A stretch of 64,000 bases of DNA from Pelotomaculum schinkii (GTDB lineage Bacteria; Bacillota; Desulfotomaculia; Desulfotomaculales; Pelotomaculaceae), in assembly GCF_004369205.1 (NCBI RefSeq), contig NZ_QFGA01000001.1:310001-374000 (forward strand). Reading direction: 5' to 3'. Under the pieces are notes generated by a model. The model made no database searches, was not told the DNA's origin, and saw only the letters and a program-made list of their open reading frames with translations. The translations under genes and the position numbers were made by a program. Of the stretch, positions 1-64,000 are shown one piece after another. Numbering within the stretch: position 1 is the stretch's first letter; the number at the start of each line of letters is the position of its first letter.

Positions 1-1154
1 AAACAATTTTTGAACTGGCGCGGCTCAAGGAGGAAGGAAATTGCCGCGCGCTACTGGTGGCGGGGTGTCTGGCCCAGCGCTACCATCGTGAGCTGACAGA
101 GGAAATGCCGGAAGTTGACGGTCTTATCGGAACAGGCGCAATACATGAGGTTCCTGTTCTGGTACGACGGGCTCTGGCTGGAGAAAAAGCTTTTTTGGTA
201 GAAAGTCCTGGTTACCTCCACACCTCGTTGCAGCCCAGAATGCAGGCAACGCCATCCTACACAAGTTATTTAAAAATTGCAGAAGGCTGTGACAACAGGT
301 GCTCTTATTGTACAATTCCTCTCGTAAGAGGCCCGTTCAGAAGCAGGGAGGCGGAGGATATTATCAACGAGGCTGCCGGTATGGTTAAACAAGGGACCAA
401 AGAGCTGGTCCTGGTAGCTCAGGATACCACCCGTTACGGCCTGGATCTATATGGCCGGCCGTATCTGGACAGCCTGCTCGAACGCCTGGCCGGTTTGGAG
501 GGACTTATCTGGATAAGACTGCTCTACACTTACCCATCTCTCATTAACGATCAACTTATCCGTCTTATAGCCCGGGAAAAAAAGATTTGCAACTATCTGG
601 ACATACCCCTGCAGCACGCATCAAACTCAGTCTTACAGCGGATGAAGCGGCAGGGCGGCAATGCAGAAATACAGCGGCTAATAAAAAAGCTGCGGGCCGA
701 AATCCCCGGGATAATTCTACGGAGCACTTTTATAGTAGGTTTTCCGGGCGAAACCGAAGAGGATTTTGAGGAACTCTTAAGTTTTATGACCTCGATGCAG
801 TTTGACCGGGTTGGTGTGTTTACCTATTCCAGGGAAGAGGATACTCCGGCAGCTTCCATGCCGGACCAGGTTCCCGAAGAAATTAAAATGGCCAGACGGG
901 ATAAAGCGATGTCTCTCCAGCAAAAGATATCTCACGAAAAAAATCGCGGGAAAATTGGCGCCCAGTTGTCAGTTCTGGTAGAAAAGAAAAATACCGGGAA
1001 GACTTATACCGGAAGAAGCGAAGGTGACGCTCCCGGTATTGATGGCAAGGTAAAATTCACATCCGAGACCCATTTACAACCTGGTGATTTCGTAAAGGTA
1101 CTAATTACTGCAGCACAGCCATATGACCTGACCGGTAAACTGGTTCGTGAATAG
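1..1154 (+). CDS. rimO: Ribosomal protein S12 methylthiotransferase RimO (5' end outside window)
   Basis: Radical-SAM enzyme that adds a methylthio group to an aspartate of ribosomal protein S12. The reading frame is open from base 3, so the start lies upstream; about 383 codons are present out of a usual length near 440. The N-terminal MTTase domain shows the AGCLAQRY motif, where the cysteine helps bind the second iron-sulfur cluster. The radical-SAM cluster motif CDNRCSYC (CxxxCxxC) follows, then PLQHAS and STFIVGFPGET, both typical of the MiaB/RimO family. The last 65 or so residues form a TRAM RNA-binding domain. RimO is preferred over MiaB because of the LVAQDTTRYG and YTYPSL motifs and the gene order toward recA. 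The next gene starts 110 bp downstream. Confidence 0.93.
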   Translation, partial: TIFELARLKEEGNCRALLVAGCLAQRYHRELTEEMPEVDGLIGTGAIHEVPVLVRRALAGEKAFLVESPGYLHTSLQPRMQATPSYTSYLKIAEGCDNRCSYCTIPLVRGPFRSREAEDIINEAAGMVKQGTKELVLVAQDTTRYGLDLYGRPYLDSLLERLAGLEGLIWIRLLYTYPSLINDQLIRLIAREKKICNYLDIPLQHASNSVLQRMKRQGGNAEIQRLIKKLRAEIPGIILRSTFIVGFPGETEEDFEELLSFMTSMQFDRVGVFTYSREEDTPAASMPDQVPEEIKMARRDKAMSLQQKISHEKNRGKIGAQLSVLVEKKNTGKTYTGRSEGDAPGIDGKVKFTSETHLQPGDFVKVLITAAQPYDLTGKLVRE

Positions 1155-1264
1155 ATTGCACAGACGTCAGGACCGTTTTTTACCCAGATATTTACTAGGG
1201 AATGATAAAGCCCGTTATGCTATAATTATTAGACGACAACGCCTTTTTAGAGAGGAAGGTCGGT

Positions 1265-1840
1265 ATGAAGTGGCAGGGCTTAAAAATCCCTATTATTATT
1301 GTTTCTTTGCTGGCCGGTATGGCTTTATTTTTTGCAGGCCAATGGTTGTATCAAAAATACATTTTTAATGATCCGCTCAATTATGCCTTGAACAGCAACC
1401 AGTCAATTGAATCATTTAGCATAAGCAATAAAGGAAGCGTACTTCAGGTAAATGTAACTCTGAAATATGACGCGGACATGATGCTGTCTTACAAAGAGCT
1501 CCGTAAAGAACTTACCGATGCCATGGGCAAAAAGGACTTCCAACTGATCTTGGGTGACAATCGCAATGATGTGTTAAGACAGGTTTGGTTCAACTCCCAG
1601 TATGCCGTTTACGAGGCGTCCTTTCAAGGCAATTTCCAGGACATGGCTGCTGCGGTTAATGAGGAAGCCCGTGCCTCCGGAGTAGATGCGATCATTAACG
1701 TTGATCAGGAAAATATCTATTTGAGACTGAAACACGAAGGGCATACCCTTGATCAGGTAATTGCTCTCAGTGTAAATAAGAATTACGGTAATGGCCAGGC
1801 GCCTGCCACCGGAGGTGGGAATAATGATCAAGGAAATTAG
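1265..1840 (+). CDS. Membrane-anchored protein of unknown function
   Basis: A 191-residue protein that I do not recognise as a named family. Residues 7-30 form one hydrophobic segment (IPIIIVSLLAGMALFF), so it is probably a single-pass inner-membrane protein with its body outside the cytoplasm. The remaining 150 residues look like a mixed alpha/beta domain, ending in a Gly/Asn-rich tail. The start ATG has AGAGGAAGG five bases upstream. A TATAAT-like -10 element lies at 1221-1226. The stop codon overlaps the start of the FtsH-like protease gene by 17 bp, which suggests translational coupling. I infer that it could be a partner or regulator of that protease. Confidence 0.8.
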   Translation: MKWQGLKIPIIIVSLLAGMALFFAGQWLYQKYIFNDPLNYALNSNQSIESFSISNKGSVLQVNVTLKYDADMMLSYKELRKELTDAMGKKDFQLILGDNRNDVLRQVWFNSQYAVYEASFQGNFQDMAAAVNEEARASGVDAIINVDQENIYLRLKHEGHTLDQVIALSVNKNYGNGQAPATGGGNNDQGN

Positions 1841-3293
1841 CATCGGACTGGGGCTTGCCGCAATAATTTCCCTGCTGGTGCTGGGATACGATATTACACC
1901 AATTTTGTTCCTTGCCGCGGCCGGCGCCGGGGTATTTTTCCTGGCCAAAACAAGAGGACTTTTTAGCGCCAAGAGTTTTAAAAGTACAGATGGCGCCGGA
2001 CGATATCAAGTCTCATTCAGGGATATCGGCGGACAGGACTCGGCGATCCAGGAACTGAGGGAAGCGCTGGATTTCATTAAAAACCATCAAACCCTCAAGC
2101 GTCTGGGCATCCGCCCCTTAAAAGGAATTCTGCTCACAGGCCCCCCGGGTACCGGGAAAACATTGATGGCCAAGGCGGCTGCAAGCTACACTGAAGCAGT
2201 TTTTGTAGCGGCATCCGGAAGTGAGTTTATCGAAATGTATGCCGGTGTCGGAGCCCAGCGGGTCAGGAAATTGTTCCAGACTGCCCGGGAAGATGCCGAG
2301 CGGCAGCATAAAACCAACGCCATCATTTTTATTGATGAGATTGAAATCCTGGGCGGTAAAAGGGGACAGACCACCAGTCACCTGGAATACGATCAGACTT
2401 TAAACCAGTTGCTTGTGGAAATGGATGGCTTGCGAATGGAAGACAGTGTGAGAGTCTTGTTGGTGGCCGCTACAAACCGGGCCGATATGCTTGACCCCGC
2501 CCTCTTAAGGCCGGGACGTTTCGACCGCAGGGTCAAGGTGGATTTGCCGGACAAGGAGGGGCGGAAGGTAATCCTAAACCTTCATACCAGGAACAAGCCT
2601 CTTGGTGAGGATGTCAAATTGGATGTAATCGCCAGAGAGACCTTCGGCTTTTCCGGCGCCCACTTAGAAAGCCTCTCGAATGAGGCAGCCATCCTGGCTA
2701 TGCGGGAAGGCTCCAAGGAAATTTGCCAGCACCACTTTAACGAGTCAATTGACAAGGTAATGATGGGGGGCAAACTTGACAAGCGTCCCTCGAAATTAGA
2801 AATGAAAAGGGTAGCTATTCATGAAATCGGACACGCGTTAATTAGTGAAATGGTGAGAAATGGTTCGGTTTCCACACTGACCGTTACCCCGCGGGGGGAC
2901 GCCCTGGGGTATATGCGCCAGACCCCGGAAGACGACACCTACCTCTACACCAAGGATCAACTGGAGAACCAAATTGCGGTGATGATGGCCGGAGCGGTGG
3001 CTGAGGAAATTGTTTTGGGCAATCGCAGCACCGGTTCAGCAGGTGATTTTGACCAGGCCGTGCGGACAGCTGAACAAATGCTGCGTTCCGGCATGTCAGA
3101 GTTAGGTGTGGTCTGCCTGGACAGCCTGCCTCAAGAAATGAAACATAAAACAATAGCCGGCCTTGTGAAAGAGCAGGAAGATCGAGTCAGAGAATACATT
3201 AAAGGTTCAAAACATGTATTTGACAAAATTTTGGAAGTCCTGTTGGAAAAAGAGAAAATTACCGGAGAGCAGTTTCGTTCGCTGGTCCATTAA
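1824..3293 (+). CDS. FtsH-like membrane AAA+ zinc metalloprotease, short form
   Basis: ATP-dependent M41-family protease that probably degrades membrane or cytoplasmic substrates. Two closely spaced hydrophobic helices occupy residues 7-42. They are followed by the AAA+ module: Walker A GPPGTGKT at about 106-113, Walker B IIFIDEIE, and the second region of homology ATNRADMLDPALLRPGRFDR. The zinc-binding HEIGH motif is near residues 332-336, so the protease site looks intact. At 489 residues it is shorter than classical FtsH (600-650). It lacks the extracytoplasmic domain between the two helices. The start is set at ATG 1824, behind a GGAGGTG sequence inside the end of the preceding gene. A rho-independent terminator follows the stop codon. 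Confidence 0.9.
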   Translation: MIKEISIGLGLAAIISLLVLGYDITPILFLAAAGAGVFFLAKTRGLFSAKSFKSTDGAGRYQVSFRDIGGQDSAIQELREALDFIKNHQTLKRLGIRPLKGILLTGPPGTGKTLMAKAAASYTEAVFVAASGSEFIEMYAGVGAQRVRKLFQTAREDAERQHKTNAIIFIDEIEILGGKRGQTTSHLEYDQTLNQLLVEMDGLRMEDSVRVLLVAATNRADMLDPALLRPGRFDRRVKVDLPDKEGRKVILNLHTRNKPLGEDVKLDVIARETFGFSGAHLESLSNEAAILAMREGSKEICQHHFNESIDKVMMGGKLDKRPSKLEMKRVAIHEIGHALISEMVRNGSVSTLTVTPRGDALGYMRQTPEDDTYLYTKDQLENQIAVMMAGAVAEEIVLGNRSTGSAGDFDQAVRTAEQMLRSGMSELGVVCLDSLPQEMKHKTIAGLVKEQEDRVREYIKGSKHVFDKILEVLLEKEKITGEQFRSLVH

Positions 3294-3309
3294 GATGAAG
3301 TTATCTTAG

Positions 3310-3350
3310 CCGCGCCAAGGGTTACCCAACCCCGGCGCGGTTTATTTTAT
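3310..3350 (+). terminator. Rho-independent terminator after the FtsH-like gene
   Basis: The inverted repeat CCGCGCC (3310-3316) / GGCGCGG (3334-3340) is followed by TTTATTTTAT. It lies 17 bp after the protease stop codon. Confidence 0.8.
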
Positions 3351-3415
3351 AACGGTGATAATCTTATGACTTCAGTTCCAAAATGTGTTATAATATTAAA
3401 TTGGGGTTCCAAACT

Positions 3416-3705
3416 TATATTGCTTTTACTGATAGTCGCTCCCGTTTTTATCCCAGCAGCAAGACATGCTCATCTTGCGGTTCTGTAATGGATAGCATGC
3501 CCCTGTCTATTCGTGAATGGGACTGTCCTTGCTTGCGGAGCGCATCACGACCGTGACGTTAATGCTGCTGTCAGCCTGAAGAAATATGCAAGAATCATTG
3601 CTTATAATGTGAGTACCTGAAGTTCTCCGGCAATTTACGTCTGTAGAGATCCCTTTCGGCTGGGATGGGAAACCATCTAATCACGGGTCGATGATGCAGG
3701 AATTT
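3416..3705 (+). pseudogene. Decayed IS200/IS605-type TnpB (OrfB) 3' end with its guide-RNA scaffold region
   Basis: Translating 3437-3530 gives RSRFYPSSKTCSSCG, followed by IREWDCPC, which is the TnpB zinc-ribbon region. After a one-base frameshift near 3530-3534 the second half reads CGAHHDRDVNAA, then LKKYA, to a stop at 3618-3620. The RuvC-III aspartate region (HDRDxNAA) is therefore still visible. No start, N-terminus or other RuvC motifs remain. The 85 bases downstream (GTCTGTAGAGATCCC through GATGATGCAGGAA) resemble the conserved element right end that encodes the omegaRNA scaffold in live TnpB elements. No TnpA gene is present. The copy is dead and sits exactly where the missing 5' half of cinA should be. 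Confidence 0.8.
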
Positions 3706-3748
3706 CGTAGTAGAAATATTTTTCTATGAAGAAAGGAACGATAGAGAA

Positions 3749-4483
3749 ATGAAAGACGATTTTCTTAAGGATGCGGCAACAAGATCCAGAGTGTTCAAAT
3801 TAGCCGGGATTTCCGAAACGGCTGTTCGGGAGCTGATTAAAGACCTGGCTGTTGAGGATAGCGCCAGTATCGGCTACCTGACCGTTCCCGGCGAAATACA
3901 AGTCAAAATTACGGTACAAAATGACAGCGCCAGCCTTGACAGCAAGCTGGAGGCTATTGCGGCCAAAGTGCAAGCCCGCTTGGAAGAATATATTTTTAGC
4001 TGTGACGGTGAAGTTATCGAAGATTTGGTGGGTGCGCTGCTAAGACAAAGAGGATTAACTATCGCCCTCGCGGAATCATGTACAGGTGGACTTATTTCGG
4101 CCAGGCTGACCGACCTGCCGGGGAGTTCCGTATATTTCAAAGGCGGCGTAGTAGCCTACAGCAATGAATTAAAGCAAAGCTTTCTAGGCGTGCCTCCGGA
4201 GGTCCTGGAAAAACATAGCGCTGTCAGTAGAGAGACCGCCTTAGCTATGGCCGGGGGGATCCGCAACAGAGCGTCTTCCGATATAGGCCTGTCCGTTACC
4301 GGTATTGCCGGGCCAGACGGCGGCGCCCCGGACAAGCCGCTTGGTTTGGTTTATATAGGCCTGTCCGCTGCAAGCGGCGATCTATGCGGCCGGTATGTTT
4401 TTCCCGGCAACCGCGCAGGAGTAAGGCAGGGAACCGTTAATGCGGCGCTGAACACAGTCAGGCGCTTTCTGTCCAAAGCGTGA
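3749..4483 (+). CDS. cinA: CinA C-terminal nicotinamide-nucleotide amidase, N-terminally truncated
   Basis: Nicotinamide mononucleotide deamidase domain protein of 244 residues; full-length CinA is about 410. Residues 10-75 match the middle KH-like domain of CinA (RVFKLAGISETAVRELIKDL). Residues 85-240 are the amidase domain, with the AESCTGGLISARLTDLPGSS, VVAYSN and VTGIAGPDGG motifs. The N-terminal MoaB-like COG1058 domain is absent. A TnpB fossil lies directly upstream, so the truncation probably came from IS insertion and deletion. The ATG has only a moderate ribosome site (AAAGGAAC at distance 12). The amidase domain is intact and could work alone, as free-standing PncC proteins do. A decaying gene remains possible. 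Confidence 0.88.
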   Translation: MKDDFLKDAATRSRVFKLAGISETAVRELIKDLAVEDSASIGYLTVPGEIQVKITVQNDSASLDSKLEAIAAKVQARLEEYIFSCDGEVIEDLVGALLRQRGLTIALAESCTGGLISARLTDLPGSSVYFKGGVVAYSNELKQSFLGVPPEVLEKHSAVSRETALAMAGGIRNRASSDIGLSVTGIAGPDGGAPDKPLGLVYIGLSAASGDLCGRYVFPGNRAGVRQGTVNAALNTVRRFLSKA

Positions 4484-4578
4484 AGGAGTATTCTTGTTGG
4501 AACCCAGGGTTTTAAGTTTTATGCCAGTATAGTTTCAAATTATCCGCTTAAACATTTTAATTATGGGAGTATGATTTA

Positions 4579-6171
4579 ATGACCATTGATCTAAAGGACG
4601 TAGTAAGCTTTGGCAATATCGAAATCAACAAGCGTGTAGCCCAGGCCTTAACTGATATGGGCTTTGAAGAACCGACCCCGATCCAGCAAATGGCGATCCC
4701 GCTGCTTTATGATGGCAGGGACGTTGTTGGGCAGGCGCAAACCGGCACCGGTAAAACGGCTGCCTTTGGCATACCGATAGTTGAGATGGTAAATAACCGT
4801 TATGGCGGCGTGCAGGCCCTGATTATTACACCAACCAGGGAATTAGCCATCCAGGTCGCCGAAGAAATATCAAAGATTGGGAAATACCGGCGGGTGAGAA
4901 CCCTGCCTATTTACGGAGGTCAGTCAATAGAACGCCAAATCAGGGGGCTAAAGCAAGGGGTACAAGTCGTAATCGGCACTCCTGGCCGACTGCTGGACCA
5001 TTTAAACAGAGGAACCCTGCGTCTTGAAAATGTTAAAATGGTTGTCCTGGATGAAGCGGATGAAATGCTGGATATGGGTTTTATCGAGGATATTGAGTCC
5101 ATCCTGCAAGCGACGCCTGCACAGCGCCAGACGATGCTTTTCTCCGCGACCATGCCCGATGAAATAAAGCGCCTCTCCAGAAAATACCTGCAAAGTCCGG
5201 AATTTATCACGGTCAGCAAGCAAAACCTGACCGTGCCGCAGATTGAGCAGATAGTTTACGAAACCCGCGAGCCTAAAAAACTGGAAAGCCTCTGCAACAT
5301 TTTAGACTCCAGCAGCATTACTCTATCGATTATATTTTGCAGGACCAAAAGGGGTGTGGATGAACTTGTCGCCGGGCTTCAGGCGCGTGGTTACCAGGCT
5401 GCCGCTTTGCACGGCGATCTAAGTCAATATCAGCGCAACCATGTGATGAGACAATTCCGGACCGGACAGATTGATTACCTGGTCGCGACAGATGTGGCGG
5501 CCCGGGGGTTGGATATTGAAAACGTCTCTCACGTCATCAACTATGACGTCCCCCAGGATCCCGAATTCTATGTGCACCGTATCGGCAGGACGGGCCGCGC
5601 CGGCAAAAGCGGGATAGCCATCACCCTGGTTACCCCAAGGGAATACAAGCAGCTAAGACTTATTGAAAATCTCACCAAAACTCGCATCCGCCGTGAAAAA
5701 CTGCCTTCTCAGGCGGACATCCACGAGCGAAAAAAAGAAGGCATCATAGATAGGCTCAACTACCTTTTGAGTGAAGGCAAACTGGCTTACTACAGGAATA
5801 TTGTCGACTCCCTGGTTGATGAATATGATCCCATAGATATTGCCGCCGCAGCCCTTAAAATGTCCCTGGCCTTAGATGATGCCGAGGATATGACGGCTGA
5901 GTCTTTTGGCAATACCGGGGCGCGACCGGGGATGGTGAGATTATTTATGACCATCGGCAGGTTAGATAATATTTCACGGGCAGACCTTGTCCGGATCTTG
6001 GCGGAAGAGACCGGCATGCCCGAGAGCAGTGTCGGGAATATCAATATATACGAAAAATTTTCATTTGTTGAAGTGTCGGAAGAATGGGCTAACTACGTCA
6101 TCAGCTGCCTGCACCGTCAGACCATCAGAGGCAGGAGAATAAGTATCGAGCCCGCCCGCGGCAGAAGTTAA
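4579..6171 (+). CDS. DEAD-box ATP-dependent RNA helicase (DeaD/CshA type with DbpA-like RNA-binding tail)
   Basis: RNA helicase of 530 residues, probably used in ribosome assembly, mRNA decay or cold adaptation. The motifs are in order: Q-motif PTPIQQMAIP, motif I AQTGTGKT, PTRELA, GTPGR, DEAD box VLDEADEMLDMGF, SAT, then the second RecA-like domain with ATDVAARGLDIE and HRIGRTGRAG. Residues from about 445 onward (VRLFMTIGRLDNISRADLV through ISIEPARGRS) form a DbpA-type RRM that binds RNA. The start ATG has GGGAG 8 bases upstream. It stands alone between cinA and the SOS-controlled recA, with about 95 bp before it and 170 bp of non-coding sequence after it in which I see no clear signal. Confidence 0.95.
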   Translation: MTIDLKDVVSFGNIEINKRVAQALTDMGFEEPTPIQQMAIPLLYDGRDVVGQAQTGTGKTAAFGIPIVEMVNNRYGGVQALIITPTRELAIQVAEEISKIGKYRRVRTLPIYGGQSIERQIRGLKQGVQVVIGTPGRLLDHLNRGTLRLENVKMVVLDEADEMLDMGFIEDIESILQATPAQRQTMLFSATMPDEIKRLSRKYLQSPEFITVSKQNLTVPQIEQIVYETREPKKLESLCNILDSSSITLSIIFCRTKRGVDELVAGLQARGYQAAALHGDLSQYQRNHVMRQFRTGQIDYLVATDVAARGLDIENVSHVINYDVPQDPEFYVHRIGRTGRAGKSGIAITLVTPREYKQLRLIENLTKTRIRREKLPSQADIHERKKEGIIDRLNYLLSEGKLAYYRNIVDSLVDEYDPIDIAAAALKMSLALDDAEDMTAESFGNTGARPGMVRLFMTIGRLDNISRADLVRILAEETGMPESSVGNINIYEKFSFVEVSEEWANYVISCLHRQTIRGRRISIEPARGRS

Positions 6172-6342
6172 GCCAGGGTAAATGGTCTTGGGCTGATGCT
6201 TCAGCTGGAAGATACAATATATCATTTTTATTGTTGAGTAGTTCGACTATGGCAGCCAATGTCGCATTTGTGCGAGAGAATTCGCACCGCATTTGTTGAA
6301 GCGCCCTGTGTTTATTTTATTAGGGATATTTTTAGATTGCTG

Positions 6343-6399
6343 TTGACACCAGCCAATATTCACCAGTATAATTAACACAAGTAAGCGAACGTATGTTTT
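6343..6399 (+). promoter_or_regulatory. recA promoter with LexA (SOS) box
   Basis: The -35 TTGACA is at 6343-6348 and the -10 TATAAT at 6367-6372, with an 18-base spacer. A Gram-positive SOS box, CGAAC-GTAT-GTTTT (6386-6399), lies just past the -10, where LexA would block transcription. It matches the CGAACRNRYGTTYG consensus at nearly every position. Confidence 0.85.
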
Positions 6400-6424
6400 G
6401 CTTTAATTTAAAGGGGGGATATTA

Positions 6425-7459
6425 TTGTCGGATAAGCAGAAAGCCCTGGAACTGGCCCTGATGCAAATTGAGAGGCAGTTCGGCAAAGGTTCAATTATGA
6501 AGCTTGGCGAGGCATCAGCAAAATTAAACATTGAAGTGATCCCTTCCGGCGCTTTGGCGCTGGATATTGCCCTGGGTGTAGGAGGCCTGCCGCGCGGCAG
6601 GGTAGTTGAAATATTTGGGCCGGAGTCTTCCGGCAAAACAACGGTAGCCCTTCACGTTATCGCCGAAGCGCAGAAATCAGGTGGGGCGGCCGCTTTTGTG
6701 GATGCGGAGCACGCGCTTGACCCTCTTTATGCCAGAAACTTGGGTGTAGATATTGAAAACCTGCTGGTCTCTCAGCCGGATACCGGTGAACAGGCCCTTG
6801 AGATCGCTGAAGCGCTGGTGCGCAGCGGCGCTGTTGACGTAATAGTGATAGATAGTGTGGCGGCGCTGGTACCACGCGCGGAAATCGAAGGTGAAATGGG
6901 AGACTCCCACGTGGGCCTGCAGGCGCGCCTCATGTCTCAGGCCCTGCGCAAGCTGACCGGAGCTATCAGCAAGTCAAGGACCACTGTGGTTTTCATTAAC
7001 CAGATCCGTGAAAAAGTGGGTATTGTATACGGTTCACCGGAAACAACCACTGGCGGAAGGGCTCTGAAATTTTATGCTTCGGTCCGGCTGGAGGTGCGCA
7101 AACAGGAAAATATTAAACAAGGTACGGATATCATCGGGAGCCGGACCAGGGTCAAGGTTGTCAAAAACAAGGTAGCGCCGCCTTTTAAGCAGGCTGATTT
7201 CGATATTATGTACGGAACCGGTATATCGAAGGAAGGCAGCATCCTGGATATCGCCGCCGAAATGAACATCATCAACAAGAGCGGAGCCTGGTATTCCTAT
7301 GGAGATGAAAGGTTGGGCCAGGGTAGAGAAAATGTGAAGGAGTATCTGAAGGAGCACCCTGAGGTAACCAAAGAGGTCGAGCTTAAAGTCAGGCAAGCTT
7401 TGAACGTTGGCGGAGCTAAAGATGCCCATGCAGCCGCTCCCGGGGAAAGCGGCGCGTAA
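6425..7459 (+). CDS. recA: DNA recombinase RecA
   Basis: Strand-exchange ATPase for homologous recombination and the SOS co-protease that triggers LexA self-cleavage. It has 344 residues, the full family length. It shows Walker A GPESSGKT, the [10 protein letters not shown] motif, Walker [13 protein letters not shown], the MAW-region EGEMGD, loop-2 INQIREKVG, and the C-terminal [15 protein letters not shown] segment. The start is TTG at 6425, chosen because GGGGGGAT lies 5-6 bases upstream and the protein begins as usual for the family. It is controlled by the SOS box described just upstream. recX starts two bases after the stop codon. Confidence 0.98.
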
Positions 7460-7461
7460 TA

Positions 7462-7926
7462 GTGAATTCTGAAGTCGATAAAGCAATATCCTTTGCCTGC
7501 CGGGTTCTGGCCTATCGCCGGCGAACCGCCCGCGAACTGACCGAAAAACTTGAAAAGCAAGGCTTTGCTGCTGAAGTCAACCGCAGCGTGATTGACACCA
7601 TGTCGCGATACGGTTACATTGACGACAAGGCTTACGCCCGTCTCTGGATAGAACAAAGACTCTATAAAAGAGGTTTTCCCGGACTCAAGCGTGAGCTGCT
7701 GCAAAAAGGTGTTGACACCTGCATTATTGATGAAACCATTGCGGAAGCAGGCCCGGAGGCGGAATTCAAAGCAGCGTTCCTATTGGCCTTAAAGAAAGCA
7801 ACTCAAAACGGCGGCGCCTGTTCTTACCCACGGTTGGCCCGGTTTCTGCAAAACAGGGGATATTCTTACGAGTCAATCAGCAGAGTCGGTCGCACCATCA
7901 CTACTGATAGCGGGGCTAAACCTTGA
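7462..7926 (+). CDS. recX: Regulatory protein RecX
   Basis: A small (154 aa) RecA modulator that caps or destabilises RecA filaments. It shows the repeated three-helix pattern of RecX, with RRRTARELTEKLEKQGF, YGYIDDKAYARLWIEQR and KRGFPGLKRELLQKGV. The GTG start lies two bases after the recA stop, so the two genes form one operon under the same LexA control. The final codons overlap the -35 element of the next promoter. Confidence 0.93.
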   Translation: MNSEVDKAISFACRVLAYRRRTARELTEKLEKQGFAAEVNRSVIDTMSRYGYIDDKAYARLWIEQRLYKRGFPGLKRELLQKGVDTCIIDETIAEAGPEAEFKAAFLLALKKATQNGGACSYPRLARFLQNRGYSYESISRVGRTITTDSGAKP

Positions 7927-7951
7927 CAGTTTTTTAAAAAACCTGTACAAT
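7923..7951 (+). promoter_or_regulatory. Strong sigma-A-type promoter for the rny leader RNA
   Basis: A perfect -35 TTGACA (7923-7928), a 17-base spacer and -10 TACAAT (7946-7951). It overlaps the last codon of recX. Transcription would start near 7958 and produce the structured leader described next. Confidence 0.82.
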
Positions 7952-7956
7952 ATAGG

Positions 7957-8162
7957 CTGGTAGAAAATAGAATTAGATACTACTTGTACGGGTTTTATAA
8001 TAGATAAAATCCTATAGTTTCGGGGGTAGGAGATATAGCCGGGAGTTTATTTTCGGCTATTAAGATAGTGTCCGTTATTGGGGCTATTTACTTACCTTTA
8101 TCTGGACAAGTATAAAAGTAGTGTCTTGTGTTTTCTGCCGAGTTTCTAGCTCGGTTTTTTTT
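7957..8162 (+). ncRNA. Structured RNA candidate with its own promoter and terminator, upstream of rny
   Basis: About 206 nt between a strong promoter and a hairpin-T8 terminator. P1 pairs 7976-7989 with 8110-8125: GATACTACTT with AAGTAGTGTC, then GTAC with GTAT across a 2-nt bulge. Inside P1 are P2 (7990-7998 with 8004-8012, nine pairs), P3 (8035-8041 with 8054-8060, ATAGCCG with CGGCTAT) and P4 (8069-8073 with 8104-8108, TGTCC with GGACA). A G-rich single strand (TTTCGGGGGTAGGAGA) lies between P2 and P3. The terminator is CCGAG (8138-8142) / CTCGG (8150-8154) followed by T8. The junction layout resembles a riboswitch or a free sRNA. I recognise no known class; a 6S-like RNA is the main alternative. 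Confidence 0.6.
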
Positions 8163-8200
8163 ATGGTTGCAGTCATTTATATTAAAAGGAGGTGAATTTA

Positions 8201-9739
8201 ATGGACATGAATACGGTTCTAATTATTGTAGGAGCCGCAATCGCGGCTTTTGTTGTGGGTTATTTACTCAGGAAATACCTGGCTGAAGCAAAAATCGCTT
8301 CAGCAGAGTCTGAAGCAAAAAAAATACTGGAAGAAGCCGAGAAAGAAGCCGAGGCCAGGAAAAGGGAAGCTATTCTGGAGGCCAAGGAAGAAGTCTTAAA
8401 ATTACGTAACGATATTGAAAGGGAAAACAGAGATCGCAGGAATGAACTCCAGCGATTGGAGCGACGACTGGTTCAAAAAGAAGAGACCCTGGACCGCAAG
8501 GTCGATGCGTTAGAAAAAAAGGAAGAAAATCTGACCCGGAAAGAGTCGGAAATAGAAGCTGTCAAAGGTCAGCTTACAACGCTCTACAACCGCCAGGTAA
8601 GTGAGCTTGAACGTATCTCCGGCTTGACTTCCGAGGAAGCAAAACAGATTCTTCTTTCGGATATTGAAAAAGAAATCCAGCATGATGCGGCTATAATGAT
8701 TAAAGAAATTGAAGGCAAGGCCAAAGAGGAAGGGGATAAGCGTGCCCGGGAGATTATATCCCTGGCTATTCAGAGGTGCGCCGCAGATCACGTCGCTGAA
8801 GCGACGGTGGCAGTGATTCCACTGCCGGGTGATGAAATGAAAGGGCGCATTATCGGGCGCGAGGGTAGGAATATCCGCGCTTTTGAAACCTTAACCGGGA
8901 TTGACTTGATTATTGACGATACTCCGGAAGCTGTAATTCTGTCCGGTTTTGATCCGATTCGCCGGGAGGTAGCCCGGATTGCTTTGGAAAAGCTGATTGT
9001 GGATGGGAGGATTCACCCGGCTCGCATTGAAGAGATGGTGGAAAAGGCTCAAAAGGAGGTTAACAACCAAATCAGGGAGGCTGGTGAACAGTCCACCTTT
9101 GAGACTGGCGTGCACGGCATTCACCCTGAGCTTATTACCCTCCTGGGCAGGCTGAAATTCCGCACCAGCTATGGTCAGAATGTTCTAAAACACTCCATTG
9201 AGGTAGCCCATCTGTCCGGTCTGATGGCGGCCGAATTGGGCGTTGATGTACAACTGGCCAAGAGAGCAGGCCTTTTGCACGACATTGGTAAGGCTGTGGA
9301 CCATGAGGTGGAGGGACCACATGTAACCATAGGTGTAGATTTGGCTAAAAAATATCGTGAGGGGCATGATGTTATTCATGCCATTGCAGCTCACCACGGC
9401 GATGAAGAACCTCAGACCATTGTCGCGGTGCTGGTCCAGGCGGCTGACGCAATTTCCGCGGCCCGGCCAGGCGCGCGCCGTGAAACTTTGGAAGCATACA
9501 TCAAGCGTTTAACTAAACTTGAGGAAATTGCCAACTCCTTTGATGGTGTTGAAAAATCCTTTGCCATTCAGGCCGGCCGTGAAGTACGCATAATGGTCAA
9601 GCCGGATAAAGTGGATGACCTGGGAGCCGTCCGATTGGTCCGTGATATTACCAAAAAAATAGAAGGTGAGTTAGACTACCCCGGGCAGATTAAAGTTGTC
9701 ATCATCAGGGAAACCAGGGTGGTAGAATACGCCAAATAA
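8201..9739 (+). CDS. rny: Ribonuclease Y
   Basis: Membrane-anchored endoribonuclease that starts bulk mRNA decay. It has 512 residues from ATG 8201, chosen because AGGAGG lies 8 bases upstream; an in-frame GTG at 8192 falls inside the ribosome site itself. Residues 5-24 form the membrane helix. Residues 30-170 are a highly charged coiled coil rich in Glu, Lys and Arg. A KH RNA-binding domain follows ([15 protein letters not shown]). The HD catalytic domain shows [22 protein letters not shown] and [10 protein letters not shown] structured leader with a terminator precedes it, so its expression may be attenuated. Confidence 0.97.
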
Positions 9740-9793
9740 CTTTAAGCAAACAGGCGCCTGTAATTTATGAAGTATTATTGAGCTTGTAACTAT

Positions 9794-9817
9794 CGGCCTA
9801 ATTGGCCGGTTTTTTTA
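9794..9817 (+). terminator. Rho-independent terminator after rny
   Basis: CGGCC-TAATT-GGCCG hairpin (9794-9808) followed by a run of T, 55 bp after the rny stop. Confidence 0.85.
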
Positions 9818-9847
9818 TTATCAGAAAAGCAAATCTTAGAAAATAGG

Positions 9848-9905
9848 TTGACAAGTGGGTTGACAAGGGGACGGGCTTGTTGACAACTTTTTTAACGCAA
9901 GCCCG
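9848..9905 (+). repeat. Triple TTGACAA repeat with a long hairpin
   Basis: TTGACAA occurs at 9848, 9860 and 9880. The last copy lies in the loop of the hairpin CGGGCTTG (9872-9879) / CAAGCCCG (9898-9905). The GGGGACGGG segment that precedes the third copy recurs, together with TTGACAA, at 38919-38939, so this belongs to a dispersed repeat family. It could still act as a promoter for the next gene through its TTGACA motifs, but no convincing -10 element is seen. Confidence 0.6.
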
Positions 9906-10040
9906 GGAATGATTCAAATGTGTGCTTATTTATCCAACATTCCTAGATATTTTAAGCTCGTGATAAGAAAAAAAAGCAGGAAAACTCTATTCAAAACAGA
10001 ATCTCTACATATTGCGCAGGTCATAAGGAAGGTGACAGTT

Positions 10041-10562
10041 TTGGCATTCCGGTACAAAGGCAACAGGGGTAATGTTACAGACAGCGTTGGCCTGTTGATT
10101 TCAATTTTAGTCAGATATCCTGAAGTAGCTACCATTAATTTCGATCCTGAAAACCATTTGCTTAAATTTACCTTTATATACTCTCAGTCGCTTGGTAAAA
10201 ATGAATTGGACAACCTGCACGATAAGCTCATGGACAGTATTGAAGTATATAATTTACTGGAAGGCAAGGAGCCTAAATTTGTCTCTTTAAACCACCAGGT
10301 TTGCAGCAACTTGACCATGATCGAAATACAGAGGGACGTAGATACCCTGGTTCAGGAAGAGATCACTCTCATCGTGAATCTCTTTCATCAGTACCTCCAT
10401 AACAACCTGGTGACGGAAGATAATGAACAATTAGTCGAAGAAGATCTAATTGCCCAGGATGAATTAATTGAACACATGCTTGAGAATATCAAGTGCTCGA
10501 AACAGGAAAAATCTCTTTTTGCCTTTCGTGAGGAAGGAAGGGTGCTTGTTTTTAATAAATGA
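10041..10562 (+). CDS. Conserved hypothetical protein between rny and the YmdB-like gene
   Basis: I recognise no named family. The 173-residue protein is soluble and acidic toward the C-terminus, with an amphipathic helical part (residues 115-160). The start TTG 10041 is preferred because AAGGAAGG lies 8 bases upstream and the LAFRYKGNRGNV segment looks like a true N-terminus. An in-frame ATG at 9909 would add 44 residues that run through a repeat-derived region and look non-coding. The stop codon overlaps the ATG of the next gene (ATGA), so the pair is likely co-translated. Confidence 0.7.
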   Translation: MAFRYKGNRGNVTDSVGLLISILVRYPEVATINFDPENHLLKFTFIYSQSLGKNELDNLHDKLMDSIEVYNLLEGKEPKFVSLNHQVCSNLTMIEIQRDVDTLVQEEITLIVNLFHQYLHNNLVTEDNEQLVEEDLIAQDELIEHMLENIKCSKQEKSLFAFREEGRVLVFNK

Positions 10563-11359
10563 TTGGGGGTTTTGGGCTTTTGCGCCTGCTGATGATAGGA
10601 GATGTGGTCGGGCGTGCGGGGCGCCGGGCCGTTAAGGTTAACCTGGAAGACTTAAAAAGGGAATTTAACCTCGATTTGGTTATAGCTAACGGGGAAAATG
10701 CCGCCGGCGGCGCCGGTATTACCAGGGAAACTGCGCAGGAATTGTTTGCATCCGGGGTTGATGTTCTAACCATGGGTAACCATGTCTGGAATGTCAAAGA
10801 TGCCATTAATTACATTGAGCATGAGAAAAGAATCATCAGGCCGGCAAACTACCCGCCCGGTACACCGGGCGCCGGATCCAATATATTTGAAACCCGCCGG
10901 AAGGTTAAAGTTGGTGTAATCAACCTGGCCGGGCGGGTTTTCCTTCAGTCTCTTGACTGCCCTTTCCGCAAGGCGGATGAAGCCTTAACCAGAATAAAGA
11001 AAACCACTGACATTGTTGTGGTTGATTTCCATGCCGAGGCCACTTCGGAGAAGGTAGCCATGGGATGGTACCTGGCGGGCAGGGTATCTGCTGTCGTGGG
11101 AACGCATACCCACATTCAGACCGCCGATGAACGCATTTTACCCGGCGGCACAGCCTACCTTACCGATTTAGGCATGACCGGCCCGCGAGATTCAGTGATT
11201 GGTGTAAAAAAGGAAACTGTTATTGACAAATTCATTTCCCAAATGCCTCAACGCTTTGAAGTAGCAAACGGACCTTATCAGTTTAACGCGGCTTTACTGG
11301 AAATTGACGAATATAATGGTGAGGCTTCTTCTATCATACGGATCCAAAATTACGAATAA
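10559..11359 (+). CDS. YmdB-like metallophosphodiesterase (TIGR00282 family)
   Basis: A dinuclear-metal phosphodiesterase. The Bacillus relative YmdB hydrolyses cyclic nucleotides and affects biofilm and motility choices. Motifs seen are MIGDVVGRAGRR (metal Asp), IANGENAAGG, MGNHVWN, VDFHAEATSEK and VVGTHTHIQTAD. The length (266) fits the family. ATG 10559 overlaps the preceding stop; a TTG at 10580 gives the more family-like N-terminus LRLLMIGD and may be the true start. As in Bacillus, it follows the RNase Y gene, here with one unknown gene between them. Confidence 0.92.
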   Translation: MIGGFGLLRLLMIGDVVGRAGRRAVKVNLEDLKREFNLDLVIANGENAAGGAGITRETAQELFASGVDVLTMGNHVWNVKDAINYIEHEKRIIRPANYPPGTPGAGSNIFETRRKVKVGVINLAGRVFLQSLDCPFRKADEALTRIKKTTDIVVVDFHAEATSEKVAMGWYLAGRVSAVVGTHTHIQTADERILPGGTAYLTDLGMTGPRDSVIGVKKETVIDKFISQMPQRFEVANGPYQFNAALLEIDEYNGEASSIIRIQNYE

Positions 11360-11492
11360 AATATTTCAATAATTAAGCACGAGTTTTTATTTAAGTCTTC
11401 TCAAAAGGAATTTTCCAGCCATTAGCGAATATAATTTCTTACAGGGAGTTCGGGACAACAAATCTATCACAGTCATGAAGGAGGTTGCTTGA

Positions 11493-11753
11493 GTGGATGT
11501 ATTAAAGGTTTCAGCAAAATCCAACCCAAACTCTGTCGCTGGCGCCTTGGCAGGTGTACTCCGGGAACGTGGTTGCGCCGAAATGCAAGCCATTGGAGCG
11601 GGCGCACTCAACCAGGCAGTAAAAGCTGTAGCAATTGCAAGAGGCTTTGTGGCGCCAAGTGGTGTTGACCTGATCTGCATTCCGGCATTCACCGATATCA
11701 TCATTGACGGGGAAGAAAGAACAGCAATCAAGCTGATCGTGGAGCCCAGGTAA
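11493..11753 (+). CDS. spoVS: Stage V sporulation protein S
   Basis: A small (86 aa) Alba-fold-like protein needed for normal progress of sporulation. The sequence is highly conserved: LKVSAKSNPNSVAGALAGV, EMQAIGAGALNQAVKA and CIPAFTDIIIDGEERTAI. GTG start with AAGGAGG 8 bases upstream. A hairpin terminator follows. The 130 bp before it presumably hold its promoter, but I see no clear consensus. Confidence 0.95.
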   Translation: MDVLKVSAKSNPNSVAGALAGVLRERGCAEMQAIGAGALNQAVKAVAIARGFVAPSGVDLICIPAFTDIIIDGEERTAIKLIVEPR

Positions 11754-11784
11754 GCGTATGTTTTTATCCGCCAGCTAACCAGGA

Positions 11785-11816
11785 CCTGTTTATTCAAAAG
11801 GATAAACAGGTTTTAT
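11785..11816 (+). terminator. Rho-independent terminator after spoVS
   Basis: A nine-pair stem CCTGTTTAT (11785-11793) / ATAAACAGG (11802-11810), followed by TTTTATTAT. Confidence 0.87.
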
Positions 11817-11839
11817 TATATTTGCGGGGGAATTGACTC

Positions 11840-12820
11840 TTGGTCTATCAGGTTAATAGAAGAGCGGCAGAACTGCACAGGCAGAGTGTGGTGGTAGACG
11901 CTCACTGCGACACCTTGACCGCGCTGCCGCAGCAAAATAGACGTCTTGGCCAGTCAACCGGCCGCGGTCATCTAGACCTGCCTCGCTTAAAGATGGGCGG
12001 CGTAAAATTGCAGTTCTTTGCCGCTTTTATCTCTCCGGAATATAAACAAGAGCCGCTGAAGCGGGCTCTGGAACTGGTTGATATTTTTCTGGAAGAAATG
12101 GCTGAAAACACAAAAGATGTCCAGCATGTAAAAAATCTGGATGAAATATACCAGGCCTGCAATTCCGGTAAAGTCGCCGCCCTGCTCACCGTGGAGGGCG
12201 GTGAATGCCTGCAGGGCAGCGCCGGGGTCCTGCGGCAATTATATCTTTTGGGTGTACGAGGCCTTACCTTGACCTGGAACAACCGCAATGAACTGGGTAA
12301 CGGGGTCAACGCAATGGAAACCGCAGGCTTAACCGCTTTTGGCTTCAACGTGGTAGAAGAGCTAAACCGCCTGGGAGCCCTGATAGATGTTTCCCACCTG
12401 TCGGAAGAAGGGTACCGGGACGTTCTGCGATATTCCATTCATCCGGTTATCGCGTCACACTCCAATTGCAAAGCTCTCTGCAACCACCCCCGCAACCTGA
12501 GTGATGAACAAATCAGATTGCTTGCTGAAAATGGCGGGGTGATGGGGATAACCTTGGTACCGGACTTTTTAGGTGGAAGTAAGCCTTCCCTAAAAGAGGT
12601 ACTTGACCATATTGACCACGCTGCAGCTGTCGGAGGTATAGACTGTGTGGGGCTTGGTTCTGACTTTGACGGTACAGGTACCCCGGCGGTAGGACTGGAG
12701 GATTGTTCCTGCTGGCCTGCTTTAACCGCCGGCCTAATCGATAGAGGATACTGTGACGGAGATGTTAAAAAAATAATTGGTGACAATTTTTTAAGAGTAA
12801 TCGGGCAGGTTTTAAAATAA
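11840..12820 (+). CDS. Membrane dipeptidase (renal dipeptidase family, peptidase M19)
   Basis: Zinc dipeptidase of 326 residues. It shows VVDAHCDTLTAL (metal HxD), the LTVEGGE bridging Glu, LTWNNRNELGNG, LIDVSHLSEEGY, IASHSNCKALCNHPRNLSD and GLGSDFDGTG, covering the whole M19 active site. There is no signal peptide, so it is probably cytoplasmic, where it would act on short peptides or D-amino-acid dipeptides. TTG start with GCGGGGGA 8 bases upstream. The following PHP gene begins within 35 bp, so the pair is probably an operon. Confidence 0.93.
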   Translation: MVYQVNRRAAELHRQSVVVDAHCDTLTALPQQNRRLGQSTGRGHLDLPRLKMGGVKLQFFAAFISPEYKQEPLKRALELVDIFLEEMAENTKDVQHVKNLDEIYQACNSGKVAALLTVEGGECLQGSAGVLRQLYLLGVRGLTLTWNNRNELGNGVNAMETAGLTAFGFNVVEELNRLGALIDVSHLSEEGYRDVLRYSIHPVIASHSNCKALCNHPRNLSDEQIRLLAENGGVMGITLVPDFLGGSKPSLKEVLDHIDHAAAVGGIDCVGLGSDFDGTGTPAVGLEDCSCWPALTAGLIDRGYCDGDVKKIIGDNFLRVIGQVLK

Positions 12821-12853
12821 ATAATGTCGAAGTTTCAAAGGGCGGTGATGTTA

Positions 12854-13690
12854 ATGGAGGTTGACCTGCATGTCCATACCAATTATTCAGACGGCACGGA
12901 GAGTCCGGATGAAGTCACAGCAAAAGCAAAAGCAATGGGCCTGGGCGCAATAGCCATTACAGACCATGACACGCTGGAAGGAATTGAGCCTGCTATAATA
13001 GCCGGGAGACAGCATAACCTTGAAATTATCCCTGGTATTGAGCTTGGCTCGCAGTATCAAGGTCAGGACGTTCATATATTAGGATACCTGGTCGATGCGC
13101 AAGACCGGGAGTTACTGGCAAGGCTTTCGTCAATCCGTAGTGACCGGGAGCTGCGCATGGAAAACATGGTGAAAAAACTGCAGGATTTAGGCTTTCCGAT
13201 TAACCTGGACCGGGTCCGGGCTATCGCAGGCATTGGTTCGTTGGGCCGTCCCCACCTTGCCGCAGCCATGGTGGAAACAGGTAGGGTAAAGACTATGTCC
13301 GAGGCTTTTGAACTTTATATAGGGCACGGGCGACCGGCTTACGTACCCCGCGCCAGACTCACTCCGGCAGAGGCGATCCATCTGATCCGCGCTTGCGGAG
13401 GGGTTGCTGTCCTGGCTCACCCCGGCCTGCTCAGCGATCAAGCGCCGCTAGAAGAGTTGATAGATCAGCTGATAAAAGCAGGAATCGCCGGTCTGGAGGC
13501 CCATCATCCGGCGCACGACAGGGAGCTGGCCGGTTATTATGAGCGACTGGCCCTCAGAAAAGGCTTAATTGCCACGGGCGGTTCGGACTACCACGGTCCG
13601 GAGCGCTATGCCGAAAGCAGACTGGGTTTGGTTGCTGTGCCTTACGGAGTAATTGAGGCTTTAAAAGCAAAAAGAGCGTGCGCTTCTTAA
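12854..13690 (+). CDS. PHP-domain phosphoesterase (TrpH/YciV-like)
   Basis: Metal-dependent phosphatase/nuclease of the PHP family. The E. coli relative YciV (RNase AM) removes 5' phosphates from nucleoside bisphosphates and short RNA. Four PHP motifs are visible: VDLHVHTNYSDGT, AITDHDTLEG, AVLAHPG and ATGGSDYHG. It is 278 residues from ATG 12854. Upstream ATGs at 12824 and 12848 are possible, but the family normally begins directly at the VDLHVH strand, and GGGCGG lies at a workable distance from 12854. An aminotransferase gene follows after 15 bp. Confidence 0.88.
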   Translation: MEVDLHVHTNYSDGTESPDEVTAKAKAMGLGAIAITDHDTLEGIEPAIIAGRQHNLEIIPGIELGSQYQGQDVHILGYLVDAQDRELLARLSSIRSDRELRMENMVKKLQDLGFPINLDRVRAIAGIGSLGRPHLAAAMVETGRVKTMSEAFELYIGHGRPAYVPRARLTPAEAIHLIRACGGVAVLAHPGLLSDQAPLEELIDQLIKAGIAGLEAHHPAHDRELAGYYERLALRKGLIATGGSDYHGPERYAESRLGLVAVPYGVIEALKAKRACAS

Positions 13691-13705
13691 TTTCAGGAGG
13701 TAATT

Positions 13706-14872
13706 ATGGACATAGCAAGGAGAATGCAAAGCCTGTCTTCAGGTGTTTTTAACGAGATGGAAATACGCAAAAAAACTGTTGAGGCCAGAGGCGTAGAGGT
13801 TATCAACCTTGGAGTGGGTAGTCCCGACCAACCCCCTGCGCCCCACATCGTTGAGGCTCTCCGCAAGGCAGTCAGCGACCCGAAAAATTATTCTTATTCT
13901 CTGGGTGGGACACCCCGCCTGCATAAGGCCTTATCTGGTTGGTATAAAAAACGTTTTCATGTAGACCTTGACCCTGACCGCGAGATCCTGGTGCTGATGG
14001 GTTCCCAGGATGGCCTCGCTCATTTGGCCATGGCTTATGTTAACCCGGGAGATCTGGCCCTGGTACCCGACCCTGGATACCCAATTTACAGCTTCAGCAT
14101 TCAGATGGCAGAGGGAAACATTTATCCTCTTCCCCTCCTGGCAAAAAACCGGTTCCTGCCTGATCTTTCCCAAATTCCGGAGGAAATTGCCGCCAAGGCC
14201 AAAATGATGTGGCTTAATTACCCCAATAACCCGGTTGCCGTTTCAGCTGATTGGGAATTTTTTGGACAAGTGGTAGAGTTTGCGCGCAAATATGACATCC
14301 TCGTCTGCCATGACGTGGCCTACGCCGAACTGGCTTACGACGGGTTTAAACCGATGAGCTTTTTGGAAGTCCCCGGCGCAAAGGAAGTGGGGGTTGAGTT
14401 CTACTCACTTTCCAAGACCTACAATATGGCTGGCTGCAGGGTCGGCTTTGCCGTAGGCAATGAAAAGGCCATATCCAATCTGGCCCTGGTCAAATCCAAC
14501 ATTGATTACGGAGTGTTTTTTGCGGTCCAGGAAGCTGCTGTAGCAGCCCTGACCGGTCCACAGGAATGCGTCAAAGAGAATGCGCGTACCTATCAGAGGC
14601 GCCGCGATGTGCTTGTTGACGGACTGGCCAAGTTGGGTTGGCAGATTCCCAAGCCCAACGCGTCCATGTTTTTATGGGCGCCAATTCCACGCGGGTATAC
14701 TTCCTCCAGCCATTTTGCCGCCGACCTGCTGGAAAGAGCCGGCATAATTGTTATTCCCGGTATCGCTTTCGGTGAGATGGGAGAGGGTTACGTCAGGATT
14801 GCCCTGGTCAAAGACGAAATCGTGCTGGCTGAGGCAGTACAGAGGATTGGTCAAAATTTTAATTTCCTTTAG
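13706..14872 (+). CDS. dapL: LL-diaminopimelate aminotransferase (DapL-type)
   Basis: PLP-dependent class I/II aminotransferase of 388 residues. In this family DapL converts tetrahydrodipicolinate directly to LL-diaminopimelate for lysine and peptidoglycan synthesis. Seen are INLGVGSPDQPPAPHI, the NYPNNPVA loop, CHDVAYAELAYDG, and the PLP lysine in YSLSKTYNMAGCRVGF. The start ATG has AGGAGG 6 bases upstream. Other aminotransferases of the same fold (aspartate or alanine type) cannot be excluded; the NYSYSLGGTPRL and SLSKTYNMAG context favours DapL. Confidence 0.85.
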   Translation: MDIARRMQSLSSGVFNEMEIRKKTVEARGVEVINLGVGSPDQPPAPHIVEALRKAVSDPKNYSYSLGGTPRLHKALSGWYKKRFHVDLDPDREILVLMGSQDGLAHLAMAYVNPGDLALVPDPGYPIYSFSIQMAEGNIYPLPLLAKNRFLPDLSQIPEEIAAKAKMMWLNYPNNPVAVSADWEFFGQVVEFARKYDILVCHDVAYAELAYDGFKPMSFLEVPGAKEVGVEFYSLSKTYNMAGCRVGFAVGNEKAISNLALVKSNIDYGVFFAVQEAAVAALTGPQECVKENARTYQRRRDVLVDGLAKLGWQIPKPNASMFLWAPIPRGYTSSSHFAADLLERAGIIVIPGIAFGEMGEGYVRIALVKDEIVLAEAVQRIGQNFNFL

Positions 14873-14963
14873 CAATCACTTAGTGAGGGAACCTGCTCAA
14901 ATGTCTATTAGCCTTCAAGCCGGCATATACTAGGATCGAAACACCTGGTGAGGAGATGCCGCC

Positions 14964-15239
14964 GTGGAAGAAAGGATGGATGTTGATTTCTTAAGGGATA
15001 GGGTCCTTGAGCTTGAGGAAAAAGTTGAACAGCTCAGGTTAAGCCGGAGAGTACTCATGAACTTGATTGAAAAAATTGAAAAGGATAAAGCTGGATTTTT
15101 ATCCCGCCTGGAAAGGGAAAATCGTAAACTTCAACATAACAATTATCGCTATGCCCAACGGTTATTACATAAAAACAGGCAGATAGTGGAGTTGGAGTCA
15201 AAACTTCAGGATGGCGCCTCTCAAAATTTTCGCAAATAA
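14964..15239 (+). CDS. Small coiled-coil protein of unknown function
   Basis: A 91-residue protein, almost entirely helical. Heptads of Leu/Ile/Val run from residue 8 to 85 (FLRDRVLELEEKVEQLRLSR). It is charged, with no membrane segment. GTG start with GAGGAG 8 bases upstream. It stands alone, followed by a terminator. I do not recognise a function; it could be a scaffold or a division-linked coiled coil. Confidence 0.72.
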   Translation: MEERMDVDFLRDRVLELEEKVEQLRLSRRVLMNLIEKIEKDKAGFLSRLERENRKLQHNNYRYAQRLLHKNRQIVELESKLQDGASQNFRK

Positions 15240-15329
15240 ATAATCTATCCACAGATATATACACAGGATGGCAATAATTGTTAGTATTAGCATAATACGC
15301 CTTGATTAAGGTTTAATCGACAAGCAATA

Positions 15330-15351
15330 GACCCGGGGGGGTCTTTTTTTT
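15330..15351 (+). terminator. Rho-independent terminator
   Basis: GACCC (15330-15334) / GGGTC (15339-15343) hairpin followed by T8. Confidence 0.8.
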
Positions 15352-15392
15352 GGTCATATATGGTATAATGCTATATATTACAAATATTATGA

Positions 15393-15818
15393 ATGGCGGC
15401 GGTTTTGGTGCGAATAGCCGTGATTGACGGGCAGGGCGGAGGTATAGGCAAACACCTTACTGAAAGACTGCGCCGGGAATTACCTGAAAATATTGAGTTT
15501 TTGGCCCTCGGAACCAATGCTCTGGCCACTTCCGTGATGTTGCGGGCAGGCGCCAACGAAGGAGCAACCGGCGAAAATGCCGTGCTCTACAATTCCTTAC
15601 GGGTTGACATCATTGTCGGGCCAATCAGCATTCTTTTTCCAAATGCCATGCTGGGTGAGTTGACTCCCAAAATGGCGGAAGCCATTGCTTCCAGTCCCGC
15701 CCGCAAGGTGCTCCTGCCGCTTAGCCGCTCCGGCATTGATATTGTCGGCTTAAAGGCTGAGCCGTTACCGCACCTGATCGAAGAATTGGTTAAAAAGGTA
15801 AAGGATATTATTACATGA
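15393..15818 (+). CDS. DUF3842 family protein
   Basis: A 141-residue protein of the uncharacterised DUF3842 family, recognised from IAVIDGQGGGIGK, LALGTNALATSVMLRAGA and VGPISILFPNAMLGELTP. The first strand-glycine-rich loop resembles a nucleotide-binding fold, but no catalytic role is known. A -10-like TATAAT lies at 15364-15369. ATG 15393 is used; GTG 15408, giving the start VRIAVIDGQGG, is an equally good candidate. It lies directly upstream of the cobalamin riboswitch. Confidence 0.85.
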   Translation: MAAVLVRIAVIDGQGGGIGKHLTERLRRELPENIEFLALGTNALATSVMLRAGANEGATGENAVLYNSLRVDIIVGPISILFPNAMLGELTPKMAEAIASSPARKVLLPLSRSGIDIVGLKAEPLPHLIEELVKKVKDIIT

Positions 15819-15864
15819 TAAATAGTTCTTGCTCTGCAGGATAATGGTAGATGATGTGGAATAT

Positions 15865-16082
15865 GAAAAATTAAATTGCCGCAGTCGCCCTTTTGGGTGT
15901 AATTGGGGAATCAGGTGCGATACCTGAGCGGTCCCGCCACTGTAACCGGTTACGCGCACAGCGCTTTAATGCCCGGCCAGGCTTATTAAAGGGGAGTAAA
16001 TGCGGGTAAACGGAAGCCAGGATACCTGCCTGCGGGTAACGACCGAACTTCCTTCGAGGTAAAGGGGACGGCGGGTAAAATT
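15865..16082 (+). promoter_or_regulatory. Cobalamin (AdoCbl) riboswitch
   Basis: The canonical core is present in order: TTGGGGAATCAGGTGCGA, GAGCGGTCCCGCCACTGTAA (with the B12-box complement GCCACTG at 15936-15942), GGAAGCCAGGATACCTGCC and ACGACCGAACTTCCTTCGAGG. It controls the downstream cob cluster, turning it off when adenosylcobalamin is plentiful. Confidence 0.95.
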
Positions 16083-16092
16083 GCTTTACACA

Positions 16093-16122
16093 AACCCCGT
16101 TCCTTTAAGGAGGCGGGGTTTT
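16093..16122 (+). terminator. Expression-platform hairpin containing the cobU ribosome site
   Basis: AACCCCG (16093-16099) pairs with CGGGGTT (16114-16120). The loop holds AAGGAGG (16107-16113), with CCTT before it that can pair to it. A short T tract follows. It lies just after the riboswitch aptamer, so it can act as a terminator, as a Shine-Dalgarno mask, or both. Confidence 0.65.
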
Positions 16123-16164
16123 ACTATGGTAAGCCCATTTAAAGTATTGATCGGCTGGTGGATT

Positions 16165-16737
16165 ATGAAAGGTAAACTTATCCTGGTATTGGGAGGAGCC
16201 CGCAGCGGTAAAAGCGAGCTGGCTGAGAACATAGCTTCACGGCTTGGGGGGGCTGTTAAATATATTGCCACTGCCACAATACAAGACCCGGAAATGGCTG
16301 AAAGGGTCAAACTGCACCAGGGACGAAGGCCTGCGTCCTGGCTCACGTTCGAAGAACCGACAAATATCCTTGGGGTTTTAAAAGATGGAAAGCAGGGCGA
16401 TGTGTTTCTTCTGGACTGCGCCACCCTTTGGCTTACCAATCTTCTTTTGGCAGAAAACCTGCCACGCTGCGGAGCTGCGACTGCTGAAAAGCAGGAATAT
16501 ATCCTTGGGCAGGCTCAAGCCGCAGCCGAAACGATTCACCAGGGCCACCACCTGATTATCGTTTCAAGCGAAGTCGGGTTGGGCCTGGTTCCGGACTATC
16601 CCTTAAGCAGGACGTTCCGGGATCTGGCAGGAAAGGTCAATCAGCTTCTGGCCTCAAAGGCGGACCAGGTCTACTTAACAATAGCCGGGCTTCCTCTGGA
16701 GATAAAGTCGCTGGCAGAGCAAAAATGGAGTGATTGA
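16165..16737 (+). CDS. cobU: Adenosylcobinamide kinase / adenosylcobinamide-phosphate guanylyltransferase
   Basis: Bifunctional enzyme that phosphorylates adenosylcobinamide and then adds GMP to activate it for the final ring-assembly step. It shows the P-loop LGGARSGKSELAE, YIATATIQDPEM, the catalytic HQGRRP histidine, DCATLWLTNLL and SSEVGLGLVPDYPLSR. From ATG 16165 it has 190 residues, which fits the family and the normal N-terminus. ATG 16126, 12 bases after AAGGAGG, would add 13 residues and has the better ribosome site, so either may be used. It is the first gene after the cobalamin riboswitch. Confidence 0.93.
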   Translation: MKGKLILVLGGARSGKSELAENIASRLGGAVKYIATATIQDPEMAERVKLHQGRRPASWLTFEEPTNILGVLKDGKQGDVFLLDCATLWLTNLLLAENLPRCGAATAEKQEYILGQAQAAAETIHQGHHLIIVSSEVGLGLVPDYPLSRTFRDLAGKVNQLLASKADQVYLTIAGLPLEIKSLAEQKWSD

Positions 16738-16739
16738 TT

Positions 16740-18296
16740 ATGTCGGCCAAAACGATCATGATTCAGGGAACAGCTTCACACGTAGGCAAGAGCGTTCTGG
16801 TTGCTGCGCTTTGCCGCATTTTTAAACAGGACGGTTACCGTGTCGCCCCTTTTAAGTCACAGAACATGGCCCTGAATTCCTTTGTCACCAGAGACGGCGG
16901 TGAAATGGGGCGGGCTCAGGTGGTGCAGGCCGAAGCTGCGGGTCTGGAGCCTTCTGTTGACATGAACCCGATTCTGCTCAAACCTACCGGACACGCATCG
17001 TCCCAGGTGGTGGTCCTGGGCAAGCCGGTGGGCAACCTGTCCGCCATGGGTTACCATACGGATTACGCGCCTAAAGCCCTGGCAATAATCGAAGGAGCTC
17101 TGAACCGGCTGCTTGCGGCAAATGACATGGTGGTGATCGAAGGCGCCGGAAGCCCGGCTGAAGTCAATCTTCAGGAGCACGAAATTGTCAACATGCGTAT
17201 CGCCAGGATGGCGCAAGCCCCGGTTTTGCTCGTAGCCGATATTGATAAAGGGGGAGCCCTGGCCTCAGTAGTAGGCACCCTGGAACTGATAGCTCCCGAC
17301 GACCGCGCGCGTGTACGCGGAATTATTATCAACAAATTCCGCGGTGATATCAGCCTCTTTCAACCCGCGGTGAAATTTTTGGAAGAGAAAACCGGTAAAC
17401 CGGTAATCGGGGTGGTCCCTTATTTTCAGGGGTTCAGGGTCCAGGAGGAGGATACCATACCTGAGGATAGAAGCCGTGCCGAACTGGTCGAAGAACAGGG
17501 CTGGGTTGATATAGCGGTTGTTAATCTACCGCACATCTCCAATTTCACGGACTTTGACCCGCTGGAGGACGAGCCTGACGTCAGGCTCCGGTACGTAAGC
17601 AAGGGAAGCAACCTGGATGAACCGGATTTAATCATCCTGCCGGGCAGCAAGAATACCATCGGCGACCTGGCATTCCTGAACCGTTCCGGATTAGCGGCGC
17701 AGATCGTTGAGTTTTACCGTAGGGGAACCCCTGTCATCGGCATCTGCGGGGGGTTTCAGATGCTGGGCAGGGAACTAAATGACCCTCTGCATACCGAGTC
17801 TGAAATTCCACGCCTAGACGGGCTTGGGCTCCTGGACACTTCAACTACTTTTGCTCCGGAAAAAATCACCACCCAGGTGGAGGCTGAAGTTGCCGGTTCC
17901 GGGCTTTTTCTTTGCGAAACCTCAGACAACAGGATTAACGGTTACGAGATCCATATGGGCAGAACCGAACTGGCTCCGGACGTGAGGCCCGCCTTTACCA
18001 TACTGGTACGCTCAGGAGAAAAGGTTTTCTTTCCAGACGGAGCCGTAAGCCCGGACGGCCTTGTTTTCGGCACTTATATCCACGGTATCTTTGACAGTGA
18101 TTCCTTCCGCAGGCGCCTGATTAACACTCTGCGCAGGAGAAAAGGGCTTGAACCCCTGCAGGCCTCCGATACCCTTTTGGTCCACGAACAGAGGGAGAGA
18201 GATTTTGACAAGCTGGCAGCTGTTGTCCGGAGCAGTCTGGCTATGGAAAAGATCTATGGCCTGCTTGGCATGGAGGGACCTATCTGCCATGGGTAA
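16740..18296 (+). CDS. cobQ: Cobyric acid synthase (glutamine-hydrolysing)
   Basis: It amidates the b, d, e and g side chains of adenosylcobyrinate a,c-diamide. It has 518 residues. The N-terminal dethiobiotin-synthetase-like ATPase shows MIQGTASHVGKSVLVAAL, PFKSQNMALNS and VADIDKGGALAS. The C-terminal class I glutamine amidotransferase shows GICGGFQMLG, with the Cys nucleophile, and later YEIHMGRTE and GTYIHGIFD, with the catalytic His. ATG 16740 follows the cobU stop by two bases, so the two genes are coupled. Confidence 0.97.
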   Translation: MSAKTIMIQGTASHVGKSVLVAALCRIFKQDGYRVAPFKSQNMALNSFVTRDGGEMGRAQVVQAEAAGLEPSVDMNPILLKPTGHASSQVVVLGKPVGNLSAMGYHTDYAPKALAIIEGALNRLLAANDMVVIEGAGSPAEVNLQEHEIVNMRIARMAQAPVLLVADIDKGGALASVVGTLELIAPDDRARVRGIIINKFRGDISLFQPAVKFLEEKTGKPVIGVVPYFQGFRVQEEDTIPEDRSRAELVEEQGWVDIAVVNLPHISNFTDFDPLEDEPDVRLRYVSKGSNLDEPDLIILPGSKNTIGDLAFLNRSGLAAQIVEFYRRGTPVIGICGGFQMLGRELNDPLHTESEIPRLDGLGLLDTSTTFAPEKITTQVEAEVAGSGLFLCETSDNRINGYEIHMGRTELAPDVRPAFTILVRSGEKVFFPDGAVSPDGLVFGTYIHGIFDSDSFRRRLINTLRRRKGLEPLQASDTLLVHEQRERDFDKLAAVVRSSLAMEKIYGLLGMEGPICHG

Positions 18297-18302
18297 ATTG
18301 AA

Positions 18303-19262
18303 ATGCCTATAAACGCCGGACTTTTTATATTTGCCGCCTACCTGTTGGACCTGGTTTTGGGAGACCCGCATGGTTGGCCCCACCCGGTGGTTTTAATCGG
18401 CAAGGTCATCTCCAGCCTGGAAGCTGGGGTGCGGCGTTTTTTCAGGAGTCCCACGGCTCTGCTGGTATGCGGCGCTCTGGTGGCGGTCATAGTTGCCGGG
18501 GGCAGCTGGCTGGTAACCGCCTGCCTGGTCAGGTGGTCCTATGCAATAAACTACTGGTTTGGCTCTGTCCTTACCGTTTGGATTATTTACACCACAATCG
18601 CAGCCAAAAGTCTGGCCGCGGCAGCCTGTGATGTTTACAACTCTTTACAAAAGGGCAATTTGGCCGAAGCCCGCCGCAAGGTGGGATGGATTGTCGGACG
18701 GGACACAGAGCAAATGGATGCCGCTGACGTCACCAGGGCCACGGTTGAAACCGTCGCCGAGAATATTGTTGACGGAATTGTTTCACCCGTTTTTTATGCC
18801 CTGCTGGGCGGCGCTCCACTGGCTATGGCTTACCGGGCGATCAATACCCTGGACTCGATGCTGGGCTATAAAAACGAACGTTATATAAATTTTGGCAAAG
18901 CCTCCGCCCGCCTTGACGATATAGCCAATTATATCCCGGCAAGAATCACCGGCTTTCTGATCCTGGCAGCTTCCTGGCTGCTCGGGATGAACACCAAAGG
19001 AGCAATTTCGTCGATGCTCAGAGACTCTTCCAGTCACCCCAGCCCCAACAGCGGTATCCCCGAGGCTGCCGTTGCCGGCTCACTGGAGATAAGATTGGGC
19101 GGACTGAATTACTACCAGGGCAGCCCTTCTTTCAGGGCCTACATGGGGGAGGATTTGGCTCCTCTCAAACCGTTTCATATTCTGCAAACCGTCAAGATTA
19201 TGTACGTAACAGCAACTTTAACAGCAGGTCTGGGCCTTGCGGGCTGGTACCTGCTGACATAG
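18303..19262 (+). CDS. cbiB: Adenosylcobinamide-phosphate synthase CbiB
   Basis: Integral membrane enzyme that attaches the aminopropanol phosphate arm to adenosylcobyric acid. It has 319 residues and several membrane segments, for example near residues 4-18, 55-80 and 85-105. Family motifs are LDLVLGDPHGWPHPV, VGWIVGRDT, ETVAENIVDGIVSP, AYRAINTLDSMLGYKNE and SSHPSPNSGIPEAAVAGSL. It begins six bases after cobQ and is followed by cbiA after 10 bp. Confidence 0.96.
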   Translation: MPINAGLFIFAAYLLDLVLGDPHGWPHPVVLIGKVISSLEAGVRRFFRSPTALLVCGALVAVIVAGGSWLVTACLVRWSYAINYWFGSVLTVWIIYTTIAAKSLAAAACDVYNSLQKGNLAEARRKVGWIVGRDTEQMDAADVTRATVETVAENIVDGIVSPVFYALLGGAPLAMAYRAINTLDSMLGYKNERYINFGKASARLDDIANYIPARITGFLILAASWLLGMNTKGAISSMLRDSSSHPSPNSGIPEAAVAGSLEIRLGGLNYYQGSPSFRAYMGEDLAPLKPFHILQTVKIMYVTATLTAGLGLAGWYLLT

Positions 19263-19272
19263 GAGCGACCTC

Positions 19273-20658
19273 ATGTCAAGCATACCCAGGCTGCTGATTG
19301 CCGGCACCCATAGCGGGGTAGGGAAAACCACCTTATCCACAGCTATCATGGCCTCGCTAAATAAGCGTGGTTTAAACGTACAACCCTTTAAAGTGGGTCC
19401 CGACTATATTGACCCTGGATATCATAACGCTGTCACCGGCCGTGTGTGCCGCAACCTGGACTGGTGGATGCTGGGTGAAGAAACGTTGCGGGAACTTTTC
19501 ATTCGCTCAGCGGCAGACGCCGATATATCCATTATCGAGGGAGTGATGGGACTATATGACGGGATCGGCGCGACTGCTAACAGCAGTTCCGCCCATGTGG
19601 CCAAAATCCTTGAGACCCCGGTAATTTTGGTCCTTGACGCCCGTTCCATGGCGCGCAGCGCCGCCGCGGTTGTTTTGGGCTATCAACAGATGGACCCCGC
19701 TGTCAACATCCGTGGCGTCATCCTTAACCGCGTATCCAGCCTGAGGCACTACCGGATATTAAAAGAAGCAATCGAGTCTAACTGTCGGATCCCTGTTGTC
19801 GGCTATGTTTACCGTCAACCGGATATTCAGCTCCCGGAAAGACACCTGGGGCTTTTGCCAACCACGGAAAAATCAAGATTGCCGGAACACTTGACAGCAA
19901 TGCAGCAAGCTGTGGAGGAAGGGATCGATTTTGCACATCTAATCGCCCTGGCGGGGGAAACAGTAAACTTGCCGAAACCTGGCAGGCGTGTTTTCCCGGA
20001 TATGCCTGGAGAGCGCCGGGTAAGGCTGGGTCTGGTGCAGGATCGGGGTTTTAATTTTTATTACCAGGACGCCCTTGACCTGCTCACAGCATTTGGCGCT
20101 GAACTGGCGCCGTGCAGTCCACTGAGCGGGCAAGGACTGCCTGCCGACCTGCATGGCCTCTATATAGGGGGAGGCTTCCCGGAAATGTTTCTTGAAGAAC
20201 TGTCCCGCAACACCCTCTTCCAGAAAGACCTGAAAGCCGCGGTCACCTCCGGCATGCCCGTATATGCTGAGTGCGGCGGCTTAATGTACCTGACCACATC
20301 CATTGTGGACTTTAACAACCGCAAGTACCCCGCGGCAGGCCTTATTGACGGCTGCTGCAGGATGGGGCAAAAGCGGGCAGGTCTTGGTTACGTCACCGCT
20401 AAAGCCCTGGATGACAACATCATATGCAGCCGGGGCGTTTCTTTGCGCGGCCATGAGTTTCACTATTCGACGTTGGAGCTTGGACGGGAATATCAAAGAG
20501 CCTACCGGCTGGCCAAATGGGGAGAGCAAACTGCCTGGCAGGACGGAGTAATAACTGCGAATATTCTGGCATCCTACGTTCATCTGCATTTTGCCGGCTG
20601 TCCAGATACGGCCAGAAGACTGATCGAGAGCTGTGAAAAATATAAGAACTCCTGGTAG
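19273..20658 (+). CDS. cbiA: Cobyrinate a,c-diamide synthase
   Basis: ATP- and glutamine-dependent amidation of the a and c carboxylates of cobyrinate (461 residues). The N-terminal ATPase shows AGTHSGVGKTTLSTAI, FKVGPDYIDPGYH and IIEGVMGLYDG. The C-terminal amidotransferase shows GLYIGGGFPE, YAECGGLMYL (Cys nucleophile), GHEFHYS and ASYVHLHF. It belongs to the riboswitch-led operon. About 490 bp of non-coding, repeat-bearing sequence separates it from cobS. Confidence 0.96.
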   Translation: MSSIPRLLIAGTHSGVGKTTLSTAIMASLNKRGLNVQPFKVGPDYIDPGYHNAVTGRVCRNLDWWMLGEETLRELFIRSAADADISIIEGVMGLYDGIGATANSSSAHVAKILETPVILVLDARSMARSAAAVVLGYQQMDPAVNIRGVILNRVSSLRHYRILKEAIESNCRIPVVGYVYRQPDIQLPERHLGLLPTTEKSRLPEHLTAMQQAVEEGIDFAHLIALAGETVNLPKPGRRVFPDMPGERRVRLGLVQDRGFNFYYQDALDLLTAFGAELAPCSPLSGQGLPADLHGLYIGGGFPEMFLEELSRNTLFQKDLKAAVTSGMPVYAECGGLMYLTTSIVDFNNRKYPAAGLIDGCCRMGQKRAGLGYVTAKALDDNIICSRGVSLRGHEFHYSTLELGREYQRAYRLAKWGEQTAWQDGVITANILASYVHLHFAGCPDTARRLIESCEKYKNSW

Positions 20659-21134
20659 TTAAATAAGGATCATTGTTAACTAGATCTCGAAAAGCCTTTG
20701 GGGTAGTGGTCTTGGGGTTATCCTCCGCTCTCTTTGCAATTCTACATTTGTGAAACAAGAGCGTCATACCGACCGCATATACAGACAGCCACCCGGTAGT
20801 TACGCGCTATTCAAGATTTAATGCAAGCCACGCACGCGCTAAGGAACGCACCCAGGTGCTCCGCTCGCTCCGGATAACCCCAAGCCCGCAAGTCGAGCCT
20901 TTTCGAGCAACATTCTTGAGACAAGTGAGGCAGATGACGTGACATATGTCTCCCCATTGTCACTTCCCAGTGTACATTTTCATTGGTATTAGATGATTGA
21001 AAAACATGGCTGGTTCCAGGGGAATTCAGCAACAGTATCTGTAGAAATCCTTTATAGTATATTTTTGTGATAAATGGTGCCCGTTTGGACAACTACCCCC
21101 TGAATAGTACCTTCAAATAATACCCCTTCAAACC
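20659..21134. repeat. Gene-free insert in the cob cluster carrying a dispersed repeat
   Basis: No convincing gene lies here. An inverted repeat, CTTGGGGTTATCC (20711-20723) with GGATAACCCCAAG (20872-20884), brackets 148 bp. On the minus strand 20893-20939 carries a sequence (CTGCCTCAC, then TGTCTCAA and GCTCGAAAAGGCT) that recurs on the plus strand at 60479-60525 with few changes. This looks like remains of a mobile or repetitive element dropped between cbiA and cobS. It could also hold a secondary promoter for cobS, but I see no clear one. Confidence 0.6.
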
Positions 21135-21145
21135 GGGAGGCCGTT

Positions 21146-21907
21146 TTGAAAAGTATCCTTTTAGCTTTTTATCAGTTAACAAGACTGCCCCTGCCAAATG
21201 TAGATTTTGACGAAAAAGCTTGCGGCCGGTCCACCCTTTATTTCCCTGCCGTGGGATTGTTTTTAGGAGGCCTGTTGGCCTCTCTGGCATGGGGGGCAGG
21301 ATTTTTATTCCCTGCGGGGATCAAGGCTGCACTGATTGTCGTTGGTATGGTTGTCCTGACCGGCGGCATGCACCTGGACGGCTTTATGGACAGTGTTGAC
21401 GGCCTTTTTAGCGGGCGGCCGCGGGAAAGAAAGCTTGAGATTATGCGGGACAGCAGGGTAGGAGCTTTTGGCGTTATCGGAGTAATATGCCTGCTGTTAT
21501 TGAAATACAACCTCTTGCTCGAGCTTCCGGACGGTGTTTTATTTAAAGTCCTGCTGGTCCTTCCTGCGATAAGCAGGTGGGGCATGGCCATTGCTGTTAT
21601 AGCCTTTCCTTATGCCAGACCGGATGGGCTCGGAAAAGTTTATGCCGTACAGTCAGGCAGCAGGGAGCTGGCAGGCTCAACCATTATTACCGCTGTTGCG
21701 GTCGCATTGATTCTAGGGCTGCAGGGGGCCTGGCTGGTGGCGCTGGCGGCTTTTGCCGCCTGGTTGGCAGGCAAAAAGATTGTCAAGGAGTTGGGCGGGT
21801 TAACCGGTGACACCTACGGGTTTATCAATGAACTGCTTGAGGTGGTCCTGCTCCTGGCAGCTTACCCCATACTCCGGTGGACCTGCGGCTTTCATTCTGT
21901 TTTCTAG
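21146..21907 (+). CDS. cobS: Adenosylcobinamide-GDP ribazoletransferase (cobalamin synthase)
   Basis: Membrane enzyme that joins adenosylcobinamide-GDP with alpha-ribazole (or its phosphate) to make adenosylcobalamin. It has 253 residues and six or so hydrophobic segments. The metal-binding GGMHLDGFMDSVDGLFSGR motif and the MRDSRVGAFGVI motif identify CobS. TTG start with GGGAGG 5 bases upstream. cobD follows after 47 bp. Confidence 0.95.
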   Translation: MKSILLAFYQLTRLPLPNVDFDEKACGRSTLYFPAVGLFLGGLLASLAWGAGFLFPAGIKAALIVVGMVVLTGGMHLDGFMDSVDGLFSGRPRERKLEIMRDSRVGAFGVIGVICLLLLKYNLLLELPDGVLFKVLLVLPAISRWGMAIAVIAFPYARPDGLGKVYAVQSGSRELAGSTIITAVAVALILGLQGAWLVALAAFAAWLAGKKIVKELGGLTGDTYGFINELLEVVLLLAAYPILRWTCGFHSVF

Positions 21908-21954
21908 CTGCCAATATACAGGCGCTTGTTTCATTTTGAAAGGAGTCATGCAAG

Positions 21955-23052
21955 TTGCCTCTGGAACACACACACGGCGGAAACCTGAATAAAGCCGCCC
22001 GTAAGTACGGTCTGCCGGTCAAAGACATTACGGATTTCAGCGCCAATATCAATCCTCTTGGACCCTCCCGCAAGGCGCTTTCAGCCATATCGAAAAACCT
22101 TGACCTGATTTCCGCCTACCCGGATCCGGACTGCACTGAACTCAAGTCTGAACTGGCAAAATATCTGGGGATAAAAGAAGAAAGGCTGCTGATGGGTAAC
22201 GGGGCAGCTGAACTGGTTTACCTGCTAGTCCGCGTGCTGAGGTGCAGGAGGGCGCTTATCCCGGTACCGACTTTTTGTGAATATGCCCTTGCGGTCTTGT
22301 GCCAGGGGGGTGAAGTGCTTGAACTGCCCATGCCCGAAGAAAACGGCTTCAGGCTTCCGGTTGACGAGATCATCGCCTCATTGCCTGACGCAGACCTCCT
22401 TTTTCTGTGCAACCCCAATAACCCCACCGGGCGGTTAACCGGCCGCAAAACAATCCTGACCATTCTTGAAAAAGCGTGTTTGCACGGTGTTATGGTCCTC
22501 ATAGATGAAGCGTTTATGGATTTTGTCCCCAGGCGGGAGCTTTTTTCTGTTATCAAAATGGCCGGACAACAACCCAACCTGGCGGTCCTTTACTCCATGA
22601 CCAAATTCTTTGGCATCCCCGGTCTGCGCTTGGGGGCGATAGCCGGGCCCGGGGAACTGCTGTCCCGCATGAGCGCCGCCAGGGACCCCTGGAATGTTAA
22701 TGTACTGGCCCAGGTTGCCGGCGTAGCCGGCTTGATGGATTACCAACACATGCGGGATACCTGCCGAATAGTGAACTGTGAAAAGAAATTTCTTTTCGGA
22801 CAGCTTGCCTCACTGCCCGGTGTTCAACCACTGCCCGCAGCCGCTAATTTTATCCTGGCAGATGTTGCCGGCAGCGGGTTCACTTCATTTGAATTAACCG
22901 AACTGCTGGGCAGGCAGGGGGTGCTGGTCAGGGAATGCTCTGATTTTAACGGGCTGGCCGGTCGTTTTTTGCGACTGGCAGTAAAAACTCGCCCGGAAAA
23001 CGAGAAGCTGTTGCTGGCTCTTAAAGCAATAGTACAGGGAGAGAATAAATGA
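21955..23052 (+). CDS. cobD: L-threonine-O-3-phosphate decarboxylase CobD
   Basis: PLP enzyme that makes (R)-1-amino-2-propanol phosphate, the linker used by CbiB. It has 365 residues of the HisC-like aminotransferase fold. Family features are LEHTHGGNL at the start, DFSANINPLGPS, NPNNPTGRL, IDEAFMDFVP and the PLP lysine in YSMTKFFGIPGLRLG. TTG start with AAAGGAG 10 bases upstream. The stop overlaps the start of cobC by four bases. A histidinol-phosphate aminotransferase role is less likely given the context. Confidence 0.93.
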   Translation: MPLEHTHGGNLNKAARKYGLPVKDITDFSANINPLGPSRKALSAISKNLDLISAYPDPDCTELKSELAKYLGIKEERLLMGNGAAELVYLLVRVLRCRRALIPVPTFCEYALAVLCQGGEVLELPMPEENGFRLPVDEIIASLPDADLLFLCNPNNPTGRLTGRKTILTILEKACLHGVMVLIDEAFMDFVPRRELFSVIKMAGQQPNLAVLYSMTKFFGIPGLRLGAIAGPGELLSRMSAARDPWNVNVLAQVAGVAGLMDYQHMRDTCRIVNCEKKFLFGQLASLPGVQPLPAAANFILADVAGSGFTSFELTELLGRQGVLVRECSDFNGLAGRFLRLAVKTRPENEKLLLALKAIVQGENK

Positions 23053-23684
23053 GCTGCCGTGTGTACTTAATCAGACATGGGGAAACAGAGTGGAATAACA
23101 CCATGAAGTTCCAGGGAGTGACCGACATACCGTTGTCGGAGCGTGGCCGCCGGCAGGCGGTTAGCCTGGGTAAACGGCTGGCGGCACTGAAGCTTGACGC
23201 GTTTTATGCCAGCGACCTGGTCAGAGCGCGTGAAACAGCAACAATTATCTCCAGCCGGCACGGCATGTCCATTGTGACTGTCCCCGCACTAAGAGAGCTG
23301 AATTTTGGAGCCTGGGAAGGGTTAACCATTGCAGAAATAAAAGAGCTTTTTGCCGGTGAAATAGAACAATGGTGGGAAAACCCGTTTTCAATCAGGATCC
23401 CGGGCGGTGAAACCTACAATGAATTGATTGAAAGGTCCGTTAACGCCATCAAGGAGATTATAGCGCGGCACAGCGACGGCCGGATAGCGGTAGTGTCCCA
23501 CGGGGGTCCAATCAGAAGCATCGTGGGCAGCGTTCTGGAAATGGATTTGGGTAAATACTGGCGGCTGGGACTTCATAACGGGTCTTTGAGTATCCTTGAC
23601 TTCACCGGTTGGGAGTACGGAATTCTTACGCTTTTCAACGACTGCTCCCATTTAGCCGGCAACAATGCCGGCAGTTCTTATTAG
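23049..23684 (+). CDS. cobC: Alpha-ribazole-5'-phosphate phosphatase (histidine phosphatase family)
   Basis: A phosphoglycerate-mutase-like phosphatase of 211 residues that removes phosphate from alpha-ribazole phosphate or from cobalamin phosphate. The catalytic histidine is in LIRHGETEWN. Also seen are SDLVRARETA, LNFGAWEGLT and the second active-site VVSHGGPIR. It overlaps cobD (ATGA) and is the last gene of the cob cluster. A general histidine phosphatase is possible from sequence alone, but the position argues for CobC. Confidence 0.9.
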   Translation: MSCRVYLIRHGETEWNNTMKFQGVTDIPLSERGRRQAVSLGKRLAALKLDAFYASDLVRARETATIISSRHGMSIVTVPALRELNFGAWEGLTIAEIKELFAGEIEQWWENPFSIRIPGGETYNELIERSVNAIKEIIARHSDGRIAVVSHGGPIRSIVGSVLEMDLGKYWRLGLHNGSLSILDFTGWEYGILTLFNDCSHLAGNNAGSSY

Positions 23685-23696
23685 TAAGCCATTGGC

Positions 23697-23957
23697 TTAA
23701 ATGACAAATTGTAACATTATTTGCTCTTGCAATTTAATATGCCTGTTATTACCATTAATGGTGACAGATTGTTTTATAACGCCCAAATGATAAACATTAT
23801 CCGAAGTCATTTTACCTATGGCCATGTTGGCTAGGGTAACTTGACCGGCAGGGTGCGTACCGGAAACGGTCGTACCTCCCATTGTGGAAAGGATAGTATA
23901 TGTTGGGGTTTATAAAGCCCTTCATTGCAATTTATTTCGCAATGAAGGGCTTATTCT
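23697..23957. other. Intergenic region with a short doubtful minus-strand ORF and a strong terminator
   Basis: A 61-codon minus-strand ORF at 23697-23882 encodes a Thr/Ala/Asn-rich peptide. It lacks a ribosome site, and I do not accept it as a gene; it may be a fragment of a surface or spore protein. A 14-pair perfect stem, AAGCCCTTCATTGC (23915-23928) / GCAATGAAGGGCTT (23939-23952), then ATTCTTTATT, forms a terminator. It closes the cob side before the accessory island. Confidence 0.6.
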
Positions 23958-24115
23958 TTATTCCAAAACCATCATTTTAATAAAATAAATCGAAAAAGCG
24001 CAATACAGCCGGCGGAGGTGTCTAACGGCTCCAAAGCAAGGTTTTATTAATGCGATATAGGGTTTATTACCCAAAAAGCATGTGGTCTACTAATATTTTT
24101 TTAGGGGGAGAAAAG

Positions 24116-28522
<4,407 letters not shown>

Positions 28523-28636
28523 GAAAGCGTACCTGTGCTACAAGAGCAGATTAGCTGATTAACTATATGAAGCGACTGTTACTCTACTGTTGGAAGCATC
28601 TTAAAGTTCGTATGCACAACAAAACGCGGGAGGCTT

Positions 28637-31600
28637 ATGAAATTGAAAAACAAGAGGAAATGGATAAAAGAAGGCATAAAAAAGTCTATAGTAACGCTTC
28701 TAGCGTTAATAATCCTATTTTCATCTATTCCATATCAGGTAGCATATACACAAGACATAGAAGAAACATTTCCAGATAGCAATAAAGAAATACTAGTAAA
28801 TTTCCCAAGTGAAAGTGGAAAAGAACAATTAACAGAAGCTCAAATTCCTAATAACAGCAAAGAAACATTGCTTAATTATGAAAGCGAAAATAAAAAAGAG
28901 CTATCAACAGGAAACATGAGTTCTAATGCGAATAAAGATGTATTGGTTAATATTAATGAGAATATAAATAAAGTCACAGAAGAAAATGACAATTCAACAA
29001 AATATATAGGAGAAACAATAAAAAACAGAGAGAAAGCTTCATTCAAAAGCAATGAAATTTTAGTTAAGTACAAAAATGAAAACACAAAAGAAGCTTTAAA
29101 AAATAATGCAAAAAAGAATTTAAATCTAAATAAGTTGACGACAAAAAAACAATTTGTCAAGTTGCAAATCGACTTATTGGAAATAGATAAAGATTCTAGT
29201 ATCGATAGTGTAATAGCTGAGCTACAAAAAGATCCCGATATAGAATATGCGCAACCAAATTATACGGTCAGTGTTCTTGATAGTGTCTATTTAGATAGTA
29301 ACCAAGACTTATTATCATTGTATGAAATTGGTCAAGTTGTTGAAGGACAGGAATGTATACCCGGCACAGCCATCGACGTATTGTCGGCATGGAAGCTGAC
29401 CAAAGGTTCACCGGGCATGCTAGTCGCAGTTCTTGATACGGGTATAGATATCAATCATCAAGAGCTTGTTAATAATATATTTGCTAACCAGGCTGAAATA
29501 CCAGGTGACGGTATCGATAATGATTACAATGGATATATCGATGATGTGAAAGGCTGGGATTTTGCCAATCACGATAATTCAATCTATGATACCGCCGACG
29601 AGTTCCATGGAACACATATAAGCGGTATTATAGCAGCGACAGAAAACGGTTCAGGTGTCTGTGGCGTAGCGCCTGGCGTAAAGATACTGCCTATAAAGTT
29701 TATTAACGGCAGTATAGGCTATACCTCAGATGCTATAGAAGCCATAGAATATGCTGAAAGTATGGGAGCCAGGATTATTAACTGCAGTTGGGGCGGCAGC
29801 GAGAATAACACCGCATTAAAAGACGCCATTGCCCAATCAAACATGGTGTTTGTATGCGCCGCCGGCAATGATGATTCTGCTAATCCGGTATATCCCGCAG
29901 CTTTTGATTTGCCTAATGTAATTTCTGTAGGGGCGGTAAATCAGAGTGGGCAAAAGGCCAGTTTTTCCAATTACGGAGCATATGTTGATCTGGCTGCTCC
30001 CGGAGTTAGTATTATAAGCACAACGCCCCAGGATAATTATGGTTATATGGGCGGCACATCTATGGCCGCAGGATTTGTTAGCGGCGCTGCAGCCCTGTTA
30101 TTAAGCTATCAAACAGACTTAGATGCAGGACAAGCAGTTAACCGTTTAAAAACATGCGCCTCGCCAAATGAAACCATTAAACAATTTACATCGACAGGCG
30201 GCATAGTGAATGCGTCTGCAGCGCTTACCAGTACCAATGTTATTGGTGATATTGACAATAAAAACAATGCGGTAAACCCAGATGAGGTACATAGCATTAT
30301 AGCGAGCTACAGCAGCATAAACCAGGTAACAGCAACCCAGAAAGAAAAAATACTTGACTTCTATCATATAACCGAGCAACAAATAATAGAAGCCGAACAG
30401 ACAGGTTACTCGCTAACAGATAGCATTAATATTGCAAAAGCCGCAACCGAGTACCAATTTACCATAAACGAAGTTATTATAGTATTACAGAAATATGGAA
30501 ATATTCTTGATGCTGAGGCTGAGTTAAGCAACTTTAAACATTTTTCTGAGCGTTATGTTGTGCCTGTCACAAAATATGGAGAATTAAAAAGTTATTTTCT
30601 GGCAGGATACACTTCTAATGAAATACGTTCTGCATACGTAGCTTCGTTGGTAAGTAACTTGAGTATAGCTAATCTGTTAAAGATTCAGAATGAAGATCCA
30701 CTCCAGACTATCATCAATTCTTTGAATATGGGTCTGAGCCAGGTGCAAATAGATATTCTTAACGAACTATTCGCCGAATATGACGTCAATAAAAGAAACC
30801 TCCTGATATACATGCAGCAGGATAATATAAGTGCTGAACAAATTAAAAGCTTGTTTGAACAATTGGAACAAGATATACTTACCCAGTATATTAATGCAAC
30901 CGGACAAACAGTCAACCCGTATGGTACAGGAGAAAATGATCAGATAAACTATGACAAGTATTTTAATGCGCCCTATGTGAGCAATATTAAAGATAGCGAA
31001 AATATAGAATTAAACACGGGGGCGCTGAAGCTTCAGAATACAGAATTGAGCTTAAAAGGACGTAACGGACTTGATTTGAATATTACAAGTCAGTATGATT
31101 CTTCAAAAGCAAATCTATATAATGTAGGATATAGTACGTCTGTTTCATTTAGTTATCAAGTATATGTGCAAGAAGTGCGTTATATCCGATATACCGACTG
31201 GAGTACGAGTAGTGAAACAACATCCAGACCTTTTTGTGTAGGTAATTTTGGTTCATATAGTGAAGCATCGCTATGCGCATATGGTTATAAATTTACGCTA
31301 CCGGAATCTACGGGTTATATATATGACTTTATTACTAGTTCAAGATATTTTAATAAAACCACTTCTTATCAAATAACTTATACTGGTTATTATAATGGTT
31401 ATTTTTGGTCGGAGTACCAATCGAGTTATTATAGTCCTCCTAACTCCCAGTTTATTTATGAGGATGGTTATTTTGGCTCAATACCTTTATCTTATACCCA
31501 AAAAACCTATGATACAGGCAAGATGTACTCTTGGGATGGAAAATCTTACACCCAGACAGTAACCTACAATGCTAATTACCGTGGCGAATTGCGAAAAACT

Positions 31601-34600
31601 ACTTACGAGCGCATAGGGGAAGGTTTTAAAAAATACAACGCATATGTTGAAACAAGTTTGCCAGATATACGTTTTGTGAATGTAACCAACTCGGACACCT
31701 ATAATGAACTTCATAACAACCTTGGCTCAGGATGGTCACTTGGCTTTCCCTCAGTGGAAATTGATATGGATAACAAATACTTACACCTTTCAAACGGTGA
31801 TGCTTATAAGATCAACATTACTTCAGCAACTGGGGATTCAAACCTTGAAAAATACCCGCTTAACGATATTATCTTCGATAATGATAGTGGCAGTTATTCA
31901 AATGGAGTTTCAACCTCCAGTTACGTGCTCACTCGCAAGGACGGAATTAAAGAATACTTTTCCAGTGATGGTCGGCTTCTTGGTATTAAAGACAGGTTTA
32001 ATAACGTCATAAAATTTGAACACACCAGTATTAATGGAGAGATGGTAATAAACAAAATTACCGATACGGTAGGCCGTATTGTAAATATTTCCTATCAAGA
32101 TATTTCAAGTACCAGCAAAAAAGTTGTTATTACCGCTCCTGACAGCTCTACCATACAATTTATACTTGAATCCATACCCGCTTGTCATGGAGAATATAAA
32201 CTTGTTAAAAAAATAGACCGGTTAGGCAGGGAAACAACATTTAATTATAATATTAACTCGGCTAATTTTACCTTCTATAAGTACAGTGGTGAGAAGGTGA
32301 ATAAATATGCCAACATAACCGAAATTCATTATCCAACCGGTGCCTACAGCAAGTATACCTATGAAAAAGCCAGAGGCGTTCTGGGAAACCATGGCTCACT
32401 GGAGTATTACAGAATAAAGACCAGGGAAGACATTGAAAACGGCAAATCCTATAATAATCAAACTTACAGTTATATAAACAACTTTACCGGATATCCAACC
32501 TGTACGGACTCTAATTCCCTGCCTACGAATTTTACGTACCGAGTAGACGTAACAGATGCGTATTTAACAAAAACCAGCCATACATTTAACAGTAAACACC
32601 TGGAAATTAGAGCGGAGTCCAAGGCGAATGGCACAATGCTAAAAACTAGCATCGACGTAACATATGATGCCAATAAGCTGCCGGTAAAAGGTGTAAGTAG
32701 AGTATATAATACAAATGGGCAATATATGGAGAAAGTCGAAAATTACTCCTATGACACGAATAAATACGGAGATCTTTTAGGATTCTGGGATGTCCAGAAT
32801 AGCCGGAATGCAGATAACTCACCTGCCAACGATGAACACAAAACTACCTATACTTATGATCCAAGCTACCACCTTGTAACGTCAAAAACATACAAAAAAG
32901 ATGCTGCCACTACCATACAGGAGGTAATGACCCCATATTCCAACAAAAAATCCATTGAGTGGCATAAAATATATGTAAATGGTTTGTTGAAAAAGCAAAC
33001 CCGCTATATCTATGATGTTTATGGTAATGTTATTGAAGAGCAGAAATATCTCGATAACTGGACAGACTATGTCTCGGATAAATCAAGTTATGATGATAAC
33101 AACCCTGCACGCCACGGTCAGTTCAACGGGTTGTACCTTACCAGGAAATGGGTTGAAGGAGTCAAGAACGCAGACGGTAACCTTGTTGATGCCAAGCTAG
33201 GAAACTCTGCCGGGGTAATAGATGAAATAAGCAAATATGATTTAATGGGCAATTTGCTCGAAAAACATGATGGCGTGGGTAATGCGACTTCTTATCAATA
33301 TGATATTGTAGGCAGGTTGCTTAAGGAGACAAATTGTGATGGAACCTTTAAATCGCTGAGTTACAATGATGCCGAAAATAGTGTTGTATTTACCAATGAA
33401 AAAGGTGACAGCCTAAAACGTGACTATGACGGTTTTGGTAACCTCATCTATGAGCAGGACACCTCAAGCGGTGAAATGCTCAAGCAGTTCGAATACGATC
33501 AGAAATTTAAGCTGGCAAAAGAAACAGGTCCTAATAACAAAAATACAACCAGCTATAGCTATAACGATGAAGGCAAGCTGCTAAGAAAGGAAGTAAAAGA
33601 CAATAGCGGGGCCTTATTGGCTGCCGAATCATATATCTATGAAAATGCTTTTGCAGCCGCTAAGTATAACAAAATAACCAAAAATGTCCAGGGTGATACC
33701 AATTCACCTTCCCAAATAACCACTACTTATGAAAATAAGTACGGCTTTACTGAAAAACAGGGCAAAATGCACGATGGAAAAGAGTATCTGGATACCTTTA
33801 AATACGATTACTTAGGCCATAAAATCGAAGAAAAATCAGCTAGAGCATATGCTGAAAGCTGGACGGAACCTTATACCAAAAAATATCAGTACGACTATGC
33901 GGGCAATGTTGTACAAGAATACAATATAAAAGGAGATTATATAACAACCGCATATGACTCCCTGGGCAGGAAGATAAAGGTAACCGATATTAAAGGCAAT
34001 AAATCTTCCACCCCATATTCTACTACTTATGTATATGACAACCTTGGCAGGCTAATTAAAGAAAACATACCGTTTGAGGATGTAAACGGGACAAAATACT
34101 ATACTATTAAGAAGCATTACTATGACCGGAACAAAAATATAACAAGAGAAAGCGCCACCATAAATAAACCTGGGGGAACTGAAGCTTACAGCAGAATAGA
34201 TTACCAATACAACAACCTGAACAGGCTTGTTATGGTAACAACCTTTAATGGGGCAACGCCTGTCAACTACACGCAGTTTTACTACGACGCAGCAGGTAAT
34301 AAAATCAGAATGTACACAGGACTTGCCAGTCCGCTGACCATTAGCGGTCTCGACACCGTAACCGCCAATGGTGATTCAGATTATTCAATAACCAAGTACA
34401 GCTATGACAGGTTTGGCAATCTCACTGACATGACCGACCCGGCAGGCCAGCATGAGACCTATCGCTATGATTTGAGCGGCAATATGATTGGCCAGACAGA
34501 TAGAAACGAAAATATAATAACAATTAGCTATGATGGGTTGAATAGAGTATTAAATAAATCAGTTACCACGCCAGACGGCCTGGGCAATAAAAGCTACAGT

Positions 34601-36772
34601 AACACCTACACACTGACCGGCAGCTTATTGACAACCACTGGCGATAAGGTCAATACCACCTACGCCTATGATGATTTAGGCCGGACAAAGACCGAAACTC
34701 GGACTGACGGTGTAACAAAAACATACACCTATGATGCTGGCAACAACAGAACATCAGTAATAATAAAAAAAGGCGGCAACCAGATTCAAAATACCGGCTA
34801 TACCTATGACAAAATTAACAGACTGTATCAGGTAAAAGACAATGGACAAGTTAGGGCTACCTACGCTTATGATGACAATGGTAACAGGCAGACCCTGACC
34901 TATAATAACGGAAATATTACTGAATACCATTATAACCTGGCAAATAAGATAAAAACCCTGACAAATAAAAACGGCGCGTCAATACTGTCCCAGTATACCT
35001 ATAATTACTATCTGGACGGGAATCAAGCAGATAAAACGGAAACTGTAACGAATCAATCCACAGAATATCTCTATGACGGCCTTGGTAGACTGCAAACAGA
35101 AACAGAAAAAGAAAACGGAAATGTCACCTCCGCCGTAAACTATACCTATGATGACTATAACAGCAGGGCGTCCATGACAAAGGACGGTGTTACAACCAGT
35201 TATAATTATGACAGCAATAACAGACTGGTAACTGAAATCAAAGTCACAGGCGATGTAACGGAGACAACCAGGTACGGTTATGACAATAACGGCAACCAGC
35301 TTTACAAGACGTCTGAAACCGTCAAGCCGGCTACAGCAGGAGAGGCCGAGAGTATCAGTGTATCGGTATCAGGCGTAAGCGGTGACGGTAGTGTAAGTTT
35401 TAATGAGTATGATGGATTTAACCAGTTAGTAAAAGTGACTTCCGGAGATATGACTTCCACTTATGAATACAACGGGGCTGGGTTGAGGAACAGCAAGGCG
35501 GTAAACGGTACAGTAACCACCCATATTTGGGATGGCAACCAGATAGCTCTTGAACTTAATGGCGCCGGTGCTGTAACCAATAAATATTTGTTAGGTATAA
35601 ACCTGATTTCCGTCCAGGATGGCACAGGAACAACAAGTTACTATCTGTATAACGCCCACGGTGATGTGGTACAATTAACCAATAGCAGCGGCGCTGTCAC
35701 CAAGACCTATACCTACGACGCCTTCGGTAACGAAAAGAACCCTGACCCGAATGATCCAAATGCATTCAGGTACTGTGGCGAATACTTTGATAAAGAAACA
35801 GGGACATATTATCTCAGGGGAAGGTACTATAACCCGGCAATAGGCAGGTTCATAAGCGCAGACAGTTATCTGGGCAAGGACAATGATCCATTAAGCTTGA
35901 ATTTGTATACTTACTGCGCCAACGATCCTGTAAATTACAATGACCCAAGCGGCCATTTTGTTTTCAATGCCTTAGCTGCAGGCATTGGAGCTGCTATAGG
36001 AGGAATTTTTAATACAGCATTCTCAGTAATAGGTGACTTGTGGACAGGAGATTTGCAATGGAATAACTGGAATAGCTGGCAATCACACGGAAGAGAATAC
36101 GGGGGAGCATTTATTACCGGTGCGATTGGAGGAGCTGCTGCAGGACTCACTGGTGGATTGTCGTTATTAGCAGGAGTTGGTATCAACGCTGGAGCATGGG
36201 GAATAGGAAGTATTGCAGGAGGATATGTAGCTACAGGCGCATTCAGTTGGGGACAAGCTGGTTGGTCTGCTTTAGGCGGAGGCATTGGATATGGTATAGG
36301 AAGATATGCTGGAGATTATCTTGGCAGTGCTTTAAGCAGGGGTTATTCAAGTATTACGAGTAATTCGCTTTCTGATACATTTAATGCAGGTTGGATATAT
36401 AAGCCGAGCTATAATATAAATTTGCAACAGTTTGCAAATAACGAAATTAGAAATTTTCCTAATATTAATGGCTTTAACACGTTTAATAATTTTAAGAAAG
36501 CTTTTGGTCCTGCAGGAGACAACTTAGTATGGCATCATATAGTAGAACAATCACAAATAACTAAATCAGGCTTTAGCCCTACACGGATTCATAATATTGA
36601 AAATATTATAGCTGTAGATAGAGCAACTCACGCGAAGATAAGCGGATATTACAATTCAATTGATTCATTTACAAATGGTATGAGAATAAGAAACTGGTTG
36701 GCTGGTCAAAGTTTTGAAGAACAATACAAATTTGGTTTGGATGTTTTAAGAAGATATGGCATATGTCCATAA
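28637..36772 (+). CDS. Subtilase-Rhs fusion polymorphic toxin with a WHH-type HNH nuclease tip
   Basis: A 2711-residue secreted protein. The start ATG has GGGAGG 5 bases upstream and a signal peptide at residues 1-40. A propeptide-like segment precedes an S8 protease with Asp267 (AVLDTGID), His324 (FHGTHISG) and Ser475 (GGTSMAAG). A dockerin-like loop (GDIDNKNNAVNPDEV) lies near 536-550, then a helical region to about 770. The rest is an Rhs shell with dozens of YD repeats. It ends with the conserved core YLRGRYYNPAIGRFISAD and the DPSGH motif near residue 2436, the usual boundary of the variable toxin. A Gly/Ala-rich, possibly membrane-active segment follows. The tip shows WHHIVEQ at 2632 and HNIENIIAV, typical of HNH/EndoVII nucleases. 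An immunity gene follows directly. Confidence 0.9.
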   Translation: MKLKNKRKWIKEGIKKSIVTLLALIILFSSIPYQVAYTQDIEETFPDSNKEILVNFPSESGKEQLTEAQIPNNSKETLLNYESENKKELSTGNMSSNANKDVLVNINENINKVTEENDNSTKYIGETIKNREKASFKSNEILVKYKNENTKEALKNNAKKNLNLNKLTTKKQFVKLQIDLLEIDKDSSIDSVIAELQKDPDIEYAQPNYTVSVLDSVYLDSNQDLLSLYEIGQVVEGQECIPGTAIDVLSAWKLTKGSPGMLVAVLDTGIDINHQELVNNIFANQAEIPGDGIDNDYNGYIDDVKGWDFANHDNSIYDTADEFHGTHISGIIAATENGSGVCGVAPGVKILPIKFINGSIGYTSDAIEAIEYAESMGARIINCSWGGSENNTALKDAIAQSNMVFVCAAGNDDSANPVYPAAFDLPNVISVGAVNQSGQKASFSNYGAYVDLAAPGVSIISTTPQDNYGYMGGTSMAAGFVSGAAALLLSYQTDLDAGQAVNRLKTCASPNETIKQFTSTGGIVNASAALTSTNVIGDIDNKNNAVNPDEVHSIIASYSSINQVTATQKEKILDFYHITEQQIIEAEQTGYSLTDSINIAKAATEYQFTINEVIIVLQKYGNILDAEAELSNFKHFSERYVVPVTKYGELKSYFLAGYTSNEIRSAYVASLVSNLSIANLLKIQNEDPLQTIINSLNMGLSQVQIDILNELFAEYDVNKRNLLIYMQQDNISAEQIKSLFEQLEQDILTQYINATGQTVNPYGTGENDQINYDKYFNAPYVSNIKDSENIELNTGALKLQNTELSLKGRNGLDLNITSQYDSSKANLYNVGYSTSVSFSYQVYVQEVRYIRYTDWSTSSETTSRPFCVGNFGSYSEASLCAYGYKFTLPESTGYIYDFITSSRYFNKTTSYQITYTGYYNGYFWSEYQSSYYSPPNSQFIYEDGYFGSIPLSYTQKTYDTGKMYSWDGKSYTQTVTYNANYRGELRKTTYERIGEGFKKYNAYVETSLPDIRFVNVTNSDTYNELHNNLGSGWSLGFPSVEIDMDNKYLHLSNGDAYKINITSATGDSNLEKYPLNDIIFDNDSGSYSNGVSTSSYVLTRKDGIKEYFSSDGRLLGIKDRFNNVIKFEHTSINGEMVINKITDTVGRIVNISYQDISSTSKKVVITAPDSSTIQFILESIPACHGEYKLVKKIDRLGRETTFNYNINSANFTFYKYSGEKVNKYANITEIHYPTGAYSKYTYEKARGVLGNHGSLEYYRIKTREDIENGKSYNNQTYSYINNFTGYPTCTDSNSLPTNFTYRVDVTDAYLTKTSHTFNSKHLEIRAESKANGTMLKTSIDVTYDANKLPVKGVSRVYNTNGQYMEKVENYSYDTNKYGDLLGFWDVQNSRNADNSPANDEHKTTYTYDPSYHLVTSKTYKKDAATTIQEVMTPYSNKKSIEWHKIYVNGLLKKQTRYIYDVYGNVIEEQKYLDNWTDYVSDKSSYDDNNPARHGQFNGLYLTRKWVEGVKNADGNLVDAKLGNSAGVIDEISKYDLMGNLLEKHDGVGNATSYQYDIVGRLLKETNCDGTFKSLSYNDAENSVVFTNEKGDSLKRDYDGFGNLIYEQDTSSGEMLKQFEYDQKFKLAKETGPNNKNTTSYSYNDEGKLLRKEVKDNSGALLAAESYIYENAFAAAKYNKITKNVQGDTNSPSQITTTYENKYGFTEKQGKMHDGKEYLDTFKYDYLGHKIEEKSARAYAESWTEPYTKKYQYDYAGNVVQEYNIKGDYITTAYDSLGRKIKVTDIKGNKSSTPYSTTYVYDNLGRLIKENIPFEDVNGTKYYTIKKHYYDRNKNITRESATINKPGGTEAYSRIDYQYNNLNRLVMVTTFNGATPVNYTQFYYDAAGNKIRMYTGLASPLTISGLDTVTANGDSDYSITKYSYDRFGNLTDMTDPAGQHETYRYDLSGNMIGQTDRNENIITISYDGLNRVLNKSVTTPDGLGNKSYSNTYTLTGSLLTTTGDKVNTTYAYDDLGRTKTETRTDGVTKTYTYDAGNNRTSVIIKKGGNQIQNTGYTYDKINRLYQVKDNGQVRATYAYDDNGNRQTLTYNNGNITEYHYNLANKIKTLTNKNGASILSQYTYNYYLDGNQADKTETVTNQSTEYLYDGLGRLQTETEKENGNVTSAVNYTYDDYNSRASMTKDGVTTSYNYDSNNRLVTEIKVTGDVTETTRYGYDNNGNQLYKTSETVKPATAGEAESISVSVSGVSGDGSVSFNEYDGFNQLVKVTSGDMTSTYEYNGAGLRNSKAVNGTVTTHIWDGNQIALELNGAGAVTNKYLLGINLISVQDGTGTTSYYLYNAHGDVVQLTNSSGAVTKTYTYDAFGNEKNPDPNDPNAFRYCGEYFDKETGTYYLRGRYYNPAIGRFISADSYLGKDNDPLSLNLYTYCANDPVNYNDPSGHFVFNALAAGIGAAIGGIFNTAFSVIGDLWTGDLQWNNWNSWQSHGREYGGAFITGAIGGAAAGLTGGLSLLAGVGINAGAWGIGSIAGGYVATGAFSWGQAGWSALGGGIGYGIGRYAGDYLGSALSRGYSSITSNSLSDTFNAGWIYKPSYNINLQQFANNEIRNFPNINGFNTFNNFKKAFGPAGDNLVWHHIVEQSQITKSGFSPTRIHNIENIIAVDRATHAKISGYYNSIDSFTNGMRIRNWLAGQSFEEQYKFGLDVLRRYGICP

Positions 36773-36803
36773 TATTACAATCTCTTTTGGGGTGATATAT
36801 AAA

Positions 36804-37163
36804 GTGAAAATTAATTACGAAGATGTTAGGCAAAAATACATTAATGCAGCCATTCTACATCGGAAATCTTCTTATAATGGAGACTACAAAACCGCTAACA
36901 AACAGTATAAAGTTTTGAAAAAGATTTATGATCAGATTGAAAAAAATGTTATAGAAAAGAAATTGCTTTTAGATTTACTTGAATATAATGATATTTCTGT
37001 AAAAAGTTGGGCAGCCGCTCATATGCTCGGAATTAAATACGAAATATCAAAGGCTGAAAAAGAATTGATAAACATTGCTACTATACATGACGCAGAAATG
37101 ATAGGATTCAGTGCTAAGATGACTTTAAACGTATGGGCGCAACAAGGTTTTTTGAAATTTTAG
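36804..37163 (+). CDS. DUF2019-like immunity protein for the Rhs nuclease
   Basis: A small (119 aa) cytoplasmic helical protein. The LLLDLLEYNDISVKSWAAAH segment and GFSAKMTLNVW at the end resemble the DUF2019 family, a HEAT-like fold found as immunity to Rhs/contact toxins. GTG 36804 is chosen because GGGGTGA lies 8 bases upstream; an in-frame ATG at 36756 overlaps the toxin gene and has no ribosome site. It starts 31 bp after the toxin stop. I infer that it binds and blocks the WHH nuclease of the preceding gene. Confidence 0.78.
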   Translation: MKINYEDVRQKYINAAILHRKSSYNGDYKTANKQYKVLKKIYDQIEKNVIEKKLLLDLLEYNDISVKSWAAAHMLGIKYEISKAEKELINIATIHDAEMIGFSAKMTLNVWAQQGFLKF

Positions 37164-37244
37164 TTTACACTCTATACGTGTTGTTTAGCGATTATGTGAT
37201 TTATAATACTTTAACTGAATATTTTACTTATTATAAATTACACT

Positions 37245-38216
37245 AATGCATTCAGGTACTACGGCGAATACTTTGACAAAGAAACCGGGACGTACTACCT
37301 CAGGGCAAGATATTACAACCCGGCCACAGGCAGGTTCATAAGCGCAGACAGTTATCCGGGCGAGGACAACGACCCGTTAAGCTTGAATCTGTATACCTAC
37401 TGTGCTAACAATCCCGTAAATTACCATGACCCAAGCGGCCACTTTTTCCAAGCAATCACTGCTGCCATAGGAGCTGCAATTGGTGGAATTGTAAACACCG
37501 CTATATCTATAGGACGAGACTTGTGGACGGGAAATTTGCAATGGAATAATTGGAATAGTTGGCAATCGCATGGAAGAGAATACGGTGGAGCATTTGTAAC
37601 TGGTGCAATTGGGGGAGCTGCTGCTGGATTCACTGGTGGACTGTCACTAGCAGCAGGAGTTGGTATAAATGCTGGAGCATGGGGATTAGGAAGTATTGCA
37701 GGACAATATGTAGCTACGGGCTCATTCAGTTGGGGACAAGCTGCTTGGTCAGGAATAGGCGGAGGCATTGGATATGGTATAGGAAGATATGTTGGAAATT
37801 TGTTTATGGGTACTGGGATTACGGGAGTCAGTGAGGTTAAACAAGGGTTAAGAATTAATAACCTACCTTTAGCAAAACCTGGTGAAGACTTGTATGTTGG
37901 TACATATAGTAAATCAATATATTGGAATAAGAAAACTGGCTTAAATTTGACACATACGCCACATCATATTGTACAAGATGCAGTAAGTGGAACATCCCAC
38001 GGACGAGGAATGACAATTAATATCAGACAGGATATTCACAAGTTAACCGAAACATTTGGTTCAAGTAGAAATCTTCCAAATCCACGTCAGCACCTTGCTG
38101 CGGATATAAAAGAAATGAGGAATTTATTAAAGGAATTTGGATACGATAGAAGCATAATTAATGCTCAGCTTTGGGAACTATTAAAGCAGAATAAATCATT
38201 AGGAGAAGTCTATTAA
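37245..38216 (+). pseudogene. Orphan Rhs C-terminal cassette with a second HNH-like toxin tip
   Basis: The open frame from 37245 repeats the end of the Rhs core of the upstream toxin gene (YFDKETGTYYL, then GRFISADSYPGEDNDPLSLN and DPSGH). It keeps high similarity to 35759-36312 for about 550 bp with one codon lost. It then diverges into a new tip with THTPHHIVQDAV, NIRQDIHKLTETFG, LAADIKEMRNLLKEFGY and IINAQLWELL, which looks like an HNH-like nuclease of the HHxxxDA type. There is no signal peptide, start or ribosome site before 37245; the first ATG is at 37383. This is a classic silent rhs cassette that can replace the expressed tip by recombination. Its immunity gene follows after 19 bp. 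Confidence 0.85.
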
Positions 38217-38235
38217 GGGAGGATTCATAAAATAA

Positions 38236-38763
38236 ATGGACAAAAAAGATGCAATTGACTTTTTAAAAAAACATCAGCCAATGCCTGATGATAAAAATTT
38301 AAGCAAGGATGTTATAACAAAATATAATGAGATAAGAGAATACTTTTTAACAAACCCTGATGAAGATTGTATTCCACTATTTCTAAACTCTTTTGGAGAA
38401 AGAGACGGATTTGGGGTATATCAATTAATAGAAGGATTAATTGCAAAGTTTAAAAAGAATCATGTAATGCCCCATTTGCTAAAAGCACTTGAGAGTCACT
38501 ATAGAAGCATTCGATATTGGAATGCTTCTATAGCATCCTCATTTCCCAGTGAAGAGTTGTTTGAGCCTCTGAAAAAAATGCTTTTTGAAAATGATGTAGA
38601 TATTCGGTATGCGTCCATTACAGCAATTGCACAGTTGGCATTATCCGGGATTAAGTGTAATGAAGTTATTGATGTTTTAGAGGATGCTTTGTCAAGAGAA
38701 ACAGGAGATGATATATCAGAATTTATTCAAGAAGTAATTGATGATATAAAATCAAGTAATTAA
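38236..38763 (+). CDS. HEAT-repeat-like immunity protein for the orphan Rhs toxin
   Basis: A 175-residue helical protein with HEAT-like repeats (HVMPHLLKALESHYRSIRYW, FEPLKKMLFENDVDIRYAS). It is cytoplasmic, with no signal peptide. AAGGGAGG lies 13 bases before the ATG, a little far. Position after an orphan toxin tip and the fold argue for immunity; no exact family was recognised. Its AT-rich codon use matches the rest of the island. Confidence 0.75.
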   Translation: MDKKDAIDFLKKHQPMPDDKNLSKDVITKYNEIREYFLTNPDEDCIPLFLNSFGERDGFGVYQLIEGLIAKFKKNHVMPHLLKALESHYRSIRYWNASIASSFPSEELFEPLKKMLFENDVDIRYASITAIAQLALSGIKCNEVIDVLEDALSRETGDDISEFIQEVIDDIKSSN

Positions 38764-38832
38764 TTCTACCACTTACCGAAGCGACCTATGCCTCTTATTG
38801 CACTGGACTTATCCTAAAAAATTATCATCAGT

Positions 38833-38913
38833 ATTCTAATACTTTCTCAGCCCTCCTAAATATAGTCCTTCCTTCAACCATAACCAGAAACGGGTCGAGG
38901 TTGGTATCCAGAA
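38833..38913 (-). repeat. Duplicate of the nagA 3' end
   Basis: About 80 bp here match 40117-40196, the last codons of nagA on the minus strand, with only three or four mismatches. The translated part reads as the nagA C-terminus (NLDPFLVMVEGRTIF). It lies 1.28 kb from the true gene end and marks one side of a duplicated or rearranged stretch. A GGGGACGGG + TTGACAA repeat follows at 38919-38939, related to the one at 9866-9886. Confidence 0.88.
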
Positions 38914-38969
38914 TGTCGAGGGGACGGGGTTATTGACAATATTTGATGGGAAAATATATTTTCATCTAA

Positions 38970-39110
38970 GGGGTGGTAGGGTCAGGCTTGAAATATATCC
39001 ATAACCTACGACTCGAAAGGGTTAAGGAATAAAAGGTTAAACCCTCTGGAACCACTAAGTATCATTATGATAACGGGGGCGATGTTCAGGTTATTTTCTC
39101 ATTTTTGTGG
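38970..39110 (+). pseudogene. Decayed Rhs/YD-repeat fragment
   Basis: Short frames give TYDSKG (39007-39024) and, in another frame, TKYHYDNGGDVQV (about 39054-39092), both typical YD-repeat cores. Stops and frame changes break them up. The remaining sequence to 39440 holds no gene that I can support. Confidence 0.55.
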
Positions 39111-39444
39111 TCTTATGACCTTGTGCATAATCTTCCAGTTCGGCACTTGATATTTAACTATTAGCAATCTGGGCAGGTAAGCCTCAACAAGTTGCTCGCA
39201 TTATCAGGTAACCGCTATGTCTAAACAGATCGGGTTATCTGGAAGTAATAAATCATTCGCATAAGTGATTGTTAACTGAAGCAGATACTCTTGAGATGGA
39301 GAATCCTCGTGTTAGTTTTGCTTGTATATGATCATATGGAGCTAAGTACACCCTGCAAAAAGTTTAGTTAGTCCTATCTTCGCGCAGAATAAATAGTTCT
39401 TGGGCTTCTGCCAGATTCTAAATTGCCGGATGGTGAAGTTTAAT

Positions 39445-39900
39445 ATGACAAAGCATTTAAAAATATTAATGTTATTAGTTTTTCTTTCTTTAGTTGTTTT
39501 AAGCGGATGTGAGAACTCTGCAACTTCATTAGATGCAGATAAAATAAAGATAAAAGAAGCGCTGGAGAATGAATTTAACTTGATCCAGATGATGCCTAAT
39601 GTAATTAAAGGTAAAAAAAATTTTCTTAATAATAGTATTTCAATGGTGCTCAGTGAACGCTATACAACTAAAAACAGCTATGAAGAAATAATCAATTATT
39701 ATGATGAACAGCTAAAGGAGCACGGTTGGCAATTTTATAAGGAAGAAAAACTTACGGATTGGGGTAGGGACTATGGTGGAAAAAGTGTGAGATATAAAAA
39801 AGGTGATTTTGTTGCTATAGTGCAATATGCAGGTGAGAAGGCAGATTATGGTTGGACCTATGGTTTTGCTATAACTTGGGGACTGTATGAAGAAAAGTAG
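39445..39900 (+). CDS. Predicted lipoprotein of unknown function
   Basis: A 151-residue protein with a lipoprotein signal peptide: a short charged start (MTKHLK), a hydrophobic core, then the lipobox VLSGC with the Cys at about residue 22. The mature part is mixed alpha/beta, with YEEIINYYDEQLKEHGWQ, a pattern common in small Gram-positive lipoproteins. ATG 39445 is preferred to the upstream ATGs at 39400 and 39430, because it gives the proper signal peptide. It sits alone between repeats at the island edge. Confidence 0.75.
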   Translation: MTKHLKILMLLVFLSLVVLSGCENSATSLDADKIKIKEALENEFNLIQMMPNVIKGKKNFLNNSISMVLSERYTTKNSYEEIINYYDEQLKEHGWQFYKEEKLTDWGRDYGGKSVRYKKGDFVAIVQYAGEKADYGWTYGFAITWGLYEEK

Positions 39901-39909
39901 AGTAGAGGA

Positions 39910-40010
39910 AGTGATAGGAGCTGATAGGGGGGCTGTCGGGGCTGATAGCGGTCAGGCTGGAAAGCTGATAGGAAGCTGAGAAGCTGATAGGGTCAGGCTT
40001 GAAATATTAC
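39910..40010 (+). repeat. Imperfect AGCTGATAGG tandem repeats
   Basis: GCTGATAGG-like units recur at about 39918, 39941, 39967 and 39982 in a G-rich stretch. The block ends in GGGTCAGGCTTGAAATAT. That same 18-mer occurs at 38979, about 1.0 kb upstream, inside the other flank of the nagA duplication. Confidence 0.65.
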
Positions 40011-40113
40011 CTTATTGATAATAATTCGAAACTTCAACCCCATCCAAAACATGAATACAATTGGTTGAGTTTATACCCGGCGAATTCAGCTATAACAATT
40101 GGGATTTTAATAA

Positions 40114-41277
40114 TTATTCTAACACTTTCTCAGCCCTCCTGAATATAGTCCTTCCCTCAACCATAACCAGAAACGGGTCGAGGTTGGTATCCAGAAGGAC
40201 CAGGTCGGCGTCATACCCCGGCGCAAGGCGTCCTTTTTTTTGCAGCCCCAGGACAGCGGCCGGGTTTGCCGAAGCCAGTCTTACTGCCTGCGGCAGTTTC
40301 AGACCGGCGATTTTAACCATATTCCGAACGGCGTCGAGCATGGTGATGGTGCTGCCTGCCAGCCTGCCGCCGGGAATTTCCGCCCTGGATCCTTTGACTA
40401 CAATTTCCTGTCCTCCAAAACGGTAACGTCCGTCCGGCAGGCCTGCCGCCGCTATGGCGTCGCTGACCAGGACCAACCGGTCGCCTTTTATATGCCACAA
40501 GAGCTGCAGCATGGCAGGGTGTACGTGTATGCCGTCGGCTATTACCTCAACAGATAATTCTGGTGAGACTAAAGCTGCCCCGGCCGGACCGGGTTCCCGG
40601 TGGTGTATGGGAGCCATGGCGTTAAAGATATGGGTGATGTGTTTTAAGCCTGCTCTCGCGGCGTTTATAGTTTGGGTAAAGGTGGCTCCCGAATGGCCAA
40701 GGGAGGGGATTACACCGCAGGAAGAAAGCAGCTCCATAACCTCAAGGGCCCCCGTAAGCTCCGGAGCCAGGGAAACCATCCTTACCTTACCCTGACCGGC
40801 TGCCAGCAGTTCATTCATTTCATGCTTATCGGGCTCTCTCAGGAAAGGAATGCCCAGGGCGCCGCTGTGCGACCGGTTCAAAAAAGGGCCCTCGAGGTTA
40901 GCGCCGATAATAGAAGCTCCCGCAGCTGATGTAGTATGCCTGGCCGCCGTCTCCAGCGCCAGGGCCATTCGCTCAAGCGTTGACGGAGCGACGGTGGCCA
41001 GCATTGCCGTGGTGCCGTGTCGCCCGTGATACCCCGCGATCCGCTGGAGTGAGCCGGGGTCACAGTCCAGGATGTCCGCGCCATCGGCGCCATGCACATG
41101 CAGGTCAATAAAACCTGGAGCAATAATGAGCCCCGCAGCGTCAATACTCTCCACTGCCGCCGCAGCGTCCATTTGCTCCAGGGATACGATTTTTCCGCCT
41201 GAAACAACCAGGGAACGGTTGTTGATGAGTTTTTCTTCCCCCACCAGTGTTCCGTTGTTAATTATAAAATCGAACAT
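40114..41277 (-). CDS. nagA: N-acetylglucosamine-6-phosphate deacetylase
   Basis: Amidohydrolase that deacetylates GlcNAc-6-P in amino-sugar recycling. It has 387 residues from ATG 41277, with AGGTGAGAG upstream; the protein then begins MFDFIINNG. Metal and active-site motifs are APGFIDLHVHGADG, NLEGPFLN, LGHSGATF, THIFNAMAPIHHREPG and LVSDAIAAAGLPDG. No nagB is next to it. Its 3' end is duplicated at 38833-38913, showing recombination at this spot. Confidence 0.95.
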   Translation of the reverse strand: MFDFIINNGTLVGEEKLINNRSLVVSGGKIVSLEQMDAAAAVESIDAAGLIIAPGFIDLHVHGADGADILDCDPGSLQRIAGYHGRHGTTAMLATVAPSTLERMALALETAARHTTSAAGASIIGANLEGPFLNRSHSGALGIPFLREPDKHEMNELLAAGQGKVRMVSLAPELTGALEVMELLSSCGVIPSLGHSGATFTQTINAARAGLKHITHIFNAMAPIHHREPGPAGAALVSPELSVEVIADGIHVHPAMLQLLWHIKGDRLVLVSDAIAAAGLPDGRYRFGGQEIVVKGSRAEIPGGRLAGSTITMLDAVRNMVKIAGLKLPQAVRLASANPAAVLGLQKKGRLAPGYDADLVLLDTNLDPFLVMVEGRTIFRRAEKVLE

Positions 41278-41365
41278 GCTCTCACCTGCATTTAAATTGT
41301 AATACACCTCATGATACATTAATTTATCAGCCCAGGGAACAATAATTGTAAAAAGGGGGATAGTT

Positions 41366-41599
41366 ATGGATCAAAATGATTCCTTTATTCAAAGCAGGGT
41401 TCCCTGGAGTACTGAACCAAGCCTCAAGGATATGGCCCAGGAGGTAGGGGTCGATTATGACCGCTTAATTGACGGGATTAAAGAAGATAAAAGCGACTCA
41501 GAAATAGCAGGTGAACTTGCTGTCCCGGAAAAGCTGATTTACCACCTGAGAGACCATTTTTACACGCGTGGCGTACATTCGATCATGGGACAGGATTAA
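41366..41599 (+). CDS. Small helix-turn-helix-like protein
   Basis: A 77-residue protein with an excellent ribosome site (AAAAAGGGGGA) before ATG 41366. Residues 20-68 form two short helical modules, the second (SDSEIAGELAVPEKLIYHLRD) resembling a helix-turn-helix. There is no membrane segment. Divergent from nagA, with an 88 bp shared upstream region. It may be a DNA-binding regulator, but nothing more can be said. Confidence 0.72.
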   Translation: MDQNDSFIQSRVPWSTEPSLKDMAQEVGVDYDRLIDGIKEDKSDSEIAGELAVPEKLIYHLRDHFYTRGVHSIMGQD

Positions 41600-41884
41600 C
41601 CACGAAATAAATATTGATTTGAAGCGGCCCGGTGCAATTGACCGGGCTTGATTGTAAAAGCAGGCTGTTGCAAGAAAACCAGCATATTTCTTGCAACATG
41701 TTCGTCTCCCGCTGATATGTCTGCCTCTTTCTTGATTAAACAATTAAATATGTCCATGTAGCTGTAAAATAACTGTGGGTGATCACCAGTAATCTCCAGG
41801 CGAAAAGACAAGGAGTTTTTCCACGGAGAAAAGAAGAAAACCTCCAATGCAAGTAAGCCAAACCGACAAAGGAGGTTTCTTCTA

Positions 41885-43384
41885 GTGAATACATCACCCC
41901 AAATCCAAGCAGCCCAAGACTATCTGAAAGAAAGTTCCTGGCTGCAAGAGAAAAGAGTGAGTACTTTACTTAACAGTGTACTTGCCGGAAAGACAAATTT
42001 CAATACTTTAGAAAAAGAACTATTTACCATTGCCAGAGACTACTTGATTCAGATGCTGACTGCATTTTTAGAACACCTTGATCGGCTCATACTTTACTCG
42101 GCCGAACGGGAGGGTTGGGAAGTAGTTGAAATAAGGGAGCGAAGCCTCGAAACCACCCTGGGGGTGCTCAGCTACCCAAGACGCTACTACAAAAAGCGCA
42201 CTTTAAGCGGAGCTTACGCTTACACCTTTTTGCTGGACGAACTGCTGGGTATACCAGCAAGAGCGCATGTCTCTGCCCGGTTGAGCGAAATAGCCGTAAT
42301 GCTTGCCGCCGAACAAACCTACAGGAAGGCAAAAGAAACCTTAAAGACCACTTTGGGGGTGAGCATCAGCCACGAGACCATCCATCGGGATGTCCAAGTA
42401 GCCGGTGAACACCTCAAGAAATGGGATGGGGAAACTGGCTTAGACGGTACCGGTATCCGTGTTGTCCCTTTATTGGTTGTCGAAGTAGACGGAGCGATGA
42501 TCAAACAACAGCGCCGGCACAAAAGAAGTGAGCAGAGACGCTTTGAGTTAAAAACAGCGGTAGTTTATGAAGGGTGGGAAGAAGGTCCGAATGGCAGAGC
42601 AAAACTGATCAACCCCACTTACTTCATTTACCACGGAAAAGGAGAAGAATTTTGGGGCGCCTTAGAACGGCGTTTAAGCCGGCTCTACGATCTTGACGGC
42701 TGCCCAAGAAAAATTATTGCCGGGGACGGAGCCGACTGGATCCGGGAAGGAGCCGATCTTTTAGGGGCCGAATATCAATACTGCCGGTTCCACTTAAAAA
42801 GGGATCTTATTAGCCTGTTTAACCCCCAGCACAGAAAAAAACTCGAGAAAATCCTCTATACGAACGACACGAACAGCCGGGCCGCTTTCAATATGTTTTT
42901 AAGGACGTTGATCATTGAAGAACCAAACGAAACCAGAAAAGAAAAACTAAGAGCTTTCCAAAGCCTAATCAATAGCGTTTGGGAAGGGATTACCGACTGG
43001 CGGGAAAGAAACCGTCCCTGCCCTTCCCCGGCCCGGGGATTGGGAGTTATCGAACCCAATGTGGGGCATACCATTGCCCGTCGGTTTAAACATCAGGGGG
43101 CTTCCTGGTCGGTAAACGGATCTGACAATCTCGCCCATGTTCGTTGTGCAAAAAGAAACGGTAATCTTATAGATATTCTTCGCCTGCCAGGGCCGCCTAC
43201 TCCAGAGAGTGAGCCGGTACGAGTTCAGGACGGCTATTGGGCCAGAAGACAAACAGATGGCCTGGCTGCAAAAGATCCTGGGGATTGGGTACGGGCATCC
43301 TTGCCGGCAGCTTATGGACCCAATCAGAAAAGCCGGGAACTGGCATTACTAATTAGCCGTCTCACTTTAGATTGGATTTTTTAG
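41885..43384 (+). mobile_element. ISLre2-type transposase (UPF0236 family), intact
   Basis: A 499-residue transposase that appears complete. Recognisable features are SLETTLGVLSYPRRYY, HVSARLSEIAVMLAAEQTYRKAKE, SISHETIHRDVQ, VVEVDGAMIK and IAGDGADWIREG, which probably carry catalytic Asp residues, and GHTIARRFKHQGASWS. The GTG start has AAAGGAGG upstream. I could not define the terminal inverted repeats with certainty; the IS likely spans from about 41.75 kb to 43.4 kb. The 285 bp before the transposase hold no other gene. Confidence 0.9.
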
Positions 43385-43404
43385 ACATGTTTTTGGTGAA
43401 TCCC

Positions 43405-43568
43405 TGAGGCTTTTTTTGGGCGGCGCCGTCAGGGTAGCCTTGACTGCCGGGGGCCACACGCATGGTATAATGGGAGAAACGACGGGTTCGCTATCTTTGT
43501 AGACATGTTCCCGGAGCCACCCCGTCGGCATGTTTTATCAGACCATGCGTGGGGGTGGCAGTCAAGGC
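43405..43568. repeat. Hairpin plus 132-bp palindrome downstream of the transposase
   Basis: First, CCCTGA / TCAGGG encloses about 21 bases near 43402-43434. Then a long imperfect palindrome has arms 43437-43466 and 43542-43568: GCCTTGACTGCC and CGCATGGT pair with ACCATGCG and GGCAGTCAAGGC. A nested inner stem, CGACGGG (43480-43486) / CCCGTCG (43521-43527), sits within it. Its centre holds TATAATGG. It has no coding frame and does not look like a tRNA. The remaining 43570-43780 contains a TATAAT-like element at 43719-43724, perhaps the guaB promoter. Confidence 0.7.
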
Positions 43569-43774
43569 CGCCGCCACCGTGTTTTAAATTTTTTGCAATC
43601 TATATCGTGTCAAATTTATAACCTGGTTGAGTTGCATTGGAAATTATCGGATACGACCCACTTTAACTTGACAGCATCATATGTCCATATAGGTAATGCA
43701 GATCCTTGTTGACTGTGCTATAATAGACGGAATATATCGCTTTAAATTGCCGGCCTTGCCGGTGGAGGGGGTAG

Positions 43775-45244
<1,470 letters not shown>

Positions 45245-45252
45245 GCAAAAAA

Positions 45253-45285
45253 AAGCCTGCAGTTTCACGCTGCAGGCTTCTTTTT
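45253..45285. terminator. Bidirectional terminator between guaB and acuA
   Basis: AAGCCTGCAG (45253-45262) / CTGCAGGCTT (45270-45279), a ten-pair stem with A-rich sequence before and T-rich after, so it serves both converging genes. Confidence 0.88.
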
Positions 45286-45910
45286 ATATTTTATATCCGC
45301 TATCCTCGAATAGCATGTTGTCAAACTTCATGTTATCCTCACAGCTTACATTTGCCCCTACCCGAACCATTAAAACATTAGCCGGGTGTTCAACAATATC
45401 GGGGTCGTCAGTGTCCCGCCTGCTCAAGCCTACCGAGCCAAAAAGTCTGGCCAGCATTTTTTGGTACATAAACAGGTCCAAACCACTCGATTTTAAGTCC
45501 CAATGCCAGCAAAACTCAACGGTAACGATAATGTGGTTTTCCATAACCGGATTGCTGAACGCTTCCCGCAACAGCGCAACTCCAATTCCGCGTTGCCGCC
45601 AGTCAGGGCTGATCTCAATACCGCCGAGCTCTAAAACTGCGGGGTGTTTGCTCCACCGGCTAAAACCATCCGGGTAGTGGAAAGTAACATAACCGGCGAT
45701 CTCACGACCATACCTGGCAATATAGACCATGCCCTCGGGCAGCCTGGCAATAGCTGCCAGGGCTTCCTTCTGTTTGGCAGGCGGGCGGAAAACAGTCAGC
45801 TTATTATTCATACTAAGCTCTTCAAGTTTTGCTGCTTCCAGAGGACCTTCTATTAATATTTCTCCCAGGGAGGTCTTTAGCGATTCGACTGCGCAACATG
45901 CTGTGCTCAT
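45284..45910 (-). CDS. acuA: Protein acetyltransferase AcuA-like (GNAT)
   Basis: GNAT acetyltransferase of 208 residues. In Bacillus AcuA acetylates and switches off acetyl-CoA synthetase AcsA. The match is along the length: LIEGPLEAAKLEEL, LTVFRPPAKQKEAL, YIARYGREIAGYVTFHYPD, LGGIEISPDWRQRGIGVALL (acetyl-CoA loop), EFCWHWDLK and HPANVLMVRVG. ATG 45910 is chosen because GGGGGAG lies just upstream; an in-frame GTG at 45925 is possible. The usual neighbours acuB, acuC and acsA are not adjacent. Confidence 0.88.
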   Translation of the reverse strand: MSTACCAVESLKTSLGEILIEGPLEAAKLEELSMNNKLTVFRPPAKQKEALAAIARLPEGMVYIARYGREIAGYVTFHYPDGFSRWSKHPAVLELGGIEISPDWRQRGIGVALLREAFSNPVMENHIIVTVEFCWHWDLKSSGLDLFMYQKMLARLFGSVGLSRRDTDDPDIVEHPANVLMVRVGANVSCEDNMKFDNMLFEDSGYKI

Positions 45911-46198
45911 ACAGGCTCCCCCCACAAGACATTTGAAAACCCCCGGTTACCATTGGAAATTGAATATCGACCATTCAGGGTAAATATTTAACCTTTCACA
46001 ATTATTATATGCATGTGGGACTTTCTAATCAATAATAATATTCGCTCATGTCCCTATTTCATGGAGCAAACGGATATTGTTGAATAATGCAGGAAATAAT
46101 TTACAATTATTTATTTACATTAAAAGGAAACTACTTTTCCATGATGAATTAATAAGTACAGTTACAGTAATAAGCACAAGGAAGGTGAACTTTTAAAA

Positions 46199-47599
46199 AT
46201 GGCCGGTAAATTAAATTCCCTTACAGACGTTTTAAAGAAAACATTATTCTTTTTCGAAGCCCTGTCAGTAGGCGAGCTGGCTCCACACGTCCACAGGAGG
46301 ATGCTCAAAGATTACACCCTGCAGCAGGTGGAAGAAAAGGTAAAACTTTGCCTCAAACAAAATGAATGCTTTTACAGGGAAAAAGAATACTGGCGTTTAA
46401 ACCTTGAAGGCAATAAAGACAACGATCAATTTTACTCACTGCTGCTCAAAAAAGGCCAGCCTCAAAGCCTCCGGGAAATATCCAAAAATATAAACGTGAA
46501 AAGAAAAAAGGTTAAGAAGCTTTTTTCGGAGGAAGCCGGCCTGATTTCAGACGGAAGATTTATCCAATTGGAAAACGGGTACTGGGGTTTAACTGAGTGG
46601 GAAGTTGAAACCAGCCACTACTCTCTGAAAAACTTGGTTATAAAGGCTATGAAGATTCATCCCGGCGGCCTTTCTATTCAGCAATTGCACCAGTTGTTGA
46701 ATACCTGGCGGGAAACCGACAGCAAGACGCTTGAAGGGGTCCTCAATAAGTTTCCATATTTTGAAACAGTGGGGGAGGGCGTCTGGAGCTACAATCCAAC
46801 GGTAAGGGTTGTCTATGAAGAACTGCTCAAGAAATTCCTAAGCATGATCGACAGGCAAAAACAAAGATGGCATCGCGACCGGAATAACTGGAAAAACAAA
46901 TCGGCCCTTTTGCAAAACAACCTGGAGGAAGTTATGGCCGGGCACAGGGAGGTGGCGGCAGCTCTGGCTGAAAAAATGGAACTGACCAACCAGCATGATT
47001 ACCTCCTGACACAGATGGCCGAAAAGGACTTGCTGCTTTCCCTGCGAAAAAGAGAAATTTTCCGTTACCGGGAGCATATCAATAAGCTGGAGTCCAAGTC
47101 CAACAGCATTCTATACCAGTGCCGGCTTTGGGTGAAACGCGCAAGGGAGGCGCAGGAGGAAATTACCAGGCAAAAAGAACTCCTGGCCAAAAACCAGGGG
47201 AGTCTGGAGGGTCTTTTTACCAAGCTTCAGCAATATAAGGAAAAAGATAGGGAAAACAAGGTGAGGATCTCCGAGTTGAAGGAGCAGCACAGCACCAGGG
47301 TGGCCGAGCTTCAAACAGAAATTGTAGAATTGAAACAAAAGATCGAGCGGATACGCGAGATGTCGGCAATAGAAGAACGCCGGCTCCATGAAGAAATCAA
47401 CTCACTGAGCAATGACTTAAAAAAATCTCTCAGAGTTGAAGAGGAACAGCAGCGTTCATTCCTGATGGCCCAGCAAGAATTGGCAGCAGCCAAAGAGGAC
47501 TGCCAGGAAATGGAATATCAACTGAGAAATCCTTTGGTCAGAATGGTCATCAAAATATGTTCTTTCTTAAACCGGAAGCATGCTAAAACAACCATATAG
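46199..47599 (+). CDS. Protein with three winged-helix-like domains and a long coiled coil, function unknown
   Basis: A 466-residue soluble protein that I do not recognise as a named family. Residues 10-70, 75-125 and 145-205 look like three tandem HARE/RNAP-delta-type winged helices, each with a helical start and a closing hydrophobic or aromatic strand (NECFYREKEYWRL, ISDGRFIQLENGYWGL, YFETVGEGVWSYNP). Residues 215-450 form a long coiled coil rich in Glu, Lys, Gln and Leu. ATG has AAGGAAGGTGA upstream. It stands alone after a 270 bp AT-rich region without clear signals. It may bridge DNA or RNA polymerase to a structure; this is inference. Confidence 0.75.
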   Translation: MAGKLNSLTDVLKKTLFFFEALSVGELAPHVHRRMLKDYTLQQVEEKVKLCLKQNECFYREKEYWRLNLEGNKDNDQFYSLLLKKGQPQSLREISKNINVKRKKVKKLFSEEAGLISDGRFIQLENGYWGLTEWEVETSHYSLKNLVIKAMKIHPGGLSIQQLHQLLNTWRETDSKTLEGVLNKFPYFETVGEGVWSYNPTVRVVYEELLKKFLSMIDRQKQRWHRDRNNWKNKSALLQNNLEEVMAGHREVAAALAEKMELTNQHDYLLTQMAEKDLLLSLRKREIFRYREHINKLESKSNSILYQCRLWVKRAREAQEEITRQKELLAKNQGSLEGLFTKLQQYKEKDRENKVRISELKEQHSTRVAELQTEIVELKQKIERIREMSAIEERRLHEEINSLSNDLKKSLRVEEEQQRSFLMAQQELAAAKEDCQEMEYQLRNPLVRMVIKICSFLNRKHAKTTI

Positions 47600-47776
47600 A
47601 ACTATCAATATTGGCGCATAACGCTGCGCAGAGGAAAGAGAATGTCAAAGCTGCTATGACAATAAAGAGGGAAATACCTGGCAGTAACAAAAATATCCTG
47701 ATACAGCATAGTATGGATTGGTAAGTAATGGATTGCTTATGTTAAAATCCATAGCATCTGTATGGGAGGGCCGTTT

Positions 47777-48241
47777 TTGCGACGATATGACAGCATGATA
47801 TCCTTTGTCCCCATAGTTCAATTCAGTTGCAATCCTGATGATCTGGAATTAAACGCTGACGAAATATTGCTGTTGAGCAAGGTCAACGAGGAAAGAGCTA
47901 TGTCCGGTTTACCACTGTTGTCAGTCAACCAGAAATTGGTTGAGTTAGCCCGTATAAAAAGTAATGAAATGTTCGAAGAAAATTATTTCAGCCATATTTC
48001 ACCAGCCTACGGTACTGCGCTTGACATGGTAAAAAGAAGTGGTATAACGGCCAGGGTCATGGGCGCCGAAAATATAGCCAAGGCTAAAACAGCCCTGCGG
48101 GTTCATACCTTGTTAATGAGCAGCAGGGAGCACAGAGACAATATTTTGAACCCTCTGCATGATACAATCGGCATTGGAGTACACAGGAGCGTGTATGGGG
48201 TTATTGCAACCCAACTCTTCCTTGGCACACTAGATAAGTAA
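47777..48241 (+). CDS. CAP/SCP-domain protein without a signal peptide
   Basis: A 154-residue CAP-superfamily (YkwD-like) protein. It shows LLSKVNEERAMSGLPLLSVNQKL, NYFSHISPAYG, AENIAKAK, HRDNILNPLHDTIGIG and a closing TQLFLG, with the His and Glu of the cavity. TTG 47777 is chosen because GGGAGG is 7 bases upstream. Unlike the paralogue at 50274 it has no signal peptide or linker, so it may act inside the cell or be exported by another route. A hairpin terminator follows at once. Confidence 0.88.
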   Translation: MRRYDSMISFVPIVQFSCNPDDLELNADEILLLSKVNEERAMSGLPLLSVNQKLVELARIKSNEMFEENYFSHISPAYGTALDMVKRSGITARVMGAENIAKAKTALRVHTLLMSSREHRDNILNPLHDTIGIGVHRSVYGVIATQLFLGTLDK

Positions 48242-48275
48242 AAGCCTGCTAATGTAACAGGCTTTTGCTTATTTG
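48241..48275 (+). terminator. Rho-independent terminator after the first CAP gene
   Basis: AAAGCCTG (48241-48248) / CAGGCTTT (48258-48265) with TTGCTTATTTG following. Confidence 0.82.
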
Positions 48276-48328
48276 TTTTCCTTGGTAATTCAGTCGAGCC
48301 GGCCACCGACCGGAATTATTTTCTTCTT

Positions 48329-48781
48329 TCAGGTGAACTGGTATACCGGCAGCCCGTCCTTAGTGGCTCCGGGGAATGCGCCAACCCTAACGAATCCTTC
48401 TTCCTCCGGTTTTCCTACCGGTTGAAGCTGCTGTCCCCAATATTCATGCCCGTACTGATAGGTCTCAGGAACCGGCAGGTAGGGAGCAGCAACCGGACGG
48501 TGGTGTTTGAATTGAAAAACCCCGGGCGCTACCTCTTGAAAACGGGAGTGTTTATACGGCGCCACTGGCTCCAGAGTCTTATCCTTAACCGGCTCACCCT
48601 TTGACTGGCCAGCTTGCTTCTCTTCTTCAACTGTACGATCTGTAACTGCAATAACTTTATTTTCCTCACCAGCTGCATCTTTGCTGGGTTTTTTTTCAGG
48701 CTCATCCTGGATAACGCCTTCTTTGGACTGACTTTCCCCAGTAAACTGCTGGCGGTAATAAAAGTATGGTTTCCAGTTCAC
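48329..48781 (-). CDS. Pro/Glu/Tyr-rich protein of unknown function, possibly coat-associated
   Basis: A 150-residue protein with an aromatic start (MNWKPYFYYRQQF), a charged low-complexity middle rich in Glu and Lys, and a Pro/Tyr/Gly-rich end (YLPVPETYQYGHEYWGQQ). GTG start with AGGAGGTGAGAG upstream, a very strong ribosome site. There is no signal peptide or membrane segment. It is divergent from a Cys-rich coat-like gene, sharing a 176 bp promoter region. The composition resembles spore coat or exosporium proteins; I do not recognise a family. Confidence 0.65.
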   Translation of the reverse strand: MNWKPYFYYRQQFTGESQSKEGVIQDEPEKKPSKDAAGEENKVIAVTDRTVEEEKQAGQSKGEPVKDKTLEPVAPYKHSRFQEVAPGVFQFKHHRPVAAPYLPVPETYQYGHEYWGQQLQPVGKPEEEGFVRVGAFPGATKDGLPVYQFT

Positions 48782-48957
48782 AGCCTCTCACCTCCTAAAG
48801 TATAGTATGCAAAAGTTTACCAAGAGGTAAATAGTTTAAACTAAATTCCAAAAGCTTCACCAATTTATATATACTGACATATTTATGAACTAAAAATATA
48901 ATTATACGGGACTAACGGTAATCCGGTCTATTGTTAGTTCCCTAAGGAGGTTAATTT

Positions 48958-49536
48958 ATGGAAACTGAAGGCTTAAGGCCATTCCCCCCATTTGAGACCG
49001 TTTGCATTGAAGTCCCGAAGGTATACGATTTCTGCTTTCAGGCAGAACGCCGTGAAAACGTCTGCACGCCTTTAGGTAAATGCTGTCCGCCTGAAGGCGC
49101 CACGGTCAACTGTATCATCAACTCTGCCGTTTGTTCTGAAGTTGGCAGGAGCACACCCGATCAAACAGGACGGGCAAATGTCACTTTCGCTGTAACGGTC
49201 ACTTATACCCTGCAGGTCCTGGATGCCGGCGGAATGATAGTTTGCGAGTTTGAAGACCTGATGTTCAGCTTCACCAAAACTGTAGTTCTCTGCGCACCGG
49301 TTGGTACCTTTACCAACTGTGAAATTGTCAGTTCCGCATGTACCTGCCTGATTCTCGGCAACCAGATTTGCTGTACTTTCGATCTTTGCTTGGTCATCCA
49401 ATCCCTGGCTATAGTCAAATTGCTTATACCAAGCTTCGGATTCTGCACGCCGGCCATGTGTGAACAGGTTTCGCCCCAACCCCCGTTCGTCTGTCCGCCT
49501 ACTCTATTCCCGCCGCAGTGCAAACCGCTCTGCTAA
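48958..49536 (+). CDS. Cysteine-rich spore-coat-like protein
   Basis: A 192-residue protein with more than 20 Cys spread along it in motifs such as CTPLGKCCPP, CTCLILGNQICCTFDLC and CPPTLFPPQCKPLC. The core from 65 to 165 alternates beta strands, and VCIEVPKVYDFC begins in the style of DUF3794-like coat or exosporium proteins of Clostridia. ATG start with AAGGAGG 8 bases upstream. I infer a crosslinked surface-layer role in the spore. There is no signal peptide, as expected for coat proteins made in the mother cell. Confidence 0.72.
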   Translation: METEGLRPFPPFETVCIEVPKVYDFCFQAERRENVCTPLGKCCPPEGATVNCIINSAVCSEVGRSTPDQTGRANVTFAVTVTYTLQVLDAGGMIVCEFEDLMFSFTKTVVLCAPVGTFTNCEIVSSACTCLILGNQICCTFDLCLVIQSLAIVKLLIPSFGFCTPAMCEQVSPQPPFVCPPTLFPPQCKPLC

Positions 49537-49598
49537 AGAAAGGGGCCGGGCATAACCCCCTTCCCTTCCGGATTGGCATGCACGCAAGGAGGCAAAGG

Positions 49599-49814
49599 AT
49601 GTTGCTATATCAGACGCATTTTACTGTAACGGGTCTGGGCGATTTAGAAAAAGTAAATAAGATGAAAAAGACCATTTTATGCCTAGAAGGGGTTAATAAG
49701 GTAGAAATAACAGGACTGAACAGGGTAAGTATAACCTATGACCCCACTAAAACAATACCCGGTGTATTCAGTTCTATTATGAGCAGCTTAGGTTTAAGAG
49801 CGCCAGGTGGATGA
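49599..49814 (+). CDS. Small HMA-fold protein lacking the metal-binding CxxC
   Basis: A 71-residue protein whose pattern (HFTVTGLGDLEKVNKMKKTI, then LEGVNKVEITGLNRVSITYDP) matches the beta-alpha-beta-beta-alpha-beta ferredoxin-like HMA domain. The metal-binding loop that normally holds CxxC is replaced by GLGDL, so it is unlikely to bind copper. ATG 49599 has AAGGAGG 6 bases upstream. It lies 62 bp after the Cys-rich protein and is closed by a terminator, so the two are likely one operon. Confidence 0.75.
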   Translation: MLLYQTHFTVTGLGDLEKVNKMKKTILCLEGVNKVEITGLNRVSITYDPTKTIPGVFSSIMSSLGLRAPGG

Positions 49815-49856
49815 GGAAAGTGCTAGACACGGTAGTTGCCGGGTAGAAAAAGGTTT

Positions 49857-49890
49857 GGGCTTTTAGAAAAAGCCCTTTCTTTATTTTTCA
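49857..49890 (+). terminator. Rho-independent terminator after the HMA-fold gene
   Basis: GGGCTTTT (49857-49864) / AAAAGCCC (49868-49875), loop of 3, then TTTCTTTATTTTT. Confidence 0.85.
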
Positions 49891-49992
49891 AATAAATATT
49901 ACCATCTTACTTTAATTTTCAACTTCTTATATCTATATGGAGATAAAAATATCTCATTAAACTATAGACTCATTCATCGTTTGAAAACGATT

Positions 49993-50021
49993 TTGTCTAT
50001 ATTGATCATAAAAAATATAAT
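49993..50021 (+). promoter_or_regulatory. Promoter of the c-di-AMP riboswitch transcript
   Basis: TTGTCT (49993-49998), a 17-base spacer, TATAAT (50016-50021). It lies about 20 bp before the aptamer start. Confidence 0.65.
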
Positions 50022-50040
50022 CTGACAGTAATAGTATTAA

Positions 50041-50256
50041 AAATGCCGAATCCCAGTAATATTTATACTGGGTACGGGGGAACCAATTACTTGGGGTGAA
50101 TCCCATTTGCGCCATGCGTGTAATATTAGTGTGAAAGAGGACAAGCCTGCCCGTTATTTTTGGTTGAGAGTAGCCATGGGGCGCCACGACACACTAATTT
50201 GGCAAAATGGGTAGGGTATCTTTCACCGAACCCGCCAGCTAACCCCGGAGGCGCTA
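50041..50256 (+). promoter_or_regulatory. c-di-AMP riboswitch (ydaO/yuaA type)
   Basis: Conserved blocks are visible in order: GCCGAATCCCAG, TACGGGGGAACCAATT, TTGGGGTGAATCCC, GGGTAGGGTATCTTTCACC and GAACCCGCCAGCTAACCCC, closing with GGCGCTAAG. This class senses cyclic di-AMP and often controls cell-wall hydrolases and osmotic genes. Here it leads a secreted CAP-domain protein. Some frames through this RNA are open but do not encode protein. Confidence 0.92.
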
Positions 50257-50273
50257 AGAAAGGGGCAATCCTG

Positions 50274-51020
50274 TTGACAAGCATCAAGCGTTTACTGTTC
50301 GTACTCGTCCCTTGTTTATTATTAATTTTGGTCGCCGTACCGGCAGCTATGGCAGCGCCATCAGATCAAGGTGAGGTAAGTTCAAACTGGGGCGATATTT
50401 ATGGCTACAATGATTACTATGGTTACGGCAATCCAACCGCTACAAATGAGGCCGTACTTGCCGCGACACCAACAACTGCCGCAACGAACCCGCTTCAGTC
50501 TTATTGGAACAAGTACTATGGAACTGGATTTAACCAGAAACCGGTCACTACTACACCAACTACACCTACGACCCCAACAACTCCAACAACTCCAACAACT
50601 CCTACGACACCGACCACCCCTTCCGGGACCAGCGGATTAACAGCCGACGAGGCGCTTATGTTCGATCTGGTCAACCAGGAAAGGGTAAAAGCCGGACTGC
50701 CGGCTTTCACACTCGATCAAAAGTTGACGGAACTGGCCAGGATGAAAAGTCAGGATATGTACCAGAACAATTATTTCAGCCACACATCACCAACATATGG
50801 CTCAGCCCTAAACATGGAAAGACAAGCGGGCTATTCGGCCAGGGTCATGGGTGCGGAGAACATCGCCAAGGCGGCGACAACGACACGGGCACATGAACTC
50901 TTTATGGGCAGTGAGGGGCATAAAGCCAACATTCTCAATCCCCTCCACGACTCAATTGGTATAGGCGTCACCAAATCAGGCAGCGGGGTAGTTGTCACCC
51001 AACTGTTCAGTGGCGACTAA
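50274..51020 (+). CDS. Secreted CAP/SCP-domain protein with a TTP-repeat linker
   Basis: A 248-residue exported protein. TTG 50274 is chosen because AAAGGGG lies 8 bases upstream and a good signal peptide follows (KR, hydrophobic core, AMAAP). The mature N-terminus is Tyr/Gly/Asn-rich. A Thr-Thr-Pro repeat linker covers 50548-50620. The C-terminal CAP domain shows LVNQERVKAGLPAFTLDQKL, YFSHTSPTYGSALNM, AENIAKAA and HKANILNPLHDSIGIG. It is the only gene after the c-di-AMP riboswitch. A role at the cell wall or the spore surface is likely from this control; the CAP domain's reaction is not known. Confidence 0.92.
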   Translation: MTSIKRLLFVLVPCLLLILVAVPAAMAAPSDQGEVSSNWGDIYGYNDYYGYGNPTATNEAVLAATPTTAATNPLQSYWNKYYGTGFNQKPVTTTPTTPTTPTTPTTPTTPTTPTTPSGTSGLTADEALMFDLVNQERVKAGLPAFTLDQKLTELARMKSQDMYQNNYFSHTSPTYGSALNMERQAGYSARVMGAENIAKAATTTRAHELFMGSEGHKANILNPLHDSIGIGVTKSGSGVVVTQLFSGD

Positions 51021-51077
51021 ACAACTGACTAAGATTAAAACCTAGAAATTTTATAATCATTATTCTTCAGGATTCTT

Positions 51078-51108
51078 CAGGCACGCGAGAGCGTGCCTGT
51101 TTTTTTTG
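51078..51108 (+). terminator. Rho-independent terminator after the secreted CAP gene
   Basis: CAGGCACGC (51078-51086), GAGA tetraloop, GCGTGCCTG (51091-51099), then T8. A near-ideal terminator. Confidence 0.95.
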
Positions 51109-51232
51109 CTGCCTCCACAGGGAAATAGAAACGAATCATATGATACAGAATAAAATATAGTTATACCAAACAGAATAAACCCTGCCAGCTTTTGAATGAA
51201 AACAGGGCCTGGACCAAGAAAGGGGATACAAT

Positions 51233-52417
51233 TTGATTTATTTCGATAGCGCGGCCACCTCCTGGCCGAAACCTTCTAAAGTCTGGGAAGCCATGGAGCA
51301 CTGTATAAAATTCGTAGGAGCCAACCCAGGCAGGTCAGGACATCAAATGGCACTGGAGGCGGGACGCCTCGTAGATGAAGCCAGAGAACTTCTGGCCGCC
51401 CTGTTCAATATCAAGAATCCTGATCGTATTGTATTTACCATGAACGCGACGGAGGCGCTTAACCTTGCCATTAAAGGCTTGCTCAAGGAAGGCCAGCATG
51501 TAATCACCAGCTCTATGGAGCATAACTCGGTAACCAGGCCGCTCTATGTGTTACAGGGTAAAGGTGTCGAAGTCACCAAGGTTCCCTGCGCTAAAGACGG
51601 CTCGATCAGCGTCAAAGATATTGAGTCGGCTATTAAACCGAACACCGCTGCCGTAGTAATCACACACGCCTCAAACGTTACCGGGACGATAATGCCGATC
51701 GGTGAGATTGGCCAACTCACCAAGAAAAAGGGACTCTGTCTGATTGTTGACGCCGCTCAAACAGCCGGGGTTTTTGACCTGGATGTTTCATTCATGGGTA
51801 TAAACCTGCTTGCTTTTCCGGGCCATAAAGGGCTGTACGGGCCTACCGGAACAGGTGGCCTTTATATCGACGAGAGGCTGGAGTTGACGCCCCTGAAAGA
51901 AGGAGGCACAGGCAGTTATTCAGAGGCGCCCGGACAACCGGAAGTATTGCCGGAGCGTTATGAAAGCGGCACGGTTAACTCGGTAGGTATTGCCGGATTG
52001 GCGGCAGGTTTAAAATTTATACGGATGGAAGGGATAGACAGGATTAGAAAACACGAGATGGACTTAACCAAGCGCTTCCTGGAGGGAGTTTCCGGACTGA
52101 AAGGTATCACGTTGTACGGACCGGAAGAGCTTTACAACCGCGCGCCTGTCGTATCATTCAGCCTGGAGGGAAAACCGTCCGGGAAAGTGGGGTATGCGCT
52201 GGACCAGCAATATAAAATAGCCTGCCGGGCAGGCCTGCACTGTGCGCCTGATGCGCACAGGACCCTGGGTACCCTGGAGCAGAGACTGGTACGCTTCAGT
52301 TTTTCCTATTTTAACACTGAAAAAGAAGTTGACTTTGCCATTCGTTCTTTGGCCGAGATTGCTGAGATACCGCCCGGGGAGTTTAACAAGGGCGAGGATA
52401 AATCTTGCGGCTGCTGA
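51233..52417 (+). CDS. Cysteine desulfurase family protein (class V aminotransferase, TIGR01977-like)
   Basis: PLP enzyme of 394 residues related to NifS/SufS. It begins MIYFDSAATSWPKP and shows SSMEHNSV, ITHASNVTGT, VDAAQTAGVFDLDV, the PLP lysine in FPGHKGLYGPTGTGGLY, ESGTVNS, and RAGLHCAP with the likely active-site Cys. It ends KSCGC, a short Cys tail common in this group. TTG start with AAAGGGGA upstream. It stands alone, convergent with the activase operon. It probably releases sulfur from cysteine, but the physiological acceptor is not visible. Confidence 0.9.
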   Translation: MIYFDSAATSWPKPSKVWEAMEHCIKFVGANPGRSGHQMALEAGRLVDEARELLAALFNIKNPDRIVFTMNATEALNLAIKGLLKEGQHVITSSMEHNSVTRPLYVLQGKGVEVTKVPCAKDGSISVKDIESAIKPNTAAVVITHASNVTGTIMPIGEIGQLTKKKGLCLIVDAAQTAGVFDLDVSFMGINLLAFPGHKGLYGPTGTGGLYIDERLELTPLKEGGTGSYSEAPGQPEVLPERYESGTVNSVGIAGLAAGLKFIRMEGIDRIRKHEMDLTKRFLEGVSGLKGITLYGPEELYNRAPVVSFSLEGKPSGKVGYALDQQYKIACRAGLHCAPDAHRTLGTLEQRLVRFSFSYFNTEKEVDFAIRSLAEIAEIPPGEFNKGEDKSCGC

Positions 52418-52472
52418 AATTTGGCGAAAAAACCGGTATCAAAAACTCGATTCTCATCGCCTTTTACCGGAG

Positions 52473-53426
52473 CTAAATTACGTCCCATTTTGCACAGCGG
52501 GATCCCCAGCGGCCAATTACTTTTTCATTCTCATAAATCTCAACTATCTCGCATACATTCGAGCACCCGTTACAGTCAAAGCTTCCAGTGCGATAGGGAA
52601 GACCGGTTACAGCAAATCCTTTAAAACTGGTACTATTACCTCCCGCTGTCTTTTCCTTGGCCAACTGCGCGGCTCCGATTGCACCCATTATATTAAAGTA
52701 TTCGGGTATAATCACCGGCAAACCCAAGGCTGTTTCAAAGGCCGTCCTAATCCCCACATTGGCGGCAACACCGCCCTGGAACACCACCGGAGGTAATATT
52801 TCCTTGCCTTTGGCCACATTGTTAAGGTAATTGCGAACCAGCGCGTCACACAGCCCTTTAACAATGTCCGGGAGTCCATAACCCATTTGCTGTTTATGAA
52901 TCATGTCCGATTCGGCAAAAACAGTGCAGCGCCCGGCAATGCGCACAGAGGCTTGGGAATTAAGAGCAAGTTCGCCAAAACTGGTAATGGGGATGTTGAG
53001 GCGGGCAGCCTGCTGATCCAGAAAGGAACCGGTTCCTGCGGCACATACTGTGTTCATGGCAAAATCAGTAACGATGCCATTCCTCATAATAATAATTTTG
53101 GAATCCTGGCCGCCTACCTCCAGTACTGCCTTGACATCCGGCACAAGCATGGAAGACGCGACGGCATGGGCGGTAATCTCATTTTTTATAACATCGGCGC
53201 CCACCATAACTCCTGCCAGGTAGCGACCGCTGCCGGTCGTACCTGCGCCGGCTATCTCAATGTCCGGCGGCACTGCCGCCGCCGCTTCTTTAAGACCTTC
53301 CTGGATAACCTCTATAGGTCTGCCCATGGTACGAAGGTAAAGGCCGGTTAGGACATCTCCGGCCTCGCTCATTACAACAATATTGATACTGACTGATCCG
53401 ACATCAATACCTAAATATGCTTTCAT
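52473..53426 (-). CDS. CoA-substrate-specific enzyme activase (HgdC/BadF-type ATPase)
   Basis: ASKHA-fold ATPase that drives electron transfer into 2-hydroxyacyl-CoA dehydratases or benzoyl-CoA reductases. It has 317 residues. Motifs are LGIDVGSVSIN (phosphate 1), AGTTGSGRYLAG, LEVGGQDSKII, NTVCAAGTGSFLDQQA (the Cys that bridges the [4Fe-4S] cluster), RCTVFAESDM and FQGGVAANVG. A C-terminal tail has CNGCSNVC and another Cys, an extra cluster-like motif seen in this subgroup. It is the last of three co-directional genes. Confidence 0.93.
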   Translation of the reverse strand: MKAYLGIDVGSVSINIVVMSEAGDVLTGLYLRTMGRPIEVIQEGLKEAAAAVPPDIEIAGAGTTGSGRYLAGVMVGADVIKNEITAHAVASSMLVPDVKAVLEVGGQDSKIIIMRNGIVTDFAMNTVCAAGTGSFLDQQAARLNIPITSFGELALNSQASVRIAGRCTVFAESDMIHKQQMGYGLPDIVKGLCDALVRNYLNNVAKGKEILPPVVFQGGVAANVGIRTAFETALGLPVIIPEYFNIMGAIGAAQLAKEKTAGGNSTSFKGFAVTGLPYRTGSFDCNGCSNVCEIVEIYENEKVIGRWGSRCAKWDVI

Positions 53427-53448
53427 AACAAGTCCTTCCTGTCACTGT

Positions 53449-54552
53449 TTAACCAGTTACACAATTTGTTCTCGCCTGCAGGAGTTTTTTCCTTCTCAGC
53501 AGGTCGGTAAATGCCTCCAACCGGGTAGACATGCCTGCTTTCCCGGTCTGCTCGTCCAGGAAAAAAGTAAGTACGGGAATATCATAATCCCTGCTGACCC
53601 TGGGCAGGATGGTGCGGGCGACAATTTCCGGGATGCAGGTAAAGGGGGCCAACTGGATCATGCCATCAAACCCGCGCTTGGCGCAAAGAATGGTGTTGCC
53701 GATTGAATCCCGGCCGTGTCCTCCTACCAGTTCAGGGAGATAGGGGGCGGCGGCTTCTTTGACGGTCATTCCTTCAGTTGTTTCATTCCAGGTGTTGTCC
53801 CTGGTCCAACCTGTGAGGAACATAGATCTTTCCACTTCAACCCCCAGATTGCCGAGTGTTTCTTCAATCTCCAGGTTGCTGGCAGGTTCCAGTAATACGT
53901 AGATTTCCCCAACAATACCGACCTTCAGTACCATACGTTGGGGGTCCTGCGGGATATTTTTCAGGGCTTCCAGAGCAGCCGCTTCAGCTTCCATAATTTG
54001 CGGCGTGGTGTAAGCCTGGTCAATCCACTCAAGCGCCTTGCGGTAGACCCTGGAGGTGTTGCCGCTGGTTAGTTCGCGCGGTCTGGTCACATGGCTCATT
54101 TTTTCTACGTTGTCCAAAGCCTGTAGTTTGCGCCAGGCCCGCTTTATATGGGAAATGATGCCCCTTATGGAAACACGCGCTTTGTTAAGCGCCAATACGT
54201 TTCTGATGAAGTTTAAAGGGTAATGGCGGGGTGGTTCAAATACTATCATTTTGATATCATGACCAATGTCTTTTAGGATCTTGTGATGAAGCATGGCGTA
54301 TTCCCCTGCCCGGCAAGGGCCCACACCGCCTGTCGTGACAATGGTATCGGCGCCCATTTCAATACATTCCAGGTAGGTTCCCATCAGAATTTTTAGTGGA
54401 AAACAGGCAAATTCGGGTGAATACCGCACGCCAAGATCGAGCGTGCGCTTGCTGGGACGCGGGGGGGCCACCACTTCGTTGCCGAGGTCCTCCAGGAGCA
54501 TTTTAAATGTTCGCCACGATTCACCCATTCTTGGAAAAGTTACTTTCGGCAT
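53449..54552 (-). CDS. DUF2229-type activase-related protein (HgdB-like fold), copy 1
   Basis: A 367-residue protein of the acyl-CoA dehydratase activase-related group (DUF2229/HgdB-like). Conserved features are FPRMGESWRTFKML, SPEFACFPLKILMGTYLE, TTGGVGPCRAGEYA, FTCIPEIVARTILP and the family end LTFFLDEQTGKAGMSTRLEAFTDLL. Cys residues in the FACF, GPCRAG and FTCIPE motifs may hold a cluster. ATG start. It overlaps the upstream copy by 13 bp and is followed by the activase after 22 bp. Confidence 0.87.
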   Translation of the reverse strand: MPKVTFPRMGESWRTFKMLLEDLGNEVVAPPRPSKRTLDLGVRYSPEFACFPLKILMGTYLECIEMGADTIVTTGGVGPCRAGEYAMLHHKILKDIGHDIKMIVFEPPRHYPLNFIRNVLALNKARVSIRGIISHIKRAWRKLQALDNVEKMSHVTRPRELTSGNTSRVYRKALEWIDQAYTTPQIMEAEAAALEALKNIPQDPQRMVLKVGIVGEIYVLLEPASNLEIEETLGNLGVEVERSMFLTGWTRDNTWNETTEGMTVKEAAAPYLPELVGGHGRDSIGNTILCAKRGFDGMIQLAPFTCIPEIVARTILPRVSRDYDIPVLTFFLDEQTGKAGMSTRLEAFTDLLRRKKLLQARTNCVTG

Positions 54553-55541
54553 GCAAGCGCCTCCTTCCTGCGCCTGACCATATCAACGAATGCCTCCAGG
54601 CGGGTGGTCATGCCTGCTTCTCCGGTTTGCTCATCAATCATCAGGGTCATAAAAGGAATATCACTGTGTTTTTTGGCTTCCATTTCGATTAATTTATTCA
54701 ACAGGGAGTCAGGGCCGCAACCGAAGGCTGTTAAGTGCAGGACCCCGTCAATTTTGTTCTGGTTAAAAAGAAAGTGGGCCGCCTTGAGCGCCCTGTCACT
54801 GAAGGTCCAGAAAAGACGTTTTGGCAGGCTGCAGTTTTTCTGAAGGGCAAGTAAGGCCGGGTGAATATTTTCGGCCGTGATGACTTTAACCCCATACTTC
54901 CTTAACTTATCAATCAAATTCACGCTGATGAAACTGTCGTAAATAGCATAGGGATAACCAAGTACGGCAAACTTCAAACCGGACTTGGCAGAACCGTCAA
55001 AATCCGCCCCCCCGGCCTGGTTCTCCAGGAAATCCATGGCCTGAACGGGGCTCCATCCTTTTCTCAAAAGTCTGTTATAGCGGTGCAAAACCCCCACGGC
55101 TTTCAAATATGCAAGGAGTACCGATAGTATTGGCGCTCCCAGGCGCTTACCGATTTCAAGGTACGCTTTTACAACCGCAAAGCGGCCTTGTCTTGTATCC
55201 ATGCGGACGTCGATAATAGGCGGTACATTCTTAATAGAATACCGGATCATATCGGGCAGGCCAAGAAATTTGGGACAGTAAACTGTCCTCCGGTTAAGGC
55301 AGACCACCCTTGGGATATAAAGGTAATCGACCTTGTCTTTAATATCCATAACATGACCGTAGAATAGTTTAACAGGTACACAGGCGTCAGCCAGCGCCTC
55401 ACGAGTCCCTTGATCTAAAATATTTTTGGTGGTCCTGCCGGATGTCACTACCTGGACACCGAGTTCATTGAAAAAAGTCCGCCACATAGGGTAGTAAAGA
55501 TAATATAAAAGAGCTCCCGGAATGCCAACCTTAATAGTCAC
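54540..55541 (-). CDS. DUF2229-type activase-related protein, copy 2
   Basis: A 333-residue relative of the next gene. It starts with VTIKVGIPGALLYYLYYPMW, has ACVPVKLFYGHV, RVVCLNRRTVYCPKFLGLPDMIR, AFGCGPDSLLNKLIEMEA and LMIDEQTGEAGMTTRLEAFVDM. The matching C-terminal DEQTGxAGMxTRLEAFxD motif shows that the two copies descend from one gene. GTG 55541 is preferred because AAGGAGG lies 9 bases upstream; GTG 55550 is only 2 bases from it. It is the first gene of the trio. No dehydratase is nearby, so the substrate is unknown. Confidence 0.85.
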   Translation of the reverse strand: MTIKVGIPGALLYYLYYPMWRTFFNELGVQVVTSGRTTKNILDQGTREALADACVPVKLFYGHVMDIKDKVDYLYIPRVVCLNRRTVYCPKFLGLPDMIRYSIKNVPPIIDVRMDTRQGRFAVVKAYLEIGKRLGAPILSVLLAYLKAVGVLHRYNRLLRKGWSPVQAMDFLENQAGGADFDGSAKSGLKFAVLGYPYAIYDSFISVNLIDKLRKYGVKVITAENIHPALLALQKNCSLPKRLFWTFSDRALKAAHFLFNQNKIDGVLHLTAFGCGPDSLLNKLIEMEAKKHSDIPFMTLMIDEQTGEAGMTTRLEAFVDMVRRRKEALACRK

Positions 55542-55689
55542 ACCGGTCACAGCCTCCTTAGTTGATATTGAGTTCTTATTACTATACTGGCTGCGGGGAT
55601 GGGTTATGCCCGTTCCTTTTTCGTTTAAAATTCTATATGTCTAGGGAAATTCCTCCAGCAAAAATCAACAAAAAATGAGCCTTGACAAC

Positions 55690-55720
55690 TAAAAAGGCCG
55701 CCACTGCCGGGCGGCCCTTT
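55690..55720 (-). terminator. Terminator after hsp20 (minus strand)
   Basis: GGCCGCC (55696-55702) / GGCGGCC (55710-55716); on the minus strand the hairpin is followed by a T run. Confidence 0.82.
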
Positions 55721-55727
55721 TGTTTTT

Positions 55728-56171
55728 TTATTGTATTTTAACCCGGTGCATTTTCTTTTGACCTCTTTCAGTCTTAGGCATCCGGATCTCCAACAGTCCG
55801 TTGTGATAGTTGGCCAGGGTTTCTTCGGGTTTTACCTCCGCCGGCAAGGGCAGCATCCTGCTAAAAGTACCATAGTATCTCTCAGAGTGGAAGATGTTAT
55901 CTTCCTCAACTTCTTTAAATCTTTTCAACTCGCCTTTTAGGCTCAGTGTGTCAGGAGTTACCGCGACTTCAATATCATCCTTGGACTCAATACCGGGTAG
56001 TTCAGCTGTTGCAACAACCTCCTGATCTGTCTGGTAAAGGTCAACTCTCGGTCCAAACTGTTCGGTACCAGTCATAAGACCCCGTCTTAAAAAATTGTGA
56101 TCAAAAATTTTGTTCATCTGGTTACGCAAATTGCTGATTTCCCCAAAAGGATCCCAACGTACTATACTCAT
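55728..56171 (-). CDS. Small heat-shock protein Hsp20
   Basis: An alpha-crystallin-type chaperone of 147 residues that holds unfolding proteins. It begins MSIVRWDPFGEISNLRNQMN. The crystallin domain runs from about 43 to 135: PRVDLYQTDQEVVATAELPG, DTLSLKGELKR, ERYYGTFSRMLPLPAEV and LANYHNGLLEIRMPK, with the A-x-x-x-N-G-L-L motif. The start ATG is preceded by GGGGGTGAAAAA. No CIRCE element is seen in the 190 bp upstream. Confidence 0.95.
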   Translation of the reverse strand: MSIVRWDPFGEISNLRNQMNKIFDHNFLRRGLMTGTEQFGPRVDLYQTDQEVVATAELPGIESKDDIEVAVTPDTLSLKGELKRFKEVEEDNIFHSERYYGTFSRMLPLPAEVKPEETLANYHNGLLEIRMPKTERGQKKMHRVKIQ

Positions 56172-56367
56172 TTTTTCACCCCCGGATTAATGTTTTAAAT
56201 TAATATTTTGCAAATTGCTTATATTTATACCTGTATGAATGCTCGGCGCCATATAGATATTTTGATATTGAGGAACGTCTTTGCGGAGTATATTGGCAGG
56301 CATGGCAGGATAATGATACCAGTGAGGCGAATAAGTAGGAGCAAAACAATTGTGTACTGGAGTGATT

Positions 56368-56916
56368 ATGATAAGCGATCTTACCGAAAAAGTTCTTCGC
56401 TCGAATATAATATACCGTGGTAGAATTCTAAACCTCAGGGTTGATACAGTAGAATTACCCGACGGTCGTACGGCAAAAAGGGAGATTGTGGAACACACGG
56501 GGGCCGTGATCATCGTCCCGGTAAAACAGGATGGTCAGCTGCTTCTGGTAAGACAATACAGATCCGCTACCGGCAGGACCGCCCTGGAACTACCGGCTGG
56601 GAATATCGAACCGGGAGAAGAATTGGAGTCAGCAGCCCTGCGGGAACTACAAGAGGAAACAGGTTACAAAGCTAAAGAGTTAGTCAGGTTGTGCAGCTTT
56701 TTCAGTACTCCCGGTTTCTCTGATGAGGAATTGCACCTATTCTTTGCATCAGGCTTGACCCTTCTAAACCAAAACCTTGATGACGACGAATTTGTTGAGG
56801 TGTTAACGGTACCCTGGGAAAATGCAATTCAGATGATCTGGTCGGGTGAAATCTGTGACGCCGCGTCAGTGGCCGGTATTCTGGCCGTGGACAGCTATAT
56901 GAAAAACCGGCTGTGA
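56368..56916 (+). CDS. nudF: ADP-ribose pyrophosphatase (NUDIX)
   Basis: A 182-residue NUDIX hydrolase that splits ADP-ribose into AMP and ribose-5-phosphate. The Nudix box is AGNIEPGEELESAALRELQE followed by ETGY. The N-terminal dimer arm (SNIIYRGRILNLRVDTVELPDG), VRQYRSATGRTALELPAG and FFSTPGFSDEELHLFFA identify the NudF subgroup. ATG 56368 is chosen because GGAG lies 5 bases upstream; the ATG at 56350 has no ribosome site. It converges on minC with a hairpin between. Confidence 0.93.
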   Translation: MISDLTEKVLRSNIIYRGRILNLRVDTVELPDGRTAKREIVEHTGAVIIVPVKQDGQLLLVRQYRSATGRTALELPAGNIEPGEELESAALRELQEETGYKAKELVRLCSFFSTPGFSDEELHLFFASGLTLLNQNLDDDEFVEVLTVPWENAIQMIWSGEICDAASVAGILAVDSYMKNRL

Positions 56917-56937
56917 GCAAAATGCTCCGCCGGTTTT
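56903..56937. terminator. Terminator between nudF and minC
   Basis: AAAACCGGC (56903-56911) / GCCGGTTTT (56929-56937). It overlaps the last codons of nudF and can serve both strands. Confidence 0.7.
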
Positions 56938-56974
56938 ATGGTCAAACTAGCTAAAAATCATTCTTCGCATGATC

Positions 56975-57604
56975 TTATTCAAAAACAAATTCCTTGCCGG
57001 ACAAGCGGGCAGTACGGCAGTAACCGGCATGCTGTCCGGTAAGGTCGGGAGTAAACCTCTTGCCCGCAATGCTCAATACCGTTGGAGACAGCCGCATGGC
57101 CACCACCTTGGCGGAGCTGTTTCCATCAATACCTGCATGGATTACCCCCCGGCAGTTCCCCAACACCAGCACGTTGCCGCCTGCCATCACCTCTGCGCCA
57201 GGGTGGATATCGCCCAGTACAACGACATGTCCCGCATAAACGATACGCTGTCCCGAACGCAGTGAACGCCTGACCATGAGCGCTGCTTCACCATCACCAA
57301 CCGGCGAAGGAATTGCGCTCTGGCTCTGGTACGGCCGGGCCGCTTTAGAGCGTGTCACAACACTGCCGTCAGGGTTGGGGACCATTCCGTATTGCCGGCA
57401 GATATCCTCAAGCTCATCCTTTTGGCTGGTGGGGATTTTTTGGTGCATGTCAGCTATGGAAAACTTGGCGCCGCTAAAAAACCCCCTGGCCGACTCCATC
57501 TTTGAGCGCAGTGTATTTTTGATATCTTCAAATTCCCGGCTTGGGTCAAGGACAATTACCAAGCCGTTCCTTGTTCCTTTAAAACTAACCATTTGACTGC
57601 CCAA
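56975..57604 (-). CDS. minC: Septum site-determining protein MinC
   Basis: Inhibitor of FtsZ assembly at the poles (209 residues). The N-terminal domain (VSFKGTRNGLVIVLD) precedes a linker. The C-terminal beta-helix shows VRRSLRSGQRIVYAGHVVVL, GDIHPGAEVMAGGNVLVLG, RGVIHAGIDGN and ALRLSP-like VAMRLSPTVLSIA. TTG 57604 is chosen because GAGGCGG lies 7 bases upstream. minD and mreBCD, the usual neighbours, are not next to it. The 289 bp upstream, divergent from galT, show no gene. Confidence 0.92.
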   Translation of the reverse strand: MGSQMVSFKGTRNGLVIVLDPSREFEDIKNTLRSKMESARGFFSGAKFSIADMHQKIPTSQKDELEDICRQYGMVPNPDGSVVTRSKAARPYQSQSAIPSPVGDGEAALMVRRSLRSGQRIVYAGHVVVLGDIHPGAEVMAGGNVLVLGNCRGVIHAGIDGNSSAKVVAMRLSPTVLSIAGKRFTPDLTGQHAGYCRTARLSGKEFVFE

Positions 57605-57893
57605 AGGTAACCGCCTCTTTCCACAATTTTCTCAACACCTTGTTTTAATTCGATTTTGCTTGACTTAATCCTTTAAAATTCAGAAATATTATCAATAAAA
57701 AAATCGCACCCTGCATAAAAAGATCACTTTTGCGGCAATCTCAATTTAAGTGCACTTAATTGTCCCTTGTGCCCGGCAAAAACAAATGGATCAATAGCGC
57801 TACATAGCTGGTAGTAACTGGTTCACAATTGATTTTGTGGCTGACTATAATGTTTAGTGTCAAATTTAAGCTTATTTTGCGGGAGGTACTAAT

Positions 57894-58943
57894 ATGTCCG
57901 AATGGAGGAAGGACCCCATCGTTGACCGGTGGGTTGTCATCGCCACAGAACGCTCCAAACGCCCTTCCAACTACAAAGAGATCAGGGATGAAAAGAGTTC
58001 TAACGAATGCCCTTTATGTGAAGGCCACGAAAAAGAGACCCCTCCGGAAATAATCGCATATCGCGAACAGGGAACCGGCAGGGACACTCCCGGCTGGTGG
58101 ATGCGGGTAGTGCCAAACAAGTTTCCCGCAGTTGACATCGAGGGCCAACCCTACCTGCAGGAACGCGGTGTTTACCAGTTCATGCGCGGGGTGGGCGCGC
58201 ATGAGGTTATCGTTGAGTCAACCAAACATGAGCCCGGGCTTGATACGCAATCAGTGAAACAGGTGGAGGAGGTTGTCTGGGGCTGGCGTGATCGATCCCT
58301 GGATCTTCGCAAAGACCAAAGGTTGAAATATATTCAAATATTTAAAAACACCGGCCCCACGGCCGGCGCTTCACTGGAACACACCCATTCGCAGCTGATT
58401 GCGACACCTCAGATACCAAGCGAGGTCAATGCGGAAATAACCGGGATGAATGAATACCATAACCGCCATGGCAGATGCGCGCTGTGCGATATCATCGCGC
58501 AGGAGTTGAGGGAAGGGGAAAGACTGGTTGCTGAGAACCGGCATTTTGTCTGCTTTGCGCCTTTTGCTTCACGTTTTCCCTTTGAAACCTGGATTGTCCC
58601 TACTGAACACCAGTCCGATTTCGGGCAGATCAGAGCACAACAGGTGCAGGACCTGGCGGCTATGCTCAGGTCTGTTGTTCGCAAAATGACCTTGATGATT
58701 AAGAACATACCCTATAACATAGTGCTGCACACATCACCCGTTAACGTACAGGATGACCATGGAAATTATCACTGGCATCTGGAAATACTGCCCCGCCTGA
58801 CTACTATAGCCGGTTTTGAACTGGGTACGGGATATTATATCAACCCCACCCCACCTGAGATAGCTGCCCAGGCCTTGCGAGAAATACAGGAATTCTATCC
58901 TTTACAAAAAGAATCTGAATTGGAGGTAGCCCGGTATGTTTGA
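57894..58943 (+). CDS. galT: Galactose-1-phosphate uridylyltransferase (GalT-like)
   Basis: HIT-fold nucleotidyltransferase of 349 residues. It starts with the MSEWRKDPIVDRWVVIATER signature. Zinc ligands appear in ECPLCEGHE and CALCDI. The catalytic HxHxQ is in SLEHTHSQLIATP, and HWHLEILPR follows. The partner gene is glycogen synthase, whose start overlaps by 8 bp, so a role in glucose-1-phosphate or ADP/UDP-sugar exchange for glycogen is as likely as the Leloir pathway. ATG start with GGGAGGT upstream. Confidence 0.9.
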   Translation: MSEWRKDPIVDRWVVIATERSKRPSNYKEIRDEKSSNECPLCEGHEKETPPEIIAYREQGTGRDTPGWWMRVVPNKFPAVDIEGQPYLQERGVYQFMRGVGAHEVIVESTKHEPGLDTQSVKQVEEVVWGWRDRSLDLRKDQRLKYIQIFKNTGPTAGASLEHTHSQLIATPQIPSEVNAEITGMNEYHNRHGRCALCDIIAQELREGERLVAENRHFVCFAPFASRFPFETWIVPTEHQSDFGQIRAQQVQDLAAMLRSVVRKMTLMIKNIPYNIVLHTSPVNVQDDHGNYHWHLEILPRLTTIAGFELGTGYYINPTPPEIAAQALREIQEFYPLQKESELEVARYV

Positions 58944-60429
58944 TCGTCCCTTAAAAATCCTGTTAGTATCCTCAGAAGTTGTCCCGTTCGCTAAAACAGG
59001 CGGACTTGCTGATGTAGCCGGTTCGCTGCCTAAGGCACTTGCTTTGGTTGGAAATGACAATGCCGGCAATGACGTCAGAGTCGTTATGCCCCGTTACCGC
59101 CAAATTGAAGGCGCTGCCTACCGTCTTGATTTTCCCGTGCACTTTAAGAACCGCTATGAAACCGCCATTATTAAAGAAAGTTCTATTGAATCTCACTACC
59201 AGGGCGCACATAAAACAATTCCCGTGTATATGGTTGAAAACTATCATTACTTTTATCGTGATAGAATGTATATGTTCGATGATGAGGCGGAGCGGTTTGC
59301 TTTCTTCTGCCGGGCTGTCCTGGAAATGCTCCCCAAGTTGGAATGGCAGCCTGATATCATCCACTGCAATGATTGGCAAAGCGGGCCGATACCACTTCTT
59401 TTAAAAACCCACTACCGCCAGGATCCTTTCTACAACCGGATAGCTACGGTTTTCACCATTCACAATCTGCAATACCAGGGTAATTTTTCGAAAGATACCT
59501 TAAAACTGCTGAACTTAGGGGAGGAATATTTTCACCCGGACCTCCTTGAGTTCTTTGGCAGCGTTAGCTATATGAAGGCCGGCATTCTGTATGCGGATAT
59601 CATCAACACCGTAAGCCGCACTTATGCGGCAGAAATTCAGCGACCCGATCTGGGTGAAAGAATGGACGGGCTGCTCCGTAAGCGCTCTGCCGACTTGTTT
59701 GGCATTGTTAACGGGATTAACTACCATGAGTTTAATCCGCGGACAGATCCACGGATCCATCGCAATTTTGATCAGTTCAGCGTTTCTAATAAAAAAGAAA
59801 ATAAGTTTGCGCTCCAGAAGGAGATGGGGCTGCCGGAGAGGGATATCCCGGTAATTGGCTTAATTACGAGGCTGGTTGACCAAAAGGGACTGGACCTGAT
59901 CAGCGAGATAATAGACCGGCTCATGCAGGAAGATATCCAGATTGTTGTTTTAGGAAGCGGAGAACCACATTATGAACAGCTATTTGAAAATATTAAAAGC
60001 CGCTATCCTGAGAAAATAGGCTTATATATTGGATTTAACGCTATACTGGCGCAGCGGATTTACGCGGGTTCGGACATGTTCCTGATGCCGTCCAGGTTTG
60101 AACCTTGCGGGCTGGGTCAGCTGATCAGCCTTCGTTATGGAACCATACCAATAGTACGCTTTACCGGTGGTTTGGCCGATACGGTTAACGATTACAATCC
60201 CGCCACCGGTTCCGGAAACGGCTTCGGCTTCTCTGAGTATGCAGGTATGGCCCTGCTTCACTCTATAAAAAAGGCCTTACAGCTGTACCGGGAGCAACCG
60301 GAACAATGGCAGTATCTGGTTAAAAACGCTATGGAACTGGACTTTTCCTGGGCCCGCTCGGGGGTGGAATACCTCCAGCTTTATCAGGAGGCCATAACAC
60401 GGCATCTGGATATGCAAAGAATTGCTTAA
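58936..60429 (+). CDS. glgA: Glycogen (starch) synthase
   Basis: GT5 family glucosyltransferase that extends glycogen from ADP-glucose. It has 497 residues. It shows the ADP-glucose-binding KTGGLADVAGSLPKAL, IIHCNDWQSGPIP, TIHNLQYQGNF, VNGINYHEFNP, and the C-terminal MPSRFEPCGLGQLISLRYGTIPIVR with the catalytic Glu. It overlaps galT and is followed by a strong terminator. glgB, glgC and glgP are not adjacent. Confidence 0.97.
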   Translation: MFDRPLKILLVSSEVVPFAKTGGLADVAGSLPKALALVGNDNAGNDVRVVMPRYRQIEGAAYRLDFPVHFKNRYETAIIKESSIESHYQGAHKTIPVYMVENYHYFYRDRMYMFDDEAERFAFFCRAVLEMLPKLEWQPDIIHCNDWQSGPIPLLLKTHYRQDPFYNRIATVFTIHNLQYQGNFSKDTLKLLNLGEEYFHPDLLEFFGSVSYMKAGILYADIINTVSRTYAAEIQRPDLGERMDGLLRKRSADLFGIVNGINYHEFNPRTDPRIHRNFDQFSVSNKKENKFALQKEMGLPERDIPVIGLITRLVDQKGLDLISEIIDRLMQEDIQIVVLGSGEPHYEQLFENIKSRYPEKIGLYIGFNAILAQRIYAGSDMFLMPSRFEPCGLGQLISLRYGTIPIVRFTGGLADTVNDYNPATGSGNGFGFSEYAGMALLHSIKKALQLYREQPEQWQYLVKNAMELDFSWARSGVEYLQLYQEAITRHLDMQRIA

Positions 60430-60475
60430 AAACCACAAATGCCCTTCCCGGCGGGAGGGCATTTGTGGTTTTTAT
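60430..60475 (+). terminator. Terminator after glgA
   Basis: AACCACAAATGCCCT / AGGGCATTTGTGGTT, a 15-pair stem with TCCCGGCGGG as inner part, followed by TTTATC. Very strong hairpin. Confidence 0.93.
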
Positions 60476-60478
60476 CTC

Positions 60479-60525
60479 GTCATCTGCCTCACTGTCTCAA
60501 AAATATTGCTCGAAAAGGCTTGACT
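60479..60525 (+). repeat. Second copy of the dispersed repeat seen at 20893-20939
   Basis: TCATCTGCCTCAC, TGTCTCAA and TTGCTCGAAAAGGCT match the minus strand of 20893-20939 with a few changes over about 47 bp. It lies just past the glgA terminator in a gene-free 266 bp gap. Confidence 0.75.
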
Positions 60526-60668
60526 ACTTACATTTTTATTTTTTAGGTAGGGTTAATGTCTATTACAGAGAAGTAATAATTTAAGATGCTCCAAAGTCAT
60601 CTTATTTTTATCGCCTTTTCCAACCGGTCCTTGGAAAGAGTCACTGAAGAGAACGATAGGGGGGAAGC

Positions 60669-60690
60669 GGTAACCGCCGGGCCGGTTACC
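60669..60690 (+). promoter_or_regulatory. Hairpin between ribosome site and start of mutT
   Basis: GGTAACCG (60669-60676) / CGGTTACC (60683-60690), an eight-pair stem with a six-base loop. It lies between GGGGGGAAG (about 60659-60667) and ATG 60696. Folding would bring the purine-rich site close to the start codon, or mask it. Confidence 0.6.
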
Positions 60691-60695
60691 CTAAA

Positions 60696-61106
60696 ATGCG
60701 GACAGTAAACGTCACCGCTGCAATTATTGAACGTGGCCGCGAGATATTAATTTCCCAGCGTTTGAAAGGTTCCCACATGGGTCTCAAATGGGAATTCCCC
60801 GGCGGCAAGATTGAGCCTGGCGAAAGCCCGGAGGAATGTCTGAGGAGGGAAATCAAGGAGGAGCTTGACCTTGATATCCGGGTTGGGGATCGCTTGATGA
60901 TTGTAGAACACCAGTACGAAGAATTGAAGGTGATTCTATACTGCTACCGGTGCAGTTATCTGGGAGGAGAGACAAAGGCAAAGGATTGCCATGACTTCAG
61001 GTGGGTGGTTATCGGGGATTTAAAAAGTTTCGATTTTGCCGAAGCAGATCTCCCGGTGGTAAGATATTTAACAGCGCAAGCAGGATCTGATGCAGGATCT
61101 GATTAA
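60696..61106 (+). CDS. mutT: MutT-like NUDIX hydrolase (8-oxo-dGTP diphosphatase type)
   Basis: A 136-residue NUDIX enzyme. The Nudix box is GGKIEPGESPEECLRREIKE followed by ELDLDI. The ISQRLKGSHMGLKWEFPGGK and EHQYEELKVILYCYRC segments fit the MutT/NudG branch that cleans oxidised nucleotides. The C-terminus carries a short direct duplication, GSD-A-GSD. An unusual hairpin precedes the start. The 61107-61170 gap is empty. Confidence 0.87.
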   Translation: MRTVNVTAAIIERGREILISQRLKGSHMGLKWEFPGGKIEPGESPEECLRREIKEELDLDIRVGDRLMIVEHQYEELKVILYCYRCSYLGGETKAKDCHDFRWVVIGDLKSFDFAEADLPVVRYLTAQAGSDAGSD

Positions 61107-61170
61107 TGCATTATCCCACTATTTTGTAATTGCCGGATAATCTACACATCCTGGGGCTATTGCTTGTCAC

Positions 61171-62430
61171 CTAAAAGAACGAACAAAAAGGAGACAGGTT
61201 TCCTTCTTCAGTAAAAGTAATATCCTCCGGCGCTCCTAGAACCTGAATGAAAGGCAGGTGTTCAATCTCCTGAAGGACCTTTACAGAAACAAGCATCTCG
61301 GACAGGTGCAGGGTGTTATAGATACGGGCTATCTTTAACTCAGCGCCAGCCCTCCCGCCAAGGCTCCTGATCGCTGCTGCAATCGCGTCCCGGTCATTGG
61401 GCAGGCTCATGGGGATCATGGCCCGCTGGACGAAGGTACTGGTGAGAGCATTGAGATTTATAACCCGGCGATCCAGCCTGGCCACCAGGCGCTCAGTCGT
61501 AAAGTCAGCCAGTCCTATACCATAAGCGTTGCCGTGCGCTTCCCTCGCTACGTCCAGGACTACGATTCTTTTAAAACTTGGGATTTGCGGCTCTGTTGAA
61601 CCTTGGATCCTTAACCGGCCGATGACATTTGTATCCATTCCAGTGCCGCTGATGTTTTTACCTATTTGGTCAACAACAAGGACATCCAGGTCAGCCGTCG
61701 GAAGGCCCGGTAAAAACTGTCTGGCTTCCTCCAGCAGGAGCTTTTCACCATGTAAAAAATCTTCCGGTTGCAGGGCAACCAGCTTGCGCGTCTGTTCGTA
61801 GGAGTCTTCCAGCACGGCCAGTCCCAGTACCACCGGAATATTATTCAATACTACCAGACCACCCTCTGCCACCGCTCTGGACAGGAGTCCCGGCTCGCAG
61901 CCATGCAGGGAAGCGGCCCCCGCCGGCCCGCCCAGGCCTACGGCCAGCATTTTCAGCAGACCGCTTTCGTGGTCTCCATGAAATGAGGTATGAGGCTTGA
62001 TACGGTTAACAACAACAATAGCGTCACATTGCAGCGCACTTTTTTTAATGAATACATCCCCGTAAAAGGCCCTGCCGACAACCAGCGAATCGATTGAGCA
62101 ATCCAGGGGAGCTCCCAACCTGTCTTCCGATATGCCGAGTGAATTAAGCAACGCTAATTGTCCTTCCGGGACGCCGCCGCCATGGCTGCCCATGGCGGCA
62201 AGTATAATCGGCCTTCCACCCAGAGATTTTACCAGATCAACAACTTGCCGCAGGATTAAGGCAATATTTCTGATCCCCCTGCTGCCGGCAGTGATACCCA
62301 CCAGCGCGCCCGGCCTGATTTTAGACGCAAAGCCCGCGTCAACCAGCGTCTTTCTTACTTCTGCTGCAGGATCAGCCAGCGGCAGGCTCGGCAAGGTCTG
62401 CCTGATTCTAACCATCTTTGGGAAAATCAT
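61171..62430 (-). CDS. LarA/DUF2088-type lactate racemase domain protein
   Basis: A 419-residue protein of the lactate-racemase-like group. Features are VGITAGSRGIRN, ILAAMGSHGGGVPEGQ, VVNRIKPHTSFHGDHESGLLKMLAVGLGG, VDQIGKNISGTGMDTNVIGR and LDVAREAHGNAYGIGLADF. It conserves the GSHGG and KPHTSFHGxxESG regions but lacks larB, larC and larE nearby, so it may not be a nickel-pincer racemase. ATG start. It abuts an Asp23-family gene upstream with two bases between them. Confidence 0.8.
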   Translation of the reverse strand: MIFPKMVRIRQTLPSLPLADPAAEVRKTLVDAGFASKIRPGALVGITAGSRGIRNIALILRQVVDLVKSLGGRPIILAAMGSHGGGVPEGQLALLNSLGISEDRLGAPLDCSIDSLVVGRAFYGDVFIKKSALQCDAIVVVNRIKPHTSFHGDHESGLLKMLAVGLGGPAGAASLHGCEPGLLSRAVAEGGLVVLNNIPVVLGLAVLEDSYEQTRKLVALQPEDFLHGEKLLLEEARQFLPGLPTADLDVLVVDQIGKNISGTGMDTNVIGRLRIQGSTEPQIPSFKRIVVLDVAREAHGNAYGIGLADFTTERLVARLDRRVINLNALTSTFVQRAMIPMSLPNDRDAIAAAIRSLGGRAGAELKIARIYNTLHLSEMLVSVKVLQEIEHLPFIQVLGAPEDITFTEEGNLSPFCSFF

Positions 62431-62432
62431 CT

Positions 62433-62843
62433 CTATTTTATCCGCCCGTCTTCATCCTTGTTCTCTGTGCCAAAGGAAACACCCTGTACATTTACGTTGA
62501 CTTCCAGGACTCTTAAACCGGTCATGCTTTCCACGGCGTTTTTTACTTTTGTTTGAATCTGGCAGGCCACATCTTTGATAGGGGCGCCGTATTCAACAAT
62601 AACAAAAATATCTATAGTTGCTTCTTGCTCGCCAACTTCTGCTTTAACTCCCCTGGACAGGTTTTTGCGTCCCAGTTTCTCGGCAAGTCCACCGGCTATT
62701 CCCCCGGTCATTCCGCTTACGCCCTGGATCTCCATGGCGGCCATGCCTGCAATGATTTTGACCACTTCATCGGATATCTTAACGGAACCGCTATCACTAC
62801 CCTTTATAATAAGCTGGTTAATTTGGTCTTCCAACCTTTTCAC
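62433..62843 (-). CDS. Asp23/Gls24 family envelope stress protein
   Basis: A 136-residue Asp23-family protein. It shows GSVKISDEVVKIIAGMAAMEIQGV, EVGEQEATIDIFVIVEYG, QIQTKVKNAVESMTGL and VNVNVQGVSF. Family members sit at the membrane or in the cytoplasm and respond to envelope or alkaline stress. ATG start with AGGTG just upstream. It is translated with the LarA-type gene that follows. Confidence 0.92.
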   Translation of the reverse strand: MKRLEDQINQLIIKGSDSGSVKISDEVVKIIAGMAAMEIQGVSGMTGGIAGGLAEKLGRKNLSRGVKAEVGEQEATIDIFVIVEYGAPIKDVACQIQTKVKNAVESMTGLRVLEVNVNVQGVSFGTENKDEDGRIK

Positions 62844-62985
62844 CTCCCAATATTTTCAAGTTCAATTATATCATTCACATTAAATCCATGTCCATAAAAA
62901 GGCTCTTAAAAGTTCAGGCAGAAAAAGGAAAGGGCATAATCGGGTAGAATATTCAGTAAAAGAATCCTTAGGAGGAGGTATAGCC

Positions 62986-63861
62986 GTGTCACTTTACCGT
63001 ACCATGTTATTTGTACCCGCCGACAACCTGCGCAAGGCGGGCAAGGCGCTGATGTTAAACGCCGATGGGGTTGTGCTCGACCTGGAGGATGCCGTGGCGA
63101 TCAGCGAAAAGGCCCATGCCAGGCAATCGCTTAAAGAAGCCCTTACATTACCCCGCCGGGGGGATGTATTCATCCGGGTTAACAGCGCCCAAACTGATTT
63201 TATCCTGGCCGACCTCCAGGCAGCGGTGGTTCAAGGTATAAAAGGCGTTGTGTTGGCAAAATCCGAGTCCGCCGAGGAAATCCGTCAAATTGATTGGCTG
63301 ATGAGATTGTTTGAAAAGGAAAGAGGACTCCCGCCAGGCGCCTTGGAAATAATACCTTTTATCGAAAGCGCTAACGCGATTATGAACGCCTATGCCATTG
63401 CCGCCGCCTCCCCGCGTGTCAGCAGGATGTTCCTGGGAGGAGTCGACTATGTCCAGGATATCGGAACCAGCTTTTCCAAGGCCGGTTCAGAACTCTTTTA
63501 CGCCCGTTCACAGCTTGTCGTGGCTTCCCGCGCGGCGGGCATAGAAGCTCCCATTGATACGGTTTATCCGGATTTTAAGGATATTGAAGGTCTGGTGGCG
63601 GACGCCAAATTAGTGCGCCAGATGGGCTTCCAAGGCAAACTTGCCATCCACCCTGGACAAATCGCGCCTTTAAACGAAGTATTCGCCCCCACGGCGGAGG
63701 AAATTGCCTGGGCCAAAAAGATTGTAGTTGTTTTTGACGAGTCCGAAGCCAAGGGACAGGCTATTTTACAGGTGGACGGGAAAATGATTGAATACCCTAT
63801 CGCCAACCGTGCCCGCAGAATCCTCCAACTGGCTGAACTGCTGGCAAATAAGCTCGAGTAA
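62986..63861 (+). CDS. CitE-like CoA ester lyase (HpcH/HpaI aldolase family)
   Basis: A TIM-barrel lyase of 291 residues related to citrate lyase beta and malyl-CoA lyase. It shows RTMLFVPADNLRKAGKAL, GVVLDLEDAV, VFIRVNS, ALEIIPFIESANAI with the Glu ligand, and FQGKLAIHPGQIAPLNEVF. GTG start with AGGAGGAGG upstream. No citF or citD follows in the window. A similar strong ribosome site for another gene begins 100 bp downstream. Confidence 0.92.
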   Translation: MSLYRTMLFVPADNLRKAGKALMLNADGVVLDLEDAVAISEKAHARQSLKEALTLPRRGDVFIRVNSAQTDFILADLQAAVVQGIKGVVLAKSESAEEIRQIDWLMRLFEKERGLPPGALEIIPFIESANAIMNAYAIAAASPRVSRMFLGGVDYVQDIGTSFSKAGSELFYARSQLVVASRAAGIEAPIDTVYPDFKDIEGLVADAKLVRQMGFQGKLAIHPGQIAPLNEVFAPTAEEIAWAKKIVVVFDESEAKGQAILQVDGKMIEYPIANRARRILQLAELLANKLE

Positions 63862-63970
63862 ACGAATATAGTTTGGTATTTCAGGTAGTCTCTGGGTAAA
63901 ATATCCTTGTCCGTTGCGTTTATCACAAGAGTTTGGCAAAAGTAAGAAGACTCACAAGGAGGAGGCCCTT

Positions 63971-64000
63971 ATGCTAAAAAGCAAGGTGTTGCTGCCCAGT
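63971..64000 (+). CDS. Start of a further gene, truncated by the window edge
   Basis: ATG 63971 is preceded by AAGGAGGAGG at a good distance. Only ten codons (MLKSKVLLPS) are visible, so no function can be given. It is probably in one operon with the CitE-like gene. Confidence 0.5.
   Translation, partial: MLKSKVLLPS

Follow-up and report, generated by a model that had tools for sequence, protein, structure and literature searches.

RNase Y is the bacterial enzyme that starts messenger-RNA breakdown. The closest described system is that of Bacillus subtilis, where rny is autoregulated via its own mRNA, partly through the 5’ UTR (PMC10303841). It shares the gene with the leader described here, and its 5’ UTR contributes to RNase Y feedback. 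According to the passages of PMC10303841 on this leader, the B. subtilis system differs in that it works by cleavage at the start of the ORF and in the 164-nt leader, with RNase J1 trimming. That leader has one stem-loop in its first 50 nt and a ribosome-site hairpin common to close relatives, and these passages mention no terminator switch, unlike the leader here. Besides the B. subtilis autoregulation, growth phase and Fur are named for Helicobacter pylori (PMC11821409), and PMC3649979 mentions RNase Y only in passing. The sensor stem-loop of the Escherichia coli rne 5’ UTR (Diwa 2000, as cited in PMC2864571) and rne-II (RF01756) are likewise structured leaders of a main decay endonuclease that serve as feedback sensors. 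However, gene and taxa differ, and the E. coli stem-loop, as outlined in PMC10303841, binds RNase E and speeds cleavage elsewhere, with no terminator switch. The B. subtilis rplJL leader, bound by L10(L12)4, is in the part of PMC4538822 covered here an attenuator leader read by the encoded protein, which is the mechanism type that we propose below; its gene, protein and RNA are different, and no Rfam family matched at our RNA.

We analyzed a 64,000-nt stretch of DNA (the window) in which an RNA lies between recX and rny. The original prediction of a promoter, a structured RNA and a terminator at 7923-8162, ahead of rny, was correct in its coordinates. The features of the locus are as follows:

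7462..7926, + strand: recX, the upstream neighbor, its 3’ end overlapping the -35 box
7923..7951, + strand: sigma-70-type promoter TTGACA-17-TACAAT, 11/12 consensus matches, placed to drive the RNA and rny
7957..8162, + strand: structured leader RNA of ~205 nt, from the predicted 5’ end to the terminator T run; match to covariance model R1 (below), 156.6 bits
7959..7967, + strand: outer P1 5’ strand, the RNA 5’-end strand GGUAGAAAA, pairing with 8131-8139; proposed antiterminator
7976..7989, + strand: inner P1 5’ strand, supported by covariation
7990..8012, + strand: P2 hairpin with an AU-rich loop (AUAGAU-type strand), from the fold and covariation
8019..8106, + strand: P3 enclosing P4 (8035-8060) and P5 (about 8063-8087), from the MFE fold; a family-level elaboration
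8110..8125, + strand: inner P1 3’ strand with a 2-nt bulge at 8114-8115, supported by covariation
8131..8139, + strand: outer P1 3’ strand UUUUCUGCC, pairing with 7959-7967
8137..8162, + strand: intrinsic terminator GCCGAG-UUUCUAG-CUCGGU plus T run, with an 8-pair stem at 8137-8155
8201..9739, + strand: rny (RNase Y), with RNase_Y_N and HD domains

The promoter, described earlier as perfect, is near-consensus, and the terminator is where it had been placed. The gap of ~39 nt between terminator and rny start contains a ribosome-binding site. Just upstream of recA-recX-rny lies a gene for a DEAD-box RNA helicase with DbpA-type RNA-binding and DeaD dimerization domains (window 4579-6171); DEAD-box helicases are RNase Y degradosome partners in other bacteria. 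Downstream, a 217-aa ORF (window 9909-10562) without a Pfam match at E ≤ 1e-5 separates rny from ymdB and spoVS.

The RNA at 7957-8164 was predicted to fold at -67 kcal/mol, compared with -46 ± 4.3 for 200 dinucleotide shuffles (z -4.9, no shuffle as low). Without the terminator (7957-8135), z was -3.6 and one of 200 shuffles was as low. A 14-pair helix with a 2-nt bulge (7976-7989/8110-8125) had been noted before and is present; it forms just the inner section of a longer closing helix, P1. This helix starts at the predicted RNA 5’ end (7959-7967/8131-8139) and encloses P2 and P3 with its P4 and P5, and the last two C of its outer 3’ strand (8138-8139) double as the base of the terminator 5’ arm. 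The 5’-end strand reads GGGAGAAAA in most relatives; it is conserved in the order and recognizable beyond. As for the predicted conservation of P1-P4, P1 was found across most of the order and P2 in most members, but P3-P5 are not general to the class. In the 17 same-family leaders (of 25) that were tested, the inner region P3-P5 had z values between -3.2 and 0.4, with a median of -2.2; members of 140-147 nt have a short interior in its place. Likewise, the G-rich strand that had appeared conserved (8022-8030) exists as one side of P3, but its conservation extends to parts of the same family only and is not order-wide. The RNA is expanded to 359-409 nt in three leaders (L079, L084 and L094), and the leader of L295 is split into two model matches; all four retain the ends of the RNA and its position ahead of rny.

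6S RNA is about 200 nt long and has a long closing helix, a likeness to the ~205-nt leader here. The 6S model (RF00013) had no match at 7957-8162, and the 6S gene of this genome lies elsewhere (G000:C1:75972-76152); a separate 6S gene was found in 58 of 60 relatives, the source genome included. Several relatives had two or three 6S matches, and one member of the order has two tandem copies (G042:C6:9596-10034). No family in a scan of the window with Rfam 15 reached its gathering score at 7957-8162, in agreement with the initial failure to assign the RNA to a riboswitch class. The best sub-threshold match at the RNA had an E-value of 0.04 (19.3 bits, cut-off 49.5). Rfam also gave no gathering-score match in 20 loci from other families. 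The RNase E leaders (rne5 and rne-II) also had no match at the RNA, and the downstream gene is rny. No rny or ymdA leader motif is described in the open-access literature covered, including the main text, without supplements, of three motif-discovery papers (PMC11109978, PMC8632094 and PMC2864571). The RNA, its link to this gene and the use of its 5’ terminus as antiterminator thus appear to be new, and the mechanism type, an autoregulatory attenuation leader, is known.

To profile the distribution of the RNA, we built a covariance model (R1) from the leaders of 25 relatives; its E-values are rough, as calibration was short. R1 matched at E ≤ 0.01 in 96 of the 113 genomes of the order (the class-level search covered the identical 113 genomes). 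These genomes gave 99 such matches, of which 98 end 28-276 nt before an rny match on the same strand; the sole exception is a weak extra match in G039. An rny gene was found at E ≤ 1e-50 in 107 of the 113 genomes. The six others (G031, G032, G038, G069, G098 and G105), where rny may have been lost or fall in assembly gaps, had no R1 match even at E ≤ 1. Eleven of the 107 genomes with rny lacked an R1 match at E ≤ 0.01. Four of them had none at E ≤ 1 (G027, G037, G040 and G050), and seven matched only between E 0.01 and 1, two of these (G086 and G111) on a contig other than that of rny. The rny leader of G086 (L309) matched R1 at 43.4 bits when searched alone and was missed by the stricter filter of the genome-wide search, so the R1 genome counts are minimum values.

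Promoter, 5’ strand, inner helix, terminator and usually P2 precede rny in most relatives fetched. By eye, the element is missing in L089, L092 and L093 and doubtful in L090. The first three loci (from G027, G040 and G050), also judged by eye, comprise two with a promoter and other hairpins and one leaderless locus where rny follows close behind a recA-like gene. Of 28 loci with sufficient flanking sequence, 25 have recX no more than 1.4 kb upstream, and the three where no recX was found upstream (L017, L035 and L036) still keep the RNA. An unspecific DNA pattern scan for the 5’ motif hit at least 119 loci, with rny downstream in 14 among the matches listed; these included Pelotomaculum propionicicum, Desulforamulus aeronauticus, Desulfoscipio geothermicus, Desulfovirgula thermocuniculi and Sporotomaculum syntrophicum, and the names point to Desulfotomaculales as the order.

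Covariation, proposed at the outset as a check, was found in P1. In an alignment-free comparison using one leader from each of 15 families, the cognate inner P1 duplex had a mean energy of -12.6 kcal/mol, compared with -7.4 ± 0.84 when strands were exchanged between families. Among 2000 exchanged sets, even the best energy (-10.73) fell short of the weakest observed draw (-10.83). In alignment A3 (94 matches), 86.7% of cells were paired compared with 79.9% after shuffling, and 183 cells carried double changes compared with 66.7, with none of 500 shuffles reaching as many. Double changes occurred at all eight inner P1 pairs and all six P2 pairs of the model, with 69-80% of P2 cells paired, and sliding the partners by 1-3 columns lowered pairing to 35-54%. 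A3 was fitted to the structure of the model, and its input was 95 of 108 leader loci, with the 94 matches coming from 93 loci (two from L295, none from L078 or L307). The 13 loci left out were near duplicates (L015 and L026), long RNAs (L079, L094 and L332) and loci with no clear RNA (L089, L090, L092, L093, L308 and L328-L330), so the pair counts lean towards clear members. Because P1 is nearly constant within the family, RNAalifold on a same-family alignment (A1) yielded a weak consensus in which one pair of 23 covaried, and order-wide data were needed. The CC:GG pairing cannot be proven by covariation, since both the shared CC and the GG opposite it show almost no variation in the order.

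The duplex-exchange, terminator-versus-P1 and promoter and spacing tests were based on the 89 of 108 order leaders that contain both regex anchors (79 unique leaders in the duplex exchange). Motif scoring found a promoter with at least 10/12 matches upstream of the RNA in 86 of these 89. The GGGAG strand follows the start of the -35 box at a distance of 36 nt in 68 of 86 leaders; across all 86 the distance is 35-43 nt, a constancy that marks this strand as the predicted RNA 5’ end. A terminator of the GCCGAG-stem type was found by a loose pattern in 102 of 108 order leaders. The distance from terminator to rny start has a median of 50 nt and is at most 70 nt in 80 of 89 leaders, and no excess of promoters was seen inside the RNA (4/89 leaders compared with 15/445 shuffles). 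This leaves little room for a second promoter before rny. The sequence pattern is that of an attenuator: promoter, structured leader, intrinsic terminator and rny, with no sign of a further promoter.

Folding models for the order pair the 5’ end with UUUUCU-N-CC, the CC of which also lies at the base of the terminator 5’ arm. Because this pairing and the terminator use the same bases, the models predict that they are mutually exclusive. Until the terminator 3’ arm is transcribed, the folds assign the CC to the 5’ end, with a probability of 0.9995 here and a mean of 0.99 across the leaders short enough for whole-RNA folds and this test (83 of the 89); the same pairing is predicted in all 83. 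Folds of the complete RNA favored the terminator in most of the 89 order leaders, with a median margin of 3.4 kcal/mol and a mean probability of 0.86, so the 5’-end alternative may be only transient. P1 was favored over the terminator by 1.3 kcal/mol in the source genus, by 1.7 on average in family f3 and by 3.6 in family f10.

Beyond the order, a phylum sample of 398 genomes gave 26 R1 matches, 23 of them (8/8 and 15/18) just before rny. The remaining three are weak, with E-values of 0.005-0.009; in that number of genomes, chance alone would give about four such matches. The matches L270, L274 and L278 span only 39-55 nt, little beyond the terminator. One genus outside the order (L136, L137 and L138) has a minimal leader of ~90 nt with P1 and terminator only. 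We also inspected 55 rny leaders from other families, picked without regard to the element: 40 were taken one per family, with most families that had model matches skipped, and 15 came from the 30 loci with the best rny matches. The set is thus not random: it draws mostly on families without a model match and on best-rny loci. A terminator lies at most 170 nt from rny in 32 of the 55, and 22 of those 32 have a CCGAG-like stem (CCGAG, CCGGG or GCGAG). The other 23 had no terminator by the rule used, which makes the class widespread and not universal. AGAAAC or GGAAAC occurs within the first 18 nt after the predicted start in 10 of the 55 (L338-L340, L348, L353, L362, L363, L368, L374 and L386), and several contain a P2-like UUUCUUAUAUA strand.

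In leaders from outside the order, the complement of the 5’ end lies in the arm and loop of the terminator, for example AGAAACU with AGUUUCU and, by eye, AGAAC with GUUCU (L378). Of 78 leaders, 52 entered the complementarity and pre-terminator tests; the predicted starts of L141, L269, L272, L276 and L341 look wrong and were kept in the former. Pairing of the 5’ end with arm and loop averaged -6.3, compared with -5.5 ± 0.31 after exchange between 33 families (fraction 0.0023), a modest signal, and with -4.3 ± 0.32 for shuffled 5’ ends in the same number of families. Prior to synthesis of the 3’ arm, the 5’ end is predicted to occupy at least 3 nt of arm and loop in 24 of 33 families and fewer than 3 nt in nine. 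The terminator was still dominant in folds of most complete RNAs.

Relatives keep the RNA at the same gene, so the leader probably sets the amount of RNase Y. On balance, we favor its interpretation as a cis-acting attenuation leader of rny that uses its 5’ end as antiterminator and provides feedback on the level of RNase Y. Transcription would start at the conserved promoter, so that the RNA begins (G)GGAGAAAA, and the long-range P1 would fold this 5’ end back onto the stretch that runs up to and into the terminator. As long as the CC of the terminator 5’ arm (or, in other families, its arm and loop, CCGAGUUUCU) is bound by the 5’ end, the terminator would be weakened and polymerase could read into rny; once the 5’ end is displaced, the full terminator would form and an RNA of ~205 nt would be released. 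The element is tied to rny alone, so RNase Y capacity would be the likeliest signal. We infer RNase Y as the signal for regulated readthrough from this exclusive linkage and from the B. subtilis precedent in the passages of PMC10303841. Free RNase Y might bind or cut the AU-rich strands (5’ strand and P2 loop) and so favor termination or destabilize the read-through mRNA. However, a cut in the leader alone would not dissolve the long P1.

More tentatively, and with less confidence than for the interpretation above, the leader might represent a widespread class in which the RNA’s own 5’ terminus is the rny antiterminator and the decay machinery, acting at the 5’ end or AU-rich loops, sets both termination and mRNA stability. 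If so, the rny mRNA would have a built-in sensor of RNA-decay capacity. The class would add an RNA family without an Rfam match and an attenuator using the very 5’ end of the RNA as antiterminator. A conserved leader with a testable switch, found in most of the order and still recognizable in distant families, would make RNA-decay feedback directly testable.

The strongest competing explanation, although an unlikely one, is a stand-alone small RNA acting in trans from its own promoter and strong terminator, with rny expressed by constitutive readthrough. A strong promoter and a strong terminator indeed frame an RNA with a paired 5’ end, and most folds favor the terminator. Yet no strong copy was found away from rny (at E ≤ 0.01, one weak match among 99 in the order and three among 26 outside), and the spacing to rny stays short, whereas a trans-acting RNA would be free to leave one gene. 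We consider it improbable that autoregulation is post-transcriptional only, with RNase Y cutting the leader and the terminator setting a fixed low level. It would agree with the AU-rich loops beside helices in this leader and with the cleavage of the 164-nt rny 5’ UTR by RNase Y itself, given for B. subtilis in the passages of PMC10303841, but the conserved terminator and the 5’-end complementarity would be left unexplained. Slightly less probable still is a metabolite or ion riboswitch controlling rny: the terminator-type architecture and conserved sequences in the P2 loop and the 5’ strand would suit one, but the element is found at one gene only, and its interior varies from ~20 nt (L136) to more than 300 nt (L079, a 409-nt RNA) while P1 stays, which leaves no large conserved ligand core. 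An attenuator leader accounts for the exclusive link to a single gene better than either a trans-acting RNA or a riboswitch does.

Elsewhere in the window, riboswitches above the gathering score were a cobalamin riboswitch (15866-16047), a molybdenum-cofactor riboswitch (23787-23910) and a c-di-AMP riboswitch (50034-50267), the last directly preceded by a tRNA-Ser(aga) gene (49829-49906).
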